Source of the DNA: a virus
Direction: 5' to 3' (one strand)
Virus record (IMG/VR): IMGVR_UViG_3300034152_000186
Span: 1-30,139 of that record
Length of the DNA stretch: 30,139 nucleotides
Position numbers and translations under genes: made by a program. This document shows positions 1 to 30,139 of the stretch, piece after piece (position 1 is the stretch's first letter; each line of letters starts with the position of its first letter). Under the pieces are notes generated by a model. It was not told the origin of the DNA. It did not search any database and saw nothing but the letters and a program-made list of their open reading frames with translations.

Positions 1-894
1 AATTCCAGGATACAGATTAGCTGTTGCTGCTGTATCTTCCATACTATCTTCTGAAATACTAATCTCTATCTCATCACCACTTGCAAACGTTGCAGCAGGA
101 AATGTCAGAGTGTTAGTGACAGTAGAGATTACACCTCCTGTTGCAGTAGCTTCATAGCTACCGTTAACTTTAACAACAAAATGTGTTGCGTCAAAAGCTG
201 TCTGATACGCTATATCTTCATCAAATGTCAATGTCAAAGAAGTAGCAAGCGTAGCTTCAGCAGTAAGAAGTGTTGGTGCTTCAACATCTGGCCACACAAC
301 TGCTGGTACATCCTCAGTAGTTGGATCACCCCAATAACCAAATGCACCATTTTTAGTTGTTGACTCACCAACATCAAACTTATGCCATTTAATACGAAAC
401 TCAACAGGAAACATACGCTGTGTATCTGCTCCCCAATTGACTAGCTCCGCATTCACAACAGGGATTGCTTCATAGAAGTTCATGATGTGCTCAATATCAG
501 TAAGTGGCTCACCATCTTCATCAACAGCTACCACTCTAAGCACACCTGCTTCTTCATCACGCATAGATTGATAAATTGATCGGTCAATTGTTCCGCTATC
601 TTCAGTAGGCGTAGTGTTCTGTGTAGAAACACCTGCCATTAGCTGAGTAAGCAGACCAGTCTTAATCTCTCCAAACGTGACATTTAAAACGTAGTCAATC
701 CCTGTCCGTACATGATCAGCAGCTTTAGTACCATCTTGTTGATAAATGATATCCTTCACGTCTTGATCAGGAGTCAAGTTAGTGTCAGCAGTGGTTTTAC
801 CTAGATCGTAACCTTCAAAACCGACACGCACTACTCCTAAAGGACCATCAAACAGCTTGCTACTACCTTCAAAAACTGCACCACCTACAGACAT
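1..894 (-). CDS. Major tail tube protein with C-terminal Ig-like domain (partial)
   Basis: The frame is open from an ATG at 894 to position 1 with no stop (298 codons visible), so the C-terminus lies outside the window. The first ~190 residues (start MSVGGAVFEGSSKLFDGP) fit a siphovirus tail tube subunit: glycine-rich N-terminus, mixed polar beta-strand sequence, and a position directly after the tail-terminator gene. From about residue 200 (DVEAPTLLTAEATLATSLTL) the sequence changes to an SwmB/Ig-like pattern with LTLTFDEDI, HFVVKVNG, TLTFPAATF and GDEIEISISED. Ig-like domains are a known optional decoration of tail tube proteins, thought to help particles stick to surfaces. Tail tube assignment rests on order and sequence character, not on a catalytic motif. 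Confidence 0.75.
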   Translation of the reverse strand, partial: MSVGGAVFEGSSKLFDGPLGVVRVGFEGYDLGKTTADTNLTPDQDVKDIIYQQDGTKAADHVRTGIDYVLNVTFGEIKTGLLTQLMAGVSTQNTTPTEDSGTIDRSIYQSMRDEEAGVLRVVAVDEDGEPLTDIEHIMNFYEAIPVVNAELVNWGADTQRMFPVEFRIKWHKFDVGESTTKNGAFGYWGDPTTEDVPAVVWPDVEAPTLLTAEATLATSLTLTFDEDIAYQTAFDATHFVVKVNGSYEATATGGVISTVTNTLTFPAATFASGDEIEISISEDSMEDTAATANLYPGI

Positions 895-906
895 TATCTA
901 TCCTCC

Positions 907-1296
907 CTAAGTAGTTGTCACTGTAAGATTGAAGCTAAATAGCTCCAAGTTTTCAACCGTAGCGCCTAAATAAGCTGGTGTCTGTATCGGTGAGATTTGC
1001 CATGCTGTTAAACGTGGATATCTCACAGAGTCAACTACTACTCTTGGCAACACAACACCAAACTTATTATTTAGCAACAAATAAACTTCACCAATATTTT
1101 GTCTTGCTTTGACAGCACTTGCTGAACGTGATAAAACTTGGATAGTCCAGTCTTTCCGATCATAATAGTGTGCTGGTTCTCCACCAGTTTCACTGACCAT
1201 AACTTGATCTTCTTTTGAATCAGGATCAAACCCATTTGTCACAATATTTAGATCAGGAAGTTTTCGGCTTATGTACTCAACAAGATTATAAATCAT
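907..1296 (-). CDS. Tail terminator / tail-completion protein
   Basis: 129 aa. Such proteins cap the end of the tail tube and join the tail to the head. The N-terminus (MIYNLVEYISRKLPDL) is the amphipathic helix typical of the minor capsid/tail terminator group, followed by alternating beta strands (WTIQVLSRS, VYLLLNNKFGVVLP, FSFNLTVTT). It starts with ATGA overlap on the HK97 gp10-like gene and is followed directly by the tail tube gene, the classical siphovirus order gp10-like, terminator, tube. A strong AGGAAGGAA ribosome site precedes the ATG. The call relies on gene order plus fold character. Confidence 0.65.
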   Translation of the reverse strand: MIYNLVEYISRKLPDLNIVTNGFDPDSKEDQVMVSETGGEPAHYYDRKDWTIQVLSRSASAVKARQNIGEVYLLLNNKFGVVLPRVVVDSVRYPRLTAWQISPIQTPAYLGATVENLELFSFNLTVTTT

Positions 1297-1775
1297 GTTC
1301 CCGTTTCCTTCCTAAACTCAGTAGCAACTAATTCCATTAATGCATTTCTATCTTTACGCAAATGCTTTTCTAACCACTTATTGCCAGCATTACCATCTTG
1401 AAGCGTGAATCTTCCCCAACTACCACGCCATTCATGCATACGTGTAGCATAGTCGGTATTCCAAACCCAAGTTGCTGTAGTTGCATCTGCTGCATGAGAT
1501 TGTGCAGGTGTCGGTGCTTCAATAGCACCACTTGTGTTAATCTGAAAAATACTAACCAGCTTCTTACCAACAAATGCACTTGAAGAACCACGCAAAATAC
1601 CCCACCTAATAGGTGGTTTGCGTGGTTCTCTTGGCGAACCATTATTACACCAAGTAAGAAACTGAATTGCTGCTTTCTCCATCGCTTTAATGAAGTTAGG
1701 TTTAGAGATTCGTGCAAGCTTACGCAAACCTGCAAGATTAGTTGTCATTTTCAAGCTTGGTTTAATGCTTGGCAT
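1293..1775 (-). CDS. HK97 gp10-like head-tail / neck protein
   Basis: 160 aa. The N-terminus is a basic amphipathic helix (LAGLRKLARISKPNFIKAME) followed by RWGILRGSSSAFVG, like the helix plus R-x-G-x-L-R-x-S pattern of HK97 gp10/Bacteriophage HK97-gp10-like putative tail-component proteins. The C-terminal part, with YATRMHEWRG and GNKWLEKHL, also fits that family, which has a conserved Y/H-x-E segment and a final long helix. The family acts in the neck between head-completion and tail-terminator proteins. It begins at a TAATG junction with the upstream gene. Confidence 0.7.
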   Translation of the reverse strand: MPSIKPSLKMTTNLAGLRKLARISKPNFIKAMEKAAIQFLTWCNNGSPREPRKPPIRWGILRGSSSAFVGKKLVSIFQINTSGAIEAPTPAQSHAADATTATWVWNTDYATRMHEWRGSWGRFTLQDGNAGNKWLEKHLRKDRNALMELVATEFRKETGT

Positions 1776-2092
1776 TAGACAACTACCTCCAAGTGACTAC
1801 CCTTAAGACTACCAACAGGATAAACAGCTTCAACCTTTCGTTGCTGTTCAACTATGTTTTTACCGATAATCTTAGTGATTTGAATCATATCACCTTTAGA
1901 TACATCAGTATCAAACGGTAAGAAAATCCTTTGTCTTGGTTCAATTGGTTGACCATCTGTACCATATTGGATCTTGTCTTCTTGCTCAACATAAGCCTTA
2001 GACTTAGCGAAATGTTCCGTTTCTTCTTCACGAAACTTACCACCAAGATTACGCTTAATGATCATCACTTCATCTTGAAAATACCATCTCAT
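1775..2092 (-). CDS. Head-closure / head-tail joining protein
   Basis: 105 aa, beta-rich. The central stretch RIFLPFDTDVSKGDMIQITK, followed by VYPVGSLKGSHLEVVV, resembles the small beta-barrel head-tail stopper (SPP1 gp16-like) proteins, in which a short barrel closes the portal channel. It sits between the MuF-type gene (ATGA overlap) and the gp10-like gene (TAATG overlap), the expected place for a stopper. I do not see a family-defining residue, so this is a context-supported inference. Confidence 0.55.
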   Translation of the reverse strand: MRWYFQDEVMIIKRNLGGKFREEETEHFAKSKAYVEQEDKIQYGTDGQPIEPRQRIFLPFDTDVSKGDMIQITKIIGKNIVEQQRKVEAVYPVGSLKGSHLEVVV

Positions 2093-2955
2093 GCAGCTAA
2101 CCCTAATGCAGCTTCAAAAACAGGAAACGTCAAATGCAAACAATTAGGATGAAATGGAGGTAAGTCTGTTAATGGAGGAAATCTGTTGCTTGTTCCGCTA
2201 ATCGAATAGATATTTCCTTCAAATGGGATACAAATAACGGTTGTTGTGTTATGACTCGATATCTCTACCAAATCAGTACCATGGTTTACAGCTTGCATAA
2301 TTGCTGCTTGTGATTGTGCCTGATGAAACTTAGTGCGTGCAACCAATTCAGCATAATACGATGGTCTAAATGTTTTAGAACCTGCTCTAACAAGTTGCTT
2401 GCTTTCCACTTGTGCCCATTCACGTGATTGAAACACAGCAGATAACATGCTCTTAGCTTGTCTTAGGTTGCCCATTTCAAAACCTTGTGCAACAGCTACG
2501 TTAATCAAGCTTTCATCAACAAGCATTTGCTGTGTTTGTCGGAACAAGTTTGTTAGATTCGCTTTACCACCTACTGATGCAGACACAAAGGATTCTACAG
2601 CAGTAGTGTACAATCCTGAAACAATCTGTGTACTTGCATTAGTATTCATCAAATCAATTAAACCCTTCTTTGCAACTACTCCCTTCAATCCCTTCAGTCT
2701 TCTTTGCATCAAGTGTAAACTACGCCTATAAGATTGTGGTACTTCAACATTTGCCCATGCATTAAATGTTGTATCCATTTCACGATAAAGCTTGTTTAGT
2801 TCAACCTTTCTAGCATTCCAATAGTTAGCACCAAGCTTTGCACGTGATAATGTCTGAATCACCATCGAGAAGATTTTATCTTCAAGCTTTCGCATTCTTA
2901 GCACAATAGGTCTAATACGTGACCTAAAGTCAACTTCAAATGCGTTACTCATCAT
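2089..2955 (-). CDS. MuF-like minor head protein (phage minor capsid protein)
   Basis: 288 aa. A long helical N-terminal region leads to a C-terminal domain with VARTKFHQAQSQAAIMQAV, then CIPFEGNIYSISG and a final PPFHPNCLH motif. R-T-x-x-x-x-x-Q/A helices followed by C-x-P-x-x-G and HPNC are hallmarks of the Phage_Mu_F and phage minor capsid protein 2 families, whose Cys/His residues probably bind metal. These proteins sit near the portal and may be ejected with DNA. An ATG three bases downstream (2952) is an alternative start. It overlaps the upstream connector gene by 11 nt. No toxin domain is fused, unlike in many MuF polypeptides. Confidence 0.75.
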   Translation of the reverse strand: MMSNAFEVDFRSRIRPIVLRMRKLEDKIFSMVIQTLSRAKLGANYWNARKVELNKLYREMDTTFNAWANVEVPQSYRRSLHLMQRRLKGLKGVVAKKGLIDLMNTNASTQIVSGLYTTAVESFVSASVGGKANLTNLFRQTQQMLVDESLINVAVAQGFEMGNLRQAKSMLSAVFQSREWAQVESKQLVRAGSKTFRPSYYAELVARTKFHQAQSQAAIMQAVNHGTDLVEISSHNTTTVICIPFEGNIYSISGTSNRFPPLTDLPPFHPNCLHLTFPVFEAALGLAA

Positions 2956-3388
2956 AGTGTCCTTTTAGCTGCACAACAACATTCAAACCTGTCACATAAT
3001 CAGCAAAGAAACCAAGAATGTGTGAAGGTATTTCTGTAGCGTGCAAGTCTAAAGACTCCCTTCTCCTAGAGAGTCTAATATCAGTAACACCTGAAGCTCT
3101 TAGTGCTCTTCTCTCTGATAACTCGTCATAATGCTGCAATAAATAAAGTGCAGCTTCAATCTGTCCATTCTTAACATTAGCGTCGGTACTACTCGCAGCA
3201 ATTGTTAACAAAGGTGAACCAGTCAACCAGTAGAATGCAGACACTAAAAGCGATTCTTTCGCTACCTCACCAGGATTGCTTGCTGCATCAGGTAACGCGA
3301 ACCAATCAGAAGCATCAATCCTATCAGTCAAGTAGGTGTCACCTTCAGCAACCGTTGCCCAAGAGTTAGTACCGACAGCTAAACTCAT
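2945..3388 (-). CDS. Head-tail connector protein (DnaT-like/adaptor family)
   Basis: 147 aa. The start (GTNSWATVAEGDTYLTDRID) matches the common phage adaptor pattern in which a leading WATVAEAD-Y segment is followed by a helical bundle (KESLLVSAFYWLTG, IEAALYLLQHYDE). Members are often auto-annotated as a DnaT-like ssDNA-binding protein, but in capsid operons they act as the adaptor bound under the portal. It lies directly downstream of the major capsid gene, as expected. An AAGGTAGG ribosome site precedes the ATG. Confidence 0.65.
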   Translation of the reverse strand: MSLAVGTNSWATVAEGDTYLTDRIDASDWFALPDAASNPGEVAKESLLVSAFYWLTGSPLLTIAASSTDANVKNGQIEAALYLLQHYDELSERRALRASGVTDIRLSRRRESLDLHATEIPSHILGFFADYVTGLNVVVQLKGHYDE

Positions 3389-3408
3389 TTAATTACCTAC
3401 CTTCAATT

Positions 3409-4461
3409 TTACGAGAATTCTAACTCAACACACTGGTCAGTATCGGCAACAATTGCACCGTAAGCTGTCCAGTATGTGCGAATCTCGCTAAGCGTTTCAA
3501 TATCACGTTCCTGCAAGCCTAACTCTCTAAGATAGACAGCATTTTGGATCTTGTGACCAGGAAGGATCAACAACGCTGTATCAGCAGTGATTGCACTATT
3601 GTAGGTAAAACGTGGTTGCACGTTATACTCAACTACTTGACCAGCAGTGGAAGTAGCAGCACCATCACGCCTACCACCAATAATTTCTGCACGTGTTGCA
3701 CGTAGTGCCTGCATAATGCGTGCTTTCAGATTCGGTGATGCATACAAGAGCATCATGACGTTAGCAACATCACCATAACCCTTGTCTTTCACTGCTTCAC
3801 CGATTGTTTGATATCCTTCATTAATCGTAGCTATGTCACGATCAATAATAGGATCAGTAGCGGCACCACTCCAAGAAATAGCAGTCAAGGTAGCAGCAGC
3901 TTGCAAAAGCGTGTAGTGCGTATCTGCCCAATTGCCGTTAAGCTTTGCACGTACCTCATTCATCAAGTTGATAAACTGGTAAAGCTTGCGTCCTTCAATC
4001 ATTTCCCAAGTAACGCCAACGCCCATACCATACTTGTCAATCTTAGCGTCAACAACACTACCAGACACGCTATAGATCTTACATTTGCCACCTTCAGGTA
4101 CTAGCTCTACCGTCATGCCAGTTTCAACATCAGCAATTTCCCACTGAAGTTGTCCCTGCATAAGTCTGACACCTTGAAAAGATTCTTGCCACCAAGTATC
4201 AAACTCAGGTACAGCATGTGTCACATTAAACACATCTTTAGTAAGTTGTGGTAAATCAGCGCTACCCGAAAACGCTTGTATCACAACGTCTTGCTCTCTA
4301 TCATACTTTCCGCTTGACTGCATAAAAGCCTGAATAGCTTGTTTAACAACATTAATCTGCTGTTGCTTATTCAGTTTTAGAGTGTCACTGAAAGCATAAT
4401 CACCACCTATCTTATAACCGTGATAGATGATATCAAAAACCCGTTCAAGATCAACGTTCAC
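3409..4461 (-). CDS. Major capsid protein (HK97 fold)
   Basis: 350 aa, starting at GTG (4461) with GGAGGT 8 nt upstream. The length and sequence character fit an HK97-type coat protein: an N-terminal helical arm, an E-loop region around residues 100-150 (GMTVELVPEGGKCKIYSVSG), a spine-helix-like segment (LYQFINLMNEVRAKLNGNW), and a C-terminal P domain with DTALLILPGHKI then RTYWTAYGAIVADTDQCVEL. The last segment, an A-domain strand ending near the C-terminus, is common in such proteins. It sits between the decoration gene and the connector genes. No separate HK97-type delta domain is obvious; scaffolding is probably supplied by the gene at 4849-5895. Confidence 0.8.
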   Translation of the reverse strand: MNVDLERVFDIIYHGYKIGGDYAFSDTLKLNKQQQINVVKQAIQAFMQSSGKYDREQDVVIQAFSGSADLPQLTKDVFNVTHAVPEFDTWWQESFQGVRLMQGQLQWEIADVETGMTVELVPEGGKCKIYSVSGSVVDAKIDKYGMGVGVTWEMIEGRKLYQFINLMNEVRAKLNGNWADTHYTLLQAAATLTAISWSGAATDPIIDRDIATINEGYQTIGEAVKDKGYGDVANVMMLLYASPNLKARIMQALRATRAEIIGGRRDGAATSTAGQVVEYNVQPRFTYNSAITADTALLILPGHKIQNAVYLRELGLQERDIETLSEIRTYWTAYGAIVADTDQCVELEFS

Positions 4462-4473
4462 GCTTATACCTCC

Positions 4474-4848
4474 CTATGCTTTCAGGAATGCAGCAAAGCC
4501 GTCAAAGTTGACAACAGCTTCCAGCACCGTAGCTGCTACGTCTTCTGCTGCATAACCACAAAGATCAAGTGCACCAGCAACATTAGAGAACCAACTATTA
4601 CCATCGTCCCAATAGATAGCTTCTCCAGGTGCCCACACTTCACCAGTATTCTTGATCACCTTAACTCTATCAGCCTTAGTGATCAGTGCAGCAGTTTCAC
4701 CAGCAGCAACCATAGCAGCAGTTACCTCAGTGAGATAGAAGCCGTTAACTTCGTTATACTTCTCTACCTCACCAGCAACTACAGCAGCAGCAGGAGCAAC
4801 GCGAATCTCTTCATAAGATTTTCCGAGTAGTTCACACTCTTTCGCCAT
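4474..4848 (-). CDS. DUF2190-type capsid decoration / head-associated protein
   Basis: 124 aa. The sequence has the hallmark of the DUF2190 family: a beta-barrel with AGEVEKYNEVNGFYLTEV, VWAPGEAIYWDDG and a terminal GALDLCGYAAEDVAATVLEA segment (YWD then G-x-A). Members lie next to major capsid genes and are thought to decorate or stabilise the capsid. The start (ATG 4848) directly abuts the stop of the upstream gene. It is alanine-rich. The role is inferred from family and position. Confidence 0.7.
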   Translation of the reverse strand: MAKECELLGKSYEEIRVAPAAAVVAGEVEKYNEVNGFYLTEVTAAMVAAGETAALITKADRVKVIKNTGEVWAPGEAIYWDDGNSWFSNVAGALDLCGYAAEDVAATVLEAVVNFDGFAAFLKA

Positions 4849-5895
4849 TTATTTCACTCCCATGAGTTTTAGTGCTTCTTCTTCAACACTATCCGAAGCA
4901 CTATCAGTTTCATTCCCTTTATTGACAGTGGTTTCATCAGTTTCAACATTAAAGAGTTTAGCTGTCTCTGTGAAATCTTTCTTAGCACTGTCAACAAACT
5001 CTTTGATACCCTTATCCGTCAAGTCTTTAAGACTATCAGGATTGAAGCGTTTTGTGATAAACGCTTTCTGTTTGTCTGTTAGACCATCCAAGTGTGTGTC
5101 AAGCTGCTCTCTTGCATTCTTAACATCAAGATTTCTCGCTATTTCTTTACCCTTAGTTTCAATCTCTTCTTTCTCTTTAGTTAAGTTCTCAACTTGTTCT
5201 TTCAATACCTCATTTTGTGTAAACAACTTACCAAATACCTTGTCACTTTTCATAACCTCTAAATCAAACAATTGATGTGGAAAAATGTTAAGCTCTTTAA
5301 CTGCTTTCTGCACATCATGAAATGTAATCTCCATCTTACTACCTCCATCGTCATTACTAGTGCTTTCTCCAAAGCACTGTATCATTCCCAATCTTAACGC
5401 ACCAGGGAAAGCAGGACTATCTTTATCACTGCTTCCAAGTGCGATACCTGTAACATCGTTGATATCGCTAACGGTATCATCATCAGCATAAATATCAGCT
5501 TCCATGCTACATACATCCATCTCATTTACTTTTTCTTTATTCGGAAAATGACCAATAATAATATTAGACAGCTTACCTCCAATATCTCTAACAAAAGAAG
5601 CCAAAACCTCGCCAACGCTTTGTCTATTAGTATGACTATTAGTTTCAGCGTGACCAACGAAAAACTTGGTACCAGCTTTAATCTTCTGTGCTATCTTCTG
5701 AATTACTGCTCTTGTCCACTTCAGTGCTTGTGTCCCTTGACCCAACACTTTCGGTTGACTCATTCCTTCTTGTGCTAACGTGTACGCTTGCAGTATCCCT
5801 TTCCCCTTCAATTGTTCTCTCTTCTCTGCTGGTATCTTTTCTAGTAGTTCTTTTTCGTTCAGGCTTAGCTCCAAGGCTTGTATAAGTATCTTCAT
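4849..5895 (-). CDS. Capsid maturation protease fused to scaffold (candidate)
   Basis: 348 aa. The N-terminal half (about residues 75-190) contains FFVGHAETNSHTNRQSVGEV, then GALRLGMIQCFGES, a compact beta-rich domain with a conserved H and S/G arrangement that could be a prohead protease. The C-terminal half (about 225-330) is a charged coiled coil (LTKEKEEIETKGKEIARNL and following), as in scaffolding proteins, and ends in an acidic tail. A protease followed by a scaffold coiled coil, just upstream of the decoration and capsid genes, is a known arrangement. The start is supported by AAAGGA 8 nt upstream of ATG 5895 and an in-frame TAG just before it. The first 218 nt overlap the upstream gene in another frame. 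The protease class is not certain. Confidence 0.55.
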   Translation of the reverse strand: MKILIQALELSLNEKELLEKIPAEKREQLKGKGILQAYTLAQEGMSQPKVLGQGTQALKWTRAVIQKIAQKIKAGTKFFVGHAETNSHTNRQSVGEVLASFVRDIGGKLSNIIIGHFPNKEKVNEMDVCSMEADIYADDDTVSDINDVTGIALGSSDKDSPAFPGALRLGMIQCFGESTSNDDGGSKMEITFHDVQKAVKELNIFPHQLFDLEVMKSDKVFGKLFTQNEVLKEQVENLTKEKEEIETKGKEIARNLDVKNAREQLDTHLDGLTDKQKAFITKRFNPDSLKDLTDKGIKEFVDSAKKDFTETAKLFNVETDETTVNKGNETDSASDSVEEEALKLMGVK

Positions 5896-6136
5896 CGGCC
5901 ATTCCTTTAAGAAACAAATCTTCTAAGTACTGTGTTAAAACACGAATTGTTTCTTGATATTTTTCACGTTTAACTGTAAGCCGGATAACTCCATCTTTCG
6001 CAAATAATGGATTATCCTTAGCAACTACATCTAAACGAGGTACCGTAATAGTGACAAGAGCACCACTTGTAATATTAGCAATAACTCTTTCACCATCAGG
6101 TGTTGATACTTTCAAAGGACGTTGATAATAATTCAT
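5678..6136 (-). CDS. Unknown capsid-module protein with overprinted C-terminal tail
   Basis: 152 aa. Residues 1-80 look like an ordinary folded domain (MNYYQRPLKVSTPDGERVIA, then YQETIRVLTQYLEDLF). From about residue 81 the frame lies inside the next gene (5678-5895) and becomes low-complexity, rich in S, T, E, D and R (VGSRDTSTEVDKSSNSEDST). The downstream gene starts inside it with its own ribosome site. The tail is therefore either a real disordered extension encoded by overprinting or a by-product of a distant stop. The function is not recognised. The ATG at 6136 follows an AGGGAA site and overlaps the stop of the upstream gene by 4 nt. Confidence 0.6.
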   Translation of the reverse strand: MNYYQRPLKVSTPDGERVIANITSGALVTITVPRLDVVAKDNPLFAKDGVIRLTVKREKYQETIRVLTQYLEDLFLKGMADEDTYTSLGAKPERKRTTRKDTSREERTIEGERDTASVHVSTRRNESTESVGSRDTSTEVDKSSNSEDSTED

Positions 6137-6402
6137 TTATCGTTTCCCTTTTTTAGTATCTCTATCTCAGTTTTCAATTTAGCGTTTTCTTCTTGTGCAA
6201 GATTGTCAGCTTCTTCCATCTCTTGTATTCGAGTTTCTAGCTCTTCAATCTTAGATTCTAGTTTCTTACGCTCTCTAGCACCAAGTGCTTTCTTTTCTTC
6301 CTGTTTAGTGGCACGTACCCTATCACCAAGTATTTTTTCGTACCTTTCAGGATCTCTTTTCAATAACGCTTCAGGCACCGTTATTACTTTGCTCTTGTCC
6401 AT
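6133..6402 (-). CDS. Small coiled-coil protein between portal and capsid module
   Basis: 89 aa, predicted to be almost entirely helical. After a short N-terminus (MDKSKVITVPEALLKRDPER) there is a long charged coiled coil with heptads such as KLESKIEELETRIQEMEEA. It starts 32 nt inside the end of the portal gene, after a GAAGGGGAAGAAG ribosome site, and ends with an ATGA-type overlap on the next gene. The position between portal and protease/scaffold suggests an assembly or internal scaffold role, but no family is recognised. Confidence 0.6.
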   Translation of the reverse strand: MDKSKVITVPEALLKRDPERYEKILGDRVRATKQEEKKALGARERKKLESKIEELETRIQEMEEADNLAQEENAKLKTEIEILKKGNDK

Positions 6403-7768
6403 CTTCTTCCCCTTCTTCTGTAAATGGTATTATAGTGTTAGTTTTTAAACTCTGTTCATCTTTGGCTTTTTCTTCATCTATCATTTTCTCAGTTTCATAT
6501 GGATTAATACCAGGAAGCATGTTTCTGTAATCCCCCATGGATATTGCACCATCACCAAATGCAAGTGACAAGCCTTTAACTCTATTTAGAAACTCTGCAA
6601 AGTCAATTAACGGTAAACGCACCTGAAAAGCAGGATCTAATCTGTTTAATCCTTCACCACCACTGTCAATAAAAATCTCTTGTGCTTGAAAGATCATCTC
6701 ATAAAGCGATTCTTCCCAAATCTGCCTTTCAAGAATAGTCGCTTGTTTAATCAACTCATAAAGCGTTTGTGCAGTAGCACGATTTGACATTAAATCAACA
6801 TAACCTAACCAGTGAACAGGAACACCAGTTACAGAAGAAATAGTCTTTATTGTAGCAACTAATTCAGTGTTAAGATTATCATACGCACCAGTACCAGGAG
6901 TTTCATAGCCAAACAAAGCCTTTCCAATAAACATATCGCCAATCTTCCATCGTTGTTGATCTAGCTGTGATTGTAAAGCCTTTGTTTCGCTATCAGACTC
7001 TGTTTTAATTGTCGGTGTAATACGTGCAAAGATATGATTGTTTCTTCTCATATCTCTAATAGCACGATCATAATTCTCGATATCCGTTAGCACGGTACCT
7101 GTTCTTGTTACTGGTCCTTCACTGCTTGCATCATCACCACCAGTACGAATATATTGAAAATTAGTTAATGTTAATGCTTCCCACTGTCCATTACGTTTAA
7201 CCTGTATTCCTATAACTTCATCACGTAGTGAATTATCACGAAAGACAGGTTTAAAAGGATTAGTCAACAGATACGGTATTCTCAACAACTTAACAAATAC
7301 ACTATCATCTTTCCATCGCTTAGGAGTTAGCACAAACAACGATTGTCCAGACAATTCACTACCTTTAACAGAATTAGTGAATTGACTACCATTCATTCTG
7401 TTTTTCTTTAATAAATCATTAATCCATTCTGCTGTGTTTTCGTCTTCACAAGTAACGCTAATTCCTTCACCAGCAATAAACGCTGTACGCAAATCAACAA
7501 TAGCTCTAACTTGCTGGTTACCAAAATCTGTTAATCCATTATACTTACGATACATTTCACGTGTTTGTGAATCATATGATTGAAACGCATTAGACACACC
7601 AGGAATAGAGATATTAAGCCTAGCACCTGATAACATACTCTCAATTATAAGGTTGCTTCTAGCACCTTCAGGTGTAGATCCCTGTAGTTGAATCTCACGA
7701 ATCAACTTATGAGTAATACGTATTGCTTTTGTCGATTTACGCTTTTTGAACCAGTCAAGTAAAGCCAT
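6371..7768 (-). CDS. Portal protein
   Basis: 465 aa. The portal ring is the DNA entry and exit channel at one capsid vertex. Sequence support: an N-terminal clip/wing region (SYDSQTREMYRKYNGLTDFG and VRAIVDLRTAFIAGEGISV), IPYLLTNPFKP, a central YDRAIRDMRRNNHIFAR, a stem/tunnel-like ISSVTGVPVHWLGYVDLMSN, then ERQIWEESLYEMI, and an acidic disordered C-terminus (EEGEEDGQEQ). The segment around VTGVPVHWLGY is characteristic of SPP1 gp6/HK97-like portals. It lies between the small beta protein and the coiled-coil gene, two genes downstream of TerL. The start overlaps the previous stop as TAATG. Confidence 0.85.
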   Translation of the reverse strand: MALLDWFKKRKSTKAIRITHKLIREIQLQGSTPEGARSNLIIESMLSGARLNISIPGVSNAFQSYDSQTREMYRKYNGLTDFGNQQVRAIVDLRTAFIAGEGISVTCEDENTAEWINDLLKKNRMNGSQFTNSVKGSELSGQSLFVLTPKRWKDDSVFVKLLRIPYLLTNPFKPVFRDNSLRDEVIGIQVKRNGQWEALTLTNFQYIRTGGDDASSEGPVTRTGTVLTDIENYDRAIRDMRRNNHIFARITPTIKTESDSETKALQSQLDQQRWKIGDMFIGKALFGYETPGTGAYDNLNTELVATIKTISSVTGVPVHWLGYVDLMSNRATAQTLYELIKQATILERQIWEESLYEMIFQAQEIFIDSGGEGLNRLDPAFQVRLPLIDFAEFLNRVKGLSLAFGDGAISMGDYRNMLPGINPYETEKMIDEEKAKDEQSLKTNTIIPFTEEGEEDGQEQSNNGA

Positions 7769-8103
7769 TATGCATCCACTTCATATCCAAAGATATCTAA
7801 CTCACCAGTCAACAAAGCTGCACCGCTAACAATCACAATATCCCATGTTGCAGGTAACTCTATCGGCCAACCCGGTTGAAAATCATCGGCACCGCTAGCG
7901 TCACGTCTACCTATACGTGTTTGTTCAACAGCGCCACCATCACGTATTGCAGCATATACGGTACCTGCTGCACCACCATCTGATAGCGTCTTTGCCCAAA
8001 TCAAGTAAAACTTCTTACCAGCAGGAACAGTGTAAACAATAGTGGTAGTGTTAACTGCTGAATCAGTATCTAATATTTGCGTCCTAGGTCCGTAAAATTG
8101 CAT
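7768..8103 (-). CDS. Small beta-sandwich protein between TerL and portal
   Basis: 111 aa. The sequence (IVYTVPAGKKFYLIWAKTLS, then YAAIRDGGAVEQTRIGRRD, PGWPIELPATWDIVIVSG) looks like a small jelly-roll or beta sandwich of the kind used as head fibre or decoration proteins: YTVPAGK-type strand, then polar glycine-rich turns. I do not recognise a named family. It sits where many phages have TerL directly followed by the portal, so its late expression and structural role are inferred from the operon. The start ATG is 24 nt upstream of the TerL stop. Confidence 0.6.
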   Translation of the reverse strand: MQFYGPRTQILDTDSAVNTTTIVYTVPAGKKFYLIWAKTLSDGGAAGTVYAAIRDGGAVEQTRIGRRDASGADDFQPGWPIELPATWDIVIVSGAALLTGELDIFGYEVDA

Positions 8104-8127
8104 GACTAACTCCCTTTACACACAGCT

Positions 8128-9402
8128 TCAATAAACGTTTAACGTTCCTACTATAGGAGCGCTACCAGCTTGATAAAAACAGAGCATAAGTGCATCTGCT
8201 CTATCAGGTGAATTAAAACCCATTACATGTTCACGAAACTTGTCTTTACTTTCTATCTTCATTACTTCATAACCACGTCTTCCGTTGATATAATCATATT
8301 TACGCTGTATTGTTTGATTGCGCAACATTTCATCATTAGGAATATCGGCATGAGCACATACGTCTTTAAACTCGAAATACATTTCTGTCACAACATCTTC
8401 ATAATGTGCAGGATCAAGTGGTTTACCACCAAAGTTGATTCTGTTAACCATGTAACCATTACGTTCAAGAATATCAGCAACAGCAGCACCGATTGATCCA
8501 TTATCTATGTTAATAGGAATAGTCTTGTCATTAGTAAATGCAGCTAAGTCTTTTGTTGTAGTAATTGTGTCTTGCAACTTGCTATAATACTTATCTATTA
8601 CTTTTAACGATTGGCGTTTGTAGAATACAATCTCATCACCACCTTGATGAGCGATATCTGCACCAACAGCAAAATCAGCACCTAACTCTCTGTGCTCTAA
8701 TCTATTATTAATTGCTATGTCAAATAATTCTGATGGTACTACAAACTTATCACCAGCAGAATGTAATTCACCTTCCCAAATATGGCGTGCTTGTTCTTCA
8801 TTTCTCCTGTAATCGCTTTCACGTTCTAATTTCAGTGATTCAGTAAACCAGGGATTATCTTTCCATGATAATTCACAAACTACTGCATTAGGATCTTTAT
8901 TTAAGATGTAGTCAACATAGACAGGATCAGTATCATATCTAGGGTTAAAATCCCACCATACAACACTACCATCTTTACGTATTGTTGGACGTAATATGTT
9001 AATACTTCGCCGACTAATTGTTTGTGCTTCAGCAATCCAACAATCATCAGCACCTTCTAATGACTTGATGTTATCAGCATTATATTCACGTAGTCCAGTA
9101 AATATAAACTTAGTTCCGTTGATACCACGTATTTCATAATTTAGCACTTTATAAAAGAAGTCTAATCCTAACGATTCTATTTGATCAGCTAACAACTTCT
9201 TGACACTATGCTCTATCGTTTTCTGTACTTCACGCACACAAACAATAAAGCGTGGTGCAGACATTCCTTTTAATAGAAGGATTCGCGCAATAGACCATGA
9301 TGCACCTTTACCACGCCCACCAACAATTATTCTATGGCGTTTGTCGCTAGTAACAAGAGTCTTATGTACTTTACCGACAATCTTAATCGTTGTTGTCTGC
9401 AT
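8128..9402 (-). CDS. terL: Terminase large subunit (packaging ATPase and nuclease)
   Basis: 424 aa from ATG 9402; the frame also allows GTG 9408 and TTG 9414, but AAGGTG just upstream of 9402 favours the ATG. It packages DNA into the prohead. The ATPase domain has a Walker A-like GGRGKGAS (residues 28-35), with the lysine displaced from the usual GKS position, a Walker B CWIAEAQ (121-127, E125 catalytic), and motif III WWDFNP (149-154). The C-terminal RNase H-like nuclease has GADIAHQGGDE, INIDNGSIGAAVADIL and RADALML, supplying acidic residues. It overlaps TerS by 20 nt and is followed by the small structural gene. Confidence 0.92.
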   Translation of the reverse strand: MQTTTIKIVGKVHKTLVTSDKRHRIIVGGRGKGASWSIARILLLKGMSAPRFIVCVREVQKTIEHSVKKLLADQIESLGLDFFYKVLNYEIRGINGTKFIFTGLREYNADNIKSLEGADDCWIAEAQTISRRSINILRPTIRKDGSVVWWDFNPRYDTDPVYVDYILNKDPNAVVCELSWKDNPWFTESLKLERESDYRRNEEQARHIWEGELHSAGDKFVVPSELFDIAINNRLEHRELGADFAVGADIAHQGGDEIVFYKRQSLKVIDKYYSKLQDTITTTKDLAAFTNDKTIPINIDNGSIGAAVADILERNGYMVNRINFGGKPLDPAHYEDVVTEMYFEFKDVCAHADIPNDEMLRNQTIQRKYDYINGRRGYEVMKIESKDKFREHVMGFNSPDRADALMLCFYQAGSAPIVGTLNVY

Positions 9403-9772
9403 CTTCACCTTCAAGCACTATGCGCAAACTACCGTTAAAATCTTTAGTCTTCTTTTCTCTCTTTCCCCACTTATCAGGGTTAAGCCTTTCAAGCTTCCAC
9501 TGAATACCACTGCTGTTACCTTTATTCTTAGCGTAATGAATCGCTTCATCTAACGATTCTAACAAGCGATATTCTTCAACAGCTTGAACTATACCTATCT
9601 CTTCTTGAAAGTCTTCATCTTCCCTAAGCTGGTCAATCTCGCTTTCTGTGCAGGTTGCAATAAGACAAGACTTGTAGAAATCCAAGCCAATCCTAACACA
9701 TCGCAACACATGCTCTTTTTTCTGTTCGATTTCCACATCTATAATAGAATAAACTCGTTTAGTGTCTAACAC
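9383..9772 (-). CDS. terS: Terminase small subunit
   Basis: 129 aa. The call rests on position directly before TerL and on the characteristic C-terminal segment GIQWKLERLNPDKWGKRE, which is typical of small terminase subunits, where it follows a helical oligomerisation region (EEYRLLESLDEAIHYAKNKG). The N-terminus is unusually short for a DNA-binding domain: SIIDVEIEQKKEHVLRCVRI. The start is GTG (9772) with no good GGAGG site. An in-frame TGA lies shortly upstream, and no ATG is available near the start, so translation may be weak or begin elsewhere. It is the first gene of the late block. Confidence 0.75.
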   Translation of the reverse strand: MLDTKRVYSIIDVEIEQKKEHVLRCVRIGLDFYKSCLIATCTESEIDQLREDEDFQEEIGIVQAVEEYRLLESLDEAIHYAKNKGNSSGIQWKLERLNPDKWGKREKKTKDFNGSLRIVLEGEDADNND

Positions 9773-9878
9773 AACTATATTAGATCATTAATTCATTTCA
9801 TTTGATCAAGTGTAATTACTTGCAGAGACAATAAAACTTGACACGTCTAAATCGTTACAGAATAAGTACTTACAGAAA

Positions 9879-9916
9879 GTTGTCATGGTTGTCATGGAGT
9901 TGTCATGGAGCTAATT
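9879..9916. repeat. Left arm of perfect 38-bp inverted repeat (TGTCATG iterons)
   Basis: The arm is identical to the reverse complement of 10185-10222 over all 38 bases, with a 268-bp spacer. It contains three TGTCATG units at 9881, 9890 and 9901 (spacing 9 and 11), followed by GAGCTAATT. The identity stops at both ends (9878 and 9917 differ from their partners), so the arm has sharp borders. Confidence 0.95.
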
Positions 9917-10184
9917 ACTTACTATATAAGTATATAGAGGTGAAATATGACAATCATGACAGCATGACAGCAAAATGGAAAAAAAGCCGTTTTTAGCCCA
10001 ATTTGAGCTAATTCCTTACCCTGTAAGGAGTTACAAGAACCTTATCTCATACATCATCTTCTAAATCCTTACACTGTAAAGACTTCGATTAAATCACGTT
10101 ATAAACCCAAAAATCCATCTCTCAAAAACCCTGTCATGTCATGTAAATTGTCATATTTTACTTCTAAAACGTTACACCACAACA

Positions 10185-10222
10185 AATTAGCTCCATGACA
10201 ACTCCATGACAACCATGACAAC
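10185..10222. repeat. Right arm of perfect 38-bp inverted repeat
   Basis: Reverse complement of 9879-9916. It has three CATGACA units at 10194, 10205 and 10214 preceded by AATTAGCTC. Spacer units of the same heptamer occur at 9955, 9963, 10132 and 10137, and one more beyond the arm at 10282. Confidence 0.95.
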
Positions 10223-10250
10223 AAAAAAATAAGTCTTTACACAGCAAGGA

Positions 10251-10279
10251 ATTATATACCCTATATAGGGCACATGGTA
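10251..10279 (-). promoter_or_regulatory. Weak candidate leftward promoter
   Basis: Plus-strand ATTATA at 10251-10256 reads TATAAT on the minus strand. The -35 hexamer at 17-bp spacing (10274-10279) is poor. The spacer contains the palindrome CCCTATATAGGG (10259-10270), which could be an operator. It would transcribe toward TerS across about 480 bp. No better sigma-70-like promoter was seen closer to TerS. Confidence 0.25.
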
Positions 10280-10463
10280 GCTGTCATGTAAATTAGGCAC
10301 ACCTAACCAAAAAAATCAAGCTAATCTCTTACCCTGTAATGATTTACGCCTTATTAAGAATCATTCTTGCTCGCTACGTAAGAATCATTATTAACAACAT
10401 ACGCTTAGATCTAATCATTTAGCGAAAAAAATCGAAAAAGTGCGTTTTTTTATGTGTAATACC

Positions 10464-10491
10464 TTGTTTTATTTTTCTGGTGGTGTATAAT
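10464..10491 (+). promoter_or_regulatory. Rightward sigma-70-type promoter
   Basis: TTGTTT (10464-10469), a 16-bp spacer and a consensus TATAAT (10486-10491) point to a start near 10498. It faces the early block and would produce a leader of about 365 nt before the first gene. It is the only fully consensus -10 box I noticed in front of the early genes. Confidence 0.6.
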
Positions 10492-10497
10492 ACTAAG

Positions 10498-10795
10498 TAC
10501 AAGATGATAAAGTGATTACAGTTAAGGTTAGTCATTCTGGTGGTCATGAGATTAGTTACCTTAGACTGCTTGACACTGACTAACTGGACAGAGACGGGAA
10601 CACCTTGTTGGGGTGTAGGGAATACGGAAGCGTAGCTGCCACCGTTGTTTAGCCACACAGAGCTAAGCACCATTTGAGCGCACAAGTCTACTGGCACTTT
10701 CGTAAGAGTAGCCGAATCGCCAACAAGAAAAATTGTACTTCACAATCGTGCTAACAATCCACGATTTTGTGCGTTGGCTAAACATTCTGTGCTAA
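10498..10795 (+). ncRNA. Structured leader or small RNA of unknown family
   Basis: There is no gene between the promoter and 10865. The sequence folds well: GTTTAGCCA (10647-10655) can pair with TGGCTAAAC (10775-10783), 9 bp. GCCAAC (10719-10724) can instead pair with GTTGGC (10773-10778), enclosing a hairpin made of CACAATCGTG (10741-10750) and CACGATTTTGTG (10760-10771). The first two pairings compete for the same bases, so two alternative folds are possible. ACACC/GGTGT (about 10600-10617) and ACGG/CCGT hairpins lie upstream. I do not recognise tmRNA, RNase P, 6S or group I intron signatures. It could be a leader switch or an independent RNA. Confidence 0.4.
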
Positions 10796-10797
10796 TT

Positions 10798-10845
10798 GGC
10801 ACTATCGCGTTAGGCGTAGCATTCAATTGCAATAGTGCCTATACA
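10798..10845 (+). promoter_or_regulatory. Folded intergenic element E0
   Basis: Outer stem GGCACTAT (10798-10805) with ATAGTGCC (10832-10839). The 26-nt loop begins with a small hairpin CGC-GTTAG-GCG and continues TAGCATTCAATTGCA. TATACA follows the stem (10840-10845), 18 bp after GTAGCA (10816-10821). The first gene's GGAGGT lies about 13 nt further. It is one of five related elements with different, self-complementary stems. Confidence 0.75.
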
Positions 10846-10864
10846 CTTTTTTGGAGGTAGTCAC

Positions 10865-11053
10865 ATGAACTACATCAACAAGCTTCAGGCTATCAAGCAA
10901 ACTCATGATGAGTTTGTTTCCGAATTGAAGACTTACTTGAACAGCAGTAAGTTTTCTTGTGGTGATGAGCTTGACGGTTATGTTCAGATTAATGACATAC
11001 TGTCAAGAATCAGAAACCTTGAATACTCACTTACTGAGATTCAAGATCAGTAA
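10865..11053 (+). CDS. Small helical protein, first early gene
   Basis: 62 aa (MNYINKLQAIKQTHDEFVSE at the start). ATG 10865 is chosen because TTTTTTGGAGGTAGTCAC precedes it, although an in-frame GTG at 10835 is open; that GTG lies inside element E0. The sequence is helical and acidic, ending with ILSRIRNLEYSLTEIQDQ, which looks like a short coiled coil. No family is recognised. As the first gene behind the strong promoter it is a likely immediate-early product, possibly a host-takeover protein; that is inference only. Confidence 0.75.
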   Translation: MNYINKLQAIKQTHDEFVSELKTYLNSSKFSCGDELDGYVQINDILSRIRNLEYSLTEIQDQ

Positions 11054-11078
11054 CCACTCTTTTTTAGGAGGTATTCAC

Positions 11079-11309
11079 ATGAATACTTATTCTCCTGAAA
11101 AGCTTGAAAGCTTAGAGCAAGCTTTCAACTCTGTCTGCAATCGTGACGATTGGAAAGCACCAATCGAAACGGTTATCTTCCCTGCTGATCAAGCAATTGT
11201 TGCTGAAGCAATTGCTTTCTATACAGCAACGGAAGCTGTCTTTATCAAGCAGGGAAACATGCTGCTTGTTAAAGCACTCGGTTATCGTAATGGTCCAGCA
11301 GGACCATAA
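11079..11309 (+). CDS. Unknown small early protein
   Basis: 76 aa. ATG 11079 follows TTAGGAGGTATTCAC, a near-perfect ribosome site. The sequence (MNTYSPEKLESLEQAFNSVC, then WKAPIETVIFPADQAIVAEA and AIAFYTATEAVFIKQGNMLL) suggests a compact alpha/beta domain, ending GYRNGPAGP. It follows the first early gene by 25 nt without an intervening folded element, so the two are probably one transcript. No function is recognised. Confidence 0.75.
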   Translation: MNTYSPEKLESLEQAFNSVCNRDDWKAPIETVIFPADQAIVAEAIAFYTATEAVFIKQGNMLLVKALGYRNGPAGP

Positions 11310-11315
11310 CGATTC

Positions 11316-11364
11316 AGCGTGCAGCAGTTAAGCTGTAGCATTCAATTGCACTGCACGCTATACT
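11316..11364 (+). promoter_or_regulatory. Folded intergenic element E1
   Basis: Outer stem AGCGTGCAG (11316-11324) with CTGCACGCT (11351-11359). The 26-nt loop starts with CAG-TTAAG-CTG and continues TAGCATTCAATTGCA. TATACT (11359-11364) overlaps the last stem base and lies 18 bp after GTAGCA (11335-11340). It could be a promoter with a dyad, or an RNA element in a longer transcript. Confidence 0.8.
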
Positions 11365-11391
11365 TTAATCTTTCCTTTGGAGGTAGTCATA

Positions 11392-11646
11392 ATGGAAATT
11401 ATGATTCCCGGTACATCTCACAAGATGTACTCTGTTGACCATGTGTTTACACGTGGTGACGTTCTTTCTTTGCGTGTTGGTGATTGTCTCACCAACGTTT
11501 TCGGTGACATTACGCCAATCACCAGCATTTATGCACAAGAAAATGCTGTTGATGGTACAGCGTTTTGTTGCTTCTATCAGGCATATGGCGAAAACGCCAC
11601 TATGTCTAACAGTGTTAGTGAAGGTGAAGCAATTCACACTCTCTAA
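11392..11646 (+). CDS. Unknown small early protein
   Basis: 84 aa from ATG 11392, supported by TTTGGAGGTAGTCATA; an in-frame TTG at 11377 is part of the ribosome site and is not used. The sequence begins MEIMIPGTSHKMYSVDHVFT and is beta-rich (GDVLSLRVGDCLTNVFGDIT), with a pair of cysteines at FCCFYQAYG. No family is recognised. It is isolated between two copies of the folded element (E1 upstream, E2 downstream), so it may be an independently controlled unit. Confidence 0.75.
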   Translation: MEIMIPGTSHKMYSVDHVFTRGDVLSLRVGDCLTNVFGDITPITSIYAQENAVDGTAFCCFYQAYGENATMSNSVSEGEAIHTL

Positions 11647-11653
11647 CACTGAC

Positions 11654-11702
11654 AGCGTGCAGCGTTTTAGACGTAGCATTCAATTGCACTGCACGCTATA
11701 CT
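11654..11702 (+). promoter_or_regulatory. Folded intergenic element E2
   Basis: Outer stem AGCGTGCAG (11654-11662) with CTGCACGCT (11689-11697). The loop is 26 nt: CGT-TTTAG-ACG then TAGCATTCAATTGCA. TATACT (11697-11702) is 18 bp after GTAGCA (11673-11678). Outer stem and final 15 nt equal E1, but the inner hairpin differs at both paired sides (CAG/CTG against CGT/ACG), which keeps the pairing. Confidence 0.8.
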
Positions 11703-11723
11703 TTATTTTTTGGAGGTAACAAT

Positions 11724-11966
11724 ATGACAGACAATTGGGCAGTATGCGTGAATGATTCGGTATGGCGAAATCTTCACGTGAATGATCTTGCACTAATCGG
11801 CAAGTTTCAAGATTCAGGTGACCTTACAATTCGGTATCCTGCACGAAAGATTATGTTTGATGCACCGATTAAGGTTTACAGGGTATTAGTGCAAGCGTTA
11901 GAAAATGAAGAATTGAAAGCTGCATTTCAAGGTATTATTGAACAGTCTATTGAAGAGGTACGCTAA
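11724..11966 (+). CDS. Unknown small early protein
   Basis: 80 aa. ATG 11724 follows TTTTTTGGAGGTAACAAT. The sequence has a beta-type first half (MTDNWAVCVNDSVWRNLHVN, DLTIRYPARKIMFDAP) and a helical second half (YRVLVQALENEELKAAFQGI). The stop is directly joined to the next ATG, so the two genes are translationally coupled. No family is recognised. Confidence 0.75.
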   Translation: MTDNWAVCVNDSVWRNLHVNDLALIGKFQDSGDLTIRYPARKIMFDAPIKVYRVLVQALENEELKAAFQGIIEQSIEEVR

Positions 11967-12113
11967 ATGGCAAGATCAGTATTAGGCTTAGAGTACTGTT
12001 ACTGGTGTGACAGTGTGGTATATCATGGTATCTATATTGAAGGTTATGTGTTTTGTTGTGATGAATGTTATGATGAAGCATGTAAGCACCATGATGGTTT
12101 AGACAACGTTTAG
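11967..12113 (+). CDS. Zinc-ribbon microprotein
   Basis: 48 aa (MARSVLGLEYCYWCDSVVYH at the start). It has C-x2-C (CYWC) and then CCDECYDEACKHH, which supplies a second C-x2-C and extra Cys/His residues, so a single zinc site is likely. The ATG directly follows the TAA of the preceding gene. The role is unknown; small zinc ribbons in phages often bind host proteins or nucleic acid. Confidence 0.7.
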   Translation: MARSVLGLEYCYWCDSVVYHGIYIEGYVFCCDECYDEACKHHDGLDNV

Positions 12114-12128
12114 TGGAGGTACTAAAAC

Positions 12129-12422
12129 ATGACAGCTACCTATGCAGTGGTTACCGTTCAATCAGCATGGTTGTCAACTGATTTTGGTGAAAGCTATGCA
12201 AGAAAGATTTTCGGTGACGAGTTTGTTGATCAACTACCAAGATACGTAAGAGGAAAGCGTAAAGGTTTGATCAAAGGTAAGATTGAATGGTTGCGTGTAG
12301 AAAGTGGTGGTTGGTATCGTAAGGGTCCGGGTTACCGTAATGGTATGGTTGTTAGACCAAATCAACGGTTTGGACACCACATCGTTAGTAATGAAAGCAT
12401 ATGGGGAGGTAGTTACAAGTAA
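12129..12422 (+). CDS. Unknown basic early protein
   Basis: 97 aa. ATG 12129 follows GTGGAGGTACTAAAAC. The N-terminus (MTATYAVVTVQSAWLSTDFG) is hydrophobic/beta-like, followed by a strongly basic middle (RYVRGKRKGLIKGKIEWLR) and an aromatic-glycine segment (GGWYRKGPGYRNG). The charge suggests nucleic-acid binding. No family is recognised. Element E3 follows it. Confidence 0.7.
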   Translation: MTATYAVVTVQSAWLSTDFGESYARKIFGDEFVDQLPRYVRGKRKGLIKGKIEWLRVESGGWYRKGPGYRNGMVVRPNQRFGHHIVSNESIWGGSYK

Positions 12423-12427
12423 CACTA

Positions 12428-12478
12428 AGCACGGTGCACATTAGGTGCTTGACGTTCAATCGTTAACCGTGCTATACT
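12428..12478 (+). promoter_or_regulatory. Folded intergenic element E3 with sigma-70-like boxes
   Basis: Outer stem AGCACGGT (12428-12435) with ACCGTGCT (12466-12473). The 30-nt loop starts with GCAC-ATTAG-GTGC and continues TTGACGTTCAATCGTTA. TTGACG (12449-12454), an 18-bp spacer and TATACT (12473-12478) form a credible promoter, which supports a promoter role for the family. The sequence differs from E1 and E2 on both sides of both stems yet still pairs. Confidence 0.75.
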
Positions 12479-12498
12479 TTAATCATGGAGGTATCAAG

Positions 12499-13002
12499 AT
12501 GAAACACGGTATGCGTGATAGCAACCGTAGTAAGGTGTATGCTGCTGAAAGAACACTTGTGTTTAAGCTATCACCAACTACACCAAATCCTGCAAGGTAT
12601 GTCTATGGCATACTTGACTCTAACTGGTTTAAGAAGTACAAGCCACCAGTAGTGAAACCTAAGAATCCTGTTGACTATGACAAGTATTCTAATCCCTGTA
12701 ACGTCAAAAGCTATCAGGTTAGAATCAAACGTAAGGGTAGTTATAGGTCTGCTGCTAATCCTTCATATATGGAGTTAGCACACCGATCAACAGGTAATTA
12801 CAGCATCATGCTAATTCTTCACGAGTTAGCACACAGTGTACAGCGTGAAGGACCATGGCACGGTAGACAATTTTGTCACATCTATCTTGATCTTGTGAAG
12901 CGTTACCTTGGCAAAGAATGGTACGATTCACTGAAAGGTAGTTTTAGAGCACATGGTGTCAAGCTTTCTAGATTCGCTAAGCGAGGTAAAAAACATGCTT
13001 AG
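12499..13002 (+). CDS. HEXXH metallopeptidase-like protein
   Basis: 167 aa from ATG 12499, after ATGGAGGTATCAAG; an upstream in-frame TTG at 12445 falls inside element E3. A HELAH motif (H108, E109, H112) is followed by HGRQF (H121), giving HEXXH-x8-H, with a helical segment after it (CHIYLDLVKRYLG), as in SprT-like and related zinc peptidase domains. The N-terminal 90 residues are basic and unrecognised. A zinc-bound hydrolase is likely; the substrate (host protein or DNA-protein crosslink, as in SprT proteins) cannot be told. It overlaps the next gene by 8 nt. Confidence 0.7.
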   Translation: MKHGMRDSNRSKVYAAERTLVFKLSPTTPNPARYVYGILDSNWFKKYKPPVVKPKNPVDYDKYSNPCNVKSYQVRIKRKGSYRSAANPSYMELAHRSTGNYSIMLILHELAHSVQREGPWHGRQFCHIYLDLVKRYLGKEWYDSLKGSFRAHGVKLSRFAKRGKKHA

Positions 13003-13222
13003 AACCTGTCAACACTTAGGATGTAATCACATAGCGATTTTCGGTATTGATTACGCAACGTGCAAAGAGCATTTCACGAAATGCACGCTTTGCAACAAAG
13101 AAGCTGTTTCATTCTCACCTGAAGGAAACCTTTGTAAAGATCACCGTGGTTACGTGCTTGAAGATCATCGTGGTTATCCTGCTCCAGGTGAAATCAACCG
13201 ATTGATGGAGGAAACATCATGA
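12995..13222 (+). CDS. Zinc-ribbon protein
   Basis: 75 aa from ATG 12995 (GCGAGGTAAAAAAC upstream). Cys/His pairs follow one another: CQHLGC, CKEH, CTLC and CKDH, consistent with two interleaved zinc sites. A short internal duplication, DHRGYVLEDHRGYP, follows. It ends with ATGA overlap on the next gene. No precise family; a DNA or protein adaptor role is inferred. Confidence 0.7.
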   Translation: MLRTCQHLGCNHIAIFGIDYATCKEHFTKCTLCNKEAVSFSPEGNLCKDHRGYVLEDHRGYPAPGEINRLMEETS

Positions 13223-13440
13223 CACAAAACAAAATTGAAGATCAGTATAGACTGCATCAACAGATGATGCGTGATTTGAAAAAGATCGATTGTGATATCT
13301 GTGATGTGGATCTTTCTATAGAAGAGTTTGAAGACTATCATAGATCCACTGATTTCAACAAAGATGAAAGACACAATATCAAGCGTACCCTCGATAGCAT
13401 TAAACACTTCATCAAAAATATTGAAAAAAGAGTACTTTAG
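13219..13440 (+). CDS. Unknown small helical protein
   Basis: 73 aa starting in the ATGA overlap. It is charged and helical (MTQNKIEDQYRLHQQMMRDL) with a CDIC pair at about residues 25-28 and a C-terminal basic helix (TLDSIKHFIKNIEKRVL). It may bind metal with only two cysteines per chain if it dimerises. No family recognised. Element E4 begins a few bases after its stop. Confidence 0.65.
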   Translation: MTQNKIEDQYRLHQQMMRDLKKIDCDICDVDLSIEEFEDYHRSTDFNKDERHNIKRTLDSIKHFIKNIEKRVL

Positions 13441-13448
13441 TGATTGAC

Positions 13449-13492
13449 AGTGTAGGGCACGTAAGGTGTATACTTCAAGGTAACCCTACACT
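13449..13492 (+). promoter_or_regulatory. Folded intergenic element E4
   Basis: Outer stem AGTGTAGGG (13449-13457) with CCCTACACT (13484-13492). The loop is exactly 26 nt: CAC-GTAAG-GTG then TATACTTCAAGGTAA, with TTCAA at the same place as in E0-E2. TTGACA (13444-13449) precedes it. TATACT lies inside the loop (13468-13473 region), giving a 19-20 bp spacing. The stem is unrelated in sequence to E0-E3 but of the same length. Confidence 0.7.
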
Positions 13493-13545
13493 AAACAGCA
13501 GAATGTTTAGTGAAACCGTTCGCTACCATATGGAGGTACAAACAC

Positions 13546-13998
13546 ATGGCGAAGAAAGCGACCGAAACAGAAACTAAGGTTGATTCACAGAAAACCAAGA
13601 GAGAGAAGAGAAAGAAAGCACTTGCTGCTGTTCTCAACTTTCTTAACGGCCTTGAATCCTTGCCTGAAGATATCAAGAAAGCTGCTGCTGAATTGATACC
13701 GGGAAGGACAAGAGCACCACAGCGTGCAGCTAACGCTGTCTTCATCGATCTTTTCGGTGCACTGGAAATCGGTGCTAGTGTGAAGGAAGATGAATTGTGG
13801 TCAAAGCACAAAGTTGGGCGTGCAGAAATGCGCACCGTTATGCGTGATTTGATCAAGAAAGCTGAAGCACCTGATAAGCGTCTTTGGGTATCGTTTGATA
13901 TCGACAAAGAGATTTACACGCTTGAAGGTAAAGGTGTTGACGCACCTGATGGATGGTCCGGTTTCGTACCTATGGAGGTACAGAACGTACAGGTTTAA
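13546..13998 (+). CDS. Unknown protein, possible winged helix
   Basis: 150 aa from ATG 13546 (ATATGGAGGTACAAACAC upstream); an in-frame ATG at 13510 has no ribosome site and overlaps the E4 tail. The N-terminus is lysine-rich and disordered (KKATETETKVDSQKTKREKR). Residues ~95-145 (VKEDELWSKHKVGRAEMRTV and the following strands WVSFDIDKEIYTLEG) could form a winged helix. It is followed by a strong terminator, so it ends an operon. DNA binding is plausible, not shown. Confidence 0.7.
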   Translation: MAKKATETETKVDSQKTKREKRKKALAAVLNFLNGLESLPEDIKKAAAELIPGRTRAPQRAANAVFIDLFGALEIGASVKEDELWSKHKVGRAEMRTVMRDLIKKAEAPDKRLWVSFDIDKEIYTLEGKGVDAPDGWSGFVPMEVQNVQV

Positions 13999-14018
13999 CC
14001 AAACCTGATTAATCACTA

Positions 14019-14060
14019 AAAGCCTGTTGCTGGTAGGGTTAGCAACAGGCTTTCTTTTTG
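14019..14060 (+). terminator. Strong intrinsic terminator
   Basis: A 13-bp perfect stem, AAAGCCTGTTGCT (14019-14031) with AGCAACAGGCTTT (14041-14053), has a 9-nt loop and is followed by TTTCTTTTTG. It closes the transcript of the gene ending at 13998. The next gene's GGAGGT begins immediately after the T tract, so readthrough would be needed to express that gene unless it has its own promoter. Confidence 0.9.
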
Positions 14061-14072
14061 GAGGTATCAAAC

Positions 14073-14201
14073 ATGGATAAATACGTCAAGGTTGTTTGTG
14101 CATGGTGTAAACTGGTGATTTACTTACCACCACTTGCTACAGCTAAGATATCTCACGGTATCTGCAAAGATTGCGCTAAGAAACTGGAGGAAGAATCATG
14201 A
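14073..14201 (+). CDS. Zinc-ribbon microprotein
   Basis: 42 aa (MDKYVKVVCAWCKLVIYLPP at the start) from ATG 14073 with GGAGGTATCAAAC in front. CAWC and CKDC, separated by about 18 residues containing KISHGIC, form the two halves of a zinc ribbon. The ISHGIC-x2-C pattern is seen in small phage and bacterial zinc ribbons. It overlaps the next gene by 4 nt. Function unknown. Confidence 0.7.
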   Translation: MDKYVKVVCAWCKLVIYLPPLATAKISHGICKDCAKKLEEES

Positions 14202-14407
14202 CAGTTTGGCGTGTTACTTATAAAGACTGGAGTGTACCATACTGCAAAAGAATGGTTAACGTAGTCAAGTTTTTTGACAATCGCTTTAAAGCACATACAC
14301 AACAGGTAAAACACAAGTGTGTTGTTGAAGAGTTTGAAATACATCTTACTCGTGAAGGTGTGCTTAAAGCGTTAAATCAATTCGCACCACATCCTATTGA
14401 TGAATAG
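14198..14407 (+). CDS. Unknown small protein
   Basis: 69 aa, starting in the ATGA overlap (upstream AGGAAGAATC). The sequence MTVWRVTYKDWSVPYCKRMV continues with a basic beta-rich middle and a helical end (HLTREGVLKALNQFAPHPID). No family recognised. The stop codon lies at the edge of the following terminator hairpin. Confidence 0.65.
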   Translation: MTVWRVTYKDWSVPYCKRMVNVVKFFDNRFKAHTQQVKHKCVVEEFEIHLTREGVLKALNQFAPHPIDE

Positions 14408-14429
14408 CCTGCTTAATGCAGGCTTTTTT
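14406..14429 (+). terminator. Intrinsic terminator
   Basis: AGCCTGC (14406-14412), loop TTAAT, GCAGGCT (14418-14424), then a run of six T. It ends the short transcript of the two preceding genes and isolates the RNA candidate downstream. It shares the AGCCTG core with the terminator at 14019. Confidence 0.9.
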
Positions 14430-14441
14430 ATTGCCCTATAT

Positions 14442-14462
14442 GTATCACTATGATAGTATCAC
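14442..14462. promoter_or_regulatory. Small dyad/direct repeat, possible operator
   Basis: GTATCAC occurs at 14442-14448 and again at 14456-14462; TATCA-CTA-TGATA makes a dyad between them. It lies about 30 bp upstream of the promoter for the RNA candidate. A binding site is plausible but unproven. Confidence 0.3.
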
Positions 14463-14490
14463 AAGCTATAAACTTTTTACAAAAACGCTA

Positions 14491-14520
14491 TTGACAACTT
14501 TGTTTATATCAGGTTAGGAT
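14491..14520 (+). promoter_or_regulatory. Promoter of the RNA candidate
   Basis: TTGACA (14491-14496), an 18-bp spacer and TAGGAT (14515-14520). A TATACT (14520-14525) is also present but its spacing (23 bp) is too long. A start near 14527 would place the 5' end just before the first paired arm. Confidence 0.5.
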
Positions 14521-14526
14521 ATACTG

Positions 14527-14710
14527 TTGTGGTGTGGATACAGCTTTTTAGCACAAGGTTGATAATCAGGGAAAAGGGATTCGTCGCTTCTTTTGATGAT
14601 TGGAGGAAAAACGAGAAGCAGCTTGTATCGTCACACCATCACCAACAAGCTTGTGCTAAGCTTCTCTTTCTGCAAGGTGGTTAGTGCCGCAACCTAACCA
14701 CCTTGCTTTT
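14527..14710 (+). ncRNA. Pseudoknotted small RNA candidate
   Basis: Stem A pairs TGGTGTG, ATAC and AGCT (within 14530-14545) with AGCT, GTAT and CACACCA (within 14620-14638). Stem B pairs TTAGCACAAG (14548-14557) with CTTGTGCTAA (14650-14659), 10 bp. The order A, B, A', B' makes an H-type pseudoknot. Between B and A' lies a 6-bp hairpin GCTTCT/AGAAGC. A 12-bp terminator hairpin with TTTT ends the unit. There is no coding frame with a ribosome site. It has its own promoter. The possible functions are a trans-acting RNA or the leader of the endonuclease V-like gene at 14741. No known RNA family is recognised. Confidence 0.55.
14673..14710 (+). terminator. Terminator of the RNA candidate
   Basis: CAAGGTGGTTAG (14673-14684), a 9-nt loop and CTAACCACCTTG (14694-14705), 12 bp, followed by CTTTTAG. 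The T run is short, so partial readthrough into the next gene is possible. Confidence 0.75.
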
Positions 14711-14740
14711 AGTAAAGTGAGTGAGGTAGGAAACACAAAA

Positions 14741-15097
14741 ATGCGTATGTGGATGATTGAACCAGAATTAATGTGCAGTAAGCATTTATTAGGTGAGCAT
14801 GTAGAATTGCATATGATTGTAGGTTGTATCAACAAAGGAAAGTCAATTGACGGTTATCTAAACAAAAAACTTGTTGATGTTTACACGCTACGTAAGCGAC
14901 ACTTACAGCTAGTGAATGAAATGCATAACCGTGGTTACAATCACAATAGTCCACTACCTAAATATGAGATTAGACATAGAAGAATATTTATTGATATAGA
15001 TGAAAATAAACGCGAATTAATGAGACGATGTTATCTTTGTAAGACTCAAATACATGAGGCAAAAGCTTGTCCAGTAGAACAAATTACAGAGGCATAA
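14741..15097 (+). CDS. T4 endonuclease V-like (pyrimidine-dimer glycosylase family) protein
   Basis: 118 aa from ATG 14741, after GTGAGGTAGGAAACACAAAA. The N-terminal 65 residues match the Pyr_excise family: MRMWMIEPELMCSKHLLGEH, VELHMIVG, GKSIDGYLNK, then HLQLVNEMHNRGYNHNSPLP. Aligning HLLGEHVELH with T4 HLMAEYRELP places E22 at the catalytic Glu23 of T4 endonuclease V. The T4 nucleophile is the amino group of Thr2; here residue 2 is Arg, as I recall for many related phage proteins. The C-terminus has CYLCKT and a later Cys, perhaps zinc-binding. The role is DNA repair or end cutting, but true glycosylase activity is uncertain. Confidence 0.75.
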   Translation: MRMWMIEPELMCSKHLLGEHVELHMIVGCINKGKSIDGYLNKKLVDVYTLRKRHLQLVNEMHNRGYNHNSPLPKYEIRHRRIFIDIDENKRELMRRCYLCKTQIHEAKACPVEQITEA

Positions 15098-15099
15098 AC

Positions 15100-15381
15100 A
15101 TGCACAAAGCTAAGCAGTTTTGTAGAGGCAATCGTTGCTTGTACTTTCAGATTGGTGACTATAGTAGAATACACTTTGTCATAGATCGTAATCAGAAGCA
15201 ATACGTACAACTACGATTGAACACACCTGATCTTATATACCAGTGTGCATCACAAGAAGATGCACTTGACCAAATGGAGTCATTCATAAAAGAACACCCT
15301 AATTTTGAACAAGTAAAAGAAGTCAAGCAAGAGATTGCTAATCACAAACCAATTTACAAACAATTGGAATTATTCACATGA
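15100..15381 (+). CDS. Unknown protein preceding the M23 peptidase
   Basis: 93 aa from ATG 15100 (TTACAGAGGCATAAAC upstream). The sequence shows MHKAKQFCRGNRCLYFQIGD, a beta-rich part (IHFVIDRNQKQYVQLRL) and a helical C-terminus (HPNFEQVKEVKQEIANHKPI). One C-x4-C pair lies near the start. It overlaps the M23 gene by 4 nt. Conserved-phage character but no family name I can give. Confidence 0.65.
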   Translation: MHKAKQFCRGNRCLYFQIGDYSRIHFVIDRNQKQYVQLRLNTPDLIYQCASQEDALDQMESFIKEHPNFEQVKEVKQEIANHKPIYKQLELFT

Positions 15382-15782
15382 ACAAATGGCCGATAAGCGT
15401 AATCAGTAGCAAGTTTGGACCACGTAAACCAATCATTACACCACTTGGCGAAACAACCGATTTTCACAACGGTATTGATATTGTTGCATCAGTATGGACG
15501 CCTATACTTCCTTGGCGTCATGGTGTTGTTGAATGGGTTAGTGATAAAGGTGGTTTAGGCAACCATATTCTGATTAGACACGATAACAACTACCATTCAC
15601 TTTACGCACATTTGCATCAGTTAACAAGTTGGGAAGTTGGCGATAGAATACCAGGATCTAAGAGTGATTGGGTAGGTTATGTTGGTGAATCAGGTAAAGC
15701 TTTAGGTGCACACTTGCATTTTGAGATTTGGCATTATAGACGTGCTATTGATCCACTTCCTTTCTTTGAAGGTTTTGTGTGA
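15378..15782 (+). CDS. M23 (LytM) zinc peptidase, candidate endolysin
   Basis: 134 aa. The M23 motif set is complete: H30-N-G-I-D34, YAHLH around H78, and AHLHFEIWH with H112 and H114. M23 enzymes cut peptide bonds in peptidoglycan. It is a single catalytic domain with no signal peptide and no cell-wall-binding repeat, so it needs a holin to reach the wall, or acts on the inside. The start is in an ATGA overlap. The genes after it encode small membrane proteins, fitting a lysis cassette inside the early block. Confidence 0.85.
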   Translation: MNKWPISVISSKFGPRKPIITPLGETTDFHNGIDIVASVWTPILPWRHGVVEWVSDKGGLGNHILIRHDNNYHSLYAHLHQLTSWEVGDRIPGSKSDWVGYVGESGKALGAHLHFEIWHYRRAIDPLPFFEGFV

Positions 15783-16117
15783 AACATAAATGGATAGACT
15801 TAAAACAAGTAGCTTATATCATCGTTGTTACTCTATTGATTTACTTGATATTTTCATGTATCGCATATGTTCTAACACCAAAAGAAAGGGATATGTTAGG
15901 TATTAACATGAAAGGTAAAATTAGATTTCTACCACGCCATAAAATCGACCAGCAAACAGAAGACGCTAAAGAGTATTACAACTATGCACGTGATCAACTA
16001 AATGAAGCACTAGCTAACATACAAAATGGCAACAATAATTATGCTATGACTCTAATTAAAAATGCTTTACGCAACATGGAAAACATGAGGAATACGCTAT
16101 GGATGATCGAACATTAG
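15779..16117 (+). CDS. Single-span membrane protein, candidate spanin or holin
   Basis: 112 aa starting at GTG 15779, overlapping the M23 stop (GTGA). One membrane segment, about residues 11-31 (AYIIVVTLLIYLIFSCIAYV), follows a short basic N-terminus; the remainder is a helical domain (EYYNYARDQLNEALANIQN). An N-terminal span followed by a coiled-coil domain resembles an inner-membrane spanin (i-spanin), and the position next to the M23 gene fits. It could also be an unusual holin. The next gene starts 19 nt inside its end. Confidence 0.55.
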   Translation: MKHKWIDLKQVAYIIVVTLLIYLIFSCIAYVLTPKERDMLGINMKGKIRFLPRHKIDQQTEDAKEYYNYARDQLNEALANIQNGNNNYAMTLIKNALRNMENMRNTLWMIEH

Positions 16118-16338
16118 AGCAATTCGCTACACAAAGCAGACTAAATACTAAAATGTTTGACTTCATACAAAACGCACAAAAACGCATAGACAAAATTGAT
16201 GAAGTTTTAGCTTCATTTCCTGCATACTTTGATAACATAGAAGAACGTTTTGATACCCTGTTTACTATGCACAGGTGTGCTTGTAATCGAATTGCACAAC
16301 TTGAAGAAGAATTAATGATACTAAGGAAGATGAATTAA
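16099..16338 (+). CDS. Unknown coiled-coil protein
   Basis: 79 aa from ATG 16099, inside the end of the previous gene. Almost fully helical: MDDRTLEQFATQSRLNTKMF, then QKRIDKIDEVLASF and a terminal CNRIAQLEEELMILRK coiled coil. There is no signal peptide or membrane segment. The next gene begins at the last base of its stop. Function unknown. Confidence 0.6.
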   Translation: MDDRTLEQFATQSRLNTKMFDFIQNAQKRIDKIDEVLASFPAYFDNIEERFDTLFTMHRCACNRIAQLEEELMILRKMN

Positions 16339-16541
16339 TGGACAAGACTTTAATGCTACGTGCTACACAAAAAGGTGGACATATTCACATCACATTCTTT
16401 TTTGGTGTTGAAGGATCTAGGCACAACATGGGAACTATCGCAATTGATAATGACAACTACAACTATTTTATCTCACAAATGAGATATGGTAAAGTTACGA
16501 TTGAAGCAACAAACTTTTCACCACTGAAGTTACGCCCATGA
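16338..16541 (+). CDS. Conserved small phage protein, unknown
   Basis: 67 aa starting at the TAATG junction. It is beta-rich: MLRATQKGGHIHITFFFGVE, NMGTIAIDNDNYNYFISQM. The pattern G-H-I-H-I-x-F-F-x-G followed by a W/Y-bearing segment resembles small phage proteins of unknown role. Overlaps the next gene by 4 nt. Confidence 0.65.
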   Translation: MDKTLMLRATQKGGHIHITFFFGVEGSRHNMGTIAIDNDNYNYFISQMRYGKVTIEATNFSPLKLRP

Positions 16542-16678
16542 GTGTAAAATACTTTTGTGATTTCTGTTTAGACGAGATTAAAGGACACGTAATTACTATG
16601 ACTGATACCGACACGAAAAACTTTTGTGATTATGGTTGTCTAAAGCTCTATATAAAAGAGAAAGAAAACGAAACATGA
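16538..16678 (+). CDS. Zinc-ribbon microprotein
   Basis: 46 aa (MSVKYFCDFCLDEIKGHVIT). FCDFC and FCDYGC form a treble-clef-like zinc site with about 22 residues between the pairs. ATGA overlaps with both neighbours indicate translation from a shared message. It is too short to name a family; a metal-bound protein-binding role is inferred. Confidence 0.65.
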   Translation: MSVKYFCDFCLDEIKGHVITMTDTDTKNFCDYGCLKLYIKEKENET

Positions 16679-16803
16679 AATGTCCAATTTGCACTAGTCC
16701 GTTACGTGCAACGATCTTGTATTGTGGTTTCTGCAAAGATACAGGCAAAGTAAGCTTTTTCAAGCTGCTTTGGTGGAGAATACGGTTATGGTGGAGCATA
16801 TAA
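16675..16803 (+). CDS. Zinc-ribbon plus hydrophobic tail microprotein
   Basis: 42 aa (MKCPICTSPLRATILYCGFC). CPIC and CGFC bind one zinc; the tail SFFKLLWWRIRLWWSI is basic and tryptophan-rich, suggesting membrane association. It starts in an ATGA overlap and itself overlaps the next, differently framed, membrane gene by 16 nt. Function unknown. Confidence 0.55.
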   Translation: MKCPICTSPLRATILYCGFCKDTGKVSFFKLLWWRIRLWWSI

Positions 16804-16898
16804 ACAACTTCAAACTAATTCTTGTTTGTACAGGAATTGCTGTTGTTTCATTTACGATAGGCTTTATTTTATCAGCAATACTTTCAAGGTACAAATAA
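16788..16898 (+). CDS. 36-residue single-span membrane protein
   Basis: MVEHINNFKLILVCTGIAVV, then FTIGFILSAILSRYK. One membrane span (about 10-32) is flanked by a short N-terminus and a basic SRYK end. The ATG is inside the upstream gene; the TAATG junction joins it to the next. No ribosome site is strong, so it depends on coupling. It may be a holin-type or inhibitor peptide, but it could also be fortuitous. Confidence 0.5.
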   Translation: MVEHINNFKLILVCTGIAVVSFTIGFILSAILSRYK

Positions 16899-16996
16899 TG
16901 GCTAACGTATTATCAGCTTTAGCAATAGTCTTTGTCATGTTTATAGGTGTTGTTACACTGATACAATTATTTAGTAAGGACAAGAAAGATGATTAA
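16898..16996 (+). CDS. 32-residue single-span membrane protein
   Basis: MANVLSALAIVFVMFIGVVT, then LIQLFSKDKKDD. The N-terminal span is followed by a charged cytoplasmic-type tail, a typical small-membrane-protein layout. It starts at TAATG and overlaps the next membrane gene by 8 nt, with AAGGACAAGAAAG at its end serving as that gene's ribosome site. Confidence 0.5.
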   Translation: MANVLSALAIVFVMFIGVVTLIQLFSKDKKDD

Positions 16997-17381
16997 ATCA
17001 CCGCCACTACGTGCATTTGTGGTTATGGGATTATTAGCACTTTGTATCATCTTCACTGTTTACCCATACTGGTTATTGACTGAAAAAGCTACAACTAAGT
17101 TTGCTATTTACTTAGGCGTGTTAACTGTTGTTTCTTTTGTGTTTGGTGTAATTGCTTGCAGTATGTACAAGAGCAATCGTGATACTTCTTTAAATGAAAT
17201 GGGCAAGATCGAATTAGCTGAACACATAGCACAAGGTGCTCAATTATGGGTTAGACAGTGGGGAAATGAAGATGGAGCAATAGCACCACACATAGATGCA
17301 CGTATTGTTGCATCAAGAATAAAGGCACGTAGTGAAGCTAAAGTTATTGAAGCTGAATCAGTGAATGGTAACGGTTCATGA
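16989..17381 (+). CDS. Two-span membrane protein, holin candidate
   Basis: 130 aa. Two membrane segments lie at about residues 8-30 (AFVVMGLLALCIIFTVYPYW) and 39-60 (AIYLGVLTVVSFVFGVIACS), followed by a soluble, charged C-terminal region (HIAQGAQLWVRQWGNEDGAI). Two spans with a short turn fit class II holins, but the soluble tail is long. It is the largest membrane protein near the M23 gene, so it is the best holin candidate by context. ATGA overlap links it to the next gene. Confidence 0.6.
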   Translation: MIKSPPLRAFVVMGLLALCIIFTVYPYWLLTEKATTKFAIYLGVLTVVSFVFGVIACSMYKSNRDTSLNEMGKIELAEHIAQGAQLWVRQWGNEDGAIAPHIDARIVASRIKARSEAKVIEAESVNGNGS

Positions 17382-17599
17382 ATCAAGTACCTAACATGAC
17401 ACCACAACAACGTTATGAAGATTGGTGTAACAAGCTTGACTTTATTGATGAATACAACAAGCGAGGAATGCTAAACGAATGGGAACAGCAATTCATAGAT
17501 AGTTTACGTTATCAATTAAAAGCCTTATACAAGCATTTAACCTTCAAACAATCAAAAGTGCTAAGACGTATTTACTCCAAGGTGGTAGAAAAAGCATGA
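17378..17599 (+). CDS. Conserved helical phage protein, unknown
   Basis: 73 aa. The sequence (QRYEDWCNKLDFIDEYNKRG, NEWEQQFIDSLRYQLK, FKQSKVLRRIYSKV) has a pattern I recognise from many phage early regions: W-x-x-K-L-x-F-I, N-x-W-E-x-x-F-I-D-S, and K-Q-S-K-V-L-R-R-I-Y at the C-terminus. The function is not known to me. ATGA overlaps on both sides keep it in the operon. Confidence 0.65.
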   Translation: MNQVPNMTPQQRYEDWCNKLDFIDEYNKRGMLNEWEQQFIDSLRYQLKALYKHLTFKQSKVLRRIYSKVVEKA

Positions 17600-17868
17600 A
17601 TGAAAAGCCAACACCAATTGAGCTTAACGGAACAAAGTATTATTCTATTGACGATTTTGCAACACTTGTTGGTAGGTGTTACCACACAATCTATAGAATG
17701 ATTATGTGGGGAAACTCTATCAGAAAGCTGAAGCACAAGCGTTTCTTTGGTAGACGAATCTTTATTCCTGCAACAGAGTTAACAGAGTATCCCTTTACGC
17801 CAACAGGTGCTAACTCTGCAACTAAAGCATATCACTATGACGAAAAGTTAGAGGAAACAACAGCATGA
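17596..17868 (+). CDS. Helix-turn-helix DNA-binding protein (MerR/excisionase-like)
   Basis: 90 aa. Residues 15-60 fit the HTH_17/MerR-like fold: YYSIDDFATLVGRCYHTIYR, then a wing with KHKRFFGRRIFIPATELTEY. Such small proteins act as excisionases, regulators or origin-binding proteins. No integrase is in the window, so regulation or replication initiation is more likely than excision. The N-terminal strand (PTPIELNGTKY) also fits. It is followed directly by the PD-(D/E)XK gene. Confidence 0.7.
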   Translation: MNEKPTPIELNGTKYYSIDDFATLVGRCYHTIYRMIMWGNSIRKLKHKRFFGRRIFIPATELTEYPFTPTGANSATKAYHYDEKLEETTA

Positions 17869-18500
17869 AAAGTAGATTAATCACTACAAGCTTAATTGAT
17901 AAAATTGAATGGTTTAAAAAATGTCCGCCAACATGGAAAGAAAGAGCTTACCAGGATCTACAGAACCAATTGAAGCGTGACTATCCACCATCAAACGATA
18001 TTCAACAACGTGGTTTTGATCTTGAAAATGCAGTACAAGTTGTTGCACTTGCTAACAACGTTGATGGAGTTAAAGCAAGTGACTACTTTAAACAATTAGC
18101 AGGTGAATGCTTAGGTGCAGAGTTTCAAAAGAAGGTTAAACGCTATGTCAAAATTGATGATGTTGAATACTGTTTATATGGACGCATAGATGCATGGTTT
18201 CCTGATATCATTAAGGATATTAAATCAACAGGAAACTATAAAGGTGAAAGCTATTACCTTTCAACTTTTCAACATAGGCTTTATTGTTTCATCACTCGCA
18301 TTCCAAAGTTTCGCTATTTAGTAGCAGAGTTTGTAGAAGAGCAAAAACAAATTGCTGATCTACATATAGTAGACTGGACTATGAAAGATCCTAAACAAGT
18401 AGAAGATGAAATCAAAGACAAAATCAATCAAGTTATGATGTTTCTTCAGCAACAACAAGATCTATGGAAAGCTTATAACGAAACTTTTTGTTTGTATTAG
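17865..18500 (+). CDS. PD-(D/E)XK nuclease (RecB/Cas4-like exonuclease)
   Basis: 211 aa. The family pattern is clear: E54 in RGFDLENAV, YGRIDAW with D109, then D118-I-K120 in IIKDIKST, and a final Q136-H-R-L-Y motif. These are the metal-binding and catalytic residues of RecB/Cas4-type nucleases. There is no four-cysteine iron-sulfur cluster as in Cas4. It probably processes DNA ends for phage recombination or repair and sits upstream of the helicase genes. Confidence 0.8.
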   Translation: MKSRLITTSLIDKIEWFKKCPPTWKERAYQDLQNQLKRDYPPSNDIQQRGFDLENAVQVVALANNVDGVKASDYFKQLAGECLGAEFQKKVKRYVKIDDVEYCLYGRIDAWFPDIIKDIKSTGNYKGESYYLSTFQHRLYCFITRIPKFRYLVAEFVEEQKQIADLHIVDWTMKDPKQVEDEIKDKINQVMMFLQQQQDLWKAYNETFCLY

Positions 18501-18510
18501 AGGTAGCAAA

Positions 18511-18828
18511 ATGAGTTTAGATGTTAGTTTAAATTGTAAGCACTGTGGTTCTACTGTGTTTGAAGCAAACATTACATACAATCTTGGTAAAATGGCAAAT
18601 GAAGCTGGTTGCTATGAAATATTATGGAAACCAAGATATAAGTTAGCAAAGAGACTAACGTATCAATTAGCAAAAAGTTTGCGTGACTTAAAAGAACGTC
18701 CAGAGCATTACAGACAATTCAATCCTTCTAATAATTGGGGAAGCTATGAAACATTAGTAAACTTTATTGAAAAGTATTTAAAAGCATGTTATGAGCATCC
18801 ATTAGCGCATATAAGAGTTTGGAGTTAA
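18511..18828 (+). CDS. Conserved phage protein with CxxC, unknown
   Basis: 105 aa from ATG 18511 (AGAGGTAGCAAA upstream). The start SLDVSLNCKHCGSTVFEANI, then TYNLGKMANEAGCYEILWKP and the later NPSNNWGSYETLVNFIEKYL, match a phage protein family common in diverse tailed phages. A single CxxC may take part in a zinc site. No activity is assigned to the family that I know. Confidence 0.65.
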   Translation: MSLDVSLNCKHCGSTVFEANITYNLGKMANEAGCYEILWKPRYKLAKRLTYQLAKSLRDLKERPEHYRQFNPSNNWGSYETLVNFIEKYLKACYEHPLAHIRVWS

Positions 18829-18838
18829 AGGTACTAAA

Positions 18839-19144
18839 ATGACAACACCAGAAAAAATTATTGTAACTAAGTTTCGTGCATTAGTTGAATACATCAAAAA
18901 TAAAGGATTAGCAGATGACAACACCAGACACATAACGCACGCTAAACCATCAGATTTGAAGGGTAAACACGCATTAGGTGTTTTACCATTTTGGCTTGCA
19001 GCACATGCTGAAATGGTTACTGAGATTAGGCTTAATATTCCACTGAATAGACGTGGTGAAGAATTGAGTTTAGAAGAAGTAAGCTTTTATGCTCTACCAC
19101 CAGCAACCTACAAGGTGATTAAAATTGAAGAGGAAGAATCATGA
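18839..19144 (+). CDS. Csx16-like protein (candidate type III CRISPR ring nuclease)
   Basis: 101 aa. The segment HITHAKPSDLKGKHALGVLP, followed by FWLAAHAEMVTEIRLNIPLN and RRGEELSLEEV, matches the Csx16 (VVA1548/TIGR02620) pattern as I know it: an initial H-L-D-type motif, then G-D-x-V-x-G-x-L-P-x-x-L-A-A and later R-G-x-E-L-S/T-x-E-E/D-M/V. Csx16 is a CRISPR-associated small protein connected with type III cyclic-oligoadenylate signalling. A phage copy could degrade the second messenger, like AcrIII-1. No CRISPR gene is nearby. Homology is recalled, not searched. Confidence 0.6.
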   Translation: MTTPEKIIVTKFRALVEYIKNKGLADDNTRHITHAKPSDLKGKHALGVLPFWLAAHAEMVTEIRLNIPLNRRGEELSLEEVSFYALPPATYKVIKIEEEES

Positions 19145-19317
19145 AGATTGAAGAATTAATTCAAACGCTTGAAGTTATTAAAGAAGTACACGGTAATCTT
19201 ATCGTACACATGCAAAAGCGTGTTGGTAGTGGTCCAATCAAGGCACTAATGGGAATACCAATAGCTGTTGACGTGCATAAAATGCCGGAAGGTGTAGTTG
19301 CTATTATTAGAGATTAA
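19141..19317 (+). CDS. Small conserved phage protein, unknown
   Basis: 58 aa (MKIEELIQTLEVIKEVHGNL at the start), ATGA overlap with the Csx16-like gene. It begins with a helix and ends with beta strands (GIPIAVDVHKMPEGVVAIIR). The pattern MKIEELIE-x-L-x-x-I-K-x-x-H-G-N is common in small phage and plasmid proteins of unknown function. Translational coupling suggests it shares regulation with the Csx16-like protein; a functional link is only possible. Confidence 0.6.
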   Translation: MKIEELIQTLEVIKEVHGNLIVHMQKRVGSGPIKALMGIPIAVDVHKMPEGVVAIIRD

Positions 19318-19320
19318 AAT

Positions 19321-20976
19321 ATGGAAAAACCTAAATACTTATATAAAACAAAACCGTATCAGCATCAAGCTGATGCAGTTTACAACCTGTATGGATTAGA
19401 GTATGCAGCACTGTTTCATGAACAAGGTACAGGGAAAACAAAAACAGCTATTGACATAGCGTCAAACTTATTCCTTGAAGGTAAAATTAACGCTGTTCTT
19501 CTTATCGCACCAAACCATGTACAAGAACAGTGGGCAAATGAGCAAATACCTTTACACTCACCGATAGATCATAGGGTATTCGTTTGGCGTACTAAGAAGA
19601 GCAAAGTATATCTTTCACTGTTAGATCATTTCTGTTTTGATGTTGAATCATATGCAAGTGCACTTAGGTGGTTCTGTGTTAATGTAGAGATATTTAGCAC
19701 AAAGAACCACATGAAAACATTCTTAGAGTTTGTCGCTAACAACAATACTATGATCATAGTTGATGAAGCTACCAGGATCAAAAATCCTACAGCTAATAGA
19801 ACCATCAACATCATGTATAATCTTTGCAAGATCGTCAAAAATGGTAGAGCAGTAAAAGAAGTATTGCCATACTCAAAATATCGTATGATCTTAACTGGCA
19901 TGATGTTCACTAATTCACCATACGATCTATGGTCTATGTTCAACTTTCTTAAATACGATTACTTTAGCTGCAACTTCTATGCTTTTCGTGCACGCTATGG
20001 TTTAGAGTGTAGAGACACACACCCGGGAACAGGAAGAATGTTTACACGTGGTTTACGTATGGATGAAATACAAAGCATTAGACGCTATAGAGAAAAAGGC
20101 TTTATGCCTGAAGCTATTGCAGCAATTATGAGTACAACAGAAAGTAACGTCAATTACATTCTAAAACATCCAAGGATCACAGCACCATTCAAAAATCTTG
20201 AAGAACTACGCGCAAAGATTGATCCTGTTTGTTCGATAGTGAAGAAAGACGATTGTTTAGACTTACCACCTAAGATTTATGAACGTATTCACGTTGATAT
20301 GAATGTTGAACAAAAAAGAGTCTATAACGAATTAAAACAACAGTTTCTTGCAAAATATGCTAACAAAGAACTATCTGTCATGAACAAAGTTTCTTTAATT
20401 GGTAGGCTTCAGCAAGTTACTGGTGGTTTCTTTCCATATAAAGAAAGTGACGGCAAAGCACGGTGCATACAAATCACACAAACTAACCCAAAGATAGAAG
20501 CATTAAGACGTGATTTAGAAGAAACAGGAAGTGAGATAATTATTGTATGGGCACGTTTTGTTGCCGAATTGAAGATGATTCACCAAGTCTTAAATAAAGC
20601 CTTTCCTGCTAAAGTCATATCTTTGTATTATGGAGGTACATACAACTATGAACGTGAAAGGATAATCAAAGAGTTTAAAGAAGGAAAAGTTGATATCTTA
20701 GTTGCTAACGTTAGAACAGCAGGAATAGGTTTAAATCTGCAAAGATCGCATTTTCAATACTACTTCTCTAATTCGTATTCACTTGAAGATCGCCAACAAT
20801 CGGAAGATAGAAGTCATAGAAGTGGACAGCAACACGCTGTACTCTATAAAGACATAATTGTCAAAGGCACGATTGATGAGCAAGTCTATCAAGTGTTACA
20901 AGCTAAGAAGAGCTTACTTGATTATTTTAGATCTAAATCACTTGCAGATTTTATTGGAGGTAAAATTGACTTCTGA
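19321..20976 (+). CDS. SNF2-type DNA helicase/translocase
   Basis: 551 aa. Motif I is HEQGTGKTKT (residues 33-42), motif II VDEAT (147-151, a DEAH-box variant), and TGMMFTNSPYDLWSMFNF is motif III. The C-terminal RecA domain has RTAGIGLNLQRSHFQYYFSN and motif VI DRQQSEDRSHRSGQ. These are SNF2/Swi2 features. An insertion between the two domains (around residues 255-300, with RRYREKGFMPEAIAAIMSTT) resembles a helix-turn-helix. It probably remodels DNA or forks during replication or recombination. The next gene starts 11 nt before its stop. Confidence 0.88.
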   Translation: MEKPKYLYKTKPYQHQADAVYNLYGLEYAALFHEQGTGKTKTAIDIASNLFLEGKINAVLLIAPNHVQEQWANEQIPLHSPIDHRVFVWRTKKSKVYLSLLDHFCFDVESYASALRWFCVNVEIFSTKNHMKTFLEFVANNNTMIIVDEATRIKNPTANRTINIMYNLCKIVKNGRAVKEVLPYSKYRMILTGMMFTNSPYDLWSMFNFLKYDYFSCNFYAFRARYGLECRDTHPGTGRMFTRGLRMDEIQSIRRYREKGFMPEAIAAIMSTTESNVNYILKHPRITAPFKNLEELRAKIDPVCSIVKKDDCLDLPPKIYERIHVDMNVEQKRVYNELKQQFLAKYANKELSVMNKVSLIGRLQQVTGGFFPYKESDGKARCIQITQTNPKIEALRRDLEETGSEIIIVWARFVAELKMIHQVLNKAFPAKVISLYYGGTYNYERERIIKEFKEGKVDILVANVRTAGIGLNLQRSHFQYYFSNSYSLEDRQQSEDRSHRSGQQHAVLYKDIIVKGTIDEQVYQVLQAKKSLLDYFRSKSLADFIGGKIDF

Positions 20977-21526
20977 TTTAAGCTTCTTGGATAAAGAAGC
21001 GGGTGACAGCAGCAGTGATGCACTTGGTGAAATTACTGTTGCTTGCAAGCAGCTTCAAGATGTGCGTGAAACAATTGCTTTCATGGAAGCACAACTTGAC
21101 AGACAACGTAAAGTGGAGGAAGAACTATCAACCGAAACGATACCTAATCTGTTGCTTGCACAAGGCTTGTTGTCTATTGAGTTAGAAACAGGTGACAAAG
21201 TAAGGATTGACGAAAAGCTGTATGCATCGGTACCGAAAGATCCTAAAAATAAGCGAATCGTTATTAACTGGTTGATCGAACAAAATGGTCAATATCTCAT
21301 CAAACGTGAAGTATCTATTGAAGAACCTGAAAAATGGATCTTAGATTTACTTCAAGAGAAAGATGTACCACATGACGAAAAGCATACAGTTAACACCAAT
21401 TCTTTCAAGGCATTCATACGTGCTAAGTTAGGCTTAAAGAAAGGAAGCCTACAAGAAATTGAGATAGGAGATATCCCTAAAGAAGCGAATACGTTTATTC
21501 GCAAAGAGACAGTAATTAAGAGATAG
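20966..21526 (+). CDS. Conserved phage replication-module protein, coiled-coil N-terminus
   Basis: 186 aa from TTG 20966, chosen because GGAGG lies 8 nt upstream; the frame continues further upstream only inside the helicase gene. The N-terminus is a coiled coil (VRETIAFMEAQLDRQRKVEE). The core ETIPNLLLAQGLLSIELETG, ASVPKDPKNKRIVINWLIEQ, TNSFKAFIRAKLG fits a family seen beside SNF2 helicases and ssDNA-binding candidates in many phages (ETLPNxMAExGL, SxPKDxx-x-x-AxxWL, LKAFVR). Its biochemical role is unknown to me; DNA replication or recombination is inferred from position. Confidence 0.7.
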   Translation: MTSDLSFLDKEAGDSSSDALGEITVACKQLQDVRETIAFMEAQLDRQRKVEEELSTETIPNLLLAQGLLSIELETGDKVRIDEKLYASVPKDPKNKRIVINWLIEQNGQYLIKREVSIEEPEKWILDLLQEKDVPHDEKHTVNTNSFKAFIRAKLGLKKGSLQEIEIGDIPKEANTFIRKETVIKR

Positions 21527-21538
21527 GAGTCAATTACT

Positions 21539-22315
21539 ATGGCAAAAGCTAGCAGCAAAGAGCAATCAGCATTTCTAAACGAATATGCTGAAGATGGTTT
21601 TGAAGGTATTTCAATTGATGATGTTGCAATACCTTTCTTACGTATCCTTCAACCGCTATCACCTCAGTGTATGGATGAAACAGCACCAGAATACATACCG
21701 ACAGCGAAACCAGGAATGTTTTTCAACACTGTTACACAGCGTTTGTACGGAAGATCAGTTGAAGTTATCCCAATCAAGTATGAAAAGATTTGGCTTGAAT
21801 GGTTACCTGAACGTGGTGGTTTAGCTGGTAGACATACGCCTAACAGCATACCTGTTGACAAAAGCAAGTTTTCAGAATGGAAGCTTGATAATGGTAACAT
21901 CATTCAAGAGCATTATGTGTTTTTCTGTTTAGTTCCTGAGTTTTTAGACGATGGTCCTGTTGCTTTCAGCTTAACAAGTACAGGAATCAAACACGCTAAA
22001 AACTGGAATACGCAAATCATGCTTGTTCAATTACCTAACAAGAAACGTGCACCTTTTTATTCAAGTGTGTGGGAATTGACAACCGTTCAGAATAAAAACG
22101 ATCAAGGTACATGGTGGCAAATTGGCGAAAAGCAAACGTCAATCAAACGTGTACGTTTCATTACTGAAACAGAGTTTCTTGACTACGTACAACCTATTAG
22201 AAACTCGTTGTCTTCAAGAGTACTCAACTTTGAACAGCTTGAAGATACCAGGGAGGAAAGGAAGCAAATAGCACAAGCAGATAAAGAAGAGCTAAAACAA
22301 GAAGCACCATTTTAG
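21539..22315 (+). CDS. Conserved phage DNA-metabolism protein, possible ssDNA-binding
   Basis: 258 aa from ATG 21539 (GATAGGAGTCAATTACT upstream). Early in the chain come DDVAIPFLRILQPLSPQCMD and a KPGMFFNTVTQRLYG segment, followed by a beta-rich core (SVEVIPIKYEKIWLEW, HYVFFCLVPEFLDD, IMLVQLPNKKRAPFYSSVW). The pattern I-P-x-L-x-x-x-Q, then P-G-x-x-x-N-T-V-T-x-x-x-Y-G is common in phage proteins near polymerases, sometimes annotated as DNA-binding. The acidic C-terminus (EELKQEAPF) resembles ssDNA-binding protein tails. Assignment is tentative. Confidence 0.65.
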   Translation: MAKASSKEQSAFLNEYAEDGFEGISIDDVAIPFLRILQPLSPQCMDETAPEYIPTAKPGMFFNTVTQRLYGRSVEVIPIKYEKIWLEWLPERGGLAGRHTPNSIPVDKSKFSEWKLDNGNIIQEHYVFFCLVPEFLDDGPVAFSLTSTGIKHAKNWNTQIMLVQLPNKKRAPFYSSVWELTTVQNKNDQGTWWQIGEKQTSIKRVRFITETEFLDYVQPIRNSLSSRVLNFEQLEDTREERKQIAQADKEELKQEAPF

Positions 22316-22338
22316 AAGCAGGCTGCCCACTTGATCAG

Positions 22339-22372
22339 TGCCTTACTGTCACAAACAGTAAGGCATGATTTT
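22339..22372 (+). terminator. Hairpin, weak intrinsic terminator
   Basis: TGCCTTACTGT (22339-22349), loop CACAA, ACAGTAAGGCA (22355-22365), 11 bp, followed by TGATTTTC. It lies in the 74-nt gap before the primase gene. The T run is imperfect, so it may attenuate rather than stop transcription, separating the recombination genes from the primase-polymerase genes. Confidence 0.6.
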
Positions 22373-22389
22373 CTGTATAGGAATAAGCT

Positions 22390-23976
22390 GTGAGTATTAG
22401 CAGAATCGAGCTAGAAAACTTTGTGTTCTTATTCAGCGGAAATGCAGATGCTTATGGTGTTCATGAGTATGCATTCTCTGATAATGGTACTAAAGAGAAA
22501 GGAAAGAGCGCTACTAAAAAAGGTAGTCCAACAACAAAACTGTATGCTCAACATTTGGATGGTGAAATAGGATTAGGTGTAATACCAATCAATAAAGAAA
22601 GTAATTGTAAGTTTGGTGCAATTGATGTTGATATCTATGAAAACGATAAACTTCTATCACGCATAGTACGCACAATACACGAGTATTCATTACCAATAGT
22701 TCCCTTTAGTTCTAAAAGTGGTGGATTACATTTATTCTTATTCTTTCAAGATTGGACAAGTGCTAAAGCTGTTAGATACTGGTTAAGACAATTTAGCATG
22801 ATTCTCATGCTTCCAGATAAAACGGAAATCTTCCCTAAGCAAGAAAGATTGACAAGTGGTACAGGGAATTGGATTAACTTACCATATTACGACACTAACA
22901 ATACACATCAATTCATATACAAGAAAGACTTTAAACCTATGTCATTCACACAAGGTTTAAAGTATGCTACCAATAATGTACAGACAAGCGAGAATCTAAA
23001 AGTGGTGTTTGACAGCTTACCATTAAGTGATGGTCCGCCTTGTTTACAAGGGATCTACTTAGCAGGAGTAACAGAATATCGAAACAATTACCTTTCATCA
23101 CTGGCACGCTATTACAAAACAAAAGAAGCTGATACTTTTGCAGACAAATTACGTGATGCAAATCAAAACCTGAAAGATCCTTTGTTACCAAGTGAATTAG
23201 AGAGTACTGTCATAACTTCACATAAAAAGCGTGACTATGCTTATATGTGCAAAGAAGAACCAATTGTATCAATCTGTAACAAGACAATCTGTAAATCAAG
23301 AAAGTTTGGTGTTGGTGGTGGTGAGATATCAACAGTGAGTTTTGAGCAATTAACACAATACGTTGACAGTGTAGGTGATACTTTCTATCACTGGAAAATA
23401 AGCGTAGCTGATGAAGATAAGCTATCGTCAGAATTAAAACTCGAAACAGAAAAAGAAGTAAGAGACCAACAACTATTTGCTGATTTATGCATGAAGCACT
23501 TAAAAATCTTTTGGCGTATCATTAGCAAAAAAGCATGGGAAGATATTGTTGAACGTGCAGTATTAAACATGAATATAATCAAGATAGATGTAACAGAAAG
23601 CATGACACCTACAGCTATGTTTCTAGAATATTTGTCTGAATATCTTGAATCTAAAACACATGCTGCTAATAAAGAACAGCTTGTGTTGAATCGTATATAC
23701 ATCGATTACGACAATAAGATGTACTTGTTTAAACCAACAGCATTAGAAGCCTTTTTAAGAAACGAAAAGCGATTTGTGGCATTTGGTTTACAGCAAATCA
23801 GAACAGCATTAACACAAATGGGAGGAATCTTCAAAAGAGAATACATTAAAGAATTAGACAGGTATGTTAGAATATGTCAAATGCCTTTCGATGCAGTAAC
23901 AGCATTTACGAAAGAACCAGAAAAATCTGAAACACCTGATATTGATGCATCAGAATATAGGAAATTAGATGTATGA
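22390..23976 (+). CDS. TOTE-type archaeo-eukaryotic primase (AEP)
   Basis: 528 aa from GTG 22390 (TATAGGAATAAGCT upstream). The AEP signature is present: GAIDVD with D79 and D81 (first metal-binding pair), SKSGGLHLFLF with H114 (nucleotide-binding s-x-H), and later EIFPKQ and GNWINLPYYD (third acidic/Asn region). This is the TOTE-family primase pattern. The C-terminal ~300 residues (from RNNYLSSLARYYKTKEADTF) are a helical region like a primase C-terminal domain. It could synthesise primers or extend DNA. It precedes the UvrD-like helicase with ATGA overlap. No DnaG-type primase is present in the window. Confidence 0.85.
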   Translation: MSISRIELENFVFLFSGNADAYGVHEYAFSDNGTKEKGKSATKKGSPTTKLYAQHLDGEIGLGVIPINKESNCKFGAIDVDIYENDKLLSRIVRTIHEYSLPIVPFSSKSGGLHLFLFFQDWTSAKAVRYWLRQFSMILMLPDKTEIFPKQERLTSGTGNWINLPYYDTNNTHQFIYKKDFKPMSFTQGLKYATNNVQTSENLKVVFDSLPLSDGPPCLQGIYLAGVTEYRNNYLSSLARYYKTKEADTFADKLRDANQNLKDPLLPSELESTVITSHKKRDYAYMCKEEPIVSICNKTICKSRKFGVGGGEISTVSFEQLTQYVDSVGDTFYHWKISVADEDKLSSELKLETEKEVRDQQLFADLCMKHLKIFWRIISKKAWEDIVERAVLNMNIIKIDVTESMTPTAMFLEYLSEYLESKTHAANKEQLVLNRIYIDYDNKMYLFKPTALEAFLRNEKRFVAFGLQQIRTALTQMGGIFKREYIKELDRYVRICQMPFDAVTAFTKEPEKSETPDIDASEYRKLDV

Positions 23977-25364
23977 TTGTTAAAGCAATTTTTGGTCCAC
24001 CAGGAACAGGAAAAACTACACGCTTGTTAGAAATACTAGAAGAAAAGCTAAAAACATACTCACCACGTGAAATTGCCTATGTATCATTTACACGTGAAGG
24101 TGCTTATCAAGGTAAGTACCGTGCTATGGCAAAGTTTAACTGTGCTGATGAAGATTTCCCTTTCTTTCGCACATTACACTCACTAGCGTTTCGTGAAATG
24201 AATGCTAACCCTAATATGATGATGAATAAGAAGCATTACAAAATGTTTAGTGATCAAATGGGAATGAAGTTTACAGGATACTATACAGAAGAATTGCGTA
24301 ATAACGATGATCGATACTTGTTCTATAATCAGCTACATCGAAACAATCCTAGAATCGCACAACAATATTTATATGATTTAGACATACGCTTATTAGAGTT
24401 TGTTTCAAAGCAGTACAAAACTTTTCGAAAAGATTTTCATTTGCTTGACTTCACTGATCTAATAGAAGTATTCAACAAGAACAATCAATCAATCCCTGTT
24501 AGAATAGCAATCATAGATGAAGCACAAGATCTAACAACACTACAGTGGGAAATGGTATGGATTGCTTTTAGAGATTGTGAAGAAGTAATCTTTGCTGGTG
24601 ATGATGATCAAGCCATTTATGAATGGTCTGGTGCTGATGTAAATGCATTTCTAAATCTTCCTGCTAAAATGGAAATACTTAGAACAAGTTACCGACTACC
24701 AGAAATAATAATTGAACAGGCAAAAAAGATAACAGCGTTAATTGAGAATCGAGTTAGTAAAGATTATCACGGTATTGACGGTAAAGAAGGATTATTTACT
24801 CGATTAGCACACATAGAAGAGCTAAGAGGTACGCTAAGAACATCAAATGAAACTTGGATGTTCTTGTCTCGCAATCACTGGTTTCTAAAAGAAGTTGAAG
24901 AGTTTATCCGATCTTTAGGCTTAGTGTACAACAAAAACGGCACACCATCAGTCAAGAAAAACCACATTAAAATTATCAATCAATTTGAACAGGCACGAAA
25001 ACTAAGAAATGTACCACCATCGATAATACCACATTTAAAGGAAGGATTTAGTTTTAACACACCATGGTATGATAATCTGAATTGGGAAGAAGACGAGATA
25101 ACCTACTATCGTGATTTAATCAAAAACAAATCTGATATCAATAAATGTAATATCAGGATCAACACTATACATTCTGTTAAAGGTGCTGAAGCTGATAACG
25201 TAGTTGTCTTAACTGATGTAACACGTCAAGTACATGTAAATATACGTAACAATCCTGATTCTGAATACCGTGTATTGTATGTAGGTTGTACACGTTCTAA
25301 AAAACGCTTATTCTTAGTAGAGAATTACACAAGATACGCTTATGAACGTTTTTACTTCATATGA
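23973..25364 (+). CDS. UvrD/Rep-like superfamily 1 helicase
   Basis: 463 aa. Motif I GPPGTGKT (8-15), motif Ia YVSFTREG, motif II IIDEAQD (180-186), motif III AGDDDQAIYEWSGAD (208-222), motif IV RTSYRLPEII, motif V INTIHSVKGAEADNVVVL and motif VI LYVGCTRSKKRL are all visible. It is shorter than typical UvrD (about 720 aa), with small 1B and 2B domains, which resembles phage Dda-like helicases. It probably unwinds DNA in replication or repair. Overlaps the HNH gene by 4 nt. Confidence 0.9.
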   Translation: MIVKAIFGPPGTGKTTRLLEILEEKLKTYSPREIAYVSFTREGAYQGKYRAMAKFNCADEDFPFFRTLHSLAFREMNANPNMMMNKKHYKMFSDQMGMKFTGYYTEELRNNDDRYLFYNQLHRNNPRIAQQYLYDLDIRLLEFVSKQYKTFRKDFHLLDFTDLIEVFNKNNQSIPVRIAIIDEAQDLTTLQWEMVWIAFRDCEEVIFAGDDDQAIYEWSGADVNAFLNLPAKMEILRTSYRLPEIIIEQAKKITALIENRVSKDYHGIDGKEGLFTRLAHIEELRGTLRTSNETWMFLSRNHWFLKEVEEFIRSLGLVYNKNGTPSVKKNHIKIINQFEQARKLRNVPPSIIPHLKEGFSFNTPWYDNLNWEEDEITYYRDLIKNKSDINKCNIRINTIHSVKGAEADNVVVLTDVTRQVHVNIRNNPDSEYRVLYVGCTRSKKRLFLVENYTRYAYERFYFI

Positions 25365-25768
25365 ATAAAAGACAAATAGCAGCTTTAGTAAATGATCTAT
25401 CCACAAAAAAGATAGTTACATCAGATTGTTATTATTGTGGTATGCCAGCAACAGGTGTAGACCATGTTGTGCCGTTAAGTATTTTATACACACTAATCGA
25501 TATAAAAGAAAAAGGTTTACTAAGAAATCGCATTACTATAGTGTCTTGTTGTAATGAATGCAATACACTATTAGGAACAAGTTATCAAGAAACACTAAAA
25601 CAACGTAAAACATACTTAAAAAGAAAGTTAAAGAAAAAATATCGAAAAGTGTTTAGTACAGTAGAGTTTACTAAAAGTGAGTTAAAGCAATTTGGACCAA
25701 CTTTACGTCAATACATTAAATCTAATATCGCTAAAAAGAAATGGATTAGTGTGAGATTAAAATGGTAA
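25361..25768 (+). CDS. HNH-type endonuclease-like protein
   Basis: 135 aa. Zinc-binding CYYC (C23, C26) is followed by DHVVPLS (D34, H35) and CCNECNTLLG (C64, C67, N68), a standard beta-beta-alpha metal HNH core. The C-terminal region is highly basic (RKTYLKRKLKKKYRKVF), perhaps DNA-binding. As a free-standing gene between helicase and polymerase it may be a homing endonuclease or a DNA-processing enzyme. The intergenic gap that follows is the only sizeable one near the polymerase genes. Confidence 0.75.
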   Translation: MNKRQIAALVNDLSTKKIVTSDCYYCGMPATGVDHVVPLSILYTLIDIKEKGLLRNRITIVSCCNECNTLLGTSYQETLKQRKTYLKRKLKKKYRKVFSTVEFTKSELKQFGPTLRQYIKSNIAKKKWISVRLKW

Positions 25769-25921
25769 AAATTATGAATATACTTGTATCAAAAAATAAA
25801 CTTCACTCCTGCTGCATTTTCTGGAGATATTTGACTTATTTATCGATCTTTGATAAAAAGTGCCTTGTTGTAGGTTCTCAGGGATCTTTCAGAATATTTT
25901 TGCCCATGGAAAGGGGAAATC
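25769..25921. other. Intergenic gap with candidate promoter
   Basis: About 150 bp without a convincing gene. TTGACT (25831-25836), a 17-bp spacer and TAAAAA (25854-25859) form a weak rightward promoter. A frame opening at 25762 to 25950 has no ribosome site and unlike-protein composition, so I left it out. GGGGAAATC just before 25922 is the ribosome site of the next gene. Confidence 0.35.
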
Positions 25922-26329
25922 ATGGCGGAAACGGTAAAAGTGTGCCCTAATTGCAAAGAAATGTTTAAAGCCTATCATGGTAACGTCAAATACTGTAGTG
26001 ATAAGTGTGCTAAATCATGGAAGCCTATAACACTGTTACGTAAACTTGAATGTTTAAACTGTGGTGAAGAGTTTGAAACAAGAAGATCCAATCAAAAGTA
26101 TTGCTCTTGGATGTGTGGAGCAGAGTATTATGAAACTCATATCCGTAAACGTAAAGATATAGTTGTAATGGTTAAGAGATGTAAAAACTGTGGTGATTTG
26201 TTTTCAACAACAAGATCACAAAAAATATTCTGCACAAAGGATTGTTACTATGAAAACAACAGAAACCAAATTAGAGCAAAGAGACACGCGCTATCCGAAT
26301 CTAGAAGACGCAAAAATAATAGCGTTTGA
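25922..26329 (+). CDS. Triple zinc-ribbon protein
   Basis: 135 aa. Three repeats of about 35-50 residues each carry C-P/L/K-N-C, an F, then a FC/YC-x-x-x-C pair: CPNCKEMFKAYHGNVKYCSD, CLNCGEEFETRRSNQKYCSW, CKNCGDLFSTTRSQKIFCTK. Together they look like tandem treble-clef (TRASH-like) zinc fingers. The C-terminus (NQIRAKRHALSESRRRKN) is basic. The last 80 nt encode the start of the polymerase in another frame. It could bind DNA or act as an accessory to the polymerase; not known. Confidence 0.7.
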   Translation: MAETVKVCPNCKEMFKAYHGNVKYCSDKCAKSWKPITLLRKLECLNCGEEFETRRSNQKYCSWMCGAEYYETHIRKRKDIVVMVKRCKNCGDLFSTTRSQKIFCTKDCYYENNRNQIRAKRHALSESRRRKNNSV

Positions 26330-28082
26330 TATTGAATGTTATGATCCTGAACTAGAGTCATTAGGACCAGGAGTTTACAGGAAAGATGGTAACATACTTG
26401 GTTATTCTATTGCTAATGGTAATGGTTTTGCAGAGTATTACAATCTTGCTCATAAGGACGTTACAGGAGAAGAAAAGAGGAAGAATCTATCTTATGCAAG
26501 ACGAGTGTTTAGTTTACCTGTACGAAAGCTTGCACATTTTGCACAGTATGATCTTGACTGGTTAGAAAACTGGTTAGGCGTACCTGTACAAGGGGAATTA
26601 AATGACATACAAGTAGCTGAAACATTATTGAATGAGAATCTATTAAACTACGATCTTGACACTATTGCAGCAAGACGATTGAACAAACACAAGAAACCAT
26701 CACAGATTGATGCATTCTGTGAACAGAACCAGCTAAAAGGAAAGCCTATCAAATGGCTTTATATTATGCCATATAAATATGTAAGAGATTACGCAATCGG
26801 TGATGTTCAGTTACCAATAGAAATCTTTCGCCAACAGTGGGAAGAATTGAAGCATCAAGGTTTATTCAATCTTTATCAAATGGAAATGCAATTAACACCA
26901 CTACTCTTACAGATGAGAAGACAAGGTGTTAGAATTGACAAAACAGTATTAACATCTAACATAACTGAAATTGATAATCTAATAACTGAGAAAAAGAAAG
27001 AACTATATAGTAAGTATGGGGAGTTTAACTACAATTCATCAAAACAAATCGCTGAAATACTTGATAAGTTAGAAATAGCTTACCCAAAAACTGACAAAGG
27101 AAATCCTAATATCGATCAACGTGTATTAACTTTTGTAATCGCACATCCTATTGCCGATCAAATCCTTGAACTACGTAAAATTGACAAGATCCTTGGCACG
27201 TTCTTAGTTGGTGCCTTGCTACAGCACAGTGTTGACGATAGAATACACTGCAATTTCTACCCTACTAAAACAGAAGACTACGGTACTAAGTCTGGTAGGT
27301 TTTCATCAGCACACCCTAACTTACAGCAAGTACCTTCACGTGATGAAGTTTACAGCAGCATTTGCCGAAAGAATATGATACCTGAAGAAAATTGCTGGTG
27401 GTCTAAACTTGACTGGTCACAAATCGAATATCGTTTTATGGCACACTACGCACGTGGTCCTAGATCAAGCTATATTCGTAAACGATACAACGATGATCCT
27501 AATACAGACTACCACCAATTAATTATGGATTGGACAGGATTAGATCGTAAAACAGCTAAGACACTCAATTTCGGAATGGCATACATGATGGGAGCTAAAA
27601 AGATGCACCGTCAATTTGGATGGGATCTTGACGAGTGTTACGATTTAATCGAGCAATATAATGAAGAAGTACCTTTTATCAAAGTTACTCGTGATATGGT
27701 AACTGATATTGCTTCAAAGAAAGGCTTTATCACAACTATACTAAATAGACGTGCACGCCTAACACCAGAAATGGTACGGTACCATAAAGAATATCAAATG
27801 TTTAACAGATTAATTCAAGGAAGTGCAGCAGACTTAATGAAAAAGTCTATGGTTGAAGCTTACAAAGCAGGAATATTCAGCGTGCTAAAACCACACCTAA
27901 CAGTACATGACGAGTTAGATGTGTCCACGCCTAAAACCAAAGAAGGTATTGAAGCACTACGCGAATTAAAGAACATCATGGAAACCTGTATCAAGCTTGA
28001 CGTTCCTATCGTTGCTGATGTTGAAATCGGTACATCATGGGCGGATGTTGAAGAGACTAATTTACAGGAGCTAACAGCGTGA
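26250..28082 (+). CDS. Family A DNA polymerase with 3'-5' exonuclease
   Basis: 610 aa from ATG 26250, chosen because AAAGGA lies 8-10 nt upstream and the residues before it are not conserved; the frame is open to 26190. Exo motifs: DIE (D27, E29), HFAQYDLDW and YAIGDVQ. Polymerase motifs: GRFSSAHPNLQQVPSRDE, motif A KLDWSQIEYR, motif B RKTAKTLNFGMAYMMG, motif C LTVHDELD. The O-helix aromatic residue is Phe (NFG), as in E. coli Pol I. It is the phage replicase. It overlaps the zinc-ribbon gene by 80 nt. Confidence 0.92.
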   Translation: MKTTETKLEQRDTRYPNLEDAKIIAFDIECYDPELESLGPGVYRKDGNILGYSIANGNGFAEYYNLAHKDVTGEEKRKNLSYARRVFSLPVRKLAHFAQYDLDWLENWLGVPVQGELNDIQVAETLLNENLLNYDLDTIAARRLNKHKKPSQIDAFCEQNQLKGKPIKWLYIMPYKYVRDYAIGDVQLPIEIFRQQWEELKHQGLFNLYQMEMQLTPLLLQMRRQGVRIDKTVLTSNITEIDNLITEKKKELYSKYGEFNYNSSKQIAEILDKLEIAYPKTDKGNPNIDQRVLTFVIAHPIADQILELRKIDKILGTFLVGALLQHSVDDRIHCNFYPTKTEDYGTKSGRFSSAHPNLQQVPSRDEVYSSICRKNMIPEENCWWSKLDWSQIEYRFMAHYARGPRSSYIRKRYNDDPNTDYHQLIMDWTGLDRKTAKTLNFGMAYMMGAKKMHRQFGWDLDECYDLIEQYNEEVPFIKVTRDMVTDIASKKGFITTILNRRARLTPEMVRYHKEYQMFNRLIQGSAADLMKKSMVEAYKAGIFSVLKPHLTVHDELDVSTPKTKEGIEALRELKNIMETCIKLDVPIVADVEIGTSWADVEETNLQELTA

Positions 28083-28273
28083 TTAAAAAGTTAAAGCTAA
28101 CTATCTTCAAACTTCTAACAAAGCGATTGCCTGAATACGATGATTTAGACAGAATGTTTTGTAAAAAAGTAGGTGAAGCAGGACATACACAGTGTGGTAT
28201 TTGTCTAAGACATTTAAAGCCAAGATTCTTGTGTGGTTGCACAAGTTATAGAAGGTGGAAAAATGAGCACTAA
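28079..28273 (+). CDS. Small zinc-binding protein
   Basis: 64 aa starting at GTG 28079 (CAGGAGCTAACAGC upstream), overlapping the polymerase stop. It shows MIKKLKLTIFKLLTKRLPEY, then FCKKVGEAGHTQCGICLRHL and FLCGCTSYRRW: four or five cysteines, likely a single zinc site, on a basic chain. No family recognised. Overlaps the next gene by 11 nt. Confidence 0.55.
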   Translation: MIKKLKLTIFKLLTKRLPEYDDLDRMFCKKVGEAGHTQCGICLRHLKPRFLCGCTSYRRWKNEH

Positions 28274-28376
28274 AGGTAGAAGACACTATAACCGATTAAT
28301 GCGCAATGCCGCAAAGAAACGAAAGAGAGCGAAAGGACCAAATAAACATGGAAAGAAACATAAGAATAGACGCTAA
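28263..28376 (+). CDS. Very basic microprotein
   Basis: 37 aa, MSTKGRRHYNRLMRNAAKKR, then RAKGPNKHGKKHKNRR: 20 of 37 residues are K, R or H. ATG 28263 is inside the previous gene; AGAAGGTGGAAAA upstream is a usable ribosome site. The composition suggests nucleic-acid or nucleoid binding. It could be fortuitous, but both neighbours overlap it in the same packed style. Confidence 0.5.
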   Translation: MSTKGRRHYNRLMRNAAKKRKRAKGPNKHGKKHKNRR

Positions 28377-28503
28377 TGGTGATCTATATACACTAACCAG
28401 TAATCAAGAATGGATTAGGATTTCACAAGATGGATCTATGTTAAGCTATGCAACAACAAGAGAAACCAGATTGTTAGATCTAATATTAGAGTTACAGAAA
28501 TGA
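28348..28503 (+). CDS. Unknown small protein
   Basis: 51 aa from ATG 28348 (AAAGGACCAAATAAAC upstream). It is beta-rich at the start (MERNIRIDANGDLYTLTSNQ, EWIRISQDG) and helical at the end (TRLLDLILELQK). It overlaps the previous gene by 29 nt and the next by 4. No family recognised. Confidence 0.55.
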   Translation: MERNIRIDANGDLYTLTSNQEWIRISQDGSMLSYATTRETRLLDLILELQK

Positions 28504-28946
28504 CTGAATCAACCTTATACATGAAAATCAAACGTGGTTTGCAACCTGCACCTGAACGTTTGATGTTACAACGAATTGAGCAACAACGTGTACCTGATAT
28601 ATTTTTTCGTACCATGACAACTAGTGGATGGATAGAGCTAAAGATTAGACCAACAGGAAAAGAAGTATTAACCATGCCATTTAGAAAAGGACAATTTGCA
28701 TGGATCAAAGAATATCGACAAATGGGCGGATTGGTTTTCCTATTCTTCTATTTAAACTGGAATGAATACTTATATATTTTTAAAAACTACAACATTTTAC
28801 CTGCTTACGTAATGCCGCAACCAGTGATGAATGAGCACCAACAAGCACATAACATCTATGACTATTGTTGCTATCACGAAAAAATAACGCTTGTGAATTG
28901 GGATCATATACTCAACATTCTTAGTGACAAACCATCTTTGCCCTAA
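28500..28946 (+). CDS. PD-(D/E)XK-type nuclease / resolvase-like protein
   Basis: 148 aa. E27 in LQRIEQQ, D33 in RVPDIFF, and E46-x-K48 in WIELKIR are the E-PD-ExK catalytic set of the VRR-NUC/PD-(D/E)XK type. The segment FAWIKEYRQMGGLVFLFFYL after it is a helix and strand typical of this fold (Q-x-x-W then G/V strand). It might be a Holliday-junction resolvase or VRR-NUC nuclease. It is the last gene of the rightward block and its stop overlaps the stop of the converging late gene. Confidence 0.7.
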   Translation: MTESTLYMKIKRGLQPAPERLMLQRIEQQRVPDIFFRTMTTSGWIELKIRPTGKEVLTMPFRKGQFAWIKEYRQMGGLVFLFFYLNWNEYLYIFKNYNILPAYVMPQPVMNEHQQAHNIYDYCCYHEKITLVNWDHILNILSDKPSLP

Positions 28947-29185
28947 GTGCCTGTTGCTGGTTCAAAAAGTGTGTATTTAATTTTCTTCTCTCTTAACCAT
29001 GCTCGTGCTTCTGATGCTGTCCACTGATCTTTTTTAAAACGATACGCTTGTGTGGTCCATTCTCCTGTTGCTTTAGATATACAAGCAATTCTTGCAACAC
29101 CTTTCCCTAACGTTTGTCTTCTAACAGTATCAGTACAAGTACCAGGAGATTTAACACGTGCAGCGTGCTCATTAGGATATGGCAT
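28943..29185 (-). CDS. Conserved small structural-region protein
   Basis: 80 aa from ATG 29185 (GGAGGTAGCT upstream). The start MPYPNEHAARVKSPGTC and the YRFKKDQWTASEARAWLREK segment match a domain often found in phage and prophage head or tail regions (P-Y-P-N-E-H-A-A-R, then Y-R-F-x-K-D-x-W/F-T-x-x-E-A-x-x-W-L). In other phages it is found alone or fused to protease/portal-type proteins. No activity is known to me. It ends the late minus block. Confidence 0.65.
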   Translation of the reverse strand: MPYPNEHAARVKSPGTCTDTVRRQTLGKGVARIACISKATGEWTTQAYRFKKDQWTASEARAWLREKKIKYTLFEPATGT

Positions 29186-29195
29186 AGCTACCTCC

Positions 29196-29522
29196 CTATA
29201 TTACAGCTTCCTCCACAGTGAAATCAATATCAGCAGATTTATCAATATCACTTGCTGAAAATGTTATCATTAACTCACTTTTATATGTCATAGGTGTTTG
29301 ATCGGATTCTGTATCAGAAATGTCAACACGTAAGATACCTGCTGCATCTTGTGATCTATCAAAATCACCTACATTCTTTTGAATAATGTAACCTGTTCTA
29401 TCGCGATTAGCAACGTAAAACTTTAGATCGGTTGCACTACTCAAATCTATGACTTCACCTTTTTCTTTGACAGTGAATGTCAGTGTTTTAGCTTCACCTT
29501 GCTTTATGGTGATTTCCGCCAT
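29196..29522 (-). CDS. BppU-like baseplate/fibre-attachment protein
   Basis: 108 aa. ITIKQGEAKTLTFTVKEKGE, then LSSATDLKFYVANRDRTG and FDRSQDAAGILRVDISDT are typical of the N-terminal BppU domain: I-x-x-G-D/E-x-x-x-x-x-F-T-V-x-x-x-G-x-x-x-D-L-S-S/G-A. This domain attaches receptor-binding modules to the baseplate in lactococcal-type siphoviruses. Here it stands alone, without a C-terminal receptor-binding domain. GGAGGTAGAGTA precedes the ATG, which overlaps the upstream stop. Confidence 0.65.
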   Translation of the reverse strand: MAEITIKQGEAKTLTFTVKEKGEVIDLSSATDLKFYVANRDRTGYIIQKNVGDFDRSQDAAGILRVDISDTESDQTPMTYKSELMITFSASDIDKSADIDFTVEEAVI

Positions 29523-30139
29523 TACTCTACCTCCACATCAACGGATAATTGATCAATCTCTACATCAACGCCAAACTCACCAGTATCAATATCAACTTCT
29601 AATGGTGGTATCGATACTGTATCAGTAACTTCAACTTCCACACTTAAATCTTCAACATTCACGTCAACCATAATATCACTCACACTAACCTCAATATCTA
29701 AGGGAGTTTCTAAGTTAAAGGTAGGAGTACCACTATAAGTCAACCAAGATCCTATACCATGTGCTGCTGAAAGTACAGCATCAACAGCAGCAGGAATGCC
29801 GGAAATAGAAGCATCCAAGTTATCTAACAAAAGTGCACGTGCAGCAGTATAGCCCTGTGTAGTCATAGCTGTTTGAACATCAGCGATTGACAAGTCATTA
29901 AGTGCAGTAATAGCTGTAATCACACTTGTAATAGTAGCATCAAGATTTGTTAGGTTATCAAGAAGTAAAGAACGTGCAACAGTATAGCCCTGATTTGTAA
30001 GTGCAGTTTGCACGTCAGCGATTGACAAATCGTTCAAGCTACTAATTGCTTGATCAAGGTTTGTGAGATTATCTAACAAAGCTGCTCTTGCTGCTGTATA
30101 TCCCTGATTAGTCAACGCATTCTGAACGTCACCAATCGA
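29522..30139 (-). CDS. Repeat-rich tail or fibre protein (partial)
   Basis: The frame remains open to the right edge (206 codons visible), so the N-terminus is outside the window; the GTG/TTG codons inside are not starts. Three diverged repeats of about 38-45 aa carry DVQTALTNQGYTVARSLLLD and similar. These repeats are a helical, probably coiled-coil pattern. The C-terminal ~85 residues are acidic and beta-rich (VSVSDIMVDVNVEDLSVEVE). It directly precedes the BppU-like gene, so it is probably a tail-tip or fibre protein. Family name not recognised. Confidence 0.6.
   Translation of the reverse strand, partial: SIGDVQNALTNQGYTAARAALLDNLTNLDQAISSLNDLSIADVQTALTNQGYTVARSLLLDNLTNLDATITSVITAITALNDLSIADVQTAMTTQGYTAARALLLDNLDASISGIPAAVDAVLSAAHGIGSWLTYSGTPTFNLETPLDIEVSVSDIMVDVNVEDLSVEVEVTDTVSIPPLEVDIDTGEFGVDVEIDQLSVDVEVE

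Follow-up and report, generated by a model that had tools for sequence, protein, structure and literature searches.

Does a head gene of this tailed phage really continue for 218 nt inside the next gene in another frame, or is the longer frame an accident of sequence or assembly? The locus lies in IMG/VR record IMGVR_UViG_3300034152_000186, of which positions 1-30,139 were analysed (the window, i.e. the whole 30,139-nt stretch). An earlier note had claimed that the gene starting at 6136 runs 218 nt into the gene starting at 5895 in a different frame, and this proved correct to the base. We think it likely that the overlap is a real dual-coding region. Sequence comparison shows both frames to be maintained; gene 2 would start independently inside the disordered, overprinted C-terminal tail of gene 1, and gene 1 would encode a head-morphogenesis factor.

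Geometry of the overlap and the head cassette

The two genes share a strand and occupy different frames; the overlap, counted with the gene 1 stop codon, and its signals are as follows.

5678..6136, minus strand: gene 1, small head-module protein (152 aa, ATG start; predicted folded domain of about 85 residues plus overprinted tail; homologues in 19 other lineages)
4849..5895, minus strand: gene 2, protease-scaffold-like protein (348 aa, ATG start; phrog_24820, an unnamed family)
5678..5895, minus strand: dual-coding overlap of 218 nt (encodes the gene 1 tail together with residues 1-72 of gene 2)
5903..5908, minus strand: AAAGGA, Shine-Dalgarno-like site of gene 2, within gene 1 (AAGG-type site in 20/20 lineages)
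5923..5925, minus strand: in-frame TAG, upstream bound of the gene 2 frame, 10 codons upstream of the gene 2 start

Gene 2 had been credited with its own AAAGGA site and an in-frame TAG just upstream, and both were found (at 5908-5903 and 5925-5923). As read from the window sequence, codon position 1 of gene 2 coincides with position 2 of gene 1, so that the largely free third bases of gene 2 are the first bases of gene 1 codons.

Both genes belong to a minus-strand head cassette with the order terminase, small unknown gene, portal, small coiled-coil-like gene, gene 1, gene 2, decoration protein, major capsid protein, connector-like gene and minor head protein. The neighbours referred to below are these.

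6371..7768, minus strand: portal-like gene (phrog_27684, phrog_64)
6133..6402, minus strand: small coiled-coil-like gene upstream of gene 1 (ATGA contact with gene 1; 32-nt overlap with the portal gene)
4474..4848, minus strand: decoration protein (Phage_cement_2, phrog_122)
3409..4461, minus strand: major capsid protein (Phage_capsid_4, phrog_24071, phrog_1650)

Some of these neighbours vary among relatives. The small coiled-coil-like gene encodes 79 aa in L002 and 135 aa in L001, and the decoration gene of L001 (6287-7273), which carries an extra C-terminal part, encodes 328 aa instead of the window's 124. In two relatives no stop interrupts the gene 1 frame for a long way upstream of the likely start (L014 1660-1869, about 70 codons; L002 2966-3112, about 49 codons); these stretches run over the coiled-coil-like gene and could be open by chance.

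Constraint on the gene 1 frame among relatives

Relatives were collected by scanning IMG/VR with queries for the two overlapping genes, the portal and the capsid protein. One lineage (L026/L071) was first found through a search of its own record, and one IMG/VR scan with the gene 2 query alone gave no relatives. Before counting, we removed further loci from a contig already represented and any locus that matched a retained one at 99.8% identity or more over 650 nt (L013, L017-L020 and L023 in all). Also removed were L039, whose gene 1 protein is the same as that of L016, L007 and L065, whose stretch lacks the overlap region, and L054 and L076, where no gene 1 homologue was seen. Besides the window, 19 distinct lineages cover the overlap region of both genes. 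The copies compared were either near-identical or came from lineages at 86% identity and below; in the start region the closest pair of the 20 lineages is 86% identical and the median pair 65%. Among named phage genomes, neither the two overlapping genes nor the portal had a relative at the limits used, and the capsid query found MACPNOA1 as its sole match there. Portal and gene 2 queries against species genome contigs gave no relatives.

The overlap was retained in all 20 distinct lineages of this uncultivated tailed-phage family, window included. Its length is 218 nt in 14 of them, 230 in four, 272 in one and 263 in another (L073), where gene 2 shares just 37% identity with the window's copy. 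Retention is not a search effect, since several lineages were reached through portal or capsid queries and not through gene 1. For the earlier note, relatives in which gene 1 stops around 5895 would have refuted the overlap; there are none, the frame being open in 20/20. A read error or indel, its other concern, is ruled out by the same arrangement in 19 further distinct IMG/VR lineages, which are separate assemblies.

To quantify the constraint, the gene 2 protein was held fixed and its codons were replaced at random by synonyms, with frequencies taken from codon usage beyond the overlap. All 20 lineages served for the tests of stops, of T at junctions that cannot form stops and of charge pattern; 14 were used for raw third-base identity, composition and the gene-start control, 14 for the codons around the gene 1 stop, and the 12 with full-length gene 2 for the frame-similarity and permutation tests. 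L012 and L021, cut short in gene 2, were usable for the overlap and offer little or no outside region.

No stop was observed in the gene 1 frame across the overlap in the 20 lineages, where the randomisation predicted 106.3. At the stop-forming phase, T before AA, AG or GA occurred at 0/454 positions in the overlap and at 627/2055 beyond it (20 lineages; a 14-lineage version was also run). As such a T is wholly absent from 20 diverged lineages, this result depends little on their independence. T was also depleted at junctions that cannot form stops, being lower in 19/19 testable lineages (Mantel-Haenszel odds ratio 0.36; z -8.6, a score that assumes independent lineages, which these are not fully). 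The depletion is not general to gene starts, because 50 other long ORFs from the 14-lineage set, compared over their first 70 codons, gave an odds ratio of 0.97. The composition of the gene 1 tail was shifted as well: F, Y, W and C together made up 1.8% of it, compared with 9.1% expected from stop-free synonymous recoding (14 lineages), and Asp, Glu and Gly were more frequent than such recoding predicts. These sequence comparisons indicate that the gene 1 frame is selected to stay open across the overlap.

We also looked for conservation of individual residues. The gene 2 protein is conserved within the overlap. Raw third-base identity was not raised there (0.51 vs 0.53 expected from outside; 14 lineages). 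After permutation, the position-specific third-base identity excess was 0.083 for overlap codons 1-70 (12 lineages) and 0.042 for codons 15-70, the latter vs 0.028-0.036 in four gene 2 control stretches. The similarity excess was as large in the unused third frame (z 10.7) as in frame 1 (z 10.5), hence it is not specific to the latter; these scores carry the same assumption of independence. No conservation of the charge pattern of the gene 1 tail was detected in the 20 lineages. Beyond about 14 codons, residue identity in the tail is no clearer than background, while its composition departs from expectation. The third-base, permutation and frame tests together suggest that the first 14 or so overlap codons, where the gene 2 start region meets the end of the gene 1 domain, are tightly held, and that the remaining tail is kept open and hydrophilic, not maintained residue by residue.

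Such a pattern could also arise if translation alone mattered: ribosomes on gene 1 would cross the gene 2 start, keep it unfolded or occluded and thereby determine how much gene 2 product is made, leaving the tail as a by-product. The little residue-specific conservation in codons 15-70, in a frame held open in all lineages, is what this explanation predicts, but plain openness needs neither the T depletion at junctions unable to form stops nor a composition that departs from the stop-free expectation, and a shorter overlap would do equally well. We therefore consider it unlikely. Programmed frameshifting, in which the open gene 1 frame would let ribosomes shift into that of gene 2 and produce a fusion of the two proteins, is very unlikely and not favoured. 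The frames are indeed one step apart and both open over the whole overlap, but an ATG and an AAGG-type site specific to gene 2 are present in 20/20 lineages, the codons before the gene 1 stop vary among 14 lineages with no shared slippery run visible by eye, and third-base identity peaks at the start of the overlap, not at its end. A chance ORF extension or sequencing error, with gene 1 ending near 5895 and the rest untranslated, is next to impossible: out-of-frame reads of coding DNA can give S/T/R-rich tails, and the window taken alone would be open by chance with P about 0.002 under the same randomisation, but the absence of stops across the 20 lineages refutes it.

Predicted products and origin of the tail

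The dual-coding reading gives gene 1 a product of two parts. AlphaFold2, run on a 14-row gene 1 alignment and read in ten-residue blocks, gave pLDDT values of 83-95 for residues 1-80, 52 at 81-90, 49 at 91-100 and 39-44 beyond, with confidence falling just where gene 2 begins. The predicted product is thus a folded domain of about 85 residues, then a hydrophilic tail of about 67. That the gene 1 tail is the overprinted side, as the earlier note had proposed, fits its disorder-type composition and low pLDDT. The tail appears to be selected for openness and against aromatic residues and cysteine, with little selection on residue identity, which is what a disordered linker or binding tail would show.

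No fold or family was found that names gene 1. Its model had no significant Foldseek match in PDB or BFVD, and PDB held no sequence relatives of the gene 1 or gene 2 alignments. Two candidates from VIA-align were rejected. An ArfB/YaeJ hydrolase domain was the top row (Z 6.0), and type III secretion chaperones scored about 5. Both are below Z 8, the level under which, according to the tool, a match may reflect common arrangement only, and gene 1 shows no GGQ motif. The gene encoding the tail is placed between the portal and protease-scaffold genes, which suggests a partner among these; gene 1 may accordingly be a small head-morphogenesis factor that partners the portal or the scaffold.

Gene 2 matched phrog_24820 in 13/14 copies and had no Pfam match; its structure model was weak, and a fold search with it gave no significant match. 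A protease role is suggested by its position, its coiled-coil C-terminal half and its alignment to distant genes, in which His82 is invariant (five rows, 13-15% identity). An internal in-frame start precedes the coiled-coil half.

4849..5334, minus strand: probable scaffold product in its own right, initiated at Met188 of gene 2, an internal in-frame ATG with GGAGG at 5346-5342

An internal ATG or GTG with an SD-like sequence stands at the same place in 12/12 copies that reach it, so this start probably yields a separate, nested scaffold protein. The locus would then probably give three proteins: gene 1, gene 2 and the internal scaffold. Some ribosomes would initiate gene 2 independently at the AAGG-type site inside gene 1, while others would stay in the gene 1 frame until its stop codon, which lies 218 nt downstream. 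Translation of gene 1 would give the small domain with its disordered tail, and this factor would be made alongside the protease-scaffold and, probably, the internal-start scaffold product. A further step, possible though on the unlikely side, is that the tail acts on the very protease-scaffold written in the same bases, for example as a docking tail or cleavage substrate. Gene 1 would then be a new assembly factor, and three assembly proteins would be drawn from two frames and one internal start.

Which frame is older can be approached through two distant phages with related capsid proteins, L054 (MACPNOA1) and L076. Each has a protease-like gene that aligns with the N-terminal region of gene 2 at 13-15% identity and that shares 4 nt with the gene preceding it (by the annotation of L054; in L076 if the inferred GTG start is used). 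The earlier note had described the overlapped part of gene 2 as a normal domain. This agrees with the phrog_24820 match, which begins at residue 25, inside the overlap, and with the low-identity alignment of the N-terminal region to protease-like proteins of these phages, which are without the 218-nt type of overlap. Both observations favour gene 2 as the older frame, and the gene 1 tail may have arisen by overprinting it. No homologue of the tail was seen in the searches, and no tail-less gene 1 was found either.

Comparison with known systems

Well-documented out-of-frame overlaps in tailed phages are found among the spanins, whose two-component genes are overlapped (P2) or embedded (lambda Rz/Rz1); the +1 arrangement is common among spanin pairs, and gene callers often miss them (PMC6139136). 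As with spanins, one stretch here specifies two proteins in different frames, and each has a start of its own. Spanins, however, are membrane proteins of the lysis cassette, whereas the present genes belong to the head module, between the portal and decoration genes, and neither protein has a hydrophobic N-terminal signal by eye. The overlapped part of the upstream protein, gene 1, is moreover predicted to be disordered. In the C/Nu3 pair of lambda, the scaffold is nested in frame through an internal start. Gene 2 resembles this in its internal in-frame start with an SD-like site before the coiled-coil half (12/12 copies); unlike that nesting, the gene 1/gene 2 overlap is out of frame and involves the upstream gene.

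The closest named counterpart is Microcystis phage MACPNOA1 (KY697807). Its capsid protein is distantly related (27.5% identity), and upstream of the capsid gene stand, as here, a decoration-like gene and another that can be aligned with gene 2 at 15%. What precedes this protease-like gene, in contrast, does not resemble gene 1 on inspection by eye, and the two share just 4 nt. The protease-like gene itself (L054 4797-5882) is annotated as nicotinate-nucleotide diphosphorylase, a name we find doubtful because the gene precedes the decoration and capsid genes.

Two papers give a wider frame: 84% of annotated virus gene overlaps are shorter than 50 nt (PMC7017920), and overlapping genes are enriched in disorder-promoting residues (PMC6195259). 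No account of the gene 1/gene 2 overlap was found in the excerpts of the literature searched. The overlap is of a kind already known in tailed phages and is unusually well supported here. It offers a natural example of a disordered tail overwriting the start of a conserved protein, retained in 20 diverged lineages. Annotation programs easily overlook or shorten long, statistically firm out-of-frame overlaps of tailed-phage structural genes, and trimming gene 1 at 5895 or shifting the gene 2 start downstream would misannotate this phage family.
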